Shown here in pieces: positions 1-64,000 of a DNA stretch of 64,000 nucleotides (its first letter is position 1; each line of letters starts with the position of its first letter). The DNA lies in the NCBI RefSeq assembly GCF_031178195.1, contig NZ_JAPSJL010000009.1, positions 62,001 to 126,000 on the forward strand, read 5' to 3'. A model generated the notes under the pieces. It was not told the origin of the DNA. It made no database searches and saw nothing but the letters and a program-made list of their open reading frames with translations. The DNA comes from Zhihengliuella sp. (lineage in GTDB: Bacteria; Actinomycetota; Actinomycetes; Actinomycetales; Micrococcaceae). Position numbers and translations under genes: made by a program.

Positions 1-18
1 CGCTCGGTGACCGCGTGG

Positions 19-3000
19 CTAGTCGCAGAAGATCTGAATACTCTGGAGCCGACCGTCGATCATCGTCATTCCCCGGCCAGGGGGCGCATCGTCCGGCGGG
101 GTGATGCGCCAGTTCCAGAGATCCCCGTCGCTCGAGGATCGGGGGCCGAGGAGTATGCCGTCCGGGGACTGTCGCGCATGGTGGCCCAACGGGAGGCTGG
201 TGTAGAGCTGTGGGCCGGGGCGGGCTGCCATGACGACGGAGGTCCCAGCATCGAACCACTCTTCGACCTGCCGCCTCGCCGCTGTGTCGAGGCGTGTGGC
301 GTCGTCGATGAGTACGACATCGGGGCGTTGACGCTGCGACGCGGCGGAGCCGCCTGGACCCGCCTCCGCGGGGAAGGCCGAGGTGGGTGCCCCGGGGGGT
401 TCCCACCCCGCGTCGTCCCCGCTAGGGCAGTAGAGAACATCGGCGGACGGTTGTCGCTCGACGATCAGTCTGCACACGGTGGCGAGCAGCGTTGTCTTAC
501 CCGTGCCCGCGGCGCCGATGACGACACCGAGACGCCCCGGGCACCAGGCCCAGGGTGACCCATCGGGGGATCGGAGCCCAACCGGCAGGTCCCCCGCGGG
601 GTCTCCAGACCGACGTGGACGCCCAGAGCAGTTGAGCGGCCCGGCGCCGGACTCAGCGAGCGCTGTGCCTGAGCTGCGACGTGCCGCACGGGCAGGCAGC
701 GGTATTGCGCGGAACTGGGGCAGATACGCCGGTGGAGCTGTCGGATCGTCCTCGGAGGATGACACCGGAGCCCCGGAGCCCTGGAATTCTGGCCGCGGGC
801 GTCGATCGTCCAACGGCGTCACGAGTTGCGCGGCGATGCCCTCCGGCGGGGACTCCGGACCGATATAGACACTTCGGCCGGGGTGGGAGCGGACCGGTAC
901 GGTTCGCGGCCACATCATCGTGGTCTCCCGGCCGAGCCCGCTCGGGCACAGGAGACGATGCTCGGCGAGCGCGAAGAATCGAGCCGAGGTAAGGTCTCGA
1001 TCCCCAGTGATCACAAGACTGATATTGCGCGTCTCCGCAGTGCGGGCGAGCCGCGCGAGCGTCTCGTCCAGTCGGGCGAACTGCTGGGTGGGGAGAGCGG
1101 ACGACCACCCGGCGAGCGACGCGACGACAATCAGAGTCGGCGCTGAGAATCGTGCCTCGTCCAGCACGTCGAGAACTTCAGCCAGCCGTTGCGGGGCCTC
1201 TGATGAGGCCCATCCGGACACACGCGGCAACTCAGCCAGCCCACCGGTCATCGTGCCGGAGCCGTCCAGGACGTAGACGTGGTGTTCTTCGTCGAGACGG
1301 GCGACCTGGTCGACGAGATGTACCAGCGTCGGTCCAGCGCCCGACTGTGGCCCGCCCACCAAGGCCAGACGGCGCATCTCGATAGACCAGATAAGGGGGC
1401 GGTGGCGAAGACGCTCCACGTCGTCGAGCAGGCCGATGGGGACGGCGGACGCACCGCTGTCGCTGGGCGCGCCCGCTGTCGGCAGGTCGGACGGTGGAAG
1501 CCGCAGCGGCAGCTCCGGCGAGAACAGGGCATGTGCGGCACGGATGCAGTCTGGCTGGGCGAGAGCCATCGGAGCCGTGGGGAGGGGCCGCACCCCGCGG
1601 TGCGCTGACCGCTGCCGGCTGGCCCCGATCGTCGCCCCGAGCTCGGTCAGAGACCAGTGGAGGACGCCATCGGTGACGCGGGCTCCCTGGAACGCGATGG
1701 CATCCTCGCCGCTGCGGCGTAGGAATCCACGTCCCGGTACGTCGCCCGTGAGCCGCGCGGGCGAGGTGGTTCCGACGAGGTCCTGGGCGTCGAAGTCGCT
1801 GAGCACGCGCAGACAGACTGTCGTGTTGATATTGGCGCGCATCTCTGCGGTGACGACGCCCTGCGGGCGTTGCGTGGCCAGAACCAGGTGAACGCCGAGC
1901 GACCGGCCGACAGCGGCGATGCGCAGCAGTTCCGGCAGCGCCTCTGGGACCTCGTCGGCCAGGACCCGGAACTCGTCGATGACGACCAGCAATCGGGGAA
2001 GGAACTCCTTCGGCGAGGGCTGATCTGCCGTCACGGACCGTGCCGCGCTGTAGCCGGGCACGCCCAGCCTGCCGAGGACTCGTTCGCGACGTCGCAGTTC
2101 GTGCCGCAGGCTGCGAAGGAAACGGGCCGCGGATTCCTCGTTCAGATCGGTCACCAGCCCGTGGGCCTGCGGCTCGCGTGCGAACTCGCCGAGCGTGGCG
2201 CCACCTTTGAAGTCGACGAGGACCAACGCGAGCTCGTTGGGACCGTAGCGGTGAATGAGGGAAGCAAGCATGGTCCGCAGCAGTTCCGACTTCCCGGAGC
2301 CGGTGGTGCCGGCGACGAGAAGGTGCGGACCGTCCTTCACGAGGTCGATGTCGAGGTCCCCGGCCGTGTCCCGTCCCAGAGCGAACCGGAGTGCGTCGGC
2401 GGTGGATCTGGCCCATCCCGGTTCCGTGGGGAACCAGACGGCCGATCCCGGGAGCGTGACGCCCGCCGGACGGCGCGGCGAAGAACTGGCCAATGCCGCA
2501 GCGAAGCGCCGGACCGTCGACCGGCGGGCCCCATCGAGCTCCACGGGATGGCGTTCGTCGCCGCTCTCCAGCCACGCCCTTGGAGGTCCCTCGTCTTGCC
2601 GCTTCCGAGGTCGGGGCCCTGACCACCGCGGCGAGACCGACGTCGTTTCAGAGGACGACGACGTCACGAGGCGCCAGGCGTCTCCGGAGTGCGCGACGCC
2701 GTCGTACACCACGACCGAAGGTGCCGCTCTGCTGCAGCCTTCGCCCGGGCGTGCGGCTGCCGCGGAAAGACAGCGGACGCGCTCGGCGGCGGCCGAGTGC
2801 TCTGATTCCGGCACCAGCCAGACGGAGGGCCGAGCGCCGGATGCCTCCGGAGTACCGCATCGCACGCCCGGGACGAACTCCAGCTCGACGGGGAGCGGGC
2901 ATCCCGGCGAGATGTAGAGGTCCACCTCGCCCTGCGCCGCCAGCTCCAGCAGGCGCACGACGACGGCATTGCCGACCGCAGGAGGGACCGCACCGCAGGC

Positions 3001-4035
3001 GCCGGGTGCCAGATCGAGGATTCGGGGCCCCTGGGCGGTCGGTAGAGTCGTCGGCCGTCGCCCCTCCTGAAACCGTACGACGGGCACGACGGGACCGGCA
3101 CCCAGGCGCAGGGCGATCGAGGAGGGCCGGCGCTCGCCGTCGGCGTGTCCTCGGGCGGGCACCGGCCCGTCGTGTGGGCGCTGGGAGGCAGCTGTCCTTC
3201 CGGATCTCCGCTCGGCGATCACCCGGAGGACGATGTCGCCCAGAGGCGGGCAGGCGTTCTCCAGTACCTCGGCTTGGCGGACGGCAGTGTCCCGGAGGCG
3301 TGCGACGAGCCTGCGTCGTCGCTGGATCTCGGCGACCGCGGGCACGCCGCCCGTGAGCAGACCGAGCGCGCTGAACGCCAGGAAGTACCAGGATCCCAGG
3401 GCGAGCGCGAGGACGACCGCGATCGCCACCGGAGCGGCAGCCGACGTCAGCATCAGCCAGGGGCGGGACCGGCCCGCGCCCTCGCCGAAATCATCGGCCG
3501 GCAGAGAACACGACGCGGATGAGGAGGGGCCGGGCTCCGGCGGTCCCAGCACACAGAAGTCGGTGGTGCCCATCCGAAAGTCCTCTCCGAGGCGGACGGG
3601 CGATACGACACCGTTTCCGGCGCGGACTGCTATCCCCGAGGTGTCGACCGTGAGCGTCGCCTCGCACCGGGAGATGGCCGGATCCAGGACCAGGAGTTCG
3701 CCGGTGTCCCGGCCGATGCGGTAGACGCCCCGGGCGAGGGGGAGGATGCGGCCGCTGTCGGGACCGGCACGGGTGACCAGCCAAAGGCCGGGCAGGCAGG
3801 CCGCACTCGTGCTCTCTCGCGGGAAGGGAGTCAGCAACAACGGCTCGGAGGCGTCGATCGAGGGGAGATCGTGGAGGGGGACACCTCCAGCGAAGAGCTC
3901 GTAATGCACATCGCGACTGCGGAGCGCCCCGGCGAGCATTCGCCCCGTCGGCGATTGCGCTGCATCGAGGCGGAAGTGCCGAACCGAGCCGGTGCCGTCT
4001 GGAGTGCACCCCGCCACTGTGACATGGGCGTGCAT
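19..4035 (-). CDS. FHA-domain FtsK/EccC-type ATPase, type VII secretion-like
   Basis: A 1338-residue protein built like the EccC/EssC motor of type VII (WXG100) secretion. Visible parts are an FHA-like region at about 97-165, a hydrophobic two-helix segment at about 197-231, and three P-loop domains. Domain 1 has an intact Walker A (GTTGSGKS, 575-582) and Walker B (LLVVIDEF, 682-689). Domain 2 has only a degenerate P-loop (GGPQSGAGPT, 894-903) with no lysine. Domain 3 has GAAGTGKTT (1174-1182) and VVLIDDA (1240-1246). In this family domain 1 powers export and the later domains bind substrate. The ATG is preceded by AAAGGGA. The stop lies only 19 bases from the window edge, so any WXG100 substrates would lie to the left. 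It diverges from the Tad pilus operon. An orphan DNA-translocase-like role is the alternative. Confidence 0.85.
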   Translation of the reverse strand: MHAHVTVAGCTPDGTGSVRHFRLDAAQSPTGRMLAGALRSRDVHYELFAGGVPLHDLPSIDASEPLLLTPFPRESTSAACLPGLWLVTRAGPDSGRILPLARGVYRIGRDTGELLVLDPAISRCEATLTVDTSGIAVRAGNGVVSPVRLGEDFRMGTTDFCVLGPPEPGPSSSASCSLPADDFGEGAGRSRPWLMLTSAAAPVAIAVVLALALGSWYFLAFSALGLLTGGVPAVAEIQRRRRLVARLRDTAVRQAEVLENACPPLGDIVLRVIAERRSGRTAASQRPHDGPVPARGHADGERRPSSIALRLGAGPVVPVVRFQEGRRPTTLPTAQGPRILDLAPGACGAVPPAVGNAVVVRLLELAAQGEVDLYISPGCPLPVELEFVPGVRCGTPEASGARPSVWLVPESEHSAAAERVRCLSAAAARPGEGCSRAAPSVVVYDGVAHSGDAWRLVTSSSSETTSVSPRWSGPRPRKRQDEGPPRAWLESGDERHPVELDGARRSTVRRFAAALASSSPRRPAGVTLPGSAVWFPTEPGWARSTADALRFALGRDTAGDLDIDLVKDGPHLLVAGTTGSGKSELLRTMLASLIHRYGPNELALVLVDFKGGATLGEFAREPQAHGLVTDLNEESAARFLRSLRHELRRRERVLGRLGVPGYSAARSVTADQPSPKEFLPRLLVVIDEFRVLADEVPEALPELLRIAAVGRSLGVHLVLATQRPQGVVTAEMRANINTTVCLRVLSDFDAQDLVGTTSPARLTGDVPGRGFLRRSGEDAIAFQGARVTDGVLHWSLTELGATIGASRQRSAHRGVRPLPTAPMALAQPDCIRAAHALFSPELPLRLPPSDLPTAGAPSDSGASAVPIGLLDDVERLRHRPLIWSIEMRRLALVGGPQSGAGPTLVHLVDQVARLDEEHHVYVLDGSGTMTGGLAELPRVSGWASSEAPQRLAEVLDVLDEARFSAPTLIVVASLAGWSSALPTQQFARLDETLARLARTAETRNISLVITGDRDLTSARFFALAEHRLLCPSGLGRETTMMWPRTVPVRSHPGRSVYIGPESPPEGIAAQLVTPLDDRRPRPEFQGSGAPVSSSEDDPTAPPAYLPQFRAIPLPARAARRSSGTALAESGAGPLNCSGRPRRSGDPAGDLPVGLRSPDGSPWAWCPGRLGVVIGAAGTGKTTLLATVCRLIVERQPSADVLYCPSGDDAGWEPPGAPTSAFPAEAGPGGSAASQRQRPDVVLIDDATRLDTAARRQVEEWFDAGTSVVMAARPGPQLYTSLPLGHHARQSPDGILLGPRSSSDGDLWNWRITPPDDAPPGRGMTMIDGRLQSIQIFCD

Positions 4036-4094
4036 CGGGTTTCCCTTTCATTTCGAGGGCCTCAGGGCGGTCTCAATCTAAGGCGGAGGCGAGG

Positions 4095-4145
4095 TTGTTC
4101 ACGGGCGCAGGGGGCCCGTTGTGGATCGGGAAACACTTATCCACA
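4095..4145. promoter_or_regulatory. Cluster of three DnaA-box-like 9-mers
   Basis: In the 212-bp gap between the divergent EccC-like and cpaF genes lie TTATCCACA (4137-4145, a perfect match to TTATNCACA), TTGTTCACG (4095-4103, two differences from TTGTCCACA) and, inverted, TGTGGATCG (4120-4128, rest of site degenerate). Spacing is 16 and 8 nt. None of dnaA, dnaN, rpmH or gyrB is nearby, so this is not the main origin. It could be a DnaA-responsive control site or chance. Confidence 0.35.
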
Positions 4146-4159
4146 TCAGGAAACGGCGG

Positions 4160-4189
4160 TTGGTCGTCCTCCGGCCCGCTGGCTAAGGT
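4160..4189 (+). promoter_or_regulatory. Putative promoter of the tad operon
   Basis: TTGGTC (4160-4165) and TAAGGT (4184-4189) are separated by 18 nt and lie about 58 nt ahead of the cpaF GTG. The match to the housekeeping -35/-10 is moderate. No other promoter-like pair was seen closer to the start. Confidence 0.35.
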
Positions 4190-4247
4190 CGGATAGTCAA
4201 CGGATGAGACCTACCCCACCCGGGCCAGCAGAAGGGCTACACGACAC

Positions 4248-5474
4248 GTGAACGGCGTCAAGATCGTGGAGGAAGAAGTACGTGAGGTCATCCGTGCTCG
4301 CGGCCTCGACCCGGCCCGGGAGAGCAACGAAGTGCGGAGGATCGTTCGCGAAGCAGTTCGCGACTATGACCAGCGGTCTATTCGTGGCGGTCTGCCACGG
4401 TTGACCACTCTGGACGAAGCGTTCCGCGTTGTCTTCGATGCCGTTGCCGGCTTCGGGCCGCTCCAACCCCTGCTGGACGATCCGGAGGTCGAGGAGATCT
4501 GGATCAACGGGCCGACGCAGGTCTTCTGCGCCCGACACGGTGTCAGCGAGTTGACGTCGATCCGGCTGGAAGCGGAGGAGATCCAGACGCTGGTCGAGCG
4601 GATGCTGAAGCCGTCAGGACGCCGGTTGGACCTCTCCTCACCGTTCGTCGATGCACAGCTTCCGGACGGGTCCCGGCTCCACGTGGTCATACCCGACATC
4701 ACTCGCGAGCACTGGTCCGTCAATATCCGCAAATTCATCGCCCGGGCACAACGGCTCGAGCAGCTCGTCGACCTCGGGTCTCTCACCGCTCAGTCGGCTC
4801 GGTACCTGCAGGCCGCCGTCTCCAGTGGCATGAACGTGCTGGTCTCAGGAGCCACCCAGGCGGGCAAGACAACTATGCTCAACTGCCTCGCCTCCGCCAT
4901 CGGGAGTCGTGAGCGCGTCATCACCATCGAGGAGATCTTCGAACTGCAGGTCAAGCGTCGTGATGTGGTCTCGATGCAGTGCCGTCAGGCCAACCTCGAA
5001 GGCGGCGGAGAGATCTCGATGCGGCGTCTGGTCAAAGAAGCGCTGCGTATGCGCCCAGATCGGATCATCGTCGGCGAAGTGCGTGAAGCCGAGTCCCTCG
5101 ACATGCTGATCGCCATGAACGCCGGCATCCCGGCCATGGCCTCGTTGCACGCCAACAGCGCCCGGGATGCCATCACCAAGATCTGCACCCTCCCGTTGCT
5201 CGCCGGCGAGAACATCTCGGCGCAGTTCGTGGTGCCCACCGTCGCGTCCAGCATCGATCTGGTCGTCCACTGCGAGAGGACCGTCTCCGGTCACCGGCAG
5301 ATAGCCGAAATCGTCAAGCTCGGACGGCGGGTGGAGAACGGCATCATCGAGACGTCGCAGGTCTTCGACCGGCGAGACGGCGCGCTTGTCGTGAACGAGA
5401 CTGCTGACCTCGAACACGACAAGTTCGACCGGCACGGTGTCCGGACGGCCGATCTCCTGACGGCAGTTCCATGA
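4248..5474 (+). CDS. cpaF: CpaF/TadA-type pilus assembly secretion ATPase
   Basis: A 408-residue GspE/VirB11-family hexameric ATPase, expected at the cytoplasmic face of the membrane, powering Flp pilus assembly. Residues 60-195 carry the N-terminal secretion-ATPase domain. Walker A is GATQAGKTT (201-209), the Asp-box equivalent is ITIEEIFEL (225-233), Walker B is RIIVGEVRE (272-280) and the His box is ASLHANSA (298-305). All catalytic elements are present and the length is typical of CpaF. The start is GTG with GAAGG about 12 nt upstream. The stop overlaps the next gene by 4 nt (ATGA), so it heads a translationally coupled operon with tadB and tadC. Confidence 0.93.
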   Translation: MNGVKIVEEEVREVIRARGLDPARESNEVRRIVREAVRDYDQRSIRGGLPRLTTLDEAFRVVFDAVAGFGPLQPLLDDPEVEEIWINGPTQVFCARHGVSELTSIRLEAEEIQTLVERMLKPSGRRLDLSSPFVDAQLPDGSRLHVVIPDITREHWSVNIRKFIARAQRLEQLVDLGSLTAQSARYLQAAVSSGMNVLVSGATQAGKTTMLNCLASAIGSRERVITIEEIFELQVKRRDVVSMQCRQANLEGGGEISMRRLVKEALRMRPDRIIVGEVREAESLDMLIAMNAGIPAMASLHANSARDAITKICTLPLLAGENISAQFVVPTVASSIDLVVHCERTVSGHRQIAEIVKLGRRVENGIIETSQVFDRRDGALVVNETADLEHDKFDRHGVRTADLLTAVP

Positions 5475-6325
5475 GCCTGCTGCTGGGAGCCCTCTTGGGG
5501 CTGGGACTGCTGCTGGTCTGGCAGTCGTTCTGGACGCGTCCGGAGAAACCGCGCCGCAACCGACGAGCGAGTCGGTTCGAGCGGTTGATCCTCCGGTCGG
5601 GAGTCCGCGGTCTCACCGTGAACGGCTATTACGCCGCGTCGGCCGTTTGCGCCGTCCTAGTCGCTCTGGTGGTCCTGATCCTGACCACCTCGCCGGTTAT
5701 CGCCACAGTCTTCGCGCTTTTCGGATCCCTGGTTCCGACGGCGGTTCTGCGGTGGCGGGCGAATAAACGGACCAATGACCTCCGGGAACTCTGGCCGGAT
5801 GTCGTCGATCACCTGCGGTCAGCCATCCGCGCGGGGCTTCCGCTACCCGACGCTCTCTCCCAGCTCTCCACCCAGGGGCCGGCCGAGCTCCGCGAACACT
5901 TCCGCGAGTTCGCCCTGGACTACCGAGCGACGGGTCGATTCGATGACTCCATCCAACGGCTCCGCCACCGGCTGGCCGACCCGGTGGCGGACAAAATCGT
6001 GGAGGCCCTGCGCATCACCCGCGAGGTCGGCGGCTCCGACCTGGGGATCATGCTCCAGACACTGAGCACCTTCCTCCGGGAGAGCGCCCGCACCCGAGGC
6101 GAGCTGGAGGCGCGGCAGTCCTGGACCGTCAACGCCGCGAGGCTGGCGGTCGCCGCGCCATGGATCATTCTCCTCCTGCTGGCGATGCAGCCGCAGGCGG
6201 TCGCGGCCTACTCCACCCTCGCCGGCGCCTTGGTGCTCGTCGGCGGACTCGCGGTGTCGGCCGTGTGCTACTGGGCGATGCTCCGCATTGGCACGCTGCC
6301 CCAGGAAGAGCGGGTGATCAAATGA
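5471..6325 (+). CDS. tadB: TadB-like inner-membrane pilus platform protein
   Basis: A 284-residue type II secretion system F-family protein. Membrane segments are at about 3-20, 54-93 (two helices), 223-241 and 247-270. The cytoplasmic F domain between them contains the usual R-A-G-L-P-L-P-D-A-L stretch (119-129) and the basic/acidic amphipathic region to residue 215. In Tad systems TadB and TadC form the platform on which the CpaF motor acts. The start overlaps the cpaF stop (ATGA), and its own stop overlaps tadC in the same way. Confidence 0.9.
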   Translation: MSLLLGALLGLGLLLVWQSFWTRPEKPRRNRRASRFERLILRSGVRGLTVNGYYAASAVCAVLVALVVLILTTSPVIATVFALFGSLVPTAVLRWRANKRTNDLRELWPDVVDHLRSAIRAGLPLPDALSQLSTQGPAELREHFREFALDYRATGRFDDSIQRLRHRLADPVADKIVEALRITREVGGSDLGIMLQTLSTFLRESARTRGELEARQSWTVNAARLAVAAPWIILLLLAMQPQAVAAYSTLAGALVLVGGLAVSAVCYWAMLRIGTLPQEERVIK

Positions 6326-7260
6326 GCGCTATGACCGCCTGGGCGGTCGCGGTGGGTCTTGCCTTCGGCTCCGGAGCCTGGCTCGTCGTGATCCGCAGTC
6401 CTGCTATGCGAGCGACGCGTTTCGCGGACCGCGTAGCACCCCAGCTCCGCACCGGACGTCCGGAAGCCCGTCTGCTCGAAGACGCGGGGGAGCCCTCTGC
6501 CTTCGGTCCGCTGGCTACGATCTTCGCGCCACTCCTGCGCGATCTTCTGGTCTGGGTGAACCGGGTCAATCCGGTCGGACGGAATCTGGAGGACCGCCTC
6601 GGACAGGCCGGACTGCGGATGACGCCCACAGACTTCAGGGCATCCCAACTCGTCTGGGCAGCCGGCGGATTTGCGGCCACTGTCGTTTGGTCCGTCCTGG
6701 CGGCGGGGCTCGGTACCGTCAACTGGTTCGTTGCCGGTGTCCTGATCCTGGTCGGGACGGTGGGCGGCTACGTTCTGCGCGAATGGTTCCTCGGAGAACA
6801 GGTGCAACGCCGCCGTCGACGCATCCTGAGCCAGTTCCCTGCGATCGCCGAGTTGTTCGCGCTCGCGGTCGCAGCGGGCGAGAGCACCACGGGAGCGATC
6901 GAACGGATCGCGCGCACGGCGGAGGGCGACCTTGCGGACGAGTTCAAGCTGACGCTCTCGGGTCTGCGCTCAGGACAGACGCTCTCCTTCGCCCTGCGAG
7001 CCATGTCGCGTCGCGTCGATCTCGCCGCGATGGGCCGGTTCGTCGATGCGCTGACCGTGGCCATCGAACGCGGCACGCCGATCGCGGATGTAGTGCGCGC
7101 CCAGGCGCAGGACGTCCGCGACGCCGCCAAACGCGAGCTCATGGAGACGGCGGGCAAGAAGGAGATCGGCATGCTGGTGCCCGTCGTCTTCGGAGTGCTC
7201 CCGTTGACGGTCGCGTTCGCCGTTTTCCCCGGCCTGTCCTTGATCGACCTCAGCCTATGA
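6322..7260 (+). CDS. tadC: TadC-like inner-membrane pilus platform protein
   Basis: A 312-residue second F-family platform protein. The start is the ATG at 6322 in the ATGA overlap with tadB; in-frame codons further upstream would run into tadB and are rejected. Hydrophobic segments are at about 5-24, 108-127, 133-151 and 283-304. The T2SSF domain at about 160-285 includes A-A-G-E-S-T-T-G-A (184-192). It is the expected partner of TadB. A gap of 85 nt follows before the pilin gene, which fits separate control of the abundant pilin. Confidence 0.9.
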   Translation: MSAMTAWAVAVGLAFGSGAWLVVIRSPAMRATRFADRVAPQLRTGRPEARLLEDAGEPSAFGPLATIFAPLLRDLLVWVNRVNPVGRNLEDRLGQAGLRMTPTDFRASQLVWAAGGFAATVVWSVLAAGLGTVNWFVAGVLILVGTVGGYVLREWFLGEQVQRRRRRILSQFPAIAELFALAVAAGESTTGAIERIARTAEGDLADEFKLTLSGLRSGQTLSFALRAMSRRVDLAAMGRFVDALTVAIERGTPIADVVRAQAQDVRDAAKRELMETAGKKEIGMLVPVVFGVLPLTVAFAVFPGLSLIDLSL

Positions 7261-7345
7261 CGCGTGTAGGCACCCCGCCCGGCCCGCCCTGAACCTGTCT
7301 TGACCGCTAATTTCACTTGCCCCGCTCATCAAGAGGAGACAACAC

Positions 7346-7582
7346 ATGAGGAAGAACCCCGGAAAAAGCATGGAAATCGGCCACCGCTTGCTGCTGGCGA
7401 CAATGAGCGCAGTCCTCATGCTGGCTGAGCGTGCACGCCGCGACGAGCGTGGCGACGTGCCGGGCTGGGTGATGATCACGTTGATGTCCGCCGTCCTTGT
7501 CGCCGCGCTGCTCGCCATCGCCGGGCCGCGTCTGAGCGCTCTGTTCCAGCAGGCCATCGACCGCGTCTCCGGCCTGGGCTGA
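7346..7582 (+). CDS. Small Flp-like pilin, atypical
   Basis: A 78-residue protein with a short basic N terminus, a cluster RRDERGDVPGW at about 32-42, and a single hydrophobic helix at 43-62. Size, position right after tadC and one long helix near a G-D/W boundary fit the major Flp pilin. However, the usual E-G-A-T-A-V-E-Y type motif is replaced by RGDVPGW, and no G/(E5,Y6) processing site is obvious. A strong ribosome site, AAGAGGAG (7331-7338), lies 7 nt ahead of the ATG, fitting high expression. Pilin identity is inferred from context rather than homology. Confidence 0.65.
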   Translation: MRKNPGKSMEIGHRLLLATMSAVLMLAERARRDERGDVPGWVMITLMSAVLVAALLAIAGPRLSALFQQAIDRVSGLG

Positions 7583-7644
7583 CTGGTGACCGGGCACGGG
7601 GCGATGCGCCGTCGCCGCCCAACCACCCGTTGCGAGGAACGACG

Positions 7645-8055
7645 ATGGACAGGATCCGGAAGTGGCAGGTGCCCACGTCGGGCAGCGAATCCGAGCGAGG
7701 CACGGCCGTCGCGGAGTTCGTCATGGTGGTCGCGCTGCTGACGGCCGTCTTCCTCTCTGTCCTCCAGCTGACACTGTTGCTCCATGTGCGGAATACGATC
7801 ATGGACGCTGCTGCTGCTGGGGCGCGCTACGGCACACTGGCAGATCGGAGTCCCTCTGATGGAGTCGCCAGGACGCGAGAAATCGTCAGCGATTCGCTGT
7901 CGCCGGTTTTCGCCGAGCACGTGACGGCGCGGAGCATCAGTCGCGGAGACCTGCAAGGACTGGAGATCACGGTGGAGACCCACGTGCCACTCGTCGGATT
8001 TCTGCCGGTCGCGGGCCGCATGAGCGTCGAGGCGGAGGCGCTGCGCTATGACTGA
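7645..8055 (+). CDS. TadE-like pseudopilin 1
   Basis: A 136-residue protein with an ERGTAVAEFVMVVAL motif at about 17-31, the TadE/TadG signature (G-x-A-x-x-E-F) followed by one membrane helix, then a small soluble domain. The ATG at 7645 is chosen because GAGGAA (7634-7639) sits 5 nt upstream; an in-frame TTG at 7630 has no such site. The stop overlaps the next gene by 8 nt. TadE-family proteins are processed like prepilins and act as minor pilins in Tad systems. Confidence 0.82.
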   Translation: MDRIRKWQVPTSGSESERGTAVAEFVMVVALLTAVFLSVLQLTLLLHVRNTIMDAAAAGARYGTLADRSPSDGVARTREIVSDSLSPVFAEHVTARSISRGDLQGLEITVETHVPLVGFLPVAGRMSVEAEALRYD

Positions 8056-8536
8056 ACTCTCCCTGTCCCAGGAGCCCCGTACCGCGCCCCCAGGGACTCG
8101 GATGGCGCCGCGCTCAAGAGGCGGAGTCGTCTGGAGCGACGAGGCTGGATCCGCCATCGTCGAGTTCACGATGCTGGGGGTGCTGCTGCTGGTACCGCTC
8201 GTCTACGTCGTCCTGGCAGCCGGTCAGTTGCAGGCGGCCAGTTACGCCGCAGTCGCGGCCGCGGACCACGGAGCCCAGGTCTTCGCGATGGCGCCCGGTG
8301 AATCCGCGGGAGCAGCGAGAGCGAACGACGCCGTCCAACGGGCCGTGGCGAACATGGACCTTGGAACGGACGGAGCCGAGATGACGTACCGATGCCATGA
8401 CGGGTGCATGAGTCGCGACGGATCGGTGACGGTCACCGTGCGCGTTCCAGTCCCGCTCCCGCTGCTTCCGCCGGGGGTCCAGACCTCCGTCGGGTCGGTC
8501 AGTGCGGAGTCGACGCGCGTGTTCGGGACGCTGTGA
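8048..8536 (+). CDS. TadE-like pseudopilin 2
   Basis: A 162-residue protein with an N-terminal tail of about 30 residues, then DEAGSAIVEFTMLGVLLLVPL, again the G-x-A-I-V-E-F signature leading into one membrane helix (about 36-60). The distal part includes a close cysteine pair (RCHDGC, about 117-122) that could form a disulfide outside the membrane. It overlaps the previous gene by 8 nt and the next by 1 nt (TGATG). A minor pilin role is inferred from the motif and operon. Confidence 0.78.
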   Translation: MTELSLSQEPRTAPPGTRMAPRSRGGVVWSDEAGSAIVEFTMLGVLLLVPLVYVVLAAGQLQAASYAAVAAADHGAQVFAMAPGESAGAARANDAVQRAVANMDLGTDGAEMTYRCHDGCMSRDGSVTVTVRVPVPLPLLPPGVQTSVGSVSAESTRVFGTL

Positions 8537-9015
8537 TGGGTTGTCACCACCCGCGGGCAGGCCGCCCCGCGTCCGACGCCCGCCGACGGCGCCGATGCGA
8601 GGGCGAGGACGGGCAGACGACCGTGCTGATCATCGGATACGTCATGATTGCGCTGCTGGCTCTCGCCGCGATGCTCGCTGCGACGTCGGTCAATCTGGAG
8701 GCCCGGAGGCTGCAGTCGGTCGCGGACAGTACAGCCGACGCCGCAGCCAACGGAGCGACGACGACATCGAACGGGATCAGCGTCGGTCTCACCGACGGGA
8801 CCGTCAGGGCGCGCTCAAGCGCCTTCCTCGCCACCATCAACGCCGAGGGGCGCTTCACGGGGCTTCGGCTGGATTCGGCGCGGGCCTCGGCCGACGGGAC
8901 GACGGCGTTCGTCCGTCTCACCGCGACAGTCCGACCGCCGATCGTCGGCTGGATCACGCCCTGGCAGATACCGATTCACGTCTCTGGCGACGCACGGACC
9001 GCGATGCGGCAGTAG
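8536..9015 (+). CDS. TadG-like membrane-anchored pilus protein
   Basis: A 159-residue protein starting at the ATG in the TGATG overlap with the preceding stop. A basic N terminus leads into EDGQTTVLIIGYVMIALLAL (helix about 34-57), the layout of Flp/TadG-type N termini, then a soluble domain rich in Ala/Thr. It is the last gene of the pilus operon; the convergent TetR gene ends 55 nt beyond. A longer reading frame upstream to 8404 overlaps the previous gene and is not preferred. Confidence 0.72.
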   Translation: MGCHHPRAGRPASDARRRRRCEGEDGQTTVLIIGYVMIALLALAAMLAATSVNLEARRLQSVADSTADAAANGATTTSNGISVGLTDGTVRARSSAFLATINAEGRFTGLRLDSARASADGTTAFVRLTATVRPPIVGWITPWQIPIHVSGDARTAMRQ

Positions 9016-9069
9016 GCTCGCTCCCACGGGGTGCTCGTCGGCGACCGGAGGAGAAGCAGGACCCGTCCG

Positions 9070-9648
9070 TCAGTCGCCGAGAGCCAGGATGCCGCGCGAA
9101 CTGGCCTCGACGACCTCATCCAGCCACTCCGGAACGGAGCTGCGGACATAGGGCCGGACCAGCCCGTAGGGCCCCTCGATCGCAGCCATCCGGACCAGGG
9201 TCTGGTGCCGCTGCGTCCGCCGGGGATAGCGCGCTTCGGCGAGTTCGGTCAGCCGGCGGTGGACGTCGACGTTCACCTGCTCCACCTCCGCCCGGCAGGA
9301 CACCGGCGCGGTCTCCGCCAGACGGGACTGGCGGAACAGCGTCATGGCGGCGGCGTCGGACTGGTGCTCGCGCGTGAAACTAGGGACGGAGACGGCCATC
9401 CCCAGCAGGGCGCGCTGCGGGTCGGGGTCGCCGCCGGCAGCGAGATAGTGCTCGTGGAAGCGGCGGACGCTGCGCAGCCACAGCTGCACGAGGAGCTCGT
9501 CCCGGGAAGGGAATCGGTGGTAGATGGAGCCACTGGGCGCGCCGAGCCGGCGGGCGATGGCGCCGACCTTCACCTCCGTCCCGTGCTCCAGGACCTCGCG
9601 CGCCGCCGCGTCCAGGATCCCGTCGTGGGAGAACTTCGCTGCCGGCAT
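9070..9648 (-). CDS. TetR/AcrR-family transcriptional regulator
   Basis: A 192-residue protein with a typical TetR DNA-binding head. The helix-turn-helix is V-K-V-G-A-I-A-R-R-L-G-A-P-S-G-S-I-Y-H-R-F at about 26-46, with the family's S-x-Y-x-x-F recognition pattern, followed by an all-helical ligand domain of normal length. The ATG is preceded directly by GGAGGG with no spacer and an in-frame TAG four codons upstream, so translation may start on a leaderless message. It diverges from a membrane protein gene across 74 bp of palindromes, its likely target. Confidence 0.88.
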   Translation of the reverse strand: MPAAKFSHDGILDAAAREVLEHGTEVKVGAIARRLGAPSGSIYHRFPSRDELLVQLWLRSVRRFHEHYLAAGGDPDPQRALLGMAVSVPSFTREHQSDAAAMTLFRQSRLAETAPVSCRAEVEQVNVDVHRRLTELAEARYPRRTQRHQTLVRMAAIEGPYGLVRPYVRSSVPEWLDEVVEASSRGILALGD

Positions 9649-9670
9649 CCCTCCATGCTAGCCCTCTGGC

Positions 9671-9700
9671 GAGAGGCCTCTCTAGAGAGTAGTCTCCAAT
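9671..9700. promoter_or_regulatory. Nested palindromes, probable TetR operator
   Basis: Between the divergent tetR and membrane protein genes lie GAGAGGCCTCTC (9671-9682, perfect), the overlapping TCTCTAGAGA (9679-9688, perfect) and GAGAGTAGTCTC (9685-9696, GAGA/TCTC arms). TetR proteins usually bind such palindromes over their own divergent promoter. Confidence 0.55.
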
Positions 9701-9722
9701 AAGCGCGACGAAGGAGGCGGCT

Positions 9723-10547
9723 GTGCGCCGATCACTGTTCACTGGCTGGAGCGGGCGGGCGCTCGCCCCGTGTGCTGTGCTGACCGCCGCGGCCGGGATC
9801 GCCCTCGCGGTGCAGGGTCAGGCGGCCTACGCGGACCGCATCTCGCCGGTGTGGGCGCCGCTCGTCGGCGCGTTGCTCGCCTTGATGTGCGTGGCCGCGA
9901 CCCGGCGCCGCAGGCTCTGGTGTATCGCCGCGACGGTCTTCCTCCTGCCCCCGACCATGGCGGGCGTGTTCCATGCGCTGCGGGTGCTGGGGGCGATCCC
10001 GTTGCCGGTCGACTGGCTGGCCCTCGTCGGCTCTGTCGGCGCCGCCCTCACTCTCTGGGCGGCGTGGGCGCTCTGCGACCCGTTGCGGAGCGGGAACGGC
10101 CGCCCGCTCCAGACACCCCGCTGGGTGGCCCTCGCCGGACTGTGCGCCGCCCTGGCCTATCCGGTGCTGAAGACCCTCTGGCTCGTCGGGCTGGACTGGC
10201 TCACGCCGCACGGTGTGAGCCACCGGGTCGACGCGGCCTACGCCGTACCGGTCGCCCTCGCGTTGCTCGGCGGAGCGGCCACGGTGGTCGCCCTGCGGTG
10301 GTGGGACGCACCCGCGCCGACCTGGGCGCACCCGGCGGCCGCGACCGGGGGCCTGATGCTCGTGGGGCTGGGGGCCTGCGGTGTGAACGCCACGCTCACG
10401 ACGGCCACGGCCGAGGGGCCGGCCCTCGGCGCCGTGGTCTACGGCAGCTGGCTGCTGTGGGGCCTCGCGACGCTCGCCGTGGCGGCCAGGCTCTCCCCGG
10501 CGCGAGGCGCCCCCGTTGCGTCCCGCGCGGCGCCTCTGGCCCGCTGA
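9723..10547 (+). CDS. Eight-helix membrane protein of unknown function
   Basis: A 274-residue hydrophobic protein with about eight predicted membrane helices (roughly 12-30, 42-59, 64-88, 96-117, 133-155, 172-190, 204-224, 231-254) and an Arg/Ala-rich tail. No catalytic or transporter motif was recognised. The GTG has a strong AAGGAGG (9711-9717) 5 nt upstream. Position opposite a TetR gene with shared palindromes suggests it is the regulator's target, as with small-molecule efflux or stress membrane proteins, but substrate and activity are unknown. Confidence 0.75.
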   Translation: MRRSLFTGWSGRALAPCAVLTAAAGIALAVQGQAAYADRISPVWAPLVGALLALMCVAATRRRRLWCIAATVFLLPPTMAGVFHALRVLGAIPLPVDWLALVGSVGAALTLWAAWALCDPLRSGNGRPLQTPRWVALAGLCAALAYPVLKTLWLVGLDWLTPHGVSHRVDAAYAVPVALALLGGAATVVALRWWDAPAPTWAHPAAATGGLMLVGLGACGVNATLTTATAEGPALGAVVYGSWLLWGLATLAVAARLSPARGAPVASRAAPLAR

Positions 10548-10630
10548 ACTCCGCCCGGCCAGGGCGAGGCGTCCGCGTCTGCCGGTGCGCCGTCGCGGTG
10601 AGCGGCGGCCGCGGCCGGTGCTCGATCGCG

Positions 10631-10636
10631 TAGGCT
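10631..10636 (+). promoter_or_regulatory. -10 box of prfB
   Basis: TAGGCT ends 9 nt before the prfB ATG, so transcription would begin about 3 nt ahead of the start codon. No Shine-Dalgarno is visible. Confidence 0.4.
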
Positions 10637-10645
10637 TGGGTCACC

Positions 10646-11761
10646 ATGGCTTCAATTGATTTTTCCGAGGAGATCCGCGCGCTCCGCGCCACCTACGCCA
10701 ACGTCGAGCAGGTGATCGACGTCGAGAAGCTGGAGGCCGACGTCGCACGCCTCTCCGAGGCGGCCGGCGTGCCGGACCTCTGGGACGATCCCGCCGCCGC
10801 GCAGAAGATCACCTCCGAGCTCTCCCACCGCCAGCACGAGCTCAAGCGCGTCCGCGAGATCGGCAGCCGCATTGACGACCTCGAGGTGATGGTGCAGCTC
10901 GCCGCCGAGGAGGACGACGCCGACACCCTGACTGAGGCCGGCAACGAGCTCACTGCGCTCAAGCGAGCGCTCTCCGAACTCGAGGTCGTCACCCTGCTCT
11001 CCGGCGAGTACGACGAGCGCGCCGCCGTGGTCACCATCCGCGCCGGCGCCGGCGGCGTCGACGCCGCGGACTTCGCCGAGATGCTGATGCGCATGTACCT
11101 CCGCTGGGCCGAGCGCAAGGGCTACCAGACCACCGTCATGGACACCTCCTACGCGGAGGAGGCCGGCCTGAAGTCCGCCACCTTCGAGGTCAACGCACCG
11201 TACGCCTTCGGCACGCTCTCGGTGGAGGCGGGCACGCACCGGCTGGTGCGCATCTCGCCCTTCGACAACCAGGGCCGCCGCCAGACGTCGTTCGCCGCGG
11301 TCGAGGTCATCCCGCTCATCGAGCAGACCGACTCGATCGAGATCCCCGAGAACGAGATCAAGGTGGACGTCTTCCGCTCGTCCGGGCCCGGCGGGCAGTC
11401 CGTGAACACCACCGACTCGGCGGTGCGCCTGACGCATATCCCGACCGGGATCGTGGTCTCCATGCAGAACGAGAAGTCGCAGCTGCAGAACCGCGCCGCC
11501 GCGCTGCGCGTCCTGCAGTCCCGGCTCCTGCTCGTGAAGAAGCAGGAGCAGGACGCCAAGAAGAAGGAACTCGCCGGCGACGTCAAGGCGTCGTGGGGCG
11601 ACCAGATGCGCTCCTACGTCCTCAACCCGTACCAGATGGTCAAGGACCTGCGCACCGACCACGAGGTCGGCAACACCGGCGCCGTCTTCGATGGCGAGAT
11701 CGACGACTTCATCGACGCCGGCATCCGCTGGCGGGCAGGTCAGCGCACCAACGCCGAGTAA
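10646..11761 (+). CDS. prfB: Peptide chain release factor 2
   Basis: A 371-residue RF2 that terminates translation at UGA and UAA. The SPF stop-codon recognition tripeptide (R-I-S-P-F-D-N) is at about 204-206 and the GGQ peptidyl-hydrolysis motif (SSGPGGQS) near 250. The frame is continuous: the in-frame UGA and slippery site of the classical RF2 programmed frameshift are absent near codon 25. There is no Shine-Dalgarno before the ATG and a -10 box sits just upstream, so the message may be almost leaderless. prfB commonly precedes ftsE in actinobacteria; here the CoA-transferase genes lie between them. Confidence 0.96.
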
Positions 11762-11814
11762 GCGCTCATTAACTCCCTCTAGTGACCCAGCCCACTCCGG
11801 GGGCTAGGATCGGG

Positions 11815-11820
11815 GCAGGC
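11815..11820 (+). promoter_or_regulatory. -10 box of the CoA-transferase operon
   Basis: TAGGAT lies 38 nt upstream of the subunit A start. It would give a leader of about 30 nt carrying the GGGAGGA ribosome site. Confidence 0.35.
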
Positions 11821-11857
11821 GGCCGGACCGGTCGCCGACACCGTCGCGGGAGGACCC

Positions 11858-12640
11858 ATGGCCATCGACAAGACCTTCAGCAGCGCCGACGAGGCGGTGG
11901 CCGACATCCCGGACGGCGCCACCCTCGCCGTCGGCGGGTTCGGGCTCTCCGGCAATCCCATGGCGCTTATCGAGGCGCTGCTGGAATCCGGCGCCACCGA
12001 CCTCTCCGTGGTCTCCAACAACTGCGGTGTCGACGGCTGGGGTCTGGGCCTCCTGCTCGCCGCGGGACGGATCCGGAAGATGACCTCCTCGTACGTGGGG
12101 GAGAACAAGGAGTTCGCCCGCCGATACCTCTCGGGCGAGCTCGAGCTCGAGCTCACGCCCCAGGGCACGCTGGCCGAGAAGCTCCGCGCCGGAGGCTCCG
12201 GCATCGCCGCCTTCTTCACCCGTACCGGCGTCGGGACCCTCGTCGCCGAGGGCGGCCTGCCCCAGCGGTACGACGCCGACGGGAACGTCGTGCAGGCCTC
12301 CTCGCCGAAGGAGGTGCGCACCTTCGCGCCCGGGGGAGTCGAGAACGAGTACGTGCTCGAGGAGTCGATCGTCACCGACTTCTCCCTGGTGCACGCGCTG
12401 CGCGGGGACCGTCACGGCAACCTCGTGTTCAACAAGGCCACGCGCCAGTTCGCCCCGCCCGCGGCGATGGCCGGACGGGTGTGCATTGCCCAGGTGGAGG
12501 AGCTCGTCGAGCCGGGCGAGATCGACCCCGACCAGGTGCACCTGCCCGGGGTCTACGTCCACCGCATCGTCGAGGTCGGGCCGGACATCGAGAAGCGGAT
12601 CGAGAAGCGGACCGTCCGCGCGGCGGAGGGGGAGGTCTGA
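11858..12640 (+). CDS. 3-oxoacid CoA-transferase, subunit A
   Basis: A 260-residue alpha subunit of a class I CoA-transferase, which moves CoA between succinyl- or acetyl-CoA and a 3-oxoacid such as acetoacetate. The family signature is present: a Gly-rich CoA-binding stretch G-G-F-G-L-S-G-N-P (about 27-35), then [15 protein letters not shown] (about 55-69). GGGAGGA precedes the ATG. The beta subunit starts 1 nt after the stop. Acetoacetate, 3-oxoadipate and butyrate/acetate types cannot be separated by eye; no ketone-body or aromatic pathway genes flank it. Confidence 0.9.
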
Positions 12641-12641
12641 G

Positions 12642-13274
12642 ATGGGACTGACACGCGATCAGATGGCGCAGCGCGCCGCCCGGGAGCTCAACGACGGCGA
12701 CTACGTCAACCTCGGCATCGGACTGCCGACGCTCGTGCCGAACCACGTGCCCGACGACGTGACCGTGGTGCTCCAGTCGGAGAACGGGATCCTCGGCGTC
12801 GGTCCCTACCCGCAGGAGGACGAGGTGGACCCGGACCTCATCAACGCCGGCAAGGAGACCGTCACGGTCAAGCCGGGGGCCAGCTTCTTCGATTCGGCCA
12901 CCAGCTTCGCCATGATCCGCGGGGGGAAGATCGACGCGGCCATCCTGGGCGCCATGCAGGTCTCCGTCGCCGGCGACCTGGCCAACTGGATGATCCCGGG
13001 GAAGATGGTCAAGGGCCCGGGGGGAGCCATGGACCTCGTCCACGGTGCCGCCCGCGTGATCGTGCTCATGGAGCACGTCGCCAAGGACGGAACCCCCAAG
13101 ATCCTGCCCGAGTGCACGCTGCCGCTCACGGGGCGCGGGGTGGTGGACCGCATCATCACCGACCTGGCGGTCATCGACGTGACCGACGACGGGCTGCGGC
13201 TGGTCGAGACGGCTCCCGGGGTGAGCGTCGAGGACGTCGTCGCCGCGACCGGTGCGCCGCTCACGACCGGTTGA
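12642..13274 (+). CDS. 3-oxoacid CoA-transferase, subunit B
   Basis: A 210-residue beta subunit. The catalytic glutamate motif (Q-S-E-N-G-I-L-G, about 44-51) and the following G-x-G are intact, as are [10 protein letters not shown] and the G-A-M-D-L stretch. The start is the ATG at 12642, one base past the subunit A stop, with GGGGGAGG about 5 nt upstream. Longer in-frame starts lie inside subunit A and are rejected. It forms the active heteromer with the upstream subunit. Confidence 0.92.
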
Positions 13275-13440
13275 GCGGCGCGCGAGCCCTGTGATCACGG
13301 CTCAATAACGACACGCAGGAGGTCCTGCGGGGGCGCGTCCCCGTCGACGACTAGAGTGCGAGGTGCCGGTGCTGTCACTTCTCCCAGCAAAAGTCCCGCG
13401 CCCATGATCGAAACCGGTGGTCTGCGCGGGCGGAACCGAC

Positions 13441-14238
13441 ATGATTCGATTCGAGAGCGTCACGAAGGTCTACGACCAGAAGTCGCGCCCCGCACTCAAC
13501 GACGTCGACCTCGAGATCGACCGCGGGGACTTCGCCTTCCTCGTGGGTCCATCCGGATCCGGGAAGTCGACGTTCCTGCGCCTGATCCTCCGCGAGGATC
13601 GCGCCACCACCGGCAATGTCTACGTGGCCGGCAAGAACGTCGCTTCCGTGCCGTCCTGGCGCGTGCCCCGGCTGCGGCGTGGCATCGGCGTCGTCTTCCA
13701 GGACTTCCGCCTCCTGCCGAACAAGGACGTCTTCGGCAACGTCGCCTTCGCCATGCAGGTGATCGGGCGCAAGCGCCACGCCATTCGCGAGACGGTGCCC
13801 GAGGTCCTCAAGCTCGTCGGGCTCGAGGGCAAGGAGCGGCGGCTGCCGCACGAGCTCTCCGGCGGCGAGCAGCAGCGCGTGGCGATCGCCCGGGCCATCG
13901 TGAACAAGCCGGGCATCCTCCTGGCCGACGAGCCGACGGGCAACCTCGACCCGGCCACCAGCGTCGGCATCATGAACATCCTCGACCGGATCAACCAGAA
14001 CGGCACCACCGTCGTCATGGCCACGCACGACGACGACATCGTCAACAGCATGCGCCGCCGGGTCGTCGAGCTGGACAACGGCAGCGTCGTCCGCGACGAG
14101 AGCGCCGGTGAGTACACGGCCATGATCCCGATCGTCAACGCCGACGGCACCCGCGAGCTACGCCCGGCCAAGGGCATCGCCCCCGCTGCCGGCGGGCAGG
14201 CCATCGCCCCCTTCGACTCCGAGGAGGACGAGCTGTGA
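13441..14238 (+). CDS. ftsE: Cell division ATPase FtsE
   Basis: A 265-residue ABC ATPase that pairs with FtsX at the division septum and gates wall hydrolases. Walker A is GPSGSGKST (36-44), the signature LSGGEQQR (139-146) and Walker B ILLADEP (159-165). The start ATG gives the classic M-I-R-F-E-x-V-T-K-V-Y opening; an in-frame GTG 24 nt upstream is less likely. The protein runs some 35 residues beyond the E. coli FtsE length with an acidic tail. It overlaps ftsX by 4 nt (GTGA). TAGAGT at 13352-13357 may be its -10 box. Confidence 0.95.
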
Positions 14239-15149
14239 GGCTCGCATTCATTCTGGGCGAGATCGGCACCGGTCTCCGCCGCAACCTCTCCATGGTCGTC
14301 TCGGTCGTGCTGGTCACCTTCGTCTCGTTGACCTTCGTCGGCGGCGCGGCCATGCTCCAGCAGCAGATCGGCCAGATGAAGGGTTACTGGTACGACCGTG
14401 TCCAAGTCGCGATCTTCCTCTGCGGCGAGAACTACGGCAGCGAGACCTGCGCGGACGGCGCGGTCACCGAGGAGCAACGGGCCGATATCGAGGCGATGAT
14501 GGAGTCGCCGGCCGTCGCGCAGTACATCGAGAGCTACGTCTACGAGTCCAAGGACCAGGCGCTCGGCCACTTCCGCGAGCAGTTCGAGAACTCGCCGATC
14601 GTGGACACCGTGACCGCGGACCAGCTGCCGGAGTCCTACCGCATCCGACTCGTCGACCCGGAGAAGTACGAGGTCATCAACGAGCTGTTCTCCTCGATGC
14701 CCGGTGTCGACGTGGTGGTGGATCAGCGCGAACTGCTGGAGCAGATCTTCTCCATCATGACGGTCGCCTCGTTCGTCTCGCTGAGCATCGCCGGCATCAT
14801 GATCGTCTGCGCGGTCCTGCTGATCGCGACGACCATCAGGCTCTCGGCCTTCAGTCGACGGCGGGAGACCGGCATCATGCGCCTGGTGGGCGCCTCGAAG
14901 CTGGTGATCCAGCTGCCGTTCATCCTGGAGGGGGTCATCGCGGCCCTCATCGGTGCCGCGCTCGCCACGGGTGCGCTGTGGGCCGTGGGCCAGTTCTTCA
15001 TCGAGGGCAAGCTCGCCAAGGAGTATCCGGACACGGCGTTCATCTCGAGTTCCGACGTCTGGATCATCGCTCCCGGCCTCGTCGCCCTGGGCGTGGTTCT
15101 CGCCGGGGTCTCGTCAATGTTAACTTTGAGGCGGTACCTTAAGGTTTGA
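14235..15149 (+). CDS. ftsX: Cell division membrane protein FtsX
   Basis: A 304-residue membrane partner of FtsE. Four helices lie at about 21-42, 175-200, 228-250 and 275-296, with a large extracytoplasmic loop (about 45-165) between the first two that in this family binds the wall hydrolase or its activator. Two cysteines in the loop (C63 and C72) could form a disulfide. The GTG start overlaps ftsE. The secreted M23 protein follows 79 nt later, so the three genes form one division-linked unit. Confidence 0.95.
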
Positions 15150-15228
15150 CCGTTGTCATTCCGTGACAACACCTGCATCACCACCGCGTGCTCCGCGAAC
15201 CGGGGAGCGCCGACCGGAAGGATACTTC

Positions 15229-16731
15229 TTGGCACAGCGACAGAGCTGCACCTGGCCTCGGGCCGTCCTCAGCAGCGCAGTGGCGGCGATGCTGGTCCTG
15301 AGTCTCGGTGCGACTGCTCGCGCCGACGACCTCGACGACAAGAAGCAGGAGATCGAGCAGCAGATCGACGGGCTGCAGACGGACCTGGAGTTCCTCGACG
15401 CAGACATCCAGGAGACCGCGGCGAAGCTGCAGGAGTACCAGTCGCAGCTGCCGGCCGCGCAGCAGGCACTTGCTGACGCCGAGGGACGCGTCCAGACCGC
15501 GAGCAACGAGGTCGCGGCCCTGGCCGGACGCGTGGCCGCCGCAGAGCAGACGCGCGACGACCTCAACCGCCAGCTCGAGGAGGACGAGGCGAAGATCGCC
15601 GAGACCCGCGAGATGATCGGACAGATCGCGACGTCGGCGTACAAGCGCGGCGGCGTCTCCACCGACCTCAGCCTGATCCTCGGTGCGGGCGAGGGCGGCG
15701 ACCTCGCCAACGGCCTCGACCTGGCCGGGCAGGCGCTCCGCAGCCAGAATGCCGCCCTGACCGACCTCACGCAGCGCGCGGCCACCGAGCGCAACGCCGA
15801 GGCGCGCCTGGCCGCCGTCGAGCAGGAGATCAAGGAGCTCAAGGCCGAGGCCGACGCCGCCCTGGTCCGCGAGCAGCAGGCCCGCGACGCGGCGGCCGCG
15901 CAGAAGCGGGAGGTCGACTCGCTCATCAGCAAGGCGGCCGCGCTGAGCGAGGAGCTGGAGGCGAAGAAGCCGCAGATCCAGGAGCAGATCCAGGCCCACC
16001 AGGCGGAGCACGAGCAGGTCGTCGCCGACATCGCCGAGCGTCAGGAGCGCCTCCGCCGGGAGGCCGAGGAGGCCCGACGCAAGGCCGAGGCAGAGGCCAA
16101 GCGCAAGGCCGAGGAGGCTCGGCAGGCCGCCGAGCGCGCCCGGGCGCGCGCGGACGCCGCCGCGAAGGAGGAAGCCGAGCGCAAGCAGCGCGAGGCCGAG
16201 GCGGCCCGCAAGGCTGCCGACGAGGCCGGGGGAGGCGCGCCGTCGTCGAGCAGCGGCGGCGGTGGGCAGAGCAGCGGCGGCGGCAGCTCGAGCGCCAGCA
16301 CCAGCTCGTGGGGCCTGCAGTCCCCGGCCCCGGCCGGCGCCTACATCACGTCCGGCTTCGGCTGGCGTCCCACGCCGGCGGGCACCATCGACTACGGCGG
16401 AGCCGGCGGCTACATGCACGCGGGCCTCGACTGGGGCGTCGGCGGTGCCTGCGGCCGGCCCGTGTACGCGGCCGCCGACGGCGAGGTCTGGTTCTCCGGC
16501 TGGGGAGGCAGCTCGGGCAACAAGGTGACGCTGAACCACGGCGTGGTCCGGGGCAACGCCCTGGCCACCAACTACCACCACCTCGCCTCGCAGGCGGTCA
16601 GCGAAGGCCAGAACGTCTCGCGCGGTCAGGTCATCGGCTACGTCGGGACCACCGGCAACTCGACCGGCTGCCACCTGCACTTCGAGACCATCCTCAACGG
16701 CAAGGCCGTCAACCCGATGGGTCTGCTCTGA
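15229..16731 (+). CDS. Secreted coiled-coil M23 peptidase (FtsEX partner)
   Basis: A 500-residue exported wall hydrolase. The TTG start has GGAAGGA 7 nt upstream and opens a clean signal peptide ending in A-T-A-R-A before residue 33; an upstream in-frame GTG at 15163 has no such site. Two long coiled-coil blocks (about 35-135 and 200-345) precede a Gly/Ser linker and a C-terminal LytM/M23 domain (about 372-500). Zinc and catalytic residues appear intact: H397 and D401 (HAGLD), H450/H451, and H482/H484 (HLHFE). Layout and position after ftsEX match EnvC-like activators, but the intact active site suggests it cuts peptidoglycan itself. Confidence 0.9.
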   Translation: MAQRQSCTWPRAVLSSAVAAMLVLSLGATARADDLDDKKQEIEQQIDGLQTDLEFLDADIQETAAKLQEYQSQLPAAQQALADAEGRVQTASNEVAALAGRVAAAEQTRDDLNRQLEEDEAKIAETREMIGQIATSAYKRGGVSTDLSLILGAGEGGDLANGLDLAGQALRSQNAALTDLTQRAATERNAEARLAAVEQEIKELKAEADAALVREQQARDAAAAQKREVDSLISKAAALSEELEAKKPQIQEQIQAHQAEHEQVVADIAERQERLRREAEEARRKAEAEAKRKAEEARQAAERARARADAAAKEEAERKQREAEAARKAADEAGGGAPSSSSGGGGQSSGGGSSSASTSSWGLQSPAPAGAYITSGFGWRPTPAGTIDYGGAGGYMHAGLDWGVGGACGRPVYAAADGEVWFSGWGGSSGNKVTLNHGVVRGNALATNYHHLASQAVSEGQNVSRGQVIGYVGTTGNSTGCHLHFETILNGKAVNPMGLL

Positions 16732-16762
16732 TCCTCGGGTGAGTGCCGCCGGAGGCGGCTCG

Positions 16763-16797
16763 GAGCGGTCCGCGGCGCATCCCGCCGCGGACCGCTC
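16763..16797 (+). terminator. Terminator hairpin after the ftsEX unit
   Basis: A perfect 15-bp stem (GAGCGGTCCGCGGCG and its complement) with a 5-nt loop begins 31 nt past the M23 gene stop. No T-tract follows. Confidence 0.7.
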
Positions 16798-16866
16798 GCG
16801 TTCGCGGGTCTGCCGTAGGATGGAGGTTCTGCCATGGGGTTGAGTACGACGACGAAGGGAGGTTCC

Positions 16867-17358
16867 GTGGGCAAGAAGACGGAGGCCAAGGATCCCAGCA
16901 ACAGGGTCATCGCGAGCAACCGCAAGGCACGTCACGACTTCGAGGTGCTCGACACCTACGAGGCCGGCATGGTGCTGACGGGCACCGAGGTGAAGTCGCT
17001 GCGCGAGGGCAAGGCCTCGCTCGTCGACGGTTTCGCGCAGTTCTACCGCGACGAGCTCTATATCGAGCAGATCTACATCCCGGAGTACCTCAACGGCTCC
17101 TGGACCAATCACACGGCGCGGCGCCGGCGGAAGCTGCTGCTCCACCGCCAGGAGCTCACGAAGATCCAGCGCCAGCTCGGCGATGCCGGCAACACGATCG
17201 TTCCGCTGCAGCTCTACTTCAAGGACGGCCGGGTCAAGCTCGAGATCGCGGTCGCACGCGGCAAGCGCGAGTTCGACAAGCGGCAGACGCTGCGGGAGAA
17301 GCAGGACAACCGCGAGGCGCTGCGCGCGATGCGCGAGCGCAACCGGCGCAGCGCCTGA
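16867..17358 (+). CDS. smpB: SsrA-binding protein SmpB
   Basis: A 163-residue partner of tmRNA in ribosome rescue. Family blocks are clear: N-R-K-A-R-H-D-F near the start, G-T-E-V-K-S-L-R-E-G-K-A-S-L, R-R-R-K-L-L-L-H, and a basic C-terminal tail (K-R-E-F-D-K-R onward) that enters the decoding site. The GTG at 16867 is chosen because AAGGGAGG (16855-16862) lies 4 nt upstream and the length then fits the family. An ATG at 16834, also with a GGAGG, would add 11 residues. The ssrA gene follows 205 nt downstream. Confidence 0.95.
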   Translation: MGKKTEAKDPSNRVIASNRKARHDFEVLDTYEAGMVLTGTEVKSLREGKASLVDGFAQFYRDELYIEQIYIPEYLNGSWTNHTARRRRKLLLHRQELTKIQRQLGDAGNTIVPLQLYFKDGRVKLEIAVARGKREFDKRQTLREKQDNREALRAMRERNRRSA

Positions 17359-17563
17359 CGCCGACCGATGGCCCCGCCCGGCGCGGAGGGAGGCCCGGGT
17401 CGACAGGCGCTCGCGGGTGGCCTATCGTTAATGGGTGCCGCTCAGCGGTGCACCGAAGCTGTCGGGGCCGGGAATGAAACCGGCGTCGAGGGCGTTACAC
17501 TGAAGGTCTGCGGTTCCGGCCGCGGAGGTCGCCGACGGTTCGCCGTCGTTGACAACAGAATAC

Positions 17564-17940
17564 GGGGATGATCGGTTTCGACGGTGTGAGTCGCGTCGGG
17601 AGAAGCGGGCCGAGGATGCAGAGTTATCTCGTAAACGCTCTCTGCAAAACAATAAGTGCCGAATCTAAGCGCACTGACTTCGCTCTCGCTGCCTAAGCAG
17701 CCAGACAGTCCGTCAGCCAGAGGTTGCTATCGCCCCTGAATCTGGCGTCGATTAGATAGCCACTGCTGAGTGCACTTGTCGCTGGTGCACTCGGGACTTT
17801 TCAGCGACTGTGCCCAGGGATGACGAGCCGCTTGTTTGCGTGACGGCTCATGGGGCAGAGAAAACCCACAGCAAACTGCGCCCGGAGAAGACCAGGCAAC
17901 ACCACATCGGACGCGGGTTCAATTCCCGCCATCTCCACCC
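17564..17940 (+). ncRNA. ssrA: tmRNA (SsrA), tag AESKRTDFALAA
   Basis: Transfer-messenger RNA. The 5' end GGGGATG pairs with CATCTCC near the 3' end (7 bp, one G-U), next to a T-arm with TTCAATTCC. The discriminator A is at 17937. CCA is not encoded (ACCC follows), so it must be added. The resume codon is GCC at 17658, reading 12 codons AESKRTDFALAA and then TAA (17694-17696). The tag ends in ALAA, the usual ClpP-dependent degron. Adjacent smpB supplies its partner protein. Confidence 0.95.
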
Positions 17941-17942
17941 CT

Positions 17943-17979
17943 GAAGGGCCCCGGGATCACCTCGATCCCGGGGCCCTTC
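17943..17979 (+). terminator. Terminator hairpin after ssrA
   Basis: A perfect 16-bp stem (GAAGGGCCCCGGGATC and complement) with loop ACCTC starts 3 nt after the tmRNA 3' end. There is no T-tract. Confidence 0.75.
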
Positions 17980-18148
17980 GCATGCCCGAAACCCCACGTC
18001 GCAGCGTGTTTCGTCGCGGTGCAACGGTGATCTGTGCGGGCCCGCGCCGTGCCCTAGAATGGTGAAGCCGCCGACCACTGGAGACGCCCCGAGGCGAACT
18101 CCGCAGCAGCGGCGTGCACTCAGCAGACCGGCAGAGAGGCGAACTAAC

Positions 18149-18571
18149 GTGAAGGCAGCCAACGCAGCATCCTTCGTCCTCGAGGTCGCGTTCGTCTGCT
18201 CGGTGATCCTCTGGGCCATCGACGTCCCCGGGCTGAGCCCTCTGGTGGCGACCCTCGCCGCCGGGATCCCAGCGCTCGTCGTGACCGCGGTCTTCCTCTC
18301 CGCCCAATCGAAGTGGCGGCTGCTCTGGCCGTTGCGCGGCGTGGTCGCGCATCTGCTCTACCTCGGCGGTGCGATCGTGCTGATCGTGCTCGGATATCTC
18401 ACGCTCGGCTGGATCTTCGTGCTCCTGGTGCTCCTCTCGGCGGTGCTGAACTGGCGGCTCCGTCGGGGCTTCGCCGCGCAGGACGCCGACATCGCGGCGA
18501 GCCGGAGCCGCGCCAGGGAACGCCGTCAGGCCCGCAGGACCGGAGCGACCGGACGCCGCGCAGCCCGGTGA
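18149..18571 (+). CDS. YrdB-like (DUF2568-type) small membrane protein
   Basis: A 140-residue protein with four hydrophobic segments and a basic Arg-rich tail, resembling the YrdB/DUF2568 family of unknown function. The GTG at 18149 follows AGAGGCGAA. The longer start at 18059 overlaps a likely -10 box (TAGAAT, 18055-18060), so it would not be transcribed from that promoter. The window's ssrA terminator isolates the gene on the left, and convergent crcB lies to the right. Function unknown. Confidence 0.65.
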   Translation: MKAANAASFVLEVAFVCSVILWAIDVPGLSPLVATLAAGIPALVVTAVFLSAQSKWRLLWPLRGVVAHLLYLGGAIVLIVLGYLTLGWIFVLLVLLSAVLNWRLRRGFAAQDADIAASRSRARERRQARRTGATGRRAAR

Positions 18572-18613
18572 GCTAGGACCGGTGAGCGAGGACCGGTGGG
18601 CGACGCGGACGCG

Positions 18614-19012
18614 CTAGCCCCCGGCGAGCCTCCACGTCATCCAGGCCGCCGCGGTCAGGCCGACGGCGGCGCCGCCCCAGCCGAGCAGCACGTTGAGCGA
18701 GAGGTTCAGCAGCGCTGCCCACCGGCGGTCCTCCCGCCACAGTGACGCGGTGGCGACGGCCAAGGAACTGTAGGTGCTCAGGCCCCCGCAGAGCCCGGCC
18801 GCGACCATCGTCTGGACCGCGTGGCCCAGCCCGAGCGATCCGGATGCCCCGATGGCCGCGCCCAGCACCAGCGAGCCGAGGACGTTCACCAGGAGGGTGC
18901 CGCGGGGAATGCGGAACGGGTGCGGGGGAGCGAGCCGGCCGTCCAGCCAGACCCGCAGGACGGATCCAGCCGCCCCACCCAGTCCGACGGCGATCACGAC
19001 GCCGAGGGTCAT
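18614..19012 (-). CDS. crcB: Fluoride channel CrcB/Fluc, copy 2
   Basis: A 132-residue four-helix Fluc protein that exports fluoride. Family marks are G-x-G-G-x-x-G-x-x-x-R near the N terminus, the N in L-L-V-N-V-L-G-S, and the G-L-C-G-G-L-S-T-Y-S-S break with the T-Y/S-S polar track. The start overlaps the upstream crcB by 4 nt (ATGA). In Gram-positive bacteria adjacent crcB genes usually encode the two halves of an antiparallel heterodimer. No fluoride riboswitch was found upstream, as the pair sits at the end of a metal-uptake operon. Confidence 0.92.
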   Translation of the reverse strand: MTLGVVIAVGLGGAAGSVLRVWLDGRLAPPHPFRIPRGTLLVNVLGSLVLGAAIGASGSLGLGHAVQTMVAAGLCGGLSTYSSLAVATASLWREDRRWAALLNLSLNVLLGWGGAAVGLTAAAWMTWRLAGG

Positions 19013-19521
19013 CGCTCCGGCCTCCGCTCGTGAGGGGACTGTGTGTGCGGGTCCGGCGTGGCCGGATGCGGCATCGTCGGATGGCTCCTCGCGGCGCCGT
19101 GCCTGCTGCCGATGGCCAGACCGGCCGCCGCCAGCAGGCAGCAGACCAGCGCCATGCCCAGCGTCCAGCCCAGGGCGCCGGCGATGACGCCGGGGTCCGG
19201 CACGGAGGGCCCCGGGAGGGTTCGGCCCGGCAGCGACAGGACGCCCGGGAGCATCACCGCGACGGCCGAGAACGTCGTGAAGGAGCCGAGGAATCCGCCT
19301 CCGAGCGCCAACCGCCAGCGTTCGCCCATCCGGCCCGATGCCTGCCACCACCCGGTCAGGAGGCCGAGCACGAGGCACCCGGCCGCATTGGCTGCGAGCG
19401 TCCCCCACGGCAGGTGCGCGGCGTCGTCGTATGCCACGGAGAGGCCGAGGCGCGCGAGCGTGCCCGCGAACCCTCCGGCCCCTACCGCCAGGAGGGACCG
19501 GAAATCCGGTCGGCCGGTCAC
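19009..19521 (-). CDS. crcB: Fluoride channel CrcB/Fluc, copy 1
   Basis: A 170-residue Fluc subunit with G-A-G-G-F-A-G-T-L-A-R near the start, the conserved N in A-A-N-A-A-G-C-L-V-L-G, and G-G-F-L-G-S-F-T-T-F-S-A-V (T-T-F-S phenylalanine-box region). A His/Pro/Arg-rich C-terminal extension of about 30 residues is unusual for the family. It starts 7 nt after the mntR-like gene stop and overlaps the second crcB, so the pair is probably made and assembled together. Confidence 0.9.
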   Translation of the reverse strand: MTGRPDFRSLLAVGAGGFAGTLARLGLSVAYDDAAHLPWGTLAANAAGCLVLGLLTGWWQASGRMGERWRLALGGGFLGSFTTFSAVAVMLPGVLSLPGRTLPGPSVPDPGVIAGALGWTLGMALVCCLLAAAGLAIGSRHGAARSHPTMPHPATPDPHTQSPHERRPER

Positions 19522-19528
19522 GGCTGCC

Positions 19529-20251
19529 TCACGCGTCCAGCCGCCGCACCCAGATGGAGCTGACGGCGGCCTCCGGCAGCACGGTTCGGGCCGGCGCCAC
19601 GTCCAGGGTCGCGCCGGGAACCGCGCCGGCGTCGGCGCAGGCCCGCAGAATGTCCGGGCTGGAGTCGCTCACGCGGACCACCAGCGCTTCGCCGTCCGTC
19701 ACCGTGTCCAGCCGCTCCGCCTCCTGCCGGCGCGGATCGCCCTGCGAGGTGGGGATCGGATCGCCGTGCGGGTCGGCCGTCGGATGGCCCAGCAGGGCGT
19801 CGATCCGGTCCACGAAGCGCTGCGAGACGGTGTGCTCGAGCACCTCGGCCTCGTCGTGCACCTCGTCCCACGAGTACCCGAGGTGCTCCACGAGGAAGGA
19901 CTCGATCAGGCGGTGGCGGCGGACCACGGAGAGCGCCGCGCTGAGTCCCTCCGGGGTCAGGTTCACCGAGCCGTACGGCGGGTGGTCCAGGAAGCCCCGC
20001 GAGACGAGCTTGCCCACCATGGCCGTCGCCGAGGCCGGCGCGACGCCCAGAGCGGTGGCCAGCCGCCCCGTGGTGACGTCGGCGGGCGCCCACTCGCGCA
20101 GGGCGTAGACCACCTTCAGGTAGTTCTCCTCGCTGGGGCTGAGGCGGGGGACCGGGCTCGCCGGGGCCTCGGCCCCGGGCGCTGACGTCTCGGGCCCCGG
20201 GGCCGGGGGCGGCGGGTTCTCGGGCGGCGGGTTCTCGGGCGTCGGGTTCAC
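19529..20251 (-). CDS. mntR: DtxR-family regulator, Mn-type (MntR-like)
   Basis: A 240-residue metal-dependent repressor. After a 35-residue Pro/Ala-rich extension come a winged helix (about 37-100), the metal-binding dimer domain and a C-terminal SH3/FeoA-like domain. In H-D-E-A-E-V-L-E-H the position equivalent to the DtxR iron-ligand cysteine is glutamate, as in MntR proteins, favouring manganese sensing. The first ligand position, Asp in MntR and Met in DtxR, is Asn here (E-E-N-Y-L-K). It overlaps the upstream permease by 4 nt, and a matching palindrome lies at the operon start (22913-22928), so it likely represses its own operon. Confidence 0.85.
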   Translation of the reverse strand: MNPTPENPPPENPPPPAPGPETSAPGAEAPASPVPRLSPSEENYLKVVYALREWAPADVTTGRLATALGVAPASATAMVGKLVSRGFLDHPPYGSVNLTPEGLSAALSVVRRHRLIESFLVEHLGYSWDEVHDEAEVLEHTVSQRFVDRIDALLGHPTADPHGDPIPTSQGDPRRQEAERLDTVTDGEALVVRVSDSSPDILRACADAGAVPGATLDVAPARTVLPEAAVSSIWVRRLDA

Positions 20252-21108
20252 GCGGCGGTCCTTCTGGCACGGGCTCGGGGGATGAGGCCCTGTTCGGGGG
20301 CTCCGACATACGCTACCGCGAAGGCCAGCGCCTGGGTCAGGACGATCGCGGCGCTGGCGGAGACGTCGACGTAGTAGGCCGCATAGAGGCCGGCCACGGC
20401 GGACGCCACGCCGAGCCCGGCGGCCCAGACCAGCATCCGTCCGAACCGGCGGGTGAGCAGGAACGCCGTCGCGCCGGGGATGATGAGCATCGCGACCACG
20501 AGGATGATGCCCATGGCCTGCAGGCTCGTGACGACGGTCAGCGCGAGCAGGCCCAGGAGCAGGAAGTGGAGGACCCGCGTGTTGATCCCGATCGCGTGCG
20601 CGTGCACGGGATCGAACGCCATGAGGGTCAGGTCCTTGCGCAGGTAGAGCACGACGGCGAGGGTCAGGACGCCGAGCACGCCCACCTGCACGAGCTCGCC
20701 CGTGCTCGTGCCCAGGACGTTCCCGAACAGGATGTGGCCCAGGTCCACCTCGCTGGGGGTCTTCGAGACGATCGCCAGGCCGAGGGCGAAGAGCGTGGTG
20801 AAGACGACGCCGATCGCCGTGTCCGCCTTCAGGTCGGTGGTGGAGCGCAGCCCGCCGATGAGGAGCACGGAGCCGAGGCCGAAGGCCAGCGCCCCGACGG
20901 CGAAGGGCAGGCCGAGCAGATAGGAGAGCGCGACGCCGGGGAGCACGGCGTGGGAGATCGCGTCGCCCATGAGGGACCAGCCCATCAGGACGAGCCAGCA
21001 GGACAGGACCGAGCAGACGAGCGCGGCCGCCAGCGCTGCGAGGAGAGCATGGGTCATGAAGCCGTAGGAGAACGGCTCGGTGAGGGCGTTGAAGACGGTC
21101 TCGATCAT
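20248..21108 (-). CDS. Metal ABC transporter permease (Mn/Zn/Fe type)
   Basis: A 286-residue ABC-3 family permease with about eight hydrophobic helices. Conserved stretches include G-D-A-I-S-H-A-V-L-P-G-V and the later A-M-G-I-I-L-V-V-A-M-L-I-I-P-G-A-T-A-F-L-L coupling region. It forms the membrane channel for the substrate-binding lipoprotein and ATPase encoded just upstream. The start overlaps the ATPase stop (ATGA) and its stop overlaps the regulator. Manganese is the inferred substrate from the MntR-like regulator. Confidence 0.92.
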   Translation of the reverse strand: MIETVFNALTEPFSYGFMTHALLAALAAALVCSVLSCWLVLMGWSLMGDAISHAVLPGVALSYLLGLPFAVGALAFGLGSVLLIGGLRSTTDLKADTAIGVVFTTLFALGLAIVSKTPSEVDLGHILFGNVLGTSTGELVQVGVLGVLTLAVVLYLRKDLTLMAFDPVHAHAIGINTRVLHFLLLGLLALTVVTSLQAMGIILVVAMLIIPGATAFLLTRRFGRMLVWAAGLGVASAVAGLYAAYYVDVSASAAIVLTQALAFAVAYVGAPEQGLIPRARARRTAA

Positions 21109-21926
21109 GGCGTGTCCTCCGTCGTCCTGGGGGTGTTCGGGTCCGGGGCGCCGCCCGGCCCGGGTGCTCGGGTCCGGTCGCTTCCCGGGGCCGGGCGCTC
21201 GGCCCGACCCGGTCCGCTGAACGCCTGGGCCAGGTTCGCCTCGGTCAGTACCTCCGCCGGGGTCCCGGACGCGACGACGCGCTGCTGCAGCAGGAGGGCG
21301 CGCGAGCAGTACTCGGGCACGCCCGCCAGATCGTGCGTGGACATGAGGATGGTCCGTCCCTCGTCGGTGAGGCGTCGGAGCTCGCCCATGATCAGCCGCT
21401 CCGAGGCCGTGTCGACGCCGGCGAACGGCTCGTCCAGCAGGAGTAGCTCCGCGCCCTGGGCGATGCCGCGCGCCACGAACGCCCGCTTGCGCTGCCCGCC
21501 GGAGAGTTGTCCGATCTGCCGGTCGGCGAGCCCGGCCAGGTCCACCCGGGCGAGTGCGTCGGCGACGGCATCGCGGTCGCCGGGGCGGGGCCGGCGTGAG
21601 CGCCCCATGCGTCCGTAGCGGCCCATCATGACGACGTCGTGCACGCTGACGGGGAACGTCCAGTCCACGTCCTCCGCCTGGGGCACGTAGGTGATGAGGC
21701 CCGATTTGCGGGCCGACGTCGGGCCGCGCCCGAAGAGGGAGACGGCACCGGCGGTGGGGGACACCAGACCCATGAGGGCCTTGAACAGCGTGGACTTGCC
21801 GCTGCCGTTGACGCCGATGAGCCCGCAGAGCTCGCCGGCCGGCAGGGCGAAGTCGACGTCGTCGAGTGCGCGGACGCTCCCGTAGTGCACGCTGACGCCG
21901 CGCACCTCGATGGCGGTGGTGGTCAC
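21105..21926 (-). CDS. Metal ABC transporter ATPase
   Basis: A 273-residue ABC ATPase. Walker A is GVNGSGKST (38-46), signature LSGGQRKR (141-148), Walker B LLLLDEP (161-167) and switch His in S-T-H-D. The GTG at 21926 overlaps the lipoprotein stop (GTGA); upstream in-frame codons lie inside that gene. A Pro/Arg-rich tail of about 35 residues follows the core. It energises the Mn-type importer encoded by this operon. Confidence 0.92.
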   Translation of the reverse strand: MTTTAIEVRGVSVHYGSVRALDDVDFALPAGELCGLIGVNGSGKSTLFKALMGLVSPTAGAVSLFGRGPTSARKSGLITYVPQAEDVDWTFPVSVHDVVMMGRYGRMGRSRRPRPGDRDAVADALARVDLAGLADRQIGQLSGGQRKRAFVARGIAQGAELLLLDEPFAGVDTASERLIMGELRRLTDEGRTILMSTHDLAGVPEYCSRALLLQQRVVASGTPAEVLTEANLAQAFSGPGRAERPAPGSDRTRAPGPGGAPDPNTPRTTEDTP

Positions 21927-22936
21927 GGGCGGGCCTCCGTTCCGAGGGCGTCGGTGATGAGCTCGAGGTCGTGGCGCAGCAGCGAGACGAAATCCGGAAC
22001 GGGGCCGCCCGGGGGCGAGATGGAATCGACGTAGAGCGGGCCGGCGAGCTCCGCGCCCGTCGCCTCGGCCACGTGCCGCTGCGCTCCGTCGTCCACGGTG
22101 GTCTCGCAGAACACGGCGGGCACGTCGTGCGTGCGGACGAAGTCGATCTGCGCCTCGATCTGCCGGGGGGTCCCCTCGACGTCCGAGTTGACGGGCCACA
22201 GCGAGTGCTCGCGCAGGCCCAGGTCTCGCGCCAGATAGGAGAACGCGCCCTCGCAGGTCACCAGGGCGGCGTCGTCGGGCAGCCGGGCGGCGGCGTCCGC
22301 GACGAGGGCGTCCAGCTCACCCTTGAGCCGGTCCGCGTTCGCCCGGAAGTAGTCGGCGTCCCGGGGACTGAGCCGGGCGAGTGCCTCGGCCGCGTTGTCG
22401 GCGTACACGGCGGCCGCCGAGGGGGCCATCCAGGCGTGGGGGTTGGGACGGCCGGAGTACTCGCCCTGGGCGATGTCGATCGGCTCGACGCCGGCCGAGA
22501 GGATCACGCGCTCGGCCTCGAGCGTCTCCGTGAACTGCTCGAACCAGCGCTCGAGGCCCAGCCCGTTGTCCAGCACCATGTCGGCCTCCTCCAGCCGGAC
22601 CAGGTCAGACGGCGTCGGCTCGTAGCCGTGGATCTCCACGCCGGGCTTGGTCAGCGAGATGACCTCGACCCGGTCACCGGCGACCGTCTGGACCAGCGAG
22701 GCGAGGACGCTGAACGTCGTCAGCACCACGGGCCCGTCGGCGGCGGGTGCTCCGGCGGTCGCGGAGCCGTGCGACGGCACCGTCGCATCGGGTGCGGAGC
22801 AGGAGGTCAGCGCGGCGAGCCCGGCGAGGGCCAGGGGCAGGACCACGGCCCGGAGGGCGCCCGCGCGCAGGCTCCCGGGCAGCGGGCGCGGTCCCGGCGG
22901 GCCGGCGACAGATTTAGCCATGCCTAAAAACGTCAT
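21923..22936 (-). CDS. Metal-binding ABC transporter lipoprotein (Mn type)
   Basis: A 337-residue exported metal-binding protein with lipobox L-A-A-L-T-S-C at about residue 46. Ligand positions of the cluster A-I family are visible: H in E-I-H-G-Y-E-P-T-P-S-D, H in N-P-H-A-W, E in C-E-G-A-F-S-Y and D in Y-V-D-S-I-S, the H-H-E-D set typical of Mn/Fe binders, with no His-rich loop. The ATG at 22936 follows a CACTAT -10 by 6 nt, implying a leaderless message. The alternative ATG at 22921 lies inside the MntR palindrome. First gene of the operon. Confidence 0.9.
   Translation of the reverse strand: MTFLGMAKSVAGPPGPRPLPGSLRAGALRAVVLPLALAGLAALTSCSAPDATVPSHGSATAGAPAADGPVVLTTFSVLASLVQTVAGDRVEVISLTKPGVEIHGYEPTPSDLVRLEEADMVLDNGLGLERWFEQFTETLEAERVILSAGVEPIDIAQGEYSGRPNPHAWMAPSAAAVYADNAAEALARLSPRDADYFRANADRLKGELDALVADAAARLPDDAALVTCEGAFSYLARDLGLREHSLWPVNSDVEGTPRQIEAQIDFVRTHDVPAVFCETTVDDGAQRHVAEATGAELAGPLYVDSISPPGGPVPDFVSLLRHDLELITDALGTEARP
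22913..22928. promoter_or_regulatory. MntR-type operator overlapping the gene start
   Basis: TTTAGCCATGCCTAAA is a near-perfect inverted repeat (TTTAG/CTAAA arms; only the inner pair fails). It resembles the TTTAGGnnnnCCTAAA type of actinobacterial DtxR/MntR boxes. It lies 8-23 nt inside the lipoprotein reading frame, downstream of the inferred start of transcription, where a bound repressor would block elongation or initiation. Confidence 0.65.
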
Positions 22937-23044
22937 GGCTCAATAGTGCACCCCGGCCCGCGCACGCGCAATCCGGGCCGCGGCCGTGACGCGGGGAGAC
23001 CTGGTGCCGGTCGCTCGAGGGAGGGGTAGCGGGGGCGCGGATCT

Positions 23045-23842
23045 TCAGCGGGGAGCGAGGATCCCGAGTACCTGGTCGTGGAGGAGCGCGTTGGTCGCCA
23101 GGGCGTTGCCGCCGTCGCACCCCTCCACGCCGTCGAGCGACGTGAAGCGTCCGCCGGCCTCGCGGACGATCGGGACGAGCGCCGCCATGTCGTGCAGCGC
23201 GAGCTCCGGCTCGGTGGCGATGTCGACGGCTCCCTCGGCGAGCAGGCAGTAGGACCAGAAGTCGCCGTAGGCGCGGGTACGCCAGACCTGGTCGTGCAGC
23301 TCGAGCATGCTGTCCAGGCGGTCCTGCTCCTTCCAGCCCGTGAGGCTGGAGTAGGAGAGCGAGGCATCCGAGAGCTGGCCGACCTTGGAGACCTGGAGGC
23401 GGGAGGCACGGGTCATGGACTTGCCGGCGAAGGCGCCCATGTCCTTGGCGGCCCACCAGCGCTTGCCCAGTGCCGGGGCGGAGACGACGCCGACGACCGG
23501 CTCGTCCTCGTCCATCAGCGCGATCAGCGTCGCCCAGACGGGGACGCCGCGCACGAAGTTCTTGGTGCCGTCGATCGGGTCGACGATCCAGCGGCGCGGT
23601 CCGTGGCCGGTGGTCCCGAACTCCTCGCCGACCACGGCGTCGCGGGGACGCGAGCGGCGCAGCTGGCCGCGGATGGCCTCCTCGGCGGCCCGGTCGGCGT
23701 CCGTGACCGGCGTCAGGTCCGGCTTCGTCTCCACCGACAGGTCGAGCGCCTTGAAGCGGTCCATGGTCACCGAGTCGACGTTGTCGGCCATGACATGGGC
23801 CAGGCGCAGGTCGTCGTTGTACGTCATCACGTCGCGGGTCAT
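23045..23842 (-). CDS. hisN: Histidinol-phosphatase, inositol monophosphatase family
   Basis: A 265-residue Mg-dependent phosphatase of the IMPase fold. Metal-binding motifs are intact: G-E-E-F-G, W-I-V-D-P-I-D-G-T-K-N-F, and the C-terminal D-M-A-A-L-V-P-I-V-R-E-A-G-G. The P-D-G-T variant with W/F residues resembles HisN, which removes phosphate from histidinol phosphate in histidine synthesis in actinobacteria; inositol-1-phosphatase is the alternative. The ATG at 23842 is chosen because a TAGGTT -10 box (23850-23855) ends 7 nt upstream, giving a leaderless transcript. It follows rsgA and aroA on the same strand. Confidence 0.87.
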   Translation of the reverse strand: MTRDVMTYNDDLRLAHVMADNVDSVTMDRFKALDLSVETKPDLTPVTDADRAAEEAIRGQLRRSRPRDAVVGEEFGTTGHGPRRWIVDPIDGTKNFVRGVPVWATLIALMDEDEPVVGVVSAPALGKRWWAAKDMGAFAGKSMTRASRLQVSKVGQLSDASLSYSSLTGWKEQDRLDSMLELHDQVWRTRAYGDFWSYCLLAEGAVDIATEPELALHDMAALVPIVREAGGRFTSLDGVEGCDGGNALATNALLHDQVLGILAPR

Positions 23843-23938
23843 GGATTCAAACCTACCGCAGGGCCGTCGCCGCAGGTCACCGCATGACCGGACGGCTGAC
23901 ACCGGGCCGGGCGAGCGCCGTCGGCCGGACGACGCCGT

Positions 23939-25045
23939 CTACTCGACCGTTCCGAGCTCCTTGACCGTCTCCGCGTCCTCGGCGCCGATGAGGCGCCGGT
24001 AGGAGGCGAGCCGCTCGGGGCCGCGGTCGCCGGCGTTCCCGGAGGCGACCCAGGCATCGAGCCCGCAACCGGGCTCGGTCGCCGCGTGCGTGCAGCCGCG
24101 CGGGCACGACTGGGAGCCGGGCAGGAGATCCTCGAACCCCTCGAGGATCCGGTCCGGCTCCACGAGGGCCAGTCCGAAGGAGCGGATGCCGGGGGTGTCG
24201 ATGAGCCAGGAGCCGGCGCTGGCGTCCGGGATCCGCAGCGCGAGCGCCGAGGACGAGGTGTGCCGTCCGCGCCCGGTCACCGCGTTGACACCGCCGGTGG
24301 CCCGCTCGGCACCGGTGAGGGCGTTCACGAGGGTCGACTTCCCCACCCCGGAGTGGCCGAGGACCACACTGACCTGGCCGTCCATCAGGGCGAGGAGGCT
24401 CTCGAGCGCCTGCCGCTCGAGGCGGGCGGACGCGCCCTCGGCGGAGCGGGCATCGACCCCGCTGGCCTCGTCGGCGGTGCTGCGGCTGACCACGATGTCC
24501 AGATCGAGGTGCGTGTAGTTCGCCAGCAGGCCCGCCGGGTCCCTGACGTCCGCCTTGGTGACGCAGAGAACCGGGTGGATCCCGGCATCGTAGGCGGCGA
24601 CGAGGGCACGGTCGATGAAGCCCGTGCGGGGTTCCGGGTTCGCGGCGGCCACCACGATGACGAGCTGGTCCGCGTTGGCGACGACGACGCGTTCGACCGG
24701 ATCCGTGTCGTCGGCGCTGCGGCGCAGCACCGTCCTGCGCTCCTCGATCCGCACGAGCCGGGCGAGCGCGTCGGGCTGGCCGGAGGTGTCGCCGACGAGG
24801 CCGACGAAGTCGCCAGGGACCACGGGGCGCCGGTTGAGCTCGCGGGCCCGGGCCGCGACGACGAGGCGCTCCTCCCGGCCGCCCTCGTCGACGAGCGCGG
24901 TGTAGCGGCCGCGGTCGACCGTGATGATCCGTCCGCGGACCGCGTCGGCGTGGGCCGGACGGTCCTTGGTGCGTGGCCGTGTGCCCCGCTTGTTGGGACG
25001 GATCCGGACCGAGGACTCGTCCCAGTCCTCGTGGCGGCGCCCCAT
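23939..25045 (-). CDS. rsgA: Ribosome small-subunit-dependent GTPase RsgA
   Basis: A 368-residue circularly permuted GTPase that checks maturation of the 30S subunit. An OB-fold N terminus precedes permuted G motifs: T-K-A-D (G4), then G-H-S-G-V-G-K-S-T (G1), then D-T-P-G-I-R-S-F (G3). The C-terminal zinc site reads C-P-R-G-C-T-H followed by a further Cys. The ATG shares a base with the aroA stop (TGATG), showing translational coupling. The aroA-rsgA-hisN order is common in Micrococcales. Confidence 0.94.
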   Translation of the reverse strand: MGRRHEDWDESSVRIRPNKRGTRPRTKDRPAHADAVRGRIITVDRGRYTALVDEGGREERLVVAARARELNRRPVVPGDFVGLVGDTSGQPDALARLVRIEERRTVLRRSADDTDPVERVVVANADQLVIVVAAANPEPRTGFIDRALVAAYDAGIHPVLCVTKADVRDPAGLLANYTHLDLDIVVSRSTADEASGVDARSAEGASARLERQALESLLALMDGQVSVVLGHSGVGKSTLVNALTGAERATGGVNAVTGRGRHTSSSALALRIPDASAGSWLIDTPGIRSFGLALVEPDRILEGFEDLLPGSQSCPRGCTHAATEPGCGLDAWVASGNAGDRGPERLASYRRLIGAEDAETVKELGTVE

Positions 25046-26448
25046 CAGGCGCCCTGGGCCGGCGCCGTACTGACCGGGGCGGCCGCGGCGGATCGGTCCG
25101 CTGTCGCCGCCAGGCCGGTCCACAGGTCGGGGAACTCGGGCATCGTCTTGCCGGTGGCGGCGATGTCCTCGACGAGCACCCCGTCCACGGCGAGGCCGAG
25201 GATCGCGGCGAACGTCGCCATGCGGTGGTCCGCATAGCTGCGCACGAGCGCGCCCGAGAGCGGTCGCGGCCGGATGACCAGGCCGTCCTCGGTCTCCTCC
25301 GCGTCGCCGCCGAGGCGGTTGATCTCCGTGACCAGGGCCTCGAGCCGGTTGGTCTCGTGCCCGCGCAGGTGCGCGATGCCGGACAGCCGCGAGGGGCCGT
25401 CGGCCAGGGCGCAGAGCGCGGCGACGGTGGGTGCGAGCTCGGACGTGTCGGCCAGGTCCGCGCCGTGGACGGCGCCCGTGCCGCGGACGGTGAGCACGCC
25501 GTCGTCGTACTCCACCTCGCCGCCCATCCGGGCGAGGATGCTGCGCCACTGGTCGCCGACCTGCGTGGTCTTCTCGGGCCAGCCCGGGACGCGGACGGTG
25601 CCGCCGGTGGCGAGCGCGGCGGCCAGGAAGGGGCCCGCGTTCGACAGATCCGGTTCGATCTCCACGTCGAGGGCGCGGACGGGGCCGGGCGCCACACGCC
25701 ACGACGACGGCGCGGCGGATTCGACGTGCACTCCGCTCTCGCGGAGGACCTCGACCGTCATGCCGATGTGGTCGAGGCTGGGAACGGACTCGCCCACGTG
25801 CTCGACCACCAGACCGCCGGGAAGGCGCGCGCCGACGAGCAGGAGCGCGCTCACGAACTGGGAGGACTGGCTGGCGTCGATCCGCACCCGCGTGGGCTCG
25901 GCGGCCGAGGACGTGGCCAGCTCTCCGCCGGAGACGGTGAAGGGGAGCGAGCCGCGGCCGTCGTCGTCCACGTCGACGCCGAGCTGGCGCAGGGCGTCGA
26001 CGACGGGGCCCATCGGCCGGGTGCGGGCGTGCGGATCGCCGTCGAAGGTGGCCTGCAGCCCGGTGAGCGCTGCCAGCGGCGGAACGAAACGCATGACCGT
26101 GCCCGCCAGGCCGCAGTCGACCGCGACGGATCCGCGCGTCTCGCGGGCGAAGTCGATGGGGGTGACCGCCAGATCCGGTCCGTACGGGCCGGACCCCTCG
26201 ATCTCCTCGATCCCCGCGCCGAGCGCGCGCAGCGCCGCGATCATCAGCACCGAGTCACGGGAGTGCAGCGGCTTGCGCAGGCGGGAGGGGCCGTCGGCGA
26301 TGGCTGCGAGGAGCAGGTAGCGGTTCGTCAGGGATTTCGACGCCGGGACCACGACGGTGGCGTCGACGCCGGAGCGGACGCGGGGTGCGGGCCAGCCGGC
26401 CGCTCCGGCCTCGCCGGGCCCGGGCGATCGGTGCGCGTCAGTGCTCAA
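25045..26448 (-). CDS. aroA: 3-phosphoshikimate 1-carboxyvinyltransferase (EPSP synthase)
   Basis: A 467-residue shikimate-pathway enzyme joining shikimate-3-phosphate and phosphoenolpyruvate. Motifs include P-A-S-K-S-L-T-N-R (substrate Lys/Ser/Arg), [24 protein letters not shown] (catalytic Asp), L-R-G-H-E-T-N-R-L and S-Y-A-D-H-R-M-A. The TTG at 26448 is preceded by GAGGG at 5 nt and overlaps the upstream gene's end; longer in-frame starts run into that gene. It is translationally linked to rsgA. Confidence 0.92.
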
Positions 26449-26956
26449 GAATGCCCTCGGCGGTCTTGGCGGCGCTCTTGGCGCTGCGGCGGACGGTGCG
26501 GGAGGCCTTCTGACCGGCCTTGGTGAGATCCTTGCGGGCGCTGCGGCCGAGGTGCTGGGCGCGCCACGCGACGGAGGGGGCACCGCTCGTGTCGGCCGCG
26601 GCGAGCAGGACTCCGCCGGACAGCGAGGCGGTCTTCAGCTTGTCGGCGACGGAGAGGTCCTTGTAGTCGTCGGCGGCACCGATGAGGGACGAGACCACCA
26701 GGGCTGTGGCGGACAGGCGCGGGGAGCGGCCGAGCGCGTAGAAGAGGCCGGCCACCAGCTGCACGCCACCGAGCAGGCGGGCCACGGTCTCCGGCCGGTC
26801 GGCGAGCGAACGGACCTGCGGGCACTTCGACGCGATCTTCTTCAGGCTGCCGCGGAGGTTGTCGGCGGTCTCCTGCGGCTTGGTGAGGCGCTCGTATCCG
26901 GCATACACGAAACTGGATGCGAGCAGCGGGCGGGCGAGCACGCGGATGGCAGACAT
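26438..26956 (-). CDS. DoxX-family membrane protein
   Basis: A 172-residue protein. [14 protein letters not shown] near the N terminus and the central [17 protein letters not shown] match the DoxX/DUF417 four-helix family, and a long Lys/Arg/Ala-rich tail follows. The ATG at 26956 is preceded by GGAGGAAG. DoxX proteins are linked to thiol and oxidative-stress defence in mycobacteria, and this gene diverges from sigR, the thiol-stress sigma factor. That functional link is only suggested by position. Confidence 0.78.
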
Positions 26957-27042
26957 TCTTCCTCCAACTGGTTGAGGCGACGTTGTCGGCACTAGTCTTG
27001 CAGATTTTCCCGGCGCCGGGCCCCAGCATGACCGGTACTCAG

Positions 27043-27068
27043 GGAATAGCCAGCGTGGGTGGTGCGTT
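27043..27068 (+). promoter_or_regulatory. SigR-type promoter upstream of sigR
   Basis: GGAAT (27043-27047, inside GGGAAT) and GTT (27066-27068, inside GTTG) are separated by exactly 18 nt. This is the SigR/SigH promoter consensus GGAAT-N18-GTT. Transcription would begin near 27075, upstream of the long sigR start at 27137. Confidence 0.75.
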
Positions 27069-27136
27069 GATCCGAGCAGACCGGGCGGATTCCGCACGGT
27101 GGCGGACCGGCAGGAGCGACGAGGAGCGAGGTGGGC

Positions 27137-27853
27137 ATGAGCGCAGGAGGAGTCCTGTTGGAGGCCCCGGGCCCGAGCGTAGACTGGGCGGCGATGACCG
27201 ACTCAACAGATGGCCTGATCACCGCCGACTCCGACGGCGCCGCGGCGGAGACCGACGCCGAGCGGGATGCCCGGTTCGAGGCCGACGCGCTGCAGTACGT
27301 GGACCAGTTGTACTCGGCCGCGCTGCGCATGGCACGGAATCCCAGCGACGCCGAGGACCTGGTCCAGGAGGCGTACGCCAAGGCCTACTCCGCGTTCCAC
27401 CAGTACAAGCCGGGGACCAACCTCAAGGCCTGGCTCTACCGGATCCTGACCAACACGTACATCAACCTCTACCGGAAGCGGCAGCGCGAGCCGCAGCGCT
27501 CCAGCACCGACACGGTGGAGGAGTGGCAGATGGCCCAGGCCGCCGAGCACACGTCCACGGGACTGCGCTCGGCCGAGGCGGAGGCCCTGGACCACCTGCC
27601 GGACTCCGCGGTGAAGGACGCGCTGGCCGCCATTCCGGAGGAATTCCGGCTCGCGGTCTACTTCACGGACGTCGAGGGGTACGCCTACAAGGAGGTCGCC
27701 GAGATCCTCGGCGTGCCGATCGGCACCGTCATGTCGCGCCTCCACCGCGGGCGCAAGCAGCTGCGCGAGCTCCTGGCCGACTACGCGGCGGAGCGCGGGC
27801 TGGGGCGGAGCAGCGGCAAAAAGACCACGGGCACTGAGCAGGAGAAGAAGTAA
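27137..27853 (+). CDS. sigR: Thiol-stress sigma factor SigR/SigH type (group IV)
   Basis: An ECF sigma factor. The core starts at ATG 27194 (219 residues) just after a TAGACT box (27180-27185), while ATG 27137 with GAGG at 5 nt gives a 238-residue form. Region 2 (about 25-95 of the core) includes [10 protein letters not shown] and [12 protein letters not shown]; region 4 (about 140-205) includes P-E-E-F-R and [18 protein letters not shown]. This is the SigR/SigH subtype paired with a zinc anti-sigma factor. The stop overlaps rsrA by one base (TAATG). The two starts fit a stable constitutive form and a longer induced form. Confidence 0.92.
27180..27185 (+). promoter_or_regulatory. Second sigR promoter -10 (housekeeping)
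   Basis: TAGACT ends 8 nt before ATG 27194. It would produce a leaderless or near-leaderless message for the short sigma form. Confidence 0.5.
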
Positions 27854-28119
27854 TGGGCGACTGCAACTCGCTGGGCGATTGCGATGACACGCGCATCGAG
27901 CGCCTCTATGAGTACCTGGACGGCGCGCTGTCCAAGGAGGACCTCAACGATGTGCGGCGCCACCTCGAGCATTGCTCGGAGTGCGCGCAGGAGTACGACC
28001 TCGAGTGCATCATCCGCTCGGTGGTGAAGCGCAGCTGCACGGATACGGCGCCGCAGACGCTCAAGAGCCGCATCATGATGCGGATCAGCGAGATCCGGAT
28101 CGAGGTCGGCCACGGCTGA
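27853..28119 (+). CDS. rsrA: Zinc-binding redox-sensing anti-sigma factor RsrA
   Basis: An 88-residue ZAS-family anti-sigma factor that holds SigR inactive until its thiols are oxidised. The H-x3-C-x2-C zinc motif is H37, C41, C44, with further cysteines at 4, 10, 52 and 62. This pattern closely parallels Streptomyces RsrA, where residues near 11, 41 and 44 form the switch. The ATG shares a base with the sigR stop, so the two are made in a coupled ratio. A strong bidirectional hairpin follows. Confidence 0.93.
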   Translation: MGDCNSLGDCDDTRIERLYEYLDGALSKEDLNDVRRHLEHCSECAQEYDLECIIRSVVKRSCTDTAPQTLKSRIMMRISEIRIEVGHG

Positions 28120-28169
28120 TGTACCGAGGCGGCTGCCTCGGCCTGTTACCGCAGGGCTCGCTGCAACGA

Positions 28170-28206
28170 AGGAGGCCGGCACCAGTCGAACTGGTGCCGG
28201 CCTCCT
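28170..28206. terminator. Bidirectional terminator between rsrA and bL37
   Basis: A perfect 17-bp stem (A + GGAGGCCGGCACCAGT and complement) with a 3-nt loop CGA lies between the convergent genes and would serve both strands. No T-tract is present. Confidence 0.75.
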
Positions 28207-28244
28207 GTGCTTCGCGGCGGGAACGCTCCCGCCGGACGCGTCGA

Positions 28245-28319
28245 CTAGCTGTTGGGACGCTTGCCGTGGTTCGCCCCGCCACGCTTGCGGTCGCGACGCT
28301 TGCGAGCTCGCTTGCTCAT
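28245..28319 (-). CDS. 50S ribosomal protein bL37 (24 residues)
   Basis: A 24-residue highly basic peptide, M-S-K-R-A-R-K-R-R-D-R-K followed by a Gly pair and ending A-N-H-G-K-R-P-N-S. This closely matches mycobacterial bL37, a small actinobacterial large-subunit protein with the same R-x-R-K-K-R-D-R-K opening and A-N-H-G-K-R-P-N ending. GAAGGAG lies 5 nt ahead of the ATG. It is too short for ordinary gene-length filters. Identity comes from near-complete similarity over its length. Confidence 0.9.
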   Translation of the reverse strand: MSKRARKRRDRKRGGANHGKRPNS

Positions 28320-28406
28320 GGTGACTCCTTCGTTCGAGGTTTCATCCGAAAAGGACTGCCCATTAGTCTTCCATACCGGTCGGGCCCGGCCTAACGCAGG
28401 GCCGGC

Positions 28407-29012
28407 TCAGCCGGCGGTCGGCTCGGCCAGGCCGAGCCACTGATACCAGCCGCGATGCAGGACCAACCACGCCACGAGGCCGTGCCCCGCCTGGCCCGGC
28501 ACACCGGAGTTGGCCGCCAGGTCCGATCGCCACTGCTGGTGGTTTTGGAGCGGCGAGAAGGTATCGACGAACGCGTGGTGGCGGCGGCTGGTGACATCGG
28601 CGTAGGCGGCTGAGAGCTCGGCCAGACGGGCGTTGCGCTCGGCGTCGAGGCTCGGGGGAGGCCCCACCACCAGGGCCTTGATGCTCGCCTGCGAGGCCGC
28701 GTCGAGGATGTTGGCCAGATTCAGCCGGCTGCGGGCCGTCGAGAGGTCCTCGTCGAGATCGGCGTCGGAGAGAGCGATGACCACGCGATTCTCGGCCGCT
28801 TCGGAGAACCGCGGCCCTGCCTCGGCCAACCAGCGCTGCGCGAGCGCCTCGGTGCCCTCCCGCGGCGCCGCCAGCTGGAAGCTCTCGATCCTGACGTCGT
28901 CGTTCTGGGTGCGGGCCAGGACGCGGCCGTACCAGCCGAGCGCCCGCGGGTCCCCGTGCCCGGCCAGCAGTTCGTCGCCGACCGCGACGAGGCGGATGAT
29001 GCGCTGTTCCAC
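28407..29012 (-). CDS. SGNH/GDSL-like protein with altered nucleophile motif
   Basis: A 201-residue protein with a GDSL-hydrolase-like opening V-A-V-G-D-E-L-L-A-G-H-G-D-P-R-A-L-G-W and a C-terminal block with a conserved-looking H (Q-A-G-H-G-L-V-A-W). The motif that normally reads G-D-S has Glu in place of the catalytic Ser, so esterase activity is doubtful. A G-P-P-P-S block resembles SGNH block III. The GTG follows AAAGG at 6 nt. Function unknown; a divergent enzyme or a binding protein are both possible. Confidence 0.7.
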   Translation of the reverse strand: MEQRIIRLVAVGDELLAGHGDPRALGWYGRVLARTQNDDVRIESFQLAAPREGTEALAQRWLAEAGPRFSEAAENRVVIALSDADLDEDLSTARSRLNLANILDAASQASIKALVVGPPPSLDAERNARLAELSAAYADVTSRRHHAFVDTFSPLQNHQQWRSDLAANSGVPGQAGHGLVAWLVLHRGWYQWLGLAEPTAG

Positions 29013-29095
29013 GAATGACCTTTCTGGTGGGGTAAGGGCAACCCTAGCAACGCGCCCTGTTAATCGAGTGATCCGGTCGGGGACCGACTCGGACC

Positions 29096-29133
29096 ACGAG
29101 GGGGACGGACGCGGCTGCGTCCGTCCCCCTCGT
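29096..29133 (-). terminator. Terminator hairpin after kgd
   Basis: A perfect 17-bp stem (ACGAGGGGGACGGACGC and complement) with loop GGCT lies 12 nt beyond the kgd stop. There is no T-tract. Confidence 0.75.
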
Positions 29134-29144
29134 TGCCGTGCGTG

Positions 29145-32100
29145 CTATCCCTGGTGGGAGAACACCTGGTTGAGTAGTGTGGCCTGCTCGACCTCGTGCC
29201 GCTTGTGCGAGCCCGCCGCCGTGGAGGCGGAGGCCGGACGCGCGGCGAGGTGGAGCTCCCGGTCGAGCTCGTCGGCCAGGCTCAGGCCGATGAACGGCCA
29301 GGGGCCCTGGTTCTGCGGCTCGTCCTGGGCCCAGACGACGTCGGCGTTCGGGTACTTCGCCAACTCCGCCCGGATCTCGTCGACGGGGAGCGGGTAGAGC
29401 TGCTCCACGCGGACGATCGCGATGGTCCCGTCCTCGGCCTTCTTCCGCGCGGCCGCCAGATCGTAGTACAGGCGACCGGAGACCAGCACGACGCGCTTGA
29501 CCTTGCCCGCGTCCAGCTCGCCGGCGTCCGGGATGACCTTCTGGAACTCGCCCTGCGTGAATTCCTCCACCGAGGAGGCCGCCGCCTTCAGGCGCAGCAG
29601 CTGCTTCGGAGTGAACACCACCAGCGGCTTGCGCGGACGGGCGTAGGCCTGGCGGCGCAGGAGGTGGAAGTGGTTGGCCCCCGTGGTCGGGTTGGCGACG
29701 ACCATGTTGTCCTCGGCGCACATCTGGAGGAAGCGCTCGATCCGGGCGGAGGAGTGATCCGGTCCCTGGCCCTCGTAGCCGTGCGGCAGCAGGAGGACCA
29801 CCGACGAGCGCTGGCCCCACTTCTGCTCGGCGGAGGAGATGAACTCGTCGATGACCGTCTGGGCGCCATTGACGAAGTCGCCGAACTGCGCCTCCCAGAG
29901 CACCAGAGTGTCCGGGCGCTCGACGGAGTAGCCGTACTCGAAGCCCATCGCCGCGTACTCGCTGAGCAGCGAGTCGTAGATGCGCACGTTCGCCTGGTCA
30001 TCGGAGAGGTGCTGCAGCGGCATCCACTCCTCGCCGTTGGAGCGGTCGTGGAAGACGGCATGGCGCTGGACGAAGGTGCCGCGGCGCGAGTCCTGGCCGG
30101 CGAGTCGCACCTGCACGCCCTCCATGGCCAGCGAGCCGAACGCGGCCATCTCCGCGAAGCCCCAGTCGATGCCGCCCTCGGTGGCCATCTTGTGACGGCG
30201 CTCCAGGAGGGCCTTCAGCTTCGGGTGGACCGTGAAGGTCTCCGGGATCTCGACGTGGACCTCGCCGATCCGCGCCAGGGTCTGCGGGCTGATGGCGGTC
30301 GAGTGGGGGCTCGCCACACCCTCGTCGCGCTGCGAGTCCGGCAGCTCGAGATCGTTGATCGTCCCGTCGGCGTTGATGACCGGGATCGGGGACGTCTGGG
30401 CAGCGTGCGTCTCCGAGAAGACGCGCTCCAGACGCTCCTGGTAGTCGCGCAGCGCCTGGTCGGCCTCCTCCTGCGTGATGTCGCCGCGGCCGACGAGGGC
30501 CTCGGTGTACAGCTTGCGGGTGGAGCGCTTCGCCTCGATGAGGTTGTACATCATGGGCTGGGTCATCGAGGGGTCGTCGCCCTCGTTGTGGCCGCGGCGG
30601 CGGTAGCACACGAGGTCGATGACGACGTCCTTGTTGAACTTCTCGCGGTACTTGAACGCGAACTGCGCCACCCGGACCACGGCCTCGGGGTCGTCGCCGT
30701 TGACGTGGAAGACCGGCGCCTGGATCATCTTGGCCACGTCGGTGGAGTACACGGACGAGCGCGACGACGTCGGCGCCGTCGTGAAGCCGACCTGGTTGTT
30801 CACGACGACGTGGATGGTGCCCCCGGTCCGGTAGCCGCGCAGCTGCGACAGGTTCAGGGTCTCGGCGACCACGCCCTGCCCGGCGAAGGCGGCGTCGCCG
30901 TGCACGAGGATCGGCAGGACGGAGAACCCGTCGCTGCCCTTGTTCAGGCGATCCTGCTTGGCCCGGGCGATGCCCTCGAGCACCGGGTTCACGGCCTCCA
31001 GGTGCGACGGGTTCGCCGCCAGGTACACCTTGGTCTCGTTGCCGTGGTCCGAGACGTACTTGCCCTCGGTGCCCAGGTGGTACTTGACGTCGCCGGAGCC
31101 CTGCACCGAGCCGGGCACCTGCGTGCCCTCGAACTCGCGGAAGACCTGGGCGTAGGTCTTGCCGGCGATGTTGGTCAGCACATTGAGGCGGCCACGGTGG
31201 GCCATGCCGATGGTGACCTCGTCCAGGCCCTGGTCGGCGGCGTCGGAGATGATCGCGTCCAGCAGCGGGATCAGCGACTCCCCGCCCTCCAGGGAGAACC
31301 GCTTCTGGCCGACGAACTTCGTCTGCAGGAACGTCTCGAACGCCTCGGCGGCATTGAGCTTGCCCAGGATGCGCAGCTGCTCCTCGCGCGTCGGCTTGGA
31401 GTACTCGTGCTCCAGCTCCGACTGGAACCAGTCGCGCTCCTCGGGATCCTGGATGTGCATGTACTCGATGCCGGTGGTGCGGCAGTAGGAGTCGCGCAGG
31501 ACGCCCAGGATCTTGCGCAGCTTCAGGCGCGGCTTGCCGCCGAATCCGCCCGTGACCCACTCGCGGTCCAGGTCCCACAGGGTCAGGCCGTAGGTCTGGA
31601 TGTCCAGGTCCGGGTGCCGGCGCTGGACGTACTCGAGCGGGTTCGTGTCGGCCATCAGGTGGCCGCGGACGCGGTAGGCGTGGATCAGCTGCTGGATGCG
31701 CGCGATCTTGTTGACCTCGAGCTCCACGTCGACCTGGTTGTCGGCGACCCAGCGCACTGGCTCGTACGGGATGCGGAGCGCCTCGAAGATCTCGTCGTAG
31801 AAGCCCTGCTCGCCCAGGAGCAGGCTCTCGACGATGCGCAGGAACTCGCCCGAGCCGGCGCCCTGGATGACGCGGTGGTCATAGGTGGAGGTGAGGGTGA
31901 TGATCTTGCCGATGCCCTGGTTGGCGATCGTCTTCTCCGCGGCGCCGCGGAACTCGGCGGGGTACTCGAGCGCGCCGACGCCGACGATCGTGGCCTGCCC
32001 CTTGGACAGCCGCGGGACGGAGTGGACGGTGCCGATGCCGCCGGGATTGGTCAGCGAGACCGTGGTCCCCGCGTAGTCGTCGGCGGTCAGCTTGTTGGCG

Positions 32101-32999
32101 CGGGCGCGGCGGATCAGGTCCTCGTACCCGTTCCAGTACTCGGTGAAGTTGAGCGTCTCGGCCTTCTTGAGGTTCGGGACCGCCAGCATGCGGGTGCCGT
32201 CCGGCTTGGGGAGGTCGATCGCGATGCCGAAGTTCACGTGCGCGGGCTGGACGGCGGCGGGCTTGCCGTCGATCTCGGCGTAGGTCACGTTCTGCGACGG
32301 GAAGAGCTTCAGCGCGCGGACGACGGCGAAGCCGATCAGGTGTGTGAAGGAGACCTTGCCTCCGCGAGCCCGGGCGAGGTGGTTGTTGATGACGATGCGG
32401 TTGTCGATCAGGGCCTTGGCGGGCACGGCGCGCACGGTCGTAGCGGTGGGGACCGTCAGCGATGCCTCCATATTGGTGACGATCGCCTTGGCCGGACCGC
32501 GCAGCGGCGAGACCTTGTCCTCCTCCGTCGACTCGACGGGCTCGGACTTGGGGAGTTCGGCCGGGATCGGGGCGGCCTTGGCCGGCTTCTTGGCCTCCTC
32601 CTTCGGAGCCTCCCCCTGAGAGGACTCGCCCTGGGCAGCCGGGTCCTTCGCTCCGGCGTCGCCCGTGCCGGGCTCGCTGGGGACCCGGTCGGCGGAGCGT
32701 CCGGCGGTGGACTCGCTCGAGGCATCGGCAGTGCTGGTCGTCGAGTCGACGACGCGTGCGTGGGTCGCGGCCGCACGCGGGGCGGCGTCCCGCGGCTCCT
32801 TCGCCGGTTCAGCCGCGGCCGGCGTCGCCGCGTCCCGGTTCGGGGCGCCGTCCTCGCCGTCCTCGAACGATTCGAAGATGTCCCACCACTTCTTGTCGAC
32901 CGAGTTCTTGTCCTCGCGGTACTGCTGGTACAGCTCCTCGACAAGCCACTCGTTGCCTCCGAATTCCTCCGTCAGCTGGTGGTGCGGTTGATCTGGCAC
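29145..32999 (-). CDS. kgd: Multifunctional 2-oxoglutarate decarboxylase/dehydrogenase E1-E2
   Basis: A 1284-residue TCA-cycle enzyme of the actinobacterial KGD type. A short E1 N-terminal motif (about 10-40, E-W-L-V-E-E-L-Y) and an Ala/Glu-rich linker lead to an E2-type acyltransferase domain (about 175-410, with T-Y-D-H-R-V-I-Q-G-A), then the ThDP-dependent E1 domains with M-A-H-R-G-R-L-N-V-L and G-D-A-A-F-A-G-Q-G-V. No lipoyl domain is present, as known for this family, so a lipoylated E2 must come from elsewhere. The GTG at 32999 has GAAGAGG about 10 nt upstream; the 17-residue extension to 33050 is less likely. Confidence 0.95.
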   Translation of the reverse strand: MPDQPHHQLTEEFGGNEWLVEELYQQYREDKNSVDKKWWDIFESFEDGEDGAPNRDAATPAAAEPAKEPRDAAPRAAATHARVVDSTTSTADASSESTAGRSADRVPSEPGTGDAGAKDPAAQGESSQGEAPKEEAKKPAKAAPIPAELPKSEPVESTEEDKVSPLRGPAKAIVTNMEASLTVPTATTVRAVPAKALIDNRIVINNHLARARGGKVSFTHLIGFAVVRALKLFPSQNVTYAEIDGKPAAVQPAHVNFGIAIDLPKPDGTRMLAVPNLKKAETLNFTEYWNGYEDLIRRARANKLTADDYAGTTVSLTNPGGIGTVHSVPRLSKGQATIVGVGALEYPAEFRGAAEKTIANQGIGKIITLTSTYDHRVIQGAGSGEFLRIVESLLLGEQGFYDEIFEALRIPYEPVRWVADNQVDVELEVNKIARIQQLIHAYRVRGHLMADTNPLEYVQRRHPDLDIQTYGLTLWDLDREWVTGGFGGKPRLKLRKILGVLRDSYCRTTGIEYMHIQDPEERDWFQSELEHEYSKPTREEQLRILGKLNAAEAFETFLQTKFVGQKRFSLEGGESLIPLLDAIISDAADQGLDEVTIGMAHRGRLNVLTNIAGKTYAQVFREFEGTQVPGSVQGSGDVKYHLGTEGKYVSDHGNETKVYLAANPSHLEAVNPVLEGIARAKQDRLNKGSDGFSVLPILVHGDAAFAGQGVVAETLNLSQLRGYRTGGTIHVVVNNQVGFTTAPTSSRSSVYSTDVAKMIQAPVFHVNGDDPEAVVRVAQFAFKYREKFNKDVVIDLVCYRRRGHNEGDDPSMTQPMMYNLIEAKRSTRKLYTEALVGRGDITQEEADQALRDYQERLERVFSETHAAQTSPIPVINADGTINDLELPDSQRDEGVASPHSTAISPQTLARIGEVHVEIPETFTVHPKLKALLERRHKMATEGGIDWGFAEMAAFGSLAMEGVQVRLAGQDSRRGTFVQRHAVFHDRSNGEEWMPLQHLSDDQANVRIYDSLLSEYAAMGFEYGYSVERPDTLVLWEAQFGDFVNGAQTVIDEFISSAEQKWGQRSSVVLLLPHGYEGQGPDHSSARIERFLQMCAEDNMVVANPTTGANHFHLLRRQAYARPRKPLVVFTPKQLLRLKAAASSVEEFTQGEFQKVIPDAGELDAGKVKRVVLVSGRLYYDLAAARKKAEDGTIAIVRVEQLYPLPVDEIRAELAKYPNADVVWAQDEPQNQGPWPFIGLSLADELDRELHLAARPASASTAAGSHKRHEVEQATLLNQVFSHQG

Positions 33000-33186
33000 G
33001 TTGATACGCCTCTTCCCTGGGTTGCCTCGCCGCAAGCACCGCGCGGTCATGCCGCCACAGTGCAGTTTTGGACCTCGAGCCAGTCTAGTGACAATCGCGG
33101 CGCCGTTGCGAATCCCCCAGGGGACGATCGGCCGGAGGCGTTTCCCCCTGCGACGAGCGGTCCCGCGGCACTCGCTGCCCGGCTTG

Positions 33187-34002
33187 TCAGGCGCGCTCGG
33201 CCGGCTCCGAGGGGCCTGCCCCGTCGTCGTGCTCCGGCGTGTCGCGCGGCGGGCGGTCCGAAGGCGAGGGGTAGGGCGAGGGGGAGGGGGAGAGTGCCTC
33301 GTCGAGGGCGGCCAGTAGCCGGGCCTCCCCGATGACGCGGAAGTGCCCCATGGACTCGAGCTCGATGTTCACCGCGCCGGGAAGCCGGCTGCCGCCGGGG
33401 ATGTGCGGGTCGAAGCTGCTGTAGACGCTGGTGATGCGCTGGTTGACGTGCAGGTTCTCCCGCAGCTGGCGCAGCGTGGCGTTCCGGGGCGAGAAGGCCC
33501 GGATGCTCGGCGCGAGGAAGAAGTCCGCGTACACCGACCCGGAGAAGGGGGAGTTCACGGCGACGAGCCGGGCCACCCGGTCGCCGGCCCCCGGCATCGT
33601 CATGAGGTACTTGCCGATCAGCCCGCCCTTGCTGTGCGCGACGAGGACCACGTCCCGGAGCTCCTGCTCCTCCAGGTAGTCCTTCACGAGCGCGGCCATC
33701 GCGGGAACGGTGCCGCGGTTGTAGCCGAGCTTGGAGACGACGTGCACCGGGTGCCCTGCCCGGTGGAGGTGCTCGGCGACGGGGTGCATGAACTGCCAGT
33801 TCTCGTAGATCCCCGGCAGGAGGACCACGGGTGGCTTCGAGGATCCCTCCGGGCGCCGCGCGTAGGCCGCGGCCTCGCGCCGGAACAGGAAGCCATGCAC
33901 CTGCCAGTAGCCGACGTACGCGTAGTCCAGGGCCCAGGCCCACCCGAGCCGGACGCGTCTGCGGAGCCATCGCAGGGGCCCGCGGCCGGCGCGGCCCCTC
34001 AC
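33187..34002 (-). CDS. Alpha/beta hydrolase, lipase-like
   Basis: A 271-residue esterase/lipase-like protein. P-P-V-V-L-L-P-G-I-Y-E-N-W holds the oxyanion-hole region, V-A-H-S-K-G-G-L-I-G-K-Y the nucleophile elbow (Ser), and M-G-H-F-R the likely catalytic His. A Ser/Pro-rich tail (S-P-S-P-Y-P-S-P) follows. The GTG at 34002 lies in a GTGA overlap with the upstream hydrolase, so the two are co-translated. The longer open frame reaching 34764 lies inside that gene and is rejected. Substrate unknown; cytosolic, as no signal peptide is seen. Confidence 0.82.
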   Translation of the reverse strand: MRGRAGRGPLRWLRRRVRLGWAWALDYAYVGYWQVHGFLFRREAAAYARRPEGSSKPPVVLLPGIYENWQFMHPVAEHLHRAGHPVHVVSKLGYNRGTVPAMAALVKDYLEEQELRDVVLVAHSKGGLIGKYLMTMPGAGDRVARLVAVNSPFSGSVYADFFLAPSIRAFSPRNATLRQLRENLHVNQRITSVYSSFDPHIPGGSRLPGAVNIELESMGHFRVIGEARLLAALDEALSPSPSPYPSPSDRPPRDTPEHDDGAGPSEPAERA

Positions 34003-34793
34003 AAGGCCTCCGGCAGGCAGATCCGGGCGACGGCCCCCGGGCTCCCGTGCATCGCCACATGTGCCTCGCCGGGGATCTCCGCCACCTGCGCGGCCGGGCT
34101 GGACAGCCGCAGCCGCTCCAGCCACGCCAGCGGTGCGATCGGGTCCCGCTCGCCACGGATCAGGCGCACCGGGCCGTGCACCCGCTCCAGGGTCTCCTCG
34201 AGGCGATGCGCAAGCATCGGCCGGAGCGTGCGGAAGTACCAGACGGGGCCGGCGCGGAAGTAGTCGGAGAGCACGACGGCGTTGGCCGCTGCGGACTCGT
34301 GCAGCATGTCCTGGGCCAGCCGGAGTCCCTGGCGCAGCGCCGTGCGCTCCCGATCGTTCGTGGTGGGGCCCAGCAGCACCAGCGACCGGGCCAGCCCGGG
34401 GTGCCGGGCGGCGGCCTCGGCCGCGACCTGGCAGCCCATGGACTGCCCGACGAGGACGACGTCGGAGATGCCGGCCCGGCGCAGGGCCTCGGCGGCGGCG
34501 TCGGCGAACTCGGGGATGGCGAGGGTCCGGCCCGGCTTCGGCATGGAGCCGAAACCGGGGAGCTCGATCGCGTGCACCGCGGTCCGCTCGGCGAGCACGG
34601 CCGCCAGCGGTTCGAAGTACCGCGGCGAGACGCCGATCCCGTGGATCAGGACTACGGGCGGCACCGATCCGCGGCGGGTGCCCGCGGAGACGAGACCGAC
34701 CAGGAGGTCGCCGACGGCGACGCGAGTCCTGCGGTCCCAGGGCCCTCGCGGCGACCTCCGCCATCGTGAGTACGCTCTCGGCAAAGTCGTCAT
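33999..34793 (-). CDS. Alpha/beta fold hydrolase (MenH/esterase type)
   Basis: A 264-residue alpha/beta hydrolase. H-G-I-G-V-S-P (oxyanion), G-Q-S-M-G-C-Q (nucleophile Ser), G-E-R-D-P-I (Asp) and G-E-A-H-V-A-M (His) complete a catalytic triad. The ATG at 34793 is preceded by TAGTCT (34799-34804) 5 nt away, a likely -10 box, so a near-leaderless message is likely. The first gene of a two-hydrolase unit. Substrate is not recognisable from sequence. Confidence 0.85.
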   Translation of the reverse strand: MTTLPRAYSRWRRSPRGPWDRRTRVAVGDLLVGLVSAGTRRGSVPPVVLIHGIGVSPRYFEPLAAVLAERTAVHAIELPGFGSMPKPGRTLAIPEFADAAAEALRRAGISDVVLVGQSMGCQVAAEAAARHPGLARSLVLLGPTTNDRERTALRQGLRLAQDMLHESAAANAVVLSDYFRAGPVWYFRTLRPMLAHRLEETLERVHGPVRLIRGERDPIAPLAWLERLRLSSPAAQVAEIPGEAHVAMHGSPGAVARICLPEAL

Positions 34794-34960
34794 GCTCCAG
34801 ACTAGGCTCCCCGGGCCGGCTCCGCAGGGCCAGGCCGGCGCGTGGCTCGCGCGGCGCCGCAGCCCGGGCGGGCTCCGCGGGCCCGCCGGCAGGGTCTGCG
34901 GGCCGGGCACGACCGGACCGGCCGTGTCATGGACGTCTGCGGGGTGCCCGGGTCTGCCTC

Positions 34961-34966
34961 TAGACT
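34961..34966 (+). promoter_or_regulatory. -10 box ahead of the leader ORF and CNNM genes
   Basis: TAGACT would start transcription near 34973, three nt before ATG 34976. Confidence 0.4.
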
Positions 34967-34975
34967 GGAGGCCTT

Positions 34976-35236
34976 ATGGACAGTCACTCTCTTGGCCGGC
35001 CCGTCGCTACCGTAAAGGGTGCGCGAAGTGCCGGCATCGCCCCAGTCTCTGTTTCTCACCACCCCGCCTCCCCTCGACCCGACGCCGATGCCGCGACCGG
35101 TCGCCCGGTCCCGTCGTCGGACGCGGAGGCTGCGGCACCCTCCAGCGGTGCGCAGGACCCCGCCGGGGACGCGTCCGGCTCGGAGCCCTCCCAACGGGTC
35201 CAGCCCGCATCCGCCGGCCCTCGGGGGGAGTGCTGA
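34976..35236 (+). CDS. Possible leader peptide upstream of CNNM operon
   Basis: An 86-residue open frame, rich in Ala, Pro, Ser and Gly, with no helix, domain or motif. It starts 9 nt after a -10 box with no Shine-Dalgarno, so it would be translated leaderlessly. Its TGA is separated by one base from the CNNM ATG (TGA-G-ATG), the geometry of translational coupling. Third-position G/C preference is present but weaker than in neighbours. It may be a regulatory leader or chance. Confidence 0.3.
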   Translation: MDSHSLGRPVATVKGARSAGIAPVSVSHHPASPRPDADAATGRPVPSSDAEAAAPSSGAQDPAGDASGSEPSQRVQPASAGPRGEC

Positions 35237-35237
35237 G

Positions 35238-36584
35238 ATGGAATTCCTCTACCTCGGCTTCGGCCTGCTGCTGATCCTGGGCACCGGCTTCTTCGTCGCC
35301 GTCGAGTTCTCGCTCGTGGCGCTGGACCAGGGCAGCGTGCGCGCTGCAGTGAACGCCGGCGACACGAAGGCCGAGCCGCTCCTGCGCTGCCTCCGGTCGC
35401 TCTCGACCCAGCTCTCCGCCTGCCAGCTCGGCATCACCGTCACCACACTGCTCACCGGCTACGTCATGGAGCCGTCGGTCGGGCGCCTGCTGACCCCGGT
35501 CCTCGAGGGATGGGGTCTCGGCGCGGCCGCGGCCCCCGCATCGCTCGTCGTGGCCATGGTGCTCGCGACGCTGCTGTCGATGCTCATCGGCGAACTCGTC
35601 CCCAAGAACCTGGCGATCGCCAAGGCCTTCCCGCTGGGCCGGGCGCTCGCCCGGCCGCAGCTGATGTTCACCGCCGTGTTCCGCCCGGCGATCGTGGTGC
35701 TCAACGGGTTCTCCAACCGCGTCCTGCACCGCTTCGGGCTGGAGGCCAAGGAAGAGCTCTCCAGTGCCCGCAGTCCGCAGGAGCTCGCGTCCCTGGTGCG
35801 GCGCTCGGCCGACCTCGGCACCCTCGACCGGGACACCGCGAACTTCCTGTCGCGCTCGCTGCGCTTCTCCGAGCGGACCGCCGCCGACGTCATGACGCCG
35901 CGGCCGCGGATGGAGGCCGTGCGCGCGGAGGCGCCGCTGGCGGACGTCATCGGCCTCGCCCGCCGCACCGGCTACTCCCGCTTCCCGGTCATCGGCGACT
36001 CGGCGGACGACATCCTCGGCGTCACCCATGTCAAGAAGGCCGTGTCCGTCCCGCGTGAGAAGCGGCCCGGCCTGGTCGCCGCCAACATCATGTCCGACAT
36101 CATCTCCGTCCCCGAGACGGTGCACCTGGACTCGCTCCTCTCCGACCTGCGGGAGGCCAACCTGCAGGTCGCCGTCGTTCTGGACGAGTACGGGGGCACC
36201 GCGGGCATCGTCACGCTCGAGGACCTCGTCGAGGAGATCGTGGGCGACGTCGCCGACGAGCACGACCGGACGCTGCCTGGCGTGCTGCAGGCCGCCGGCG
36301 GGGACTGGTACTTCCCGGGTCTGCTCCGGCCCGACGAGGTCGGCGAGCAGATCAAGGGCCTGACGATCCCGGACGATGCCGCGTACGACACGGTCGGCGG
36401 GTTCATCATGGACCAGCTGGGGCGGATCCCCGCCGTCGGGGACTCGATCGACTGCGACCACGGCACGCTCGAGGTCGTCCGCATGGACGGCCGCCGGGTG
36501 GACCGGGTGCGGTTCGTGCCCGCCCGGGACGACGACGCAGGCCACGACGGCGAACGCGCCGACGACGAGAGGAGCACCCGATGA
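35238..36584 (+). CDS. CNNM/CorC-type hemolysin-family transporter, copy 1
   Basis: A 448-residue protein. The CNNM (DUF21) membrane domain covers about 1-195 with four hydrophobic helices and the signature G-E-L-V-P-K-N-L-A, then a CBS pair (about 215-340) and a CorC/HlyC transporter-associated domain (about 355-440). The family is linked to Mg, Co or Na homeostasis. The ATG at 35238 has GGGGGAG upstream. It overlaps the second CNNM gene by 4 nt (ATGA), so the pair may form a hetero-complex. Confidence 0.9.
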   Translation: MEFLYLGFGLLLILGTGFFVAVEFSLVALDQGSVRAAVNAGDTKAEPLLRCLRSLSTQLSACQLGITVTTLLTGYVMEPSVGRLLTPVLEGWGLGAAAAPASLVVAMVLATLLSMLIGELVPKNLAIAKAFPLGRALARPQLMFTAVFRPAIVVLNGFSNRVLHRFGLEAKEELSSARSPQELASLVRRSADLGTLDRDTANFLSRSLRFSERTAADVMTPRPRMEAVRAEAPLADVIGLARRTGYSRFPVIGDSADDILGVTHVKKAVSVPREKRPGLVAANIMSDIISVPETVHLDSLLSDLREANLQVAVVLDEYGGTAGIVTLEDLVEEIVGDVADEHDRTLPGVLQAAGGDWYFPGLLRPDEVGEQIKGLTIPDDAAYDTVGGFIMDQLGRIPAVGDSIDCDHGTLEVVRMDGRRVDRVRFVPARDDDAGHDGERADDERSTR

Positions 36585-37669
36585 GCGACTGGATGGGCAT
36601 CTTCTGGCTCGTCGTTCTGCTGATCGGCAACGCGTTCTTCGTCGGCGCGGAGTTCGCCGTGATGTCGGCGCGCCGCAGCCAGGTCGAGCCGCTCGCGGAG
36701 TCCGGCAACGCGCGGGCCAGGACCGCGCTCTACGCGATGGAGCACGTCTCGCTCATGCTGGCCGTCTGCCAGCTGGGCATCACCGTCTGCTCCCTCCTCA
36801 TCCTCAACGTCGCAGAGCCGGCCATCCACCACCTGGTGGCCGGCCCGCTGGAGGCCGTCGGCGTCCCGTACGGGATCGCCGGGCCGGCCGGATTCGTCGT
36901 CGCGCTGCTGCTGGTGACGTTCCTGCACGTGACCTTCGGCGAGATGGTGCCGAAGAACATCGCCGTCTCGGTCGCCGACCGAGCCGTGGTGCTGCTGGCA
37001 ACGCCGTTGGTGGCGATGTCGAAGGTCTCCTACCCTGTGGTCGCCCTGCTCAACTGGCTGGCCAACGGCCTGCTGCGGCTGATGCGCGTGGAGCCCAAGG
37101 ACGAGGTCACGTCGACGTTCACCCTGGAGGAGGTGCACAGCATCGTCGCCGAGTCGACCCGGGAGGGCCTCGTCGACGACGAGTCCGGGGTGATCTCCGG
37201 CGCCCTCGAGTTCTCCGAGCACGTCGCCGGAGGACTGATGGTCCCGCTCCACGAGGTGGTCACCCTGCCGGGCACGACGACGCCCACGGAGTTCGAGCGC
37301 GCCGTCGGCCGCACGGGGTTCTCGCGCTTCGTCATGGAGGACGACGACGGCGATCTGGCCGGCTACCTCCACCTCAAGGACGTCATGAGCATCCCGCCGC
37401 ACCGCTCCGACGACCCCATCCCGGTCACGCGCCTGCGCTCGCTGGCCAACATCGGGTACGACGCCGAGGTGGAGGACGCGCTGTCCGTCATGCAGCGCAC
37501 GGGCTCCCACCTGGCCCGCGTGATCGCTGCCGACGGAGAGACGCGCGGCATCCTCTTCCTCGAGGACGTGATCGAGGTGCTGGTCGGCGAGATCCGCGAT
37601 GCCACCCAGTCCCGCGGGGCCCGGCGCCGGGGCGGCTCGGCCCACGGGACCAGCGCCGCGACGCCATAG
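36581..37669 (+). CDS. CNNM-type transporter, copy 2 (no CorC_HlyC domain)
   Basis: A 362-residue paralogue with a CNNM domain (1-190, F-G-E-M-V-P-K-N-I-A) and a CBS pair (about 210-335). It stops soon after the CBS region and lacks the C-terminal transporter-associated domain of its neighbour. The ATG lies in the ATGA overlap. Tandem full and short CNNM genes are common in actinobacteria. The zinc-uptake operon starts just beyond, but no functional link is evident. Confidence 0.9.
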   Translation: MSDWMGIFWLVVLLIGNAFFVGAEFAVMSARRSQVEPLAESGNARARTALYAMEHVSLMLAVCQLGITVCSLLILNVAEPAIHHLVAGPLEAVGVPYGIAGPAGFVVALLLVTFLHVTFGEMVPKNIAVSVADRAVVLLATPLVAMSKVSYPVVALLNWLANGLLRLMRVEPKDEVTSTFTLEEVHSIVAESTREGLVDDESGVISGALEFSEHVAGGLMVPLHEVVTLPGTTTPTEFERAVGRTGFSRFVMEDDDGDLAGYLHLKDVMSIPPHRSDDPIPVTRLRSLANIGYDAEVEDALSVMQRTGSHLARVIAADGETRGILFLEDVIEVLVGEIRDATQSRGARRRGGSAHGTSAATP

Positions 37670-37679
37670 CCAACGGCTA

Positions 37680-37709
37680 AATGAAAATCATTCGCATTTG
37701 ATGTAGGGT
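37680..37709 (+). promoter_or_regulatory. Zur/Fur-type box in the znuA promoter
   Basis: TGAAAATCATTCGCATTTGA (37682-37701) contains the TGAAAATCATT half of actinobacterial Zur boxes with a weaker mirror half. It ends 2 nt before TAGGGT (37704-37709), a likely -10 box, so a bound repressor would cover the -35 region. A zur-like gene closes this operon cluster. Confidence 0.65.
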
Positions 37710-37825
37710 GGGGGCGTCCGGCCGGAGGCTCCCACCCCGCCGGGACGACCCCGATGCTCAGAACCGCGGCTGCCGGAGCCGGTCCATCCGCTCCGGCGCC
37801 CTCGATGCGAAAGGCAGGACGCCCC

Positions 37826-38869
37826 GTGCGCCGTCGACCTCTTCCCCTCCTCGCTGTCGGCCTGACGGCCGGGACGCTCGTCCTCGCCGGCTGCTCGACC
37901 GGTGCCGCCTCCGGCGGCGGTGACGAGGGCGGCGCCGGCGGCATCACGGTGGTGGCCTCCACGAGCGTCTACGGCGACATCGCCGAGAAGATCGGCGGCG
38001 ACGGAGTCAGCGTCGAGTCGATCGTCGATTCGGTGGCCCAGGACCCGCACTCCTACGAGGCGACCGTCCAGGACAAGCTGGCGGTCTCGAAGGCCGACGT
38101 CGTCATCGCCAACGGCGGCGGATACGACGCCTTCATGGAGCAGCTCCTGGCCGATACCGAGGTGGATCCCGCGCGGATCGTGACCGTCTCCGAGCTCGCG
38201 GAGGCCGCGCATGCTGAGGGCGACGCCGCGCCGGGGGAGAACACGGGAGGCACCGCCTCGCCGGAGGCCTCCCACGAGGGGCACGACGACGCAGCCCACG
38301 ACGAGGCGGCCCACGACGAGGCCGCCCACGGCCACGAGCACGGAGATGGCAACGAGCACGTCTGGTACGACTTCCACGTCATGCAGGCCGCGGCCGAGGA
38401 GGTGGCCGCGGCGCTCGTGGCGGCCGACCCCGGGAACCGTCAGGCCTACGAGGACAACGCCGCCGCCCTGGGAGCGGAACTCGGGGAGCTCGAAACCCGG
38501 GTGCAGACGCTCGCCGAGGGCGCGGGGGGCCGCAGCTACGCCATGACGGAGCCGCTGCCGTACTACCTCATGGAGGAGGCGGGCCTCACCGACGCGACCC
38601 CGGAGGGTTACAGCGAGACCGTCGAGCACGGCGAGTCCGTGCCGCCGCTGCTCCAGAAGGAGCTGCTGGACGCCCTGGCCGCAGGCGAGATCGCCGTCCT
38701 GGCCTACAACCCGCAGAGCGCCAGCCCGCAGACGGAGGCCGTCCGGGCCGCCGCCGAGGAGGCCGGAGTGCCCGTCGTCGACCTGACGGAGACGCTCCCG
38801 GACGATCAGGATTATGCTGACTGGATGTCCGCGAACCTCGACGCGCTGGAGGCGGCCCTTGCCGGCTGA
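37826..38869 (+). CDS. znuA: Zinc-binding ABC transporter lipoprotein ZnuA
   Basis: A 347-residue zinc-binding protein. From GTG 37826 (AGGA 6-7 nt upstream) the signal peptide reads R-R-R-P-L-P-L-L-A and ends in the lipobox L-V-L-A-G-C. ATG starts at 37805 and 37754 are possible and only lengthen the signal. Metal ligands D-P-H-S-Y and H-V-W-Y-D-F-H are present, and a His/Asp-rich loop with about ten histidines lies near 150-185, the hallmark of zinc rather than manganese binders. Control by Zur is expected from the upstream box. Confidence 0.92.
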   Translation: MRRRPLPLLAVGLTAGTLVLAGCSTGAASGGGDEGGAGGITVVASTSVYGDIAEKIGGDGVSVESIVDSVAQDPHSYEATVQDKLAVSKADVVIANGGGYDAFMEQLLADTEVDPARIVTVSELAEAAHAEGDAAPGENTGGTASPEASHEGHDDAAHDEAAHDEAAHGHEHGDGNEHVWYDFHVMQAAAEEVAAALVAADPGNRQAYEDNAAALGAELGELETRVQTLAEGAGGRSYAMTEPLPYYLMEEAGLTDATPEGYSETVEHGESVPPLLQKELLDALAAGEIAVLAYNPQSASPQTEAVRAAAEEAGVPVVDLTETLPDDQDYADWMSANLDALEAALAG

Positions 38870-39752
38870 CCCCTCCACCCCGCCCGACCGTCGCGCCGCA
38901 CCGGCCGATCCCGGCGCATCTCTCACCCCAGCGGTGAGCCTGCGCGGTGCCACCATGGCGTTCGGCGACCGCGTCCTCTGGCAGGACCTCGACCTCGACG
39001 TCGCCCCCGGCGAGTTCGTCGCCGTGCTCGGCCCCAACGGGTCGGGGAAGTCGACCCTGCTGAAGGTCATCCTCGGGTTCAAGGAGCTCTCGGCCGGCGA
39101 GGTGCGGATCGACGGCCGCGCCCCGGACCTGCGGGCGCGCAACGTCGGCATCATCCCGCAGCAGAAGACCTTCCCCGAGGACACGCCGCTGCGGGCCCGG
39201 GACATGGTCGCCCTCGGCATCGACGGCCACCGCTGGGGACCCCGGTTGCTCGGGCGCAGGAGGCTCAGGGAGCGTGTGGACGCGCTGCTGGAGCAGGTGG
39301 GCGCGTCGTCCTACGCGGACCAGCCCGTCGGGATCCTCTCCGGCGGAGAGCAGCAGCGCCTGCGCGCGGCCCAGGCCCTGGCCGACGACCCGAAACTGCT
39401 CCTGTGCGACGAGCCGCTGCTCTCGCTGGACCTGCACCACCAGCGCGCCGTCTCGTCCCTGATCCACCACCAGGCCTGCGACCACGGAGCCGCGGTCCTG
39501 TTCGTAACCCACGAGATCAACCCCGTCCTGCAGTACGTGGACCGCGTGGTCTACCTCGCCGGCGGCCGGTTCCACATCGGCACCGTCGACGAGGTGATGA
39601 CCAGCGAGGTGCTCTCCGACCTCTACGACAGCCCCATCGAGGTGTTCCGCACCAACGGCCGCATCGTCGTCGTCGGTGTCCCGGAGACCATGGAGCACCC
39701 GCACGGACTGCACGCCGAAGCGATCCACGAGTCGGAAGACGACGCCCGATGA
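38859..39752 (+). CDS. znuC: Zinc ABC transporter ATPase ZnuC
   Basis: A 297-residue ABC ATPase. Walker A G-P-N-G-S-G-K-S-T, signature L-S-G-G-E-Q-Q-R, and Walker B L-L-L-C-D-E-P are intact. The TTG at 38859 is preceded by GGAGG 6 nt upstream and overlaps the znuA end, so the two are co-translated. The tail holds several histidines (about 275-290). It overlaps znuB by 4 nt (ATGA). Confidence 0.9.
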   Translation: MPADPSTPPDRRAAPADPGASLTPAVSLRGATMAFGDRVLWQDLDLDVAPGEFVAVLGPNGSGKSTLLKVILGFKELSAGEVRIDGRAPDLRARNVGIIPQQKTFPEDTPLRARDMVALGIDGHRWGPRLLGRRRLRERVDALLEQVGASSYADQPVGILSGGEQQRLRAAQALADDPKLLLCDEPLLSLDLHHQRAVSSLIHHQACDHGAAVLFVTHEINPVLQYVDRVVYLAGGRFHIGTVDEVMTSEVLSDLYDSPIEVFRTNGRIVVVGVPETMEHPHGLHAEAIHESEDDAR

Positions 39753-40612
39753 GCCCGAACGACCTCTGGTCGACGATCTTCTCCTTCGAGAACTACGCCG
39801 AACTGCTGCCCCTGGTGCAGAACTCGATCATCGCCGGGGCCCTGCTGGGCCTGGTCGGCGGGATGATCGGCGTCTTCGTCATGATGCGGGACATGGCGTT
39901 CGCCGTGCACGGCATCGCCGAGCTGAGCTTCGCCGGCGCTGCGTTCGCGCTCCTGATCGGGGCCAACGTGGTGGGCGGGTCGATCGTCGGCGCGGTCCTG
40001 GCGTCCCTCGTCCTGGGCCTCATGGGCGCCCGCGCCAAGGACCGGAACTCGATCATCGGCGTCCTGATGCCGTTCGGACTCGGACTCGGCATCCTCTTCC
40101 TGGCGCTCTACGAGGGACGCAGTGCCAACAAGTTCGGCCTGCTCACCGGCCAGATCGTCGCGGTTGACACCGTCCAGCTCGGACTCCTCGCCGGCTGCGG
40201 CGCGGTGGTGATCGCGGGCCTGCTCCTCATCTGGCGGCCGCTCACCTTCGTCAGTGTCGACCCGGCCATCGCGGCCTCCCGCGGCGTGCCCGCCGGCTGG
40301 CTCTCCGTGGTGTTCATGGTCCTGCTGGGCCTGGCGGTGGCGCTGTCCATCCAGATCGTCGGGGCGCTGCTGGTGCTGAGCCTGCTGATTACCCCGGCCG
40401 CCGCGGCGCTCGCGGTGTCGGCCCGGCCGGGGCTAACGGTGGCGCTGTCGGTCCTGTTCGCGACCGTGTCCGTGGTCGGCGGCATCATGCTGGCCCTCGC
40501 GGGCCGGCTGCCGATCAGCCCGTACGTCACCACGCTCTCGTTCCTGATCTACGCGGTGTGCCGCGTCATCGCCTGGCGGCGGACGCGGGTGCGGCACCGC
40601 ATCGCCGTCTGA
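39749..40612 (+). CDS. znuB: Zinc ABC transporter permease ZnuB
   Basis: A 287-residue ABC-3 permease with about eight membrane helices. H-G-I-A-E-L-S-F-A-G-A-A-F and the late Q-I-V-G-A-L-L-V-L-S-L-L-I-T-P-A-A-A-A match the family, as in the Mn-type permease of this window. The ATG sits in the ATGA overlap with znuC; a longer in-frame start lies inside that gene. It completes the zinc importer. Confidence 0.93.
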   Translation: MSPNDLWSTIFSFENYAELLPLVQNSIIAGALLGLVGGMIGVFVMMRDMAFAVHGIAELSFAGAAFALLIGANVVGGSIVGAVLASLVLGLMGARAKDRNSIIGVLMPFGLGLGILFLALYEGRSANKFGLLTGQIVAVDTVQLGLLAGCGAVVIAGLLLIWRPLTFVSVDPAIAASRGVPAGWLSVVFMVLLGLAVALSIQIVGALLVLSLLITPAAAALAVSARPGLTVALSVLFATVSVVGGIMLALAGRLPISPYVTTLSFLIYAVCRVIAWRRTRVRHRIAV

Positions 40613-40618
40613 GACGTG

Positions 40619-40699
40619 CACGACGGCGGTGCGTCGCGGGGCGGTCCGAGCGACCTCGCCGGACGGTCTCCGGGCTGCCGGACGCGTCGCGCCGTCGTG
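40619..40699. terminator. Inverted repeat between convergent znuB and zur
   Basis: CACGACGGCG (40619-40628) pairs with CGCCGTCGTG (40690-40699) across 61 nt that itself is GC-rich and could fold. It lies between the znuB and zur stops and may terminate both. Long loop, so weak evidence. Confidence 0.35.
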
Positions 40700-40704
40700 G
40701 GGGG

Positions 40705-41208
40705 CTACCCCCGGGAGCAGTCTGGGCAGAGCCCGAAGATCTCCACGGTGTGGCCGGGGTCGGTGAAGCCGTGCTCGGCGGCGATGCGTGCGGTCCATGC
40801 CTCCACGGTCGGGGCCTCGATCTCGACGGCTCGCCCGCACTGCCGGCAGACCAGGTGGTGGTGGTGCCCCGCGACCTCGCAGCGGCGGTAGATCGCCTCG
40901 CCCTCGCCGGAGCGGAGGACGTCCACGGCGCCGTCGTCGGCCAGGGACTGCAGGATCCGGTAGACGGTCGCGAGCGAGACCCGGTGGTCGCGGTCGTGGA
41001 GCCAGCGGTGCAGGTCCTGGGCGCTGACGAAGTCGTCGAGTTGCTCCAGCGCCCCGGTCACCGCCCGGCGCTGCTTGGTGACGCGGACGGTGCCCTCGCG
41101 TCCCTCGGCCGAAGCCGGAGCGGGGGCCGCAGCGGCAGGCGCCGCAGGGGAGGAGGGCGCCGGGACGCCGTCGGCCGTGCTGCGGGTGGGGTCTGGCGTG
41201 CCGGACAT
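40705..41208 (-). CDS. zur: Fur-family zinc regulator Zur
   Basis: A 167-residue Fur-family repressor with a 40-residue Ala/Pro-rich lead. The winged helix includes T-K-Q-R-R-A-V and V-S-L-A-T-V-Y-R-I-L; metal sites are seen in H-H-H-H-L-V-C-R-Q-C-G and the C-terminal C-P-D-C (structural zinc). Placed tail-to-tail with znuB and near a Zur-like box, so zinc sensing is the likely job. The ATG is preceded by AGGAG about 9 nt upstream. Ferric-type Fur is the alternative but less fitting. Confidence 0.9.
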   Translation of the reverse strand: MSGTPDPTRSTADGVPAPSSPAAPAAAAPAPASAEGREGTVRVTKQRRAVTGALEQLDDFVSAQDLHRWLHDRDHRVSLATVYRILQSLADDGAVDVLRSGEGEAIYRRCEVAGHHHHLVCRQCGRAVEIEAPTVEAWTARIAAEHGFTDPGHTVEIFGLCPDCSRG

Positions 41209-41288
41209 GCTCGCTCGCTCCTGCTGGTCGCCTTCTTGAGAACCGTTCCAGCCTACCAGCGGGGTCGATCCCGGCCGCCCAGCCGGGG

Positions 41289-41316
41289 TTGACCGCGCCG
41301 TGCCGGTGAATAGGGT
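41289..41316 (+). promoter_or_regulatory. Leaderless promoter of the MBL-fold gene
   Basis: TTGACC (41289-41294) and TAGGGT (41311-41316) are 16 nt apart. The ATG is 6 nt further on at 41323, where transcription should begin. This is the best housekeeping promoter seen in the window. Confidence 0.6.
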
Positions 41317-41322
41317 GTGGCC

Positions 41323-42021
41323 ATGGAACTCACGCGATTCGGACACTCCTGCGTCCGCCTCGAGCGCGACGGCCGCGCCCTGGTGATCGACCCCGGCACC
41401 TTCGCCGACGCCGCCGGCGCTCTGGCCGCGGGGCCCGTCCACGGGGTCCTCGTCACCCACGAGCACCCGGACCATCTGGACCACGACGTCGTCGTGCCGT
41501 GGCTCGCCGAGCACCCGGAGGTGCCGTTCCACGCGCCGGGCGTCGTCGTCGACGACGTGCGCTCGCGCCTGTCCGGGCGGTCCGGGCTGCACACGGCCGA
41601 GGCGGGGCAGAGGCTCGACGTCGCCGGGTTCGAGGTCCACACCGTCGGCGGGCAGCACGCCGTCATCCACCCGCTCATCCCCTACGTGGCCAATCTGGGC
41701 TACGTCGTCGACGGGAGCGTCTACCACCCCGGGGACGCCCTCGTGGTGCCGCCGGTGGAGGTGGACACCCTCCTGGTCCCGCTCCACGCGCCGTGGTCGA
41801 AGTCCGCGGAGGTCATCGACTTCGTGATCGCCGTCCGCCCGCGCCGCGCGATCCCGATCCACGACGGCCTCCTCAACGACCGCGGGCGCGAACTCGTCCT
41901 CGGCCATGCCGCCCGCCTCAGCGCGCCCTTCGAGGTGGAACTCGTCGATCCCGTGCCCGGTGAGCCCCTGCGGCTCCCGCCCCGCCGGAGAGCGCACGCG
42001 TCGGGTACATTCGAGCCATGA
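41323..42021 (+). CDS. MBL-fold metal-dependent hydrolase
   Basis: A 232-residue protein of the UlaG-like branch of the metallo-beta-lactamase fold. T-H-E-H-P-D-H-L-D-H holds the HxHxDH metal motif (about residues 46-55), and later H-P-G-D and I-P-I-H-D-G supply further ligands. G-H-S-C-V-R-L-E opens the protein. The ATG is 6 nt past a -10 box with no ribosome site, a leaderless start. It overlaps the HIT gene by 4 nt. Substrate unknown. Confidence 0.87.
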   Translation: MELTRFGHSCVRLERDGRALVIDPGTFADAAGALAAGPVHGVLVTHEHPDHLDHDVVVPWLAEHPEVPFHAPGVVVDDVRSRLSGRSGLHTAEAGQRLDVAGFEVHTVGGQHAVIHPLIPYVANLGYVVDGSVYHPGDALVVPPVEVDTLLVPLHAPWSKSAEVIDFVIAVRPRRAIPIHDGLLNDRGRELVLGHAARLSAPFEVELVDPVPGEPLRLPPRRRAHASGTFEP

Positions 42022-42446
42022 GCACAGTCTTCACCAAGATCATCGACGGCGAGATCCCGGGACGCTTCGTCTGGAGCGACGAGAACGTCGTGGGCTTCCT
42101 GGACGTGCGGCCGCAGACCACGGGGCACGTGCTGGTGGTCCCGCGCCGCGAAGTGGACCGGTGGACCGAGGCCGAGCCGGAGCTGCTCGGCGAGGTCATG
42201 CGCGTCGCGCAGGCCATCGGACACGCCCAGGTGGAGGTCTTCGGCTCCGCGCGGGCCGGGCTGACCGTCATGGGGTTCGAGGTCCCGCACCTGCACGTCC
42301 ACGTCTGGCCCGTCGACTCGATGGCCGACTACGACTTCGCCCACCCGCAGGGCGCCACCGACGACGCCAGCCTCGACGCGGCGGCCCAGTCGCTGCGCGA
42401 CGCGCTGCGACGCGCCGGCCATGGGGACGCGGTCCCCGCGGACTGA
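42018..42446 (+). CDS. HIT-family protein (nucleotide hydrolase/transferase)
   Basis: A 142-residue histidine-triad protein. H-L-H-V-H-V-W-P (about 93-100) is the HxHxHxx catalytic motif, and I-I-D-G-E-I-P-G-R-F-V the substrate-side opening. HINT-type nucleoside phosphoramidases and dinucleotide hydrolases share these marks. The ATG overlaps the MBL gene stop, so the two are co-translated. No link to a pathway is evident. Confidence 0.92.
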   Translation: MSTVFTKIIDGEIPGRFVWSDENVVGFLDVRPQTTGHVLVVPRREVDRWTEAEPELLGEVMRVAQAIGHAQVEVFGSARAGLTVMGFEVPHLHVHVWPVDSMADYDFAHPQGATDDASLDAAAQSLRDALRRAGHGDAVPAD

Positions 42447-42482
42447 GCCGCGCCGACGCCTCGTCCGCCCGGGAGGGCGTCC

Positions 42483-45400
42483 TCAGCGTCCGGCGGGCAG
42501 CGCGGCCGCGGCCTCCCGCATCGCCGTCCTGATGCGCTTCTCGGAGACCGTGTGGGCCGTGCCGAGCTCCTGGGCGAAGAAGCTGACGCGCAGCTCCTCG
42601 ATCATCCACTTCACCCGCGACAGCGCAGCCGGCGTCCGGACCCCGGTGGGCACCCGGTCGAGGGCGGCGTCGTACTCGTCCTCGAGCGCCTGGACGGCGA
42701 GCATGTGCTGGTTGTCCCGGGTGACCGCGCCGGCCTCGAGCTTGTCGAGCCGGATCTCGATGGCGCGCAGATAGCGCGGCAGGTGGGCCAGCTGTGCGTA
42801 GCCGGTCGCCGCGACGAAGCCCGGGTGCACCAGCTGGTCCAGCTGCGCCCGGATGTCGCTGAGCGCGTGCACGAGGGCCAGCGAGGACGCCTTCTTGATC
42901 CGCTGGTTGATCCGCCTCGCCGCCGAGAGGGCCTGCTCAACCACGGCGGTCACCGAGAACACCGTGTCGATCAGCTCGGCCCGCACGTGCTGGAAGAGCG
43001 CGTCGAACTCCGCCCGCGTGAACGGCAGGTCCGCCGGCACGAGCTTGTCGATGGCCGTCAGCGCGCAGTCGGCGATGAGCGACTCCACCGAACCGTGCGG
43101 GTTCTGCGTGAAGACCAGCTTCTCCTTGTTGTTCAGGTGGTCCAGGACGTAGCGGTTCGGCGACGGGACCTTGAGCATCAGGAGGCGCACGACGCCGGAG
43201 CGGTGCGCCGAGAGCTGCTCGTCCTCGTCGCGGAACACGGTCAGCCGGACCGAGTCGCCGTCGTCCACGAGGGCCGGAAAGCCGGTGATCGTCTGGCCCG
43301 CGACCTCGGAGCTGATCCGGCGCTCGATGGCGCCGGAACGGCCGAGGTCCTCCGTCCAGTCGGTGAGACCGGACCGCTCCCAGACGACGGCGGCCCCTGC
43401 ACCGGTGCTCGGACTCGAACCGGAGGGGGGCCTCTGCGTGCCCCGACCGGCGGCGGCTCCGCTCCGGCGCGAGTCCTCGGCGCTGTGCCCGTGGCCGGTC
43501 GCCTTCCCGCCGGGGGCGTTCCCGCTGCGCCCGGGCACGGCGGTCGGGGTGGCGGCGTCGGCCAGCTGTTCGCCGCCGGCGCCGAGCGAGGCGGCGAGGG
43601 CACGCCGGTTCTCCGCCGCGAGGCGCTCCTGGAGCAGGGCGAGACTCTTGTCCGTGCCGAGGACCCTGCCGCCGTCGCCGATCACCTGGAAGGTGGGCTT
43701 CAGGTGCGGCGGGACGGCGTCCCAGTTCCACGAGCCGGGTGGGACGATCTCCCCGCGCAGGCGCCGCAGGGCCAGCTCGAGGGAGGGTTCCAGCTCGTCC
43801 GCGGCGGGATCGAAGTCCCGCTCGAGCGCCCCCACGGCCTGGCGGGCGACGTCGGGCGCGGGGACGAAGTTCTTCCGCACCTGCTTCGGCAGCGACTTGA
43901 TGAGGGCGGTCACGAGTTCGTGCCGCAGGCCGGGGATCTGCCAGCGGAACCGCTCTGGATCGAGCTGGTTCAGGAACAGCACCGGGACGCGGACCGTGAC
44001 GCCGTCGGTCTCCCTCGCCTCCTGGGTGGGGTCGAACTCGTAGGTCAGCTCGAGCGAGAGGCTCCCGTGCCGCCACTGGCGCGGGTAGGCCTCCAGGTCC
44101 ACGTCGTCCGCGTCGACGGCGAGCACGGCGTCGGGGTCGAAGTCCAGCAGCGCCGGGTCGTCCCGCCGGGCCTGCTTCCACCAGCGGTCGAAGTGGCGTT
44201 CGGAGGTGACCTCCGCACCGAGGCGCTGGTCGTAGAAGTCGAAGAGATCCTCGTCCGAGATCCGCAGGTCGCGGCGGCGCAGACGCGTCTCGAGCTCCTC
44301 GACTTCTTGCAGCAGCTTCCGGTTGCGATGGAAGAACTTGTGGTGGGTGCGCCAGTCGCCCTCGACCAGCGCATGGCGGATGAACAGCTCCCGCGCCAGG
44401 GGAGCGTCCACGCGGTCGTACTGGATCCGGCGCTGGGCCACGATCGGCACGCCGAACAGGGTGACCTTCTCGTAGCCCATGACGGAACCGTTGCGGCGCG
44501 ACCAATGGGGCTCGGAGAAGCTGCGCTTGACCAGATCGCCGGCGACCTCCTCCACCCACTCCGGCTTGAAGATCGCGACCGTGCGGGCCCAGAGGCGCGA
44601 GGTCTCGACGAGCTCGGCGGCCATCACCCAGTCGTGCTTCTTCTTGAACAGGGCCGAACCCGGGAACACCGCGAAGCGGGTCCCGCGCGCCCCGACGTAC
44701 TCGCGCTTGCGGTCGTCCCAGAGGCCGATGTGGCTGAGGAGGCCGGAGAGCAGGGAGGTGTGGATCCGCTCCTCGAGTCCCGAGGGATCGACAGGCCCGG
44801 GGGCGAGCGTGATGCCCAGCGGCTTGGCGAGCTGGCGCAGCTGGGTGAAGAGGTCCTGCCACTCGCGGACCCGCAGGTAGTTGACGAACTCCTTCTTGCA
44901 CAGCCGCCGGAAGGCGGAGGAGGAAAGGTCGCGCTGCCGCTCCTGCAGGTATTTCCACAGCAGCAGGAAACTCGTGAAGTCCGACTTCTCGTCACGGAAC
45001 CGTGCGTGCAGCTCCGCGGCGCGCTGCCGCTGGCCCGTCTCCTCGCTCGGGCGCTCGCGGGGGTCCTGGATGGTCAGCGCGGCCGCGAGGACCATGACCT
45101 CCTTCGCGCACCCGCGACGGCCGGCCTCGATGATCATCCGCCCCAGGCGCACATCGAGGGGCAACTGGGCCAGCTGCCGGCCGATCTCCGTGACCCGCGG
45201 GCTCTTCCCGGCCGTCACGGCGCCGAGCTCGCGCAGCAGGGTGACGCCGTCGTTCACGGCCTTGGCGTCCGGCGGCTCCACGAACGGGAACTCGGAGACC
45301 TCGGCCGGGGAGCGGACCACGCCGATGGCGCTCATCTGCAGGATGACGGCGGCGAGATTGGTGCGCAGGATCTCCGGGTCCGTGAACTCCGGCCGGGACT

Positions 45401-46520
45401 CGAAGTCCTCCTGGGAGTAGAGGCGGATCGCGATGCCGTCGCTCACGCGGCCGCAGCGGCCGGAGCGCTGGTTGGCGCTGGCCTGGGAGACGCGCTCGAT
45501 CGGCAGCCGCTGGACCTTGGTCCGGTGCGAGTACCGGGAGATGCGCGCGGTGCCCGTGTCGATCACGTACTTGATGCCGGGAACCGTCAGGGACGTCTCC
45601 GCCACGTTGGTGGCGAGGACGATGCGCCGCTGCGGGCCGGTCCGGAAGACCCGGTGCTGCTCGGCGAGCGACAGCCGCGCGAACAGGGGGAGGACCTCGG
45701 TCCCGGCGAGGCGCCGGCTGGCCGCGATCCTGGCGCGCAGGGCCTCCGCGGCATCGCGGATCTCCCGCTCGCCGGAGAGGAACACGAGGATGTCGCCGGG
45801 CGGCTCCTTCGCGAGCTCGTCGACGGCGTCACAGATCGCGTCCACCGGGTCCCGGTCCTCGTCGCGGGCCGCGGCCTCGTCGTCGAGCTCGTCGGCGTCG
45901 TGTGCCTCGGCCGGGTTCAGCGGCCGATAGCGAATCTCCACCGGGAACGTGCGCCCGGAGACCTCGATGATCGGCGCGGGGCGCTCCGGCTCCCCGAAGT
46001 GCTGCGCGAAGCGCTCCGGGTCGATGGTCGCCGAGGTGATGACGATCTTCAGGTCCGGGCGCTGGGGGAGGAGACGCTTCAGGTAGCCCAGGAGGAAGTC
46101 GATGTTGAGGCTGCGCTCGTGGGCCTCGTCGATGACGATGGCGCTGTAGCGCTTGAGCAGCTTGTCGTGCTTGATCTCCGCCAGCAGGATGCCGTCGGTC
46201 ATGACCTTCACCCGGGTGCGCTTGGACACCTCGCCCGTGAAGCGGACCTGGAAGCCGATCTCCTCGCCGAGGTCGACGCCGGTCTCCTCGGCCAGGCGTT
46301 CGGCGACGGTGCGGGCCGCCAGCCGGCGCGGCTGGGTGTGGCCGATCATGCCGCGCTCGCCGAGTCCGAGTTCGAGGAGCATCTTCGGCAGCTGGGTGGT
46401 CTTGCCGGAGCCGGTCTCGCCGGCGACGACCACCACCTGGTGCTCGCGGATGGCCGCCATGATGTCGTCGCGGCGTGCGCTGACCGGCAGTGTCTCGGGA
46501 TAGGTCAGGGAGATGGCCAT
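42483..46520 (-). CDS. hrpA: ATP-dependent RNA helicase HrpA (DEAH)
   Basis: A 1345-residue DEAH-box helicase. Motif I is A-G-E-T-G-S-G-K-T-T, motif II I-D-E-A-H-E-R-S-L-N, motif III V-I-T-S-A-T-I, motif VI Q-R-S-G-R-C-G-R. The helicase-associated and OB-type domains (about 560-740) lead into the long HrpA-specific DUF3418 C-terminal half. Length fits the family. The ATG at 46520 follows TAGACT (46531-46536) by 10 nt. The open frame running past 48 kb has no plausible start and covers other genes. In other bacteria HrpA helps resolve stalled ribosomes. Confidence 0.95.
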   Translation of the reverse strand: MAISLTYPETLPVSARRDDIMAAIREHQVVVVAGETGSGKTTQLPKMLLELGLGERGMIGHTQPRRLAARTVAERLAEETGVDLGEEIGFQVRFTGEVSKRTRVKVMTDGILLAEIKHDKLLKRYSAIVIDEAHERSLNIDFLLGYLKRLLPQRPDLKIVITSATIDPERFAQHFGEPERPAPIIEVSGRTFPVEIRYRPLNPAEAHDADELDDEAAARDEDRDPVDAICDAVDELAKEPPGDILVFLSGEREIRDAAEALRARIAASRRLAGTEVLPLFARLSLAEQHRVFRTGPQRRIVLATNVAETSLTVPGIKYVIDTGTARISRYSHRTKVQRLPIERVSQASANQRSGRCGRVSDGIAIRLYSQEDFESRPEFTDPEILRTNLAAVILQMSAIGVVRSPAEVSEFPFVEPPDAKAVNDGVTLLRELGAVTAGKSPRVTEIGRQLAQLPLDVRLGRMIIEAGRRGCAKEVMVLAAALTIQDPRERPSEETGQRQRAAELHARFRDEKSDFTSFLLLWKYLQERQRDLSSSAFRRLCKKEFVNYLRVREWQDLFTQLRQLAKPLGITLAPGPVDPSGLEERIHTSLLSGLLSHIGLWDDRKREYVGARGTRFAVFPGSALFKKKHDWVMAAELVETSRLWARTVAIFKPEWVEEVAGDLVKRSFSEPHWSRRNGSVMGYEKVTLFGVPIVAQRRIQYDRVDAPLARELFIRHALVEGDWRTHHKFFHRNRKLLQEVEELETRLRRRDLRISDEDLFDFYDQRLGAEVTSERHFDRWWKQARRDDPALLDFDPDAVLAVDADDVDLEAYPRQWRHGSLSLELTYEFDPTQEARETDGVTVRVPVLFLNQLDPERFRWQIPGLRHELVTALIKSLPKQVRKNFVPAPDVARQAVGALERDFDPAADELEPSLELALRRLRGEIVPPGSWNWDAVPPHLKPTFQVIGDGGRVLGTDKSLALLQERLAAENRRALAASLGAGGEQLADAATPTAVPGRSGNAPGGKATGHGHSAEDSRRSGAAAGRGTQRPPSGSSPSTGAGAAVVWERSGLTDWTEDLGRSGAIERRISSEVAGQTITGFPALVDDGDSVRLTVFRDEDEQLSAHRSGVVRLLMLKVPSPNRYVLDHLNNKEKLVFTQNPHGSVESLIADCALTAIDKLVPADLPFTRAEFDALFQHVRAELIDTVFSVTAVVEQALSAARRINQRIKKASSLALVHALSDIRAQLDQLVHPGFVAATGYAQLAHLPRYLRAIEIRLDKLEAGAVTRDNQHMLAVQALEDEYDAALDRVPTGVRTPAALSRVKWMIEELRVSFFAQELGTAHTVSEKRIRTAMREAAAALPAGR

Positions 46521-46901
46521 GATGCCCGCCAGTCTATCCGCGGGCCCGGTCGCCCGCCCGCCGACGACGTACCGGGCGCGAACCTGTCGCCGCGTGGGCG
46601 ACCCGACGGGATCCGGAGGCCGTTGGATCGACCCGGGGACGCGAGTCAATCCGGACGGTCGTCCACGGGAGCGGCCGCAACTCCGGCCGCTGGATGGACG
46701 ATTCGTCGCCGGATTCCCGATACAAGCGCAATTTCGCAGCGCTGGTCCGTCGGAAAGCACCGAACCGTCCAGGGTGGCCGGTCCGGAGAGTAAAAAGTGA
46801 TGTTTCTCACGGGTAGGATTCTGAGTACTTCGTGGGGGAGTCGAATGGACTGGGCGTTCCCCGTAGATGCGGGTATCCCCGCTGCAACAACAAGGAGCAT
46901 C
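46521..46901. other. Gap between hrpA and the ABC lipoprotein gene
   Basis: This 381-bp divergent region holds the hrpA -10 box, a TAGGAT box (46814-46819) that may serve the ABC operon, and a leader of about 75 nt. Two Trp codons occur in the leader but no classical attenuator hairpin pair was found. No gene or riboswitch was recognised. Confidence 0.4.
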
Positions 46902-47909
46902 ATGAAACTCGCAAAGGCAGCACAGGTCGCGGCAGGCATGGCCGCGACGGCGCTCGTCCTCTCCGCCTGCGGCGGATCCGGGAACGGCGGCGACGGCGGG
47001 GACGGTGGCGGCGGAGCCGCCGGCGAATCCGTCAAGATCGGGATCAGCCAGATCCAATCCCACCCGTCGCTCGACGCGGTGCGGGAAGGCTTCAAGACCG
47101 GCCTCGAGGAAGCCGGCTACACCGATGTGCAGTACGACGAGCAGAACCCGCAGGGCGACCAGGCGACGAACACGGCGATCGCCGGGCAGTTCGCCGCGGA
47201 CTCGGAGATCGATCTGGTGCTCGGCATCTCGACGCCGTCCGCGCAGGCGCTGACCCAGTCCGTGACGGGGGTGCCGGTCGTCTTCTCGGCCGTGACCGAC
47301 CCGGTCGAAGCCAGCCTCGTCGAATCGCTGGAGGCCCCCGGCGGCAACGTCACGGGCACCAGCGACAAGAACCCGGTGAAGGAGCAGCTCCAGCTGCTCC
47401 AGGAGCTGAGCCCCAAGGCCAAGAAGGTCGGCATCGTCTACTCCTCCGGCGAGGTCAACTCGCAGGTGCAGGTCGACTGGGCCAAGGAGGCCGCGGACGA
47501 GCTCGGCCTGACCATCGAGGTGGCCGCCATCTCGGCGTCGTCCGAGGTGCAGCAGGCTGCCGCAGGCCTCGACGTCGACGCGTTCTATGTGCCGACCGAC
47601 AACGCGGTGGTCTCCGCCCTCGAGGGCCTCCTGCAGGTCGCCCAGGACAAGGGCGTTCCGGTCATTTCCGCGGATGGCTCCTCGGTCGAGCGCGGCGCGA
47701 CCGCGACGTACGGCATCAACTACGAGAAGCTCGGCGAGCAGACCGGCCGCATGGCCGCCCGCATCCTCGACGGTGAGGCCGATCCGGCCACCACGCCGGT
47801 CGAGACCATCGAGGAGGTCGAGCTGTACGTCAACACGACCGCAGCGGAGAAGGTCGGCGTGGAGATCCCGCAGGAGATGCTCGACGAGGCCGCAGAGGTC
47901 TACGAGTAG
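46902..47909 (+). CDS. ABC transporter substrate-binding lipoprotein
   Basis: A 335-residue lipoprotein. The ATG is preceded by AAGGAG at 4-5 nt; signal peptide K-L-A-K-A-A-Q-V-A-A and lipobox L-V-L-S-A-C, then a Gly/Asp-rich linker and a two-lobe binding fold (K-I-G-I-S-Q-I-Q-S-H-P-S-L-D). This is the PF04392 (ABC_sub_bind, TrpX-like) family; members are proposed to carry amino acids such as tryptophan, but the ligand here is not determined. The first gene of a three-part importer. Confidence 0.88.
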   Translation: MKLAKAAQVAAGMAATALVLSACGGSGNGGDGGDGGGGAAGESVKIGISQIQSHPSLDAVREGFKTGLEEAGYTDVQYDEQNPQGDQATNTAIAGQFAADSEIDLVLGISTPSAQALTQSVTGVPVVFSAVTDPVEASLVESLEAPGGNVTGTSDKNPVKEQLQLLQELSPKAKKVGIVYSSGEVNSQVQVDWAKEAADELGLTIEVAAISASSEVQQAAAGLDVDAFYVPTDNAVVSALEGLLQVAQDKGVPVISADGSSVERGATATYGINYEKLGEQTGRMAARILDGEADPATTPVETIEEVELYVNTTAAEKVGVEIPQEMLDEAAEVYE

Positions 47910-47968
47910 ACCTCGTGGCAGGGCACGGCGGCCGGAAGGCCGCCGTCCCGACCTCCAGCACCCTCCCT

Positions 47969-48010
47969 GCATGCCGTGTGGCCGGTCCCGCGACCGGCCA
48001 CACGGCATGC
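47969..48010 (+). promoter_or_regulatory. Intercistronic 19-bp hairpin
   Basis: GCATGCCGTGTGGCCGGTC (47969-47987) pairs perfectly with 47992-48010 across a 4-nt loop. It lies between the lipoprotein stop and the permease start. It may stop most transcripts or protect the lipoprotein message 3' end, giving excess binding protein. Confidence 0.65.
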
Positions 48011-48050
48011 CGAAACGCACCTTCCCACCACAAGCCAAAGGGATCCACCC

Positions 48051-48995
48051 ATGATCACAGCGGTTGAGCTGGGTCTGATCTACGCGATCATGGCCCTGGG
48101 GGTCTACCTGACCTTCCGCATCCTCGACTTCCCGGACCTGACGGTCGACGGCTCCTTCACCACCGGTGCCGCCACCGCGTCCATCCTCATCGTCAACGGC
48201 ACCGACCCCTACCTCGCGACGGCCGTGTCCTTCTTCGTCGGCGCGCTCGCCGGCGTCATCACCGGTCTGCTCCACACCAAGGGCAACATCGACGGCCTGC
48301 TGGCCGGCATCCTGACCATGATCGCCCTCTACTCCATCAACCTGCGCATCATGGGCAAGGCCAACGTGCCCCTCCTCGGCGAGGACACCGTCCTCTCCCC
48401 GCTGCGCGACAACGGCCTGCTCGGCACCTGGCCCTCGGTCGGGCTGCTGTTCGTCGGCTGCCTCGTGGCCGTGGCGATCATCGTCTGGTTCCTCCACACC
48501 GACCTCGGCATGGCCATGCGCGCCACCGGCGACAACCCGGAGATGATCCGCTCGCTCGGCGTCAGCACGGACAACCAGAAGATCCTCGGGCTCGCGATCT
48601 CCAACGGACTCGTCGCCCTCTCGGGCGCCTTCATCGCCCAGTACCAGGGTTTCGCCGACATCGGCATGGGCATCGGCCTCATCCTCATCGGCCTCGCCTC
48701 GGTGATCGTCGGCCAGGCGATCTTCTCGCAGCGGTACATCTGGTTGGCCGCCCTCGCGGTGGTCTTCGGCGCCGTCATCTACCGCGTGGTGATCCAGTTC
48801 GCGCTCAACGCCGGCCTGGAGGTCAACGACATGAAGCTGATCTCCGCAATACTCGTGGTGCTCGCCCTCGTGCTGCCGCAGATGAAGGCGTTCGGCGCGC
48901 TGGGCCGCCGCCTGCGGATCACCTCCCGCGGCGCCCGGGACACCGACCCGGACCCCGCCGTCGAGCCGGAGCCGAAGGAGGCTCAGAATGCTTGA
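48051..48995 (+). CDS. ABC transporter permease (BPD_transp_2 type)
   Basis: A 314-residue membrane protein with eight or so helices of the LivH/RbsC-like BPD_transp_2 fold, as in other permeases paired with PF04392 binding proteins. G-L-I-Y-A-I-M-A-L-G-V-Y-L-T-F-R-I-L opens it, and R-A-T-G-D-N-P-E-M-I-R-S-L-G is the likely ATPase-coupling loop. The ATG has AAAGGG about 8 nt upstream. The end overlaps the ATPase by 8 nt. An acidic Pro/Glu tail closes the protein. Confidence 0.9.
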   Translation: MITAVELGLIYAIMALGVYLTFRILDFPDLTVDGSFTTGAATASILIVNGTDPYLATAVSFFVGALAGVITGLLHTKGNIDGLLAGILTMIALYSINLRIMGKANVPLLGEDTVLSPLRDNGLLGTWPSVGLLFVGCLVAVAIIVWFLHTDLGMAMRATGDNPEMIRSLGVSTDNQKILGLAISNGLVALSGAFIAQYQGFADIGMGIGLILIGLASVIVGQAIFSQRYIWLAALAVVFGAVIYRVVIQFALNAGLEVNDMKLISAILVVLALVLPQMKAFGALGRRLRITSRGARDTDPDPAVEPEPKEAQNA

Positions 48996-49779
48996 GATCG
49001 CCAACCTGAACAAGACGTTCTTCCCGGGCACCGTCAACGAGCGCCGTGCTCTGCGCGACATCAACCTCACGCTGCAGGAGGGCGAGTTCGTCACCGTCAT
49101 CGGCTCCAACGGCGCCGGCAAGTCCACGGTCCTGAACATGGCGGCCGGGAAGCTGTTCCCGGACACCGGGACCGTCCGCGTGGACGGCGAGGATGTCACC
49201 AAGCTGCCAGACTTCAAGCGGGCCAAATACCTCGGCCGCGTCTTCCAGGACCCCATGGCCGGCACCGCCCCCACGATGACCATCGAGGAGAATCTGGCCC
49301 TGGCCCTGGGACGCGGGCAGTTTCGCGGGCTCGGCACGGGAGTGACGAGCAGGAAGCGCGAGCAGTTCGTCGACGAGCTCGAGACGCTCGAGCTCGGACT
49401 CGAGAAGCGGCTGAAGACCAAGGTCGGGTTGCTCTCCGGCGGCCAGCGCCAGGCGCTCAGCCTCCTCATGGCCACGCTCACCGGCCCGAAGATCCTCCTG
49501 CTCGACGAGCACACGGCCGCGCTGGACCCCCAGCGGGCCGCTCTGGTGACCCGGCTGACCATCGAGGCCGTCGACCGGCACCGGCTGACGACGCTCATGG
49601 TCACGCACAACATGGAGCAGGCGCTCAAGGCCGGCAACCGGCTGATCATGATGCACGACGGTCAGATCATCCTGGACCTCGACGCGGAGGCGAAGGCCGC
49701 TATGACGGTCCCAGGACTGCTGCACGAGTTCGAGAAGATCAAGGGCGCCCAGCTGGACGACCGGACGATGCTCCAGTAG
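48988..49779 (+). CDS. ABC transporter ATPase
   Basis: A 263-residue ABC ATPase. Walker A G-S-N-G-A-G-K-S-T, signature L-S-G-G-Q-R-Q-A-L, Walker B I-L-L-L-D-E-H-T-A-A-L-D (His replaces the usual P after DE, a known variant in this branch) and switch His V-T-H-N-M. GAAGGAG lies 7 nt ahead of the ATG. The third part of the importer; substrate as for the binding protein, unknown. Confidence 0.92.
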   Translation: MLEIANLNKTFFPGTVNERRALRDINLTLQEGEFVTVIGSNGAGKSTVLNMAAGKLFPDTGTVRVDGEDVTKLPDFKRAKYLGRVFQDPMAGTAPTMTIEENLALALGRGQFRGLGTGVTSRKREQFVDELETLELGLEKRLKTKVGLLSGGQRQALSLLMATLTGPKILLLDEHTAALDPQRAALVTRLTIEAVDRHRLTTLMVTHNMEQALKAGNRLIMMHDGQIILDLDAEAKAAMTVPGLLHEFEKIKGAQLDDRTMLQ

Positions 49780-49839
49780 CACCGGCGGGAGCGCGGGGCG
49801 GGCACGGCTGCGGCCCCGCGCCCCCGCCCCGAGGACGAC

Positions 49840-49884
49840 GAAGGCCCCGGAACCACCGATTCACTCGGCGGTTCCGGGGCCTTC
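49840..49884. terminator. Terminator between the ABC operon and tRNA-Arg
   Basis: A 20-bp stem with one A-C mismatch (GAAGGCCCCGGAACC arm) and a 5-nt loop lies between the convergent ABC ATPase and tRNA genes. It can act on both strands. No T-tract. Confidence 0.7.
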
Positions 49885-49892
49885 TCACACGG

Positions 49893-49965
49893 TGCCCTCG
49901 AAAGGATTCGAACCTTCGACCTTCCGTTCCGGAGACGGACGCTCTATCCCCTGAGCTACGAGGGC
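49893..49965 (-). tRNA. tRNA-Arg (anticodon CCG)
   Basis: A 73-nt cloverleaf: acceptor GCCCTCG/CGAGGGC, D-arm with A-G-G-G-G-A, anticodon loop CTCCGGA giving anticodon CCG (reads CGG), T-loop TTCGAAT, discriminator A. CCA is not encoded. It stands head-to-head with argS, the synthetase that charges it, 163 nt away. Confidence 0.95.
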
Positions 49966-50116
49966 CTTCATGCCCCACGCGCTGACTGCCGCAGGACCTA
50001 GAAGAGCTTAGCAGGACTCGGCCCGCAAACCCGAAATCGGCCCGACCGCGTCGCCGAGCACCCGGGCCGGTCGCGCCCCGCCGGTCGTCGGTCGGGGAAC
50101 GGGCGGGCACGACCGC

Positions 50117-50122
50117 TATCCT
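50117..50122 (+). promoter_or_regulatory. Leaderless -10 box of argS
   Basis: TATCCT ends 6 nt before the argS GTG, so the message should start at the G of the start codon. Confidence 0.55.
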
Positions 50123-50128
50123 TGACGC

Positions 50129-51769
50129 GTGACTCCAGAACAGCTCTCCCATGCCATTTCCGCTGCCCTCGCCGAATCCGTCGCCGCCGGCGACTTCGCG
50201 GTCGAATTACCGGACACGGTGAAGGTGGAGCGACCCAAGAGCAGGGAGCACGGGGACTGGGCGACCAACGTCGCCCTCCAGCTGGGCAAGAAGGCGGGGA
50301 TGAACCCGCGCGACTTCGCGCAGGTGCTGGCGGCGCGGCTGGAGACCGTCGACGGGATCGCCGGCGCCGAGATCGCGGGCCCCGGCTTCCTGAACATCAC
50401 GCTCGATGCGGCCTCCGCCGGCGCGCTCGCGCAGAAGATCGTCGAGGCCGGCACCGAGTACGGCACCAACGACGCATTGGCCGGACGCGTGGTGAACCTC
50501 GAGTTCGTCTCCGCCAACCCCACCGGCCCGCTGCACATCGGCCACACCCGATGGGCGGCCCTCGGCGACGCGATCGGCCGTGTCCTGCGCGCCTCCGGCG
50601 CCGACGTCACCCGCGAGTACTACATCAACGACGCCGGCAACCAGATGAACGTCTTCGCACAGTCGGTCTACAACCGTCTGCACGGCCTGCCCGTGCCCGA
50701 GGGCGGCTACCCCGGGGCCTACGTCCAGGAGCTGGCCGAGGCGGTCCGTGCGCGGCGCCCCGGCGTCGAGGAGCTGCCGGAGGCCGAGGCCCTCCCGGTC
50801 ATCCGCGACCTCGCCTACCGCGCCCAGCTCGAGGACATCAAGGCCACCCTGGCGGACTTCGGCGTCGAGTTCGACGTCTACTTCTCCGAGCAGGAGCTGC
50901 ACGACGGCGGCGCGGTCGAGCAGGCGGTGGCCCGCCTGCGCGAGCAGGGCCATGTCTTCGACGACGGCGGTGCCGTCTGGCTCCGCACCACCGACTTCGG
51001 CGACGACAAGGACCGCGTGCTGCTGCGCGCCAACGGCGAGCCCACGTACTTCGCGGCCGACGCCGCGTACTACCTCTCGAAGAAGGACCGCGGCTTCACC
51101 GAGAAGATCTATCTCCTGGGCGCCGACCACCACGGCTACGTCAACCGGCTCAAGGCGATCGCCGCGTGCGCCGGCGACGACCCGCAGGCGAACATCGAGA
51201 TCCTCATCGGCCAGCTGATCTCCGTCAACGGGGCCAAGCTGTCCAAGCGCGCCGGCAACATCATCGAGCTGCGCGACCTCATCGACTGGCTCGGCGCCGA
51301 CGCGCTGCGCTACTCGCTGGCCCGCTACCCGGCCGACTCGCCGATCGCGATCGACCCGGAGCTGCTGCAGAAGAAGACGAACGACAATCCGGTCTTCTAC
51401 GTCCAGTACGCCCATGCGCGTTCCTGCGCCGCGGCCCGCAACGCGGCCGAGAAGGGCGTGGACCGCTCCGCGTTCGATGCCTCGCTGCTCACGCACGAGA
51501 CCGAGAACGACCTGCTGGCCCTCCTGGCCCAGTACCCGCACCAGGTGGCCCAGTCCGCCGAGTTCCGCGAGCCGCACCGGGTGGCCCGCTACCTCGAGAC
51601 CCTGGCCGGGGCGTACCACCGCTGGTACGGCGCCTGCCGCGTCGCCCCGCTGGCCGACGAGGAGGCCACCGACCTGAACCGCACGCGCCTGTGGCTCAAC
51701 GACGCCACCACCCAGGTCCTCGCCAACGGCCTGGCACTGCTCGGCGTCACCGCACCGGAGAGGATGTAG
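50129..51769 (+). CDS. argS: Arginyl-tRNA synthetase
   Basis: A 546-residue class I synthetase. The HIGH motif appears in N-P-T-G-P-L-H-I-G-H (about 127-137) and the KMSKS equivalent as K-L-S-K-R-A-G-N (about 370-377). An Arg-S N-terminal additional domain opens the protein and a DALR anticodon-binding domain closes it. The GTG is leaderless by its -10 box. It leads the block argS-lysA-hom-thrC-thrB, an order conserved in many actinobacteria. Confidence 0.97.
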   Translation: MTPEQLSHAISAALAESVAAGDFAVELPDTVKVERPKSREHGDWATNVALQLGKKAGMNPRDFAQVLAARLETVDGIAGAEIAGPGFLNITLDAASAGALAQKIVEAGTEYGTNDALAGRVVNLEFVSANPTGPLHIGHTRWAALGDAIGRVLRASGADVTREYYINDAGNQMNVFAQSVYNRLHGLPVPEGGYPGAYVQELAEAVRARRPGVEELPEAEALPVIRDLAYRAQLEDIKATLADFGVEFDVYFSEQELHDGGAVEQAVARLREQGHVFDDGGAVWLRTTDFGDDKDRVLLRANGEPTYFAADAAYYLSKKDRGFTEKIYLLGADHHGYVNRLKAIAACAGDDPQANIEILIGQLISVNGAKLSKRAGNIIELRDLIDWLGADALRYSLARYPADSPIAIDPELLQKKTNDNPVFYVQYAHARSCAAARNAAEKGVDRSAFDASLLTHETENDLLALLAQYPHQVAQSAEFREPHRVARYLETLAGAYHRWYGACRVAPLADEEATDLNRTRLWLNDATTQVLANGLALLGVTAPERM

Positions 51770-51772
51770 CGC

Positions 51773-53185
51773 ATGCCCGCCTCCGCACTCGCCCCCGCCT
51801 GGCTCTCCTACCCGACGGACGCCAACGCGCTCCGCGAGCCCCTCTGGGCCGCCGGCGTCGCCCGGAACGACGACGGCGAGGTCGCCGTCCAGGGGATCCC
51901 GGTCTCCGAGCTCGCCCGCGAGTTCGGGACCCCCCTGTTCGTCCTGGACGAGGACGACTTCCGCGCCCGCGCCCGCGCCTTCCGCGACGCGTACGACGAG
52001 GCCTTCGCCGATCTCGGCGGCGGGGTCGACGTCTACTACGCCGGCAAGGCCTTCCTCTCCGTCGAGGTGGCCCGCTGGGTCACCGAGGAGGGGCTCCGGC
52101 TGGACACCTCCTCCGGCGGGGAGCTCGCCGTCGCCCGCCGCGCCGGGGTGCCCGCGGCGAACCTCGGACTGCACGGGAACAACAAGTCGGTCGCCGAGAT
52201 CGAGGCCGCCCTGACCATGGGCCTGGGCCGGATCATCGTCGACAGCCTGGACGAGCTGGAGCGGCTCGGCGCGATCGCCGAGCGCCTCGACGTCACCGGC
52301 CGGGTGATGCTGCGGCTGACCCCGGGCGTCCACGCCTCCACCCACGAGTACATCGCCACGGCGCACGAGGACCAGAAGTTCGGCCTCTCCATGGTGGACG
52401 ACGGCGGGGGAGCGCCCGCCGAGCGCGCCGTGGCCGCCGCCCTGGCCCACCCGCACCTCGAGCTGCTGGGCATCCACGCGCACATCGGCTCGCAGATCTT
52501 CGACGCGGCCGGCTTCGCCGTGGCGGCGCAGAAGATGCTCGGCTTCCTCGCCCGCGTCCGCGACGAGCACGGCGTCGAGCTGCCCGAGCTGGACCTGGGC
52601 GGTGGCTACGGCATCGCCTACACCGAGCAGGACACGCCGCGTCCCCCGGCCGAGCTCGCGGCCGCGATGGCCGGCGTCGTACGCGAGACCCTCGCCGAGC
52701 ACGGCCTGGCCGCGCCGCGCCTTTCCATCGAGCCGGGCCGGGCGATCGTCGGGCCCGCCGCGTTCACGCTCTACGAGGCCGGCGTGCGCAAGACCGTCCA
52801 GGTGGACCACGCGGACGGGACGCTGCCACGCCGCTACGTCTCCGTGGACGGCGGCATGAGCGACAACGCCCGCCCCGTGCTCTACGACGCGGACTACACC
52901 GCCGTCCTCGCCTCTCGTGTGACGGACTCTGACGCGATTGTTTCCCGCGTGGTTGGCAAGCACTGCGAATCCGGTGACATAGTCGTCAGGGATGTCTACC
53001 TGCCGGAGGACGTCGCTGCCGGCGATCTGCTCGCCGTGCCCGCCACCGGTGCCTACTGCTGGGCTCTGGCCAGCAACTACAACTATCTGGGGCGCCCGGC
53101 CGTCGTCGCGGTCCGGGACGGACGCGCGCGCGTCATCATCCGCAGGGAGACCGAAGACGACTTGTTGGCCCGAGACATGGGATAG
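51773..53185 (+). CDS. lysA: Diaminopimelate decarboxylase
   Basis: A 470-residue PLP enzyme making lysine from meso-diaminopimelate. Y-Y-A-G-K-A-F-L-S carries the PLP lysine (about residue 85); H-A-H-I-G-S-Q and G-G-G-Y-G-I-A-Y (phosphate binding), and C-E-S-G-D-I-V (active-site Cys from the partner subunit) are intact. The ATG lies 3 nt past the argS stop. Lysine is both a product and, through diaminopimelate, tied to the cell wall. Confidence 0.96.
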   Translation: MPASALAPAWLSYPTDANALREPLWAAGVARNDDGEVAVQGIPVSELAREFGTPLFVLDEDDFRARARAFRDAYDEAFADLGGGVDVYYAGKAFLSVEVARWVTEEGLRLDTSSGGELAVARRAGVPAANLGLHGNNKSVAEIEAALTMGLGRIIVDSLDELERLGAIAERLDVTGRVMLRLTPGVHASTHEYIATAHEDQKFGLSMVDDGGGAPAERAVAAALAHPHLELLGIHAHIGSQIFDAAGFAVAAQKMLGFLARVRDEHGVELPELDLGGGYGIAYTEQDTPRPPAELAAAMAGVVRETLAEHGLAAPRLSIEPGRAIVGPAAFTLYEAGVRKTVQVDHADGTLPRRYVSVDGGMSDNARPVLYDADYTAVLASRVTDSDAIVSRVVGKHCESGDIVVRDVYLPEDVAAGDLLAVPATGAYCWALASNYNYLGRPAVVAVRDGRARVIIRRETEDDLLARDMG

Positions 53186-53195
53186 GTACTGATTG

Positions 53196-54500
53196 ATGAC
53201 TGTGAAGGTTGCGCTGCTCGGCTGTGGGAACGTGGGATCGCAGGTGGCGCGGATCCTGCTGGAGCAGTCGGACGAGCTCGCCGCCCGCGTGGGCGCGCCG
53301 CTCGAACTGACGGGCATCGCGGTCCGCGATCCCGAGGCACCCCGTGAGGGCGACCTGCCGCGGGACCTCCTCACCACGGACGCGCACACCCTGATCGACG
53401 GCGCCGACATCGTCATCGAGCTCATGGGCGGCCTGGAGCCGGCCGGCGAGTACATCGAGCGGGCCCTGCGCCGCGGCGCGTCCGTGGTCACCGGCAACAA
53501 GGCCCTCCTGGCCGCGCGCCTCCCCGAGCTCACCGAGGCTGCCAACGACGGCGGTGCCCAGCTGCTCTACGAGGCGGCCGTCGCCGGTGCCATCCCAATC
53601 CTCCGCCCCATCCGCGAGTCCCTCGCCGGCGACGACATCACCAAGGTGATGGGCATCGTCAACGGCACCACCAACTACATCCTCGACGCGATGGACAGCT
53701 CCGGCGCGCAGTTCGACGAGGCGCTGGCTGACGCGCAGCGCCTCGGCTACGCGGAGGCTGACCCCACCGCCGACGTCGAGGGGCACGACGCCGCCGCGAA
53801 GGCCGCGCTGCTGGCCTCGCTCGCGTTCCACACCACATTCGCTCTCGAGAACGTCCACTGCGAGGGCATCACCTCGATCAGCGCGGAGGACGTCGCCGCG
53901 GCCGAGGACGCCGGCATGGTCATCAAGCTCCTCGCGATCGCCGAGCGCGGCACCGACGCCGGCGGCGGCGAGGGGATCAGCGTGCGCGTGCACCCCACGC
54001 TGCTGCCCCGCGAGCACCCGCTGGCCGCCGTGCGCGGTGCGTTCAACGCCGTGTTCGTCGAGGCGGAGAACGCCGGCGAGCTGATGTTCTACGGCCAGGG
54101 CGCCGGCGGCGCGCCGACGGCCTCGGCCGTCATGGGCGACGTCGTCTCCGTCGGCCGCACACGCGCCACGCAGGCCGCCGGCGCCTCCGTCGCCGAGCCG
54201 CAGCCGCGCCCGTCCCGCCCGCTCGGCATCGAGGACGCCACCACCAGCTACGCCCTGAGTCTGGACGTCTCCGACGAGACGGGCGTGCTGGCCGAGATCG
54301 CCGGCATCGTCGCCCGGCACGGCGTCTCGATCGAGACCATGCGCCAGACCGCCTCCGCGGAGGACGGTGCCGGGTCGGCGCGCCTGCGCATCATCACGCA
54401 CGTCGGCCGCGAGGCCGCCCTGGCCGCCACGGTGGCCGACATCGAACAGCTCCCCGTCGTCAAGGCGGTCTCGTCCGTCGTGCGAGTCGAAGGAAAGTAA
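53196..54500 (+). CDS. hom: Homoserine dehydrogenase with ACT domain
   Basis: A 434-residue enzyme reducing aspartate semialdehyde to homoserine. The NAD(P) site is G-C-G-N-V-G-S-Q near the start, E-A-A-V-A-G-A-I-P-I and the D-V-E-G-H-D-A-A-A-K catalytic stretch follow, and a C-terminal ACT domain (about 350-430, L-D-V-S-D-E-T-G-V-L-A-E-I-A) allows threonine feedback. ATG at 53196 is preferred to a TTG three nt upstream. thrC begins directly after its stop. Confidence 0.96.
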   Translation: MTVKVALLGCGNVGSQVARILLEQSDELAARVGAPLELTGIAVRDPEAPREGDLPRDLLTTDAHTLIDGADIVIELMGGLEPAGEYIERALRRGASVVTGNKALLAARLPELTEAANDGGAQLLYEAAVAGAIPILRPIRESLAGDDITKVMGIVNGTTNYILDAMDSSGAQFDEALADAQRLGYAEADPTADVEGHDAAAKAALLASLAFHTTFALENVHCEGITSISAEDVAAAEDAGMVIKLLAIAERGTDAGGGEGISVRVHPTLLPREHPLAAVRGAFNAVFVEAENAGELMFYGQGAGGAPTASAVMGDVVSVGRTRATQAAGASVAEPQPRPSRPLGIEDATTSYALSLDVSDETGVLAEIAGIVARHGVSIETMRQTASAEDGAGSARLRIITHVGREAALAATVADIEQLPVVKAVSSVVRVEGK

Positions 54501-55604
54501 ATGGCACATCAGTGGCGCGGCGTCGTCCGCGAGTACGCAGACCGCCTCCCGGTCACCGAGCAGACCCGGGTCATCACGCTGGGCGAGGGCGGCACCCCGC
54601 TGGTGCACGCCCCCGCGCTCTCGGCGCACACCGGCAACGAGGTCTACCTCAAGGTCGAGGGCATGAACCCGACCGGCTCCTTCAAGGACCGCGGCATGAC
54701 CATGGCGATCACCGCCGCCGTCAACGCCGGGGCCAAGGCCGTGGTCTGCGCCTCCACCGGGAACACGTCCGCCTCCGCGGCCGCCTATGCGGCGCAGGCC
54801 GGTCTGACCTGCGCGGTCCTGGTGCCGGACGGCAAGATCTCCCTGGGCAAGCTGAGCCAGGCGATCGCCCACGGCGCCGAGCTGCTCCAGGTGGACGGCA
54901 ACTTCGACAACTGCCTCGAGGTCGCCCGCAAGCTCAGCGAGAACTACCCGGTGTTCCTCGTGAACTCCGTGAACCCGGCCCGGATCGAGGGCCAGAAGAC
55001 GGGTGCGTTCGAGGTCGTCGACATCCTCGGCGACGCACCCGACTACCACCTGCTGCCGGTCGGCAACGCGGGCAACATCACCGCGTACTGGAAGGGCTAC
55101 AAGGAGTACGCCGCGCCGTACGCGTCGGAGACCGCCGGCGAGCTGCCCGCCGTATCCACCCGGACCCCCGTCCTGTGGGGCTTCCAGGCCGAGGGCGCCT
55201 CGCCGATCGTCAAGGGCTATCCGGTGACGGAGCCAGAGACCATCGCGACGGCGATCCGCATCGGCAACCCAGCCTCGTGGGAGCAGGCCGAGGCCGCCCG
55301 CGACGAGTCCGGCGGTCTGATCGACTCGGTGACCGACGAGGAGATCCTCGCCGCCCACCGCTGGCTCTCCTCCAAAGAGGGGGTCTTCGTGGAGCCGGCC
55401 TCCGCCGCGGGCGTCGCCGGGCTCCTGAAGTACCACGCGGCCGGCGAGGCGCCCGAGGGCAAGACCATCGTCATCACGGTGACCGGCCACGGCCTCAAGG
55501 ACCCGCAGTGGGCCCTGAAGAACGCCGACGGCGAGGACGTCCAGCCCACCAAGGTGCCGTTCGACGTCGTCTCCGTGGCCGCGGCGCTCGGCCTGGAGGC
55601 ATAG
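54501..55604 (+). CDS. thrC: Threonine synthase
   Basis: A 367-residue PLP enzyme making threonine from O-phosphohomoserine. The PLP lysine is in [12 protein letters not shown] (about residue 59), the phosphate loop in V-G-N-A-G-N-I-T. The ATG follows the hom stop with no gap, and AAGGAAA overlaps the end of hom. This is the second half of the hom-thrC-thrB threonine unit. Confidence 0.96.
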
Positions 55605-55610
55605 CGCCCC

Positions 55611-56681
55611 GTGGAATCAGCGCACGCGCCGCGGATCCGGACCGGCCAGCACGTCACCGTCACCGTCCCCGCCACCACCGCCAATCTCGGTCCGGGTTTC
55701 GACAGCCTCGGGCTGGCTCTGGACCTGACGGACACGCTCGAGGTCCGCACCCTCGCCCGCGGCGGTCTGGACCGCGACCTGCCCGGAGGCTCCGCGAGCG
55801 ACTCCGCAGGGACCGACTCCGCAGCAACGGGGGACGCCGCCGCCCTGTACGAGGAGCTGACGACGCCGCAGGCGCGGGTCCGCGTCCTCGTCACCGGCGA
55901 GGGCGCCGAGTCGCTGCCGGACGACGAGACACACCTGATCGCCCGCACGATCCTCGAGCGCTGGGAGCAGCTCGGCGTCGCCGCTGCGGATCTGGAGATC
56001 CGGGCGACCAACCGGATCCCGCACGGCCGGGGACTCGGCTCGTCGGCGGCGGCCATCGTCTCCGCACTCGCCGCAGCCGACGCCCTGCTGCCGGAGACCG
56101 CTCGCGGCGGGCTGGACGGCCGCGACGCGCTCTTCGAGGAGGCCGCCCGCCTGGAGGGGCACCCCGACAACGTGGCCCCGGCCGTGTACGGCGGGCTGAC
56201 CCTGTCCCTCACGGACGACGGCGGGATGCGCACCCACCGGCTGCCGCTGGACGCCGAAGTGGTCCCCGTGGTCGCGATTCCCGACGTCGAGCTCTCCACC
56301 CGCGCGGCGCGGGGACTGCTGCCCGCGACCGTCCCGCACGCCGACGCGGCGGCGAACTCGGGCCGCGCCGGACTGCTGATCCACGCCCTCACCAGCGCGC
56401 CGGAGCTGCTGCACGAGGGAACCCGCGACTACCTCCACCAGGACTACCGCGCCGAGGCCATGCCGGAGTCGAGTCGGCTCATCGCCGCCCTCCGAGCAGC
56501 GGGATACGCCGCCACCGTCTCCGGCGCCGGGCCAACGGTGCTGATCCTGGCCCACGGGTCCGACCAGGCCGAGGCCGTGGCCGCGCGGGTGCGCGCCGGC
56601 GAGTTCGACGACGGATCCGGCGCCTGGCGCGTGGAGATTCCGGGCCTGTGCGCCTCGGGTGTTATGGTGGAGAGGCATTAG
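55611..56681 (+). CDS. thrB: Homoserine kinase (GHMP family)
   Basis: A 356-residue kinase phosphorylating homoserine. The GHMP ATP motif is P-H-G-R-G-L-G-S-S-A-A-A (about 140-151), the N-terminal V-P-A-T-T-A-N-L-G-P-G-F-D-S-L-G and C-terminal V-S-G-A-G-P-T-V-L are intact. It is some 40 residues longer than usual because of an Ser/Asp/Ala-rich insert at about 60-85. The GTG has GGAGG 11 nt upstream in the end of thrC. Confidence 0.94.
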   Translation: MESAHAPRIRTGQHVTVTVPATTANLGPGFDSLGLALDLTDTLEVRTLARGGLDRDLPGGSASDSAGTDSAATGDAAALYEELTTPQARVRVLVTGEGAESLPDDETHLIARTILERWEQLGVAAADLEIRATNRIPHGRGLGSSAAAIVSALAAADALLPETARGGLDGRDALFEEAARLEGHPDNVAPAVYGGLTLSLTDDGGMRTHRLPLDAEVVPVVAIPDVELSTRAARGLLPATVPHADAAANSGRAGLLIHALTSAPELLHEGTRDYLHQDYRAEAMPESSRLIAALRAAGYAATVSGAGPTVLILAHGSDQAEAVAARVRAGEFDDGSGAWRVEIPGLCASGVMVERH

Positions 56682-56961
56682 CGGCCAGATCATGCTGGCG
56701 ATGCATCGAGCATCGGTCTTCCATCCATGGTTTCCCTCCGGCCCAATGCGGCTCTCGCCGCCCAGACGTCCATGGGCATCCCTGATGCTCATCGACGGTG
56801 TTCAGTGCATTTCGCCTCTGGCCGGACACGCGTGAGTCCGAACGCCCATCGCGGCGTGTTCTCGACATAGGTCAGGCACCACCTCTCCGCGTGCCTGACG
56901 AGACACCATGACGCGGGCCAGATCTGACCTGACCCGCCCGACGAGGGAGAAGGAAACCTTC
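56682..56961 (+). promoter_or_regulatory. Long leader of rho with hairpin
   Basis: The 280-bp gap between thrB and rho is free of genes. It contains a 9-bp stem GTCAGGCAC/GTGCCTGAC (56871-56899, 11-nt loop) about 60 nt before the rho start, then AAGGAA ahead of the GTG. Long autoregulated leaders are usual for rho. No further motif was identified. Confidence 0.45.
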
Positions 56962-59292
56962 GTGACAGAAACCACGAGCCTCGAAGCAGGCGTGGACAAG
57001 ACATCCGCCAACAACACCGGCCTGGCCGGACTCAAGCTGGCCCAGCTGCAGGCCCTCGGCTCGCAGCTCGGTATCACCGGCGCCCGCCGCATGCGCAAGT
57101 CCGACCTCGTGACGGCCATCGCCGACCACCAGCGCGGTGGAGCCGTCGCCGACCGGTCCAAGAAGCCGGCTGAGGCCGCCGCCGAGCAGTCCGGCACAGA
57201 CGACGGCGCCCAGGCCAACGACGCCGCCCAGGCCGACACCGCGACGAAGGCCAAGTCCTCCAAGGCCAGGAGCGAGGGCCCGGTTGACACGGCCGAGTCC
57301 GACGACGCCGCCGAGGCGCCGGCCAAGCGCACCAGCCGCGGCCGCCGCAACCAGAAGGCCGCGGCGGAGCCGCAGGCACCGGCCGAGGCCGTCGCGGAAC
57401 CGGCGAAGGAGTCGGCCTCCCAGGAGCCAGCAGCCGAGCAGCCCGCCGCCGAGGCCGAAGAGGCCACCGGCCGCGGTCGCCGCGGCCGCCGGGGCTCCCG
57501 CCGCGCCGAGTCCGCGCAGACCGACACCTCAGCACCGGCCGACGAGTCGGCACCGTCCAATGGGTCGGCACCGTCCAACGGGTCGGCACCGTCCAACGGG
57601 TCGGCACGGGGCGATTCCGCCGGCCAGGGCGACTCCGACGCTGCGGCCGACAAGTCCGGCGAGTCGTCCCAGGACGCCGCTCGCAAGACCAGCCAGGAGC
57701 CCGCGCGGAACGAGGGCTCCGAGAAGGCCGATGCGGCCTCCGAGCGCCAGCCCGCCCGGGACGACAGCTCCGACGAGCAGAACGAGCGCGGCGGACGCAA
57801 CCGCCGCGGGCGCAACCGCCGTGGCCAGCGCGACGACAGTGACTCGGAGCAGCGCAATGACCAGCGCGGCAACGATCAGCGCGGCGCCGACCAGGGCAAG
57901 CAGCAGGACTCGGACCAGGGCGGCGACAACGACGACCGGAACGACGACGACCGCGGCGAGCGCCGCAATCGTCGCAATCGGAACCGGAACGACCGGAACG
58001 ACCGCAACGACCGTTCGGATCGGAACGATCGCAACGATCGCAAGAACAACCGCAACGACCGCAACGAGCGCCGTCGGGGTCGCGGTCGCGGCAACCAGCC
58101 CGAGGTCGACGAGACCGAGCTGAGCGACGACGACGTCCTGCTGCCCGTCGCCGGCATCCTCGACGTCCTCGACAACTACGCATTCCTGCGCACCTCCGGC
58201 TACCTGCCGGGGTCGAACGACGTCTACCTCTCCCTGAACCAGGTCAAGAAGTACAACCTGCGCAAGGGCGATGCCGTCGTCGGCGCCATCCGCGCCCCGC
58301 GCGACGGCGAGAGCAACAGCAATGCCGGGAACCAGCGCCAGAAGTTCAACGCCCTGGTGAAGCTGACCAGCATCAACGGCAAGGCGCCGGAGGACAACAA
58401 GAGCCGCGTCGAGTTCAACAAGCTCGTGCCGCTGTACCCGCAGGAGCGCCTGCGCCTGGAGACCGACCCCAAGCTCGTCGGGCCGCGCGTGATCGACCTC
58501 GTCGCGCCCATCGGCAAGGGCCAGCGCGGCCTCATCGTCTCCCCGCCCAAGGCGGGCAAGACGATGGTGCTGCAGTCGATCGCCAACGCGATCACGCTGA
58601 ACAACCCGGAAGTGCACCTCATGATGGTCCTCGTGGACGAGCGTCCCGAGGAAGTCACCGACATGCAGCGCTCGGTCAAGGGCGAGGTCATCGCCTCGAC
58701 GTTCGACCGCCCGGCCGACGACCACACCACGGTCGCCGAACTGGCCATCGAGCGGGCCAAGCGCCTCGTCGAGATGGGCATGGACGTCGTGGTGCTCCTG
58801 GACTCCATGACCCGTCTGGGCCGTGCCTACAACCTGTCCGCGCCGGCCTCCGGCCGGATCCTCTCCGGCGGTGTGGACTCGTCTGCGCTGTACCCGCCCA
58901 AGCGCTTCTTCGGCGCCGCTCGCAACATCGAGAACGGCGGCTCGCTGACCATCCTCGCCACCGCCCTGGTGGAGACCGGGTCCAAGATGGACGAGGTCAT
59001 CTTCGAGGAGTTCAAGGGCACCGGCAACATGGAGCTGCGCCTGTCCCGGAAGCTCGCGGACAAGCGCATCTTCCCGGCGGTCGACGTCAACGAGTCCGGC
59101 ACGCGCCGCGAGGAGAACCTGCTCTCCCCGGACGAGGTCAAGATCATGTGGCGCCTGCGCCGCGTGCTCTCCGGCCTCGACACGCAGCAGGCCCTCGAGG
59201 TCCTGACCACCAAGATCCGGGAGACGCAGTCCAATGCGGAGTTCCTGATGACGGTGAGCAAGACCACGCTGGCCTCCAAGTCGGAGAACTAG
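56962..59292 (+). CDS. rho: Transcription termination factor Rho with long insertion
   Basis: A 776-residue Rho, against about 420 in E. coli. A Rho_N SAP-like module (about 20-52) is followed by some 320 disordered residues: acidic/Ala-rich, an S-N-G-S-A-P repeat, then an R/N/D-rich block (about 335-375). The cold-shock RNA-binding domain starts near 395, the P-loop S-P-P-K-A-G-K-T-M near 530, then L-L-D-S-M-T-R-L-G-R-A-Y-N and the R-loop. All ATPase elements are intact. The GTG at 56962 has AAGGAA 7 nt upstream. Such inserts in actinobacterial Rho bind RNA and aid termination in GC-rich transcripts. Confidence 0.95.
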   Translation: MTETTSLEAGVDKTSANNTGLAGLKLAQLQALGSQLGITGARRMRKSDLVTAIADHQRGGAVADRSKKPAEAAAEQSGTDDGAQANDAAQADTATKAKSSKARSEGPVDTAESDDAAEAPAKRTSRGRRNQKAAAEPQAPAEAVAEPAKESASQEPAAEQPAAEAEEATGRGRRGRRGSRRAESAQTDTSAPADESAPSNGSAPSNGSAPSNGSARGDSAGQGDSDAAADKSGESSQDAARKTSQEPARNEGSEKADAASERQPARDDSSDEQNERGGRNRRGRNRRGQRDDSDSEQRNDQRGNDQRGADQGKQQDSDQGGDNDDRNDDDRGERRNRRNRNRNDRNDRNDRSDRNDRNDRKNNRNDRNERRRGRGRGNQPEVDETELSDDDVLLPVAGILDVLDNYAFLRTSGYLPGSNDVYLSLNQVKKYNLRKGDAVVGAIRAPRDGESNSNAGNQRQKFNALVKLTSINGKAPEDNKSRVEFNKLVPLYPQERLRLETDPKLVGPRVIDLVAPIGKGQRGLIVSPPKAGKTMVLQSIANAITLNNPEVHLMMVLVDERPEEVTDMQRSVKGEVIASTFDRPADDHTTVAELAIERAKRLVEMGMDVVVLLDSMTRLGRAYNLSAPASGRILSGGVDSSALYPPKRFFGAARNIENGGSLTILATALVETGSKMDEVIFEEFKGTGNMELRLSRKLADKRIFPAVDVNESGTRREENLLSPDEVKIMWRLRRVLSGLDTQQALEVLTTKIRETQSNAEFLMTVSKTTLASKSEN
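57546..57607 (+). repeat. 18-bp tandem repeat inside rho
   Basis: Three copies of GTCGGCACCGTCCAACGG (one base change in the first) plus an 8-nt partial copy, encoding S-A-P-S-N-G units in the disordered insertion. Copy number is likely to vary between strains. Confidence 0.9.
57967..58075 (+). repeat. Degenerate 9-bp repeats (Asn-Asp-Arg codons) in rho
   Basis: About ten units of the type CGSAACGAY encode R-N-D/R-N-R/R-S-D triplets in the basic part of the insertion. Base changes at wobble positions show that the amino-acid pattern rather than the DNA is kept. Confidence 0.85.
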
Positions 59293-59300
59293 CGACACAG

Positions 59301-59344
59301 CGCGCCCGGAGCCGCACCCCGCGCGGGGTGCGGCTCCGGGCGCG
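59301..59344 (+). terminator. Terminator hairpin after rho
   Basis: A perfect 20-bp stem (CGCGCCCGGAGCCGCACCCC and complement) with loop GCGC begins 8 nt past the rho stop. It is the longest perfect stem in the window; no T-tract follows. Confidence 0.8.
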
Positions 59345-59511
59345 TCCGCGTTAACGCCGTCGTGCTCCTCCCCGCTCTGCCCGACGCCGGGCCGGGACGG
59401 GCACGACGGCGGTCGCGAACGAACCGCATACACTAGACAGGCGCGCAGCCACGCGCCGGAGGCGCCGCCGCCAGAACCGCCCACGCCGGGCGACACGGAA
59501 AGAAGTGAGTG

Positions 59512-60597
59512 ATGTTTGAGTCCGTCCAGGGCCTGCTCGACGAGCACGCCGAGCTGCAGAAGCAGTTGTCCGACCCCGCGGTCTACGCCGATCAGGCGAA
59601 GGCGCGCAAGCTGGGACGGCGCAGCGCGCAGCTGAACGGCATCGTCGAGGCGCACCGGCGCTGGAAGCAGATGAGCGAGGACCTCGAGGCCGCCCGCACC
59701 ATGGCCGACGAGGATCCCGAGTTCGCGGCCGAGGCCGAGGAGCTCGAGGCCGCGCTGCCCGCAGCGGAGGAGAAGCTGCGCCGGCTGCTGATCCCGCGCG
59801 ACCCCAACGACGCCCGCGACGTGATCCTCGAGGTCAAGGGCGGCGAGGGCGGCGACGAGGCCGCCCTGTTCGCCGCGGACCTGCTGCGCATGTACTCCCG
59901 CTACGCGGAGGCCAGGGGCTGGAAGACCGAGCTGATCTCCTACACGGAGTCCGACCTCGGCGGCTACAAGGACGCGCAGATGGCCATCAAGGGCAACTCC
60001 AACGATCCGGCAGAGGGCGTCTACGCGCACCTGAAGTTCGAGGGCGGGGTCCACCGCGTCCAGCGTGTGCCCGTGACGGAGTCCCAGGGCCGTATCCACA
60101 CCTCGGCCGCCGGTGTCCTGGTCCTGCCGGAGGTCGACGAGCCGGAGGAGATCGACCTCCACCCGAACGACCTGAAGATCGACGTCTACCGGTCCTCCGG
60201 CCCGGGCGGCCAGTCCGTGAACACCACGGACTCCGCCGTGCGCATCACGCACCTGCCCACCGGGATCGTCGTCGCGATGCAGAACGAGAAGTCCCAGCTG
60301 CAGAACCGCGAGGCCGCCCTCCGCGTCCTCCGGTCGCGGCTGCTGGCGCACCAGCAGGAGCAGATCGACGCCGAGAACTCCGCCGTGCGCGCCTCCCAGG
60401 TGCGCACGATGGACCGCTCCGAGCGCATCCGCACGTACAACTTCCCGGAGAACCGGATCGCCGACCACCGCACCGGGTACAAGGCCTACAACCTGGACAC
60501 CGTCATGAACGGCGAGCTGGACCCCGTCATCCAGTCCTGCATCGAGATGGACGAGGCCCAGCGCCTCGCCGCCATCGGCGACGAAGCGCAGCCGTAG
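59512..60597 (+). CDS. prfA: Peptide chain release factor 1
   Basis: A 361-residue RF1 for UAG and UAA. The P-x-T recognition motif is P-V-T in [10 protein letters not shown] (about 183-185), GGQ is in S-S-G-P-G-G-Q-S (about 230). The ATG at 59512 is preferred to a GTG three nt upstream. The methyltransferase that modifies its GGQ glutamine, prmC, follows after 3 nt. Confidence 0.97.
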
Positions 60598-60600
60598 ACC

Positions 60601-61476
60601 GTGCCGGCGCCGGGCCTGGACCCCTTCCTCCGGGAGTGCGCCGCGCGGCTCTCGGCCGCCGGCGTGCCCTCGCCGCGTGCCGATGCAGAGCTCCTCGCCG
60701 CGCACGTCCTCGGCGTGGGCCGCGGGCGGGTCGGTGCGCTCCGGCTGGCGGGCCACGCGCTCGCGGACGACGACGCCGAGCGCCTCGCGGCGCTGGTGGA
60801 CGAGCGCGCGGCGCGAGTGCCCCTGCAGCATCTGACCGGCGTGGCGCACTTCCGGCACCTCGAGCTGCGGGTCGGCCCGGGAGTGTTCGTCCCGCGGCCC
60901 GAGACCGAGGCCCTGGCGGGCCTGGCGATCGATGCGGCCGCGGCGGTGATCGCGCGGCGGGGGAGCGCCGTCGTCGTCGACCTCGGCACGGGATCAGGCG
61001 CCATCGCCGCGGCCGTCGCCTCCGAGGTGCCCGCCGCGCGCGTCCACGCCGTCGAGCTGAGCGAGCACGCGGCGGCGTGGGCCGAGCAGAACCTCGCCCC
61101 GCACGGCGTCGACCTGCGCGTGGGCGACCTGCGGACCGCCTTCGAGGACCTGGACGGGACGGTCGACGTCGTCGTGTCCAACCCGCCCTACATCCCCGCC
61201 GGAGCGGTGCCCGTCGACCCGGAGGTGCGCGAGCACGATCCCGGACTCGCCCTGTACGGAGGAGGCGCCGACGGCATGGAGCTGCCGCGCGCCGTCGAGC
61301 GGACCGCGGCCCGGCTGCTCGTCCCCGGCGGCCTCGTCGCGCTCGAGCACGCGGAGGTGCAGGAGGAGGCCATGCAGGAGATGTTCCGCGGGGCCGGGGC
61401 CTGGGCCACGATCGCCGGGCACCGCGACCTGACCGGGCGGCCGCGCTGCACGTCGGCCGTCCGCCGGGAGGGCTGA
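60601..61476 (+). CDS. prmC: Release factor glutamine methyltransferase PrmC
   Basis: A 291-residue SAM-dependent enzyme that methylates the GGQ glutamine of release factors. V-D-L-G-T-G-S-G-A-I (SAM loop, about 122-131) and the N-P-P-Y catalytic motif (about 198-201) are intact, after a helical N-terminal substrate domain. The GTG lies 3 nt after the prfA stop, so expression is tied to its substrate. Confidence 0.95.
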   Translation: MPAPGLDPFLRECAARLSAAGVPSPRADAELLAAHVLGVGRGRVGALRLAGHALADDDAERLAALVDERAARVPLQHLTGVAHFRHLELRVGPGVFVPRPETEALAGLAIDAAAAVIARRGSAVVVDLGTGSGAIAAAVASEVPAARVHAVELSEHAAAWAEQNLAPHGVDLRVGDLRTAFEDLDGTVDVVVSNPPYIPAGAVPVDPEVREHDPGLALYGGGADGMELPRAVERTAARLLVPGGLVALEHAEVQEEAMQEMFRGAGAWATIAGHRDLTGRPRCTSAVRREG

Positions 61477-61530
61477 GGTTCCGCTCCCGCTTCCCGGGGA
61501 TCGCCCGGGGAACGTGCGAGAATGCATCTC

Positions 61531-62343
61531 GTGACTTCACGATTCGACTGCCAGGACGCCGCTGACCGCACCGCAGGTCTGGATGCTGCCCGGGAGGCCC
61601 TCGCGGCCCGACAGTGCGTCGTACTCCCCACCGACACGGTCTACGGCATCGCCGCTGACGCGTTCTCCCCGCAGGCCGTCGCCACGCTGCTGGCGGCCAA
61701 GGGTCGGGGCCGGACCATGCCGCCGCCGGTGCTCATCCCGCGCCCCGAGACCCTCGACGGGCTGGCCACCGAAGTGCCCGATGCCGCCCGCAAGCTCGCC
61801 GCCGAGTTCTGGCCGGGTGCCCTGACCATGATCCTCAACGCGCAGCCGTCCCTGACCTGGGACCTCGGCGAGACCAAGGGGACCGTCGCCCTGCGCATGC
61901 CCGACGACGACGTGGCACTGGAGCTGCTCCGTGCCGTCGGCCCGCTGGCCGTGTCCTCCGCGAACCGCTCCGGGAACGCGGCCGCAACGAACATCGACGC
62001 GGCGGAGGACCAGCTCGGCGAGGCCGTCGCCGTGTATCTCGGCGACGGGGAGCGCCGGCAGGGGGAGCAGGACGCGCTGCCGTCGACCATCGTCGACTTC
62101 ACCGGCGACGTGCCTGCCGTCGTCCGTCAGGGAGCGATCGCCCTCGACGACCTCCGCCGCGTGGTGCCGGAGATCCTCGGCCTCGGCGAGCAGCCGGCCG
62201 GCACCGAGGAGCGCGGTTCGGCACTCGACGCAGCTGGCTCGGCCGTCACGGACCATCCGGAGGCCTCGGCCTCTGACTCGGGCTCCGCCGGGACCGGGGC
62301 CGGACCCGGCGTCACGGACCCGTCCGAGACGACGGAACGGTAG
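61531..62343 (+). CDS. Sua5/YrdC-type threonylcarbamoyl-AMP synthase
   Basis: A 270-residue enzyme making the threonylcarbamoyl-AMP used for t6A37 in tRNAs reading ANN codons. V-V-L-P-T-D-T-V-Y-G-I and the K-x-R/K substrate set near A-A-K-G-R-G-R-T-M, then S-S-A-N-R-S-G, are present. An acidic Ser/Gly/Ala tail of about 45 residues replaces the Sua5 C-terminal domain. GTG 61531 lies 7 nt after an extended -10 (TGC-GAGAAT, 61515-61523), favouring it over ATG 61522, which overlaps that box. It follows prmC. Confidence 0.9.
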   Translation: MTSRFDCQDAADRTAGLDAAREALAARQCVVLPTDTVYGIAADAFSPQAVATLLAAKGRGRTMPPPVLIPRPETLDGLATEVPDAARKLAAEFWPGALTMILNAQPSLTWDLGETKGTVALRMPDDDVALELLRAVGPLAVSSANRSGNAAATNIDAAEDQLGEAVAVYLGDGERRQGEQDALPSTIVDFTGDVPAVVRQGAIALDDLRRVVPEILGLGEQPAGTEERGSALDAAGSAVTDHPEASASDSGSAGTGAGPGVTDPSETTER

Positions 62344-62354
62344 ACCGGCCCCGC

Positions 62355-63533
62355 ATGACCTCCTATCTCGTCCTGATCGCGCTCTCGTTCGTGACGGCGT
62401 TCGCCTTGACGCCGCTCGTCCGGCGGATCGGGCTCCGGGTCGGCGCGGCGTCGTCGATCCGGGACCGCGACGTGCACAGCGTCCCGATCCCCAAGCTCGG
62501 CGGCGTGGCCATGATCATCGCCATCCTGGTGGGGCTCGGCGTCGCCTCGCGGATGGATTTCCTGCAGGGCTCGTTCGCCGACCCGGGACCGGCCGTCGGC
62601 GTCCTCGTCGGGGCGCTGCTGGCGCTGGTGCTCGGCATCGTGGACGACCTCCTGGACCTGCGCTGGTACGTGCAGCTCGTCGGACAGGTCAGCATCGGCA
62701 CCGTCGTGGCGCTCTCCGGGGTCCGGCTCGAAGCCATGCCCGTCGGCTGGATCGGCATCAAGTCCGGCCCGGTCCAGTTCGCGCTGACCGTGTTCCTGAT
62801 CGTCCTGACGATGAACGCCATCAACTTCGTCGACGGGCTCGACGGCCTGGCCGCCGGCGTCGCGGTCATCGGCGCTACCGCGTTCTTCATCTACTGCTAC
62901 ACGCTGGCCCGTACGATCAACCAGTTCGACCACTCGAACTTCGCGGCGATGCTGATGGCCCTCCTCCTGGGCGCCTGCCTCGGATTCCTGCCGCACAACT
63001 TCAATCCGGCCAAGATCTTCATGGGGGAATCCGGGGCCCTGATCATCGGCCTGATGATGTCCGTCGCCGCCATCATGGTCACCGCGGACGTCGGCGCCCA
63101 GGAGGGCTACCGGTTCCGCAATATCCCCGCGTACATGCCGATCATCCTGCCGGTGGCCGTCATCCTGCTGCCGCTGCTGGACTTCGCGCTCGCGGTCATC
63201 CGGCGCACGGCGCACGGCCGCTCGCCCTTCTCCGCGGACCGCGGCCATCTGCACCACAAACTGGTCGACGGCGGCTACACCCAGCGCCAGGCCGTCCTGG
63301 TCCTGTACCTGTGGTCGGGGATCGTCGCGTTCGGGTCGGTGGCGTTCATCTTCCGCCAGTTCGACTGGAAGACCATCGTGGCCGTCGACCTGCTCCTCGC
63401 CATCGGCGCGGGCTATCTGACGATGCGCCCGTGGCTGCGCCGGGGCGTGGCGCAGCGGCGTCACGCGGCGGGCCTCGACCGGCCGCCGCACCACGGGTCG
63501 GGCAACGAGCCCCCGGGCGACGCCGGCGGCTGA
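62355..63533 (+). CDS. wecA: Undecaprenyl-phosphate sugar-1-phosphate transferase WecA-like
   Basis: A 392-residue membrane enzyme of the MraY/WecA family with about ten helices. D-D-L-L-D-L (catalytic DDxxD), N-A-I-N-F-V-D-G-L-D-G-L and the cytosolic H-G-R-S-P-F-S-A-D-R-G-H-L-H-H-K loop match WecA/GlcNAc-1-phosphate transferases that start polysaccharide or arabinogalactan-type linkers. The ATG lies 11 nt after the Sua5 stop. In actinobacteria it commonly sits between the Sua5-type gene and the atp operon, as here. Confidence 0.93.
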   Translation: MTSYLVLIALSFVTAFALTPLVRRIGLRVGAASSIRDRDVHSVPIPKLGGVAMIIAILVGLGVASRMDFLQGSFADPGPAVGVLVGALLALVLGIVDDLLDLRWYVQLVGQVSIGTVVALSGVRLEAMPVGWIGIKSGPVQFALTVFLIVLTMNAINFVDGLDGLAAGVAVIGATAFFIYCYTLARTINQFDHSNFAAMLMALLLGACLGFLPHNFNPAKIFMGESGALIIGLMMSVAAIMVTADVGAQEGYRFRNIPAYMPIILPVAVILLPLLDFALAVIRRTAHGRSPFSADRGHLHHKLVDGGYTQRQAVLVLYLWSGIVAFGSVAFIFRQFDWKTIVAVDLLLAIGAGYLTMRPWLRRGVAQRRHAAGLDRPPHHGSGNEPPGDAGG

Positions 63534-63564
63534 GCCGACCGCGCACCGGACTCTCTACGTACTG

Positions 63565-63570
63565 TAGAAT
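63565..63570 (+). promoter_or_regulatory. -10 box ahead of the AtpI-like gene
   Basis: TAGAAT stands about 80 nt before the AtpI-like ATG. It may start the downstream ATP synthase operon. Confidence 0.4.
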
Positions 63571-63651
63571 TGTGCGGGTGCCGTGGGGCGGCCGGTGGGC
63601 CGCCTCCCGCCGCACACGACTCTCCGCCAGGACCAGACCGACGGGACGTAC

Positions 63652-64000
63652 ATGGGCAGGACCGCTCCGCAGCACGGCGCGCGCATCCCGCGCGCTGCGG
63701 GGGAGACCCCGCAGCCGTGGCTGACGCTGCTGCGCGCCTGCTCGCTCGCCTCGGTGGGCCTGGCCGCCGCGCTGGCCATCGCGGGACTGCTGGCAGCGGG
63801 AATCGAGGCCGCGCTCAGCGCCATCGGGGCGGTCGTCCTCGTCCTCGTCTTCTTCGGCATCACGCTGCTGATCGGTCATGTCGTCGGCCGGCGCAACCCG
63901 CGCGCCGCCCTCGGGGCGTTCATGTTCGGGTACCTGATCAAGGTGGTCGGTTTCGGCGCTGCGGTGTTCCTGCTGGGCACGCCCGACTGGATCGACCGGC
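63652..64000 (+). CDS. AtpI-like membrane protein, truncated at window edge
   Basis: The first 116 codons of a gene that runs off the window. After a polar lead come hydrophobic segments at about 32-50, 57-77 and 90-110, with G-Y-L-I-K-V-V in the last. Placement between wecA and where the atpB gene is expected, and the length and helix layout, fit the small ATP synthase I protein that aids c-ring assembly. The sequence itself is not conserved enough for certainty. Confidence 0.7.
   Translation, partial: MGRTAPQHGARIPRAAGETPQPWLTLLRACSLASVGLAAALAIAGLLAAGIEAALSAIGAVVLVLVFFGITLLIGHVVGRRNPRAALGAFMFGYLIKVVGFGAAVFLLGTPDWIDR

Follow-up and report, generated by a model that had tools for sequence, protein, structure and literature searches.

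A likely promoter-selected two-isoform sigR-rsrA operon in a genome of the Micrococcaceae

Introduction

The sigmaR/sigmaR' feedback is already known from Streptomyces. In S. coelicolor, an upstream promoter driven by SigR yields sigmaR', which carries a 58-residue extension, and the short SigR of Streptomyces begins at a GTC codon behind AGGAGGTG; IF3 represses this start and thereby keeps SigR below RsrA (PMC5472188). The same paper sees no evidence for the GTC start outside Streptomyces. The upstream start of S. coelicolor lies between sigRp1 and sigRp2, a second promoter serves the short form, and rsrA has a ribosome site of its own and begins in an overlap with the sigR stop (PMC5472188 and PMC4921905). 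The locus described here resembles S. coelicolor in these last arrangements, the second promoter being a putative one, and in the consensus of the SigR-driven promoter, which is identical, but there are differences in the extension, which has 58 residues in S. coelicolor and 19 (or 21) here, and in the start of the short form, which in Streptomyces is the GTC behind AGGAGGTG and here is an ATG by a predicted 5' end, without a ribosome site.

In M. tuberculosis, sigE utilizes three promoters and gives several protein forms (PMC10027907). It is alike in that promoter choice sets the protein form and one mRNA is leaderless. However, according to the available part of that source, oxidative stress acts there through SigH on an internal promoter and leads to shorter forms, whereas here the outermost promoter is the stress promoter and would lead to the longer form. 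In C. glutamicum, the sigH-rshA locus is alike in having several SigA-type promoters upstream of sigH, while the anti-sigma gene has a promoter to itself (PMC3489674), but its transcripts start 22, 89, 93 and 131 nt upstream of a single start codon, and the available text describes no two-start layout. Literature searches turned up no account of the two-start layout reported below, in which a -10 element ends 8 nt before an inner ATG (N8); Kim et al. 2009 and 2012 may describe the conservation of the extension.

At the present locus, promoter choice alone seems to fix the protein form, the inner start being without a ribosome site. The base-exact spacing makes isoform choice, near-leaderless translation and the sigma/anti-sigma balance testable by single-base changes, and the comparison of layouts suggests a way in which the two arrangements may have arisen one from the other.

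Orthologue samples

The window is the whole 64-kb stretch of DNA analysed, which belongs to a genome of 3.15 Mb from the Micrococcaceae. A sigR match was present in 59 of 59 genomes searched, the window's own genome counted. Altogether, 138 orthologues were gathered (58 + 80); two without an anchor (L054 and L058) and three duplicates were removed, leaving 133, which comprise 30 loci of the Streptomyces type (29 from Streptomyces and one from Actinacidiphila) and 103 others. At the class level, 70 loci were taken from 70 of 151 matching genomes (the 30 best matches and 40 spread over families); nine were without an anchor and two were already in the set, so that 59 were added and the total came to 192. 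The Streptomyces-type loci among these 192 number 38, namely the 30 above and eight of family f37 with the identical sequence layout. The 120 loci with the inner-start layout were drawn from the same 192 and were selected for T, A and T at positions -14, -13 and -9 from the inner ATG.

Results and Discussion

Layout of the sigR-rsrA operon

The elements named in a first-pass annotation of this DNA, namely a SigR box, an outer ATG, the hexamer TAGACT and an inner ATG, are all read directly in the sequence at the positions assigned to them (Table 1). The sigR product, scanned as the long form, is an ECF sigma factor of the SigR/SigH type, scoring 356 bits with TIGR02947 against a cut-off of 251.55. 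The product of the following gene belongs to the RsrA family (TIGR03988, 91.6 bits against a cut-off of 62.5) and contains HLEHCSEC, which we take to be the HxxxCxxC motif of RsrA. The rsrA start could be placed in 87 of the 120 loci, the first suitable codon being chosen automatically; 78 of these starts are preceded by a Shine-Dalgarno core, and in 71 the overlap with the sigR stop is at offset -1.

Table 1. Features of the sigR-rsrA locus, with positions counted from the first letter of the window
Feature	Position	Strand	Basis or remark
p2, SigR-type promoter, GGAAT-N18-GTT, GGAATAGCCAGCGTGGGTGGTGCGTT	27043-27068	+	consensus match and spacing conservation
Predicted p2 transcript start, A after C	27078	+	9 nt after GTT; from box-driven genes of the same genome
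Shine-Dalgarno GAGG for the outer ATG	27128-27131	+	read from the sequence and congeners
Outer start ATG and 19-codon extension of the long form	27137-27193	+	alternative start GTG 27131 (21 codons)
p1, putative -10 element TAGACT	27180-27185	+	conserved; encoded within the Val-Asp-Trp codons of the extension
Predicted p1 transcript start, G	27193	+	pyrimidine-purine rule; one base before the inner ATG
sigR, long form, 238 aa	from 27137	+	same stop as the short form
sigR, short form, 219 aa	27194-27853	+	TIGR02947
Shine-Dalgarno AGGAG of rsrA, within the sigR 3' end	27840-27844	+	read from the sequence
rsrA, zinc-binding anti-sigma factor	27853-28119	+	TIGR03988; ATG overlaps the sigR stop (TAATG)

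The upstream SigR-type promoter

The p2 box is separated from ATG 27137 by 68 nt. A genome-wide search for GGAAT-N18-GTT, proposed as a check in the first-pass annotation, gives 30 matches, against 15 at N17 and 19 at N19, and the bare pattern proves to be common. Pooled over N17 to N19, these are 64 matches against five in a backwards-read control, which differs in its stop-like letters. Within the window, the pattern occurs twice where 0.37 matches are expected, and at least two matches occur in 9 of 100 shuffles. By itself, the bare GGAAT-N18-GTT pattern is weak evidence, and its frequency would suit the alternative that the box at p2 is a chance match and that a different promoter acts upstream. 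This alternative is extremely unlikely in view of the spacing-specific conservation upstream of sigR: within 320 nt upstream in the 120 orthologues with the inner-start layout, GGAAT and GTT are separated by N18 in 86 and by N19 in 17, and each other spacing from 8 to 30 occurs in at most three. The p2 box therefore stands above chance by its conserved position and spacing, and it is further taken as real because boxes in the genome also precede genes of the trxB, msrA and clpB types. With GGAA[TC] and N18 or N19 allowed within 400 nt upstream, 113 of the 120 orthologues carry the box, which bears out the SigR-consensus promoter upstream of sigR that the annotation had described and which is also the first element of the sigmaR/sigmaR' arrangement.

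In this genome, the start codon lies 9 nt after GTT in four box-driven genes and 10 nt after it in two (L240, L244, L247, L060, L070 and L087 together), and the transcript start of p2 is predicted at A27078 on account of these six genes. The same spacing makes leaderless transcripts probable for some members of the SigR regulon.

The inner promoter and its fixed spacing

The hexamer TAGACT ends 8 nt before the inner ATG 27194. In 94 of the 103 non-Streptomyces orthologues, exactly 8 nt separate TAnnnT from an in-frame ATG; near relatives are included in this count, and the loci are not mutually independent. At other spacings, the pair occurs in at most five of the 103 each, with none at N6, N7, N9 or N10, and in the two other frames, TAnnnT reaches at most six at any spacing and two at N8. 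Over all 192 loci, TAnnnT-N8-ATG is present in 120, and each other spacing from 0 to 20 accounts for at most five. The layout is not universal, as it is found in 26 of the 59 further class-level loci, from many families. With ATG it is absent in nine of the 103 orthologues; five of these belong to the window's family or to named close relatives, and one of the nine carries the N8 layout with GTG. Among the families without it are the Streptomyces-type family and, in the five loci counted, family f22.

For the short form, a putative second promoter is represented by a conserved -10 element at a fixed spacing; no -35 box is recognisable for it in the window, and the column counts over the orthologues point to none. 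The housekeeping-type TAGACT box of the first-pass annotation holds in position and conservation, though without the -35 box. In addition, no AT-rich site of the WblC type is seen before p1, the stretch 27140-27179 being GC-rich. The lack of a -35 box would fit a reading in which TAGACT is no promoter, TAnnnT merely reflects conservation of the encoded amino acids, and upstream promoters supply every sigR transcript. Against it, the inner letters of the hexamer vary, with 19 kinds among the 120 loci, and so do the encoded residues (VD, LG, IA, LL and others). Likewise against this reading, other spacings between TAnnnT and ATG are almost absent, and a pyrimidine at -2 with a purine at -1 precedes the inner ATG in 115 of the 120 loci, where the flanking codon positions would predict about 27%. 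A mere by-product at this site is accordingly a very improbable one, and TAGACT is regarded here as the -10 element of p1.

The same pyrimidine-purine pair, together with the spacing, places the predicted p1 transcript start one base before the ATG, so that the leader of the short sigR mRNA is probably a single base. When TAGACT-ATG pairs were counted in four of the genus's five genomes, most had a spacing of N6 (68) or N7 (54). A pyrimidine precedes the ATG in 52 of the 68 and in all 54, respectively, as expected if the A of the ATG begins the mRNA. A preferred cytosine at -1 is named in the available part of PMC4633059. The annotation had called the short sigma leaderless; the AUG is indeed predicted at or near the 5' end, with the qualification that the spacing and the letters at -2 and -1 point to a leader of one base.

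The N8 spacing is not unique to sigR. In the window's own genome, three of the 44 matches to TAGACT-N3..14-ATG have N8, 19 have N6 and eight have N7, these being pattern matches and at most putative promoters. Four of the genus's five genomes, when pooled, yield 16 N8 matches, 12 of them with a pyrimidine and a purine before the ATG, and four of these 12 are sigR itself. One TAGACT-N8-ATG with a pyrimidine-purine pair and an open upstream frame is situated at position 1238 of L253 (G000:C13:216537); the gene behind it is presumably hisI.

The spacing also bears on the reading frame. With N6, the TAG of TAGACT would be set in frame as a stop, and with N7, AGA or AGG would be read. Both AGA and AGG are rare codons. 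The N8 spacing thus suits a translated extension. The frame was also considered as the sole cause of N8 and was rejected: 21 of the 120 hexamers do not start with TAG, and 17 of these start with TAC or TAT and would tolerate N6, yet no ATG at N6 or N7 after TAnnnT is found among the non-Streptomyces orthologues.

The outer start and the N-terminal extension

The outer ATG 27137 and the inner ATG 27194 lie 57 nt, or 19 codons, apart in the same frame. A start at -57 from the inner ATG with an upstream GGAGG or GAGG is present in five of five genomes of the genus, the codon being ATG in the window and GTG in the four congeners. A MAFFT alignment pairs these four GTGs with GTG 27131 of the window, which could be served by AGGAG at 27122-27126; the outer start may be either ATG 27137 or GTG 27131.

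In 95 of the 120 loci, GGAA[TC]-N18-GTT lies within the searched stretch, and in these the frame of the outer start could be compared. A Shine-Dalgarno core of at least 4 nt followed by a start open to the inner ATG is found in frame 0 in 80 of 95 loci, in frame 1 in 10 of 95 and in frame 2 in none; with a core of at least 5 nt, the numbers are 52 in frame 0 and one in the shifted frame. Frame 1 is the fair control, since in frame 2 the -10 element itself usually supplies a TAG stop (frame 2 has a stop in 87 of 95). An upstream in-frame start with a ribosome site therefore exists between the two promoters, as in the sigmaR/sigmaR' arrangement. Only four of the 120 loci show a Shine-Dalgarno core before the inner ATG, and ATG 27194 of the window is without one.

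The amino-acid sequence behind this start behaves differently from the sigma core. In 13 disjoint close pairs, the differences at codon positions 1, 2 and 3 of the extension are 27, 29 and 36 (p = 0.48), and no constraint at the codon level is seen in this test; in the sigma core, the corresponding numbers are 34, 25 and 143 (37 pairs). The N-terminal sequences of the extension also diverge widely among orthologues. Both observations would agree with a long mRNA that is SigR-driven and leadered but on which ribosomes start mainly at the inner ATG, giving one protein and an untranslated extension. Against this stand the Shine-Dalgarno core and start found so much more often in frame than in the shifted frame, the start at -57 in all five genomes of the genus, and the inner ATG that is nearly always without a core, and a single protein from both mRNAs is unlikely. 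In the reading with two proteins, which is preferred here, the start is kept in frame while the amino-acid sequence of the extension is hardly constrained.

A pattern at the N-terminus of the extension (hydrophobic, Leu/Val-like, acidic, Pro) occurs in 21 of 80 sequences, whereas 500 shuffles averaged 7.2 and reached 18 at most; having been picked after looking, it gives only a hint. In distant families, the N-terminus is often VLDRP- or LERP-like (L174, L177, L194, L198, L053 and L019), and this motif is a possible recognition tag.

Proposed mechanism

The two-promoter, two-start reading of the first-pass annotation is well supported by the fixed N8 spacing, the SigR box and the in-frame outer start, and a promoter-selected two-isoform sigR-rsrA operon is considered likely. 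From these elements we infer two mRNA 5' ends, the sigma factors that use them, and two proteins; promoter choice probably sets the form of SigR, as in S. coelicolor. In unstressed cells, the housekeeping polymerase would start at the TAGACT located inside the extension. The resulting p1 mRNA, with its AUG at or one base from the 5' end and without a Shine-Dalgarno sequence, would give only the short SigR. RsrA, expressed from its own Shine-Dalgarno sequence and a start overlapping the sigR stop, would keep SigR inactive. Upon thiol oxidation, SigR would be freed and GGAAT-N18-GTT would fire, producing a p2 mRNA whose leader would be about 59 nt long and on which the outer start served by a Shine-Dalgarno sequence would yield a SigR longer by 19 (or 21) residues. 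By analogy only, the long form may be short-lived and degraded by Clp, as in S. coelicolor.

Comparison with the Streptomyces layout

The parallel with sigmaR/sigmaR' of S. coelicolor is well borne out by the orthologues, although the two inner starts are not the same. A GTC start behind AGGAGGTG is not found at this locus, where the short form begins at ATG 27194. GGAGGTGG is present in 38 of 38 Streptomyces-type loci, and TAnnnT-N8-ATG is found within 400 nt in none of the 38. CTGGA[CG]TGG-N6-CTG occurs in 27 of the 38, the matching residues occur in frame in 32 of the 38, and the Streptomyces CTGGACTGGACGGTGCTG pairs by eye with, for example, GTAGACTGGGCGGTGATG of the congener L003. The counterpart of the inner ATG thus seems to lie within the Streptomyces extension, the short form of Streptomyces starting further downstream. 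The extension is indeed shorter than the Streptomyces one, as the annotation had remarked, but the inner starts are not equivalent, so that it is not a simple shortening.

In a tree of 79 sigma cores, 43 with N8, both layouts are scattered and the N8 label changes at least 11 times; the tree has poor support at 39 of its 73 inner branches and contains one very long branch, and its labels were taken from simple patterns. Some non-N8 class-level loci, such as L188, L180, L199 and L202 (families f34, f39, f28 and f46), have a Streptomyces-like ribosome site of the GGAGG type close to where the conserved part of the sigma factor begins.

Taking the constancy of N8 as its one ground, a further suggestion is that the fixed spacing and the one-base leader act as a translation governor, which would keep the short SigR scarce relative to RsrA and replace the IF3-sensitive GTC of Streptomyces; the N8 layout would then be the older one, and CTGGACTGGACGGTGCTG its dead copy in the Streptomyces extension. 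In E. coli, more IF3 lowers the translation of model leaderless mRNAs, conflicting results also being cited in the available part of PMC9031893, and a leaderless or one-base-leader start could limit SigR for this reason. Against the suggestion, infC has no GGAAT box in the match list and other genes share the N8 form, and on balance it is rather doubtful. An IF3 loop in this genome was likewise considered and is without support, as no GGAAT-N17..19-GTT of the genome-wide match list falls in the vicinity of infC; a GGAAC-N18-GTT lies inside infC on the opposite strand.

SigR boxes elsewhere and minor observations

An ORF of at least 50 codons starts within 300 nt of 27 of the 30 N18 boxes in the genome, several of these being doubtful. 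A Pfam search for 20 of the 30 boxes assigned a family to 18 of the genes and none to two. The genes behind GGAAT-N18-GTT, with names inferred from Pfam families, include trxB, msrA, msrB, clpB, hsp20, guaB, rbpA, and DsbA-like and old-yellow-enzyme kinds. The second exact match in the window, at 17471-17496 (+), is not followed within 300 nt by the start of any ORF of at least 50 codons.

Upstream of the SigR box of sigR, TAGTCT within CTAGTCT (26993-26998, +) is kept in five of five genomes of the genus; it may be a further -10-like site or part of the control region of the divergent gene. Downstream of rsrA, a reading frame of 24 codons, MSKRARKRRDRKRGGANHGKRPNS, lies on the minus strand at 28245-28319 and presumably encodes the small actinobacterial ribosomal protein bL37.
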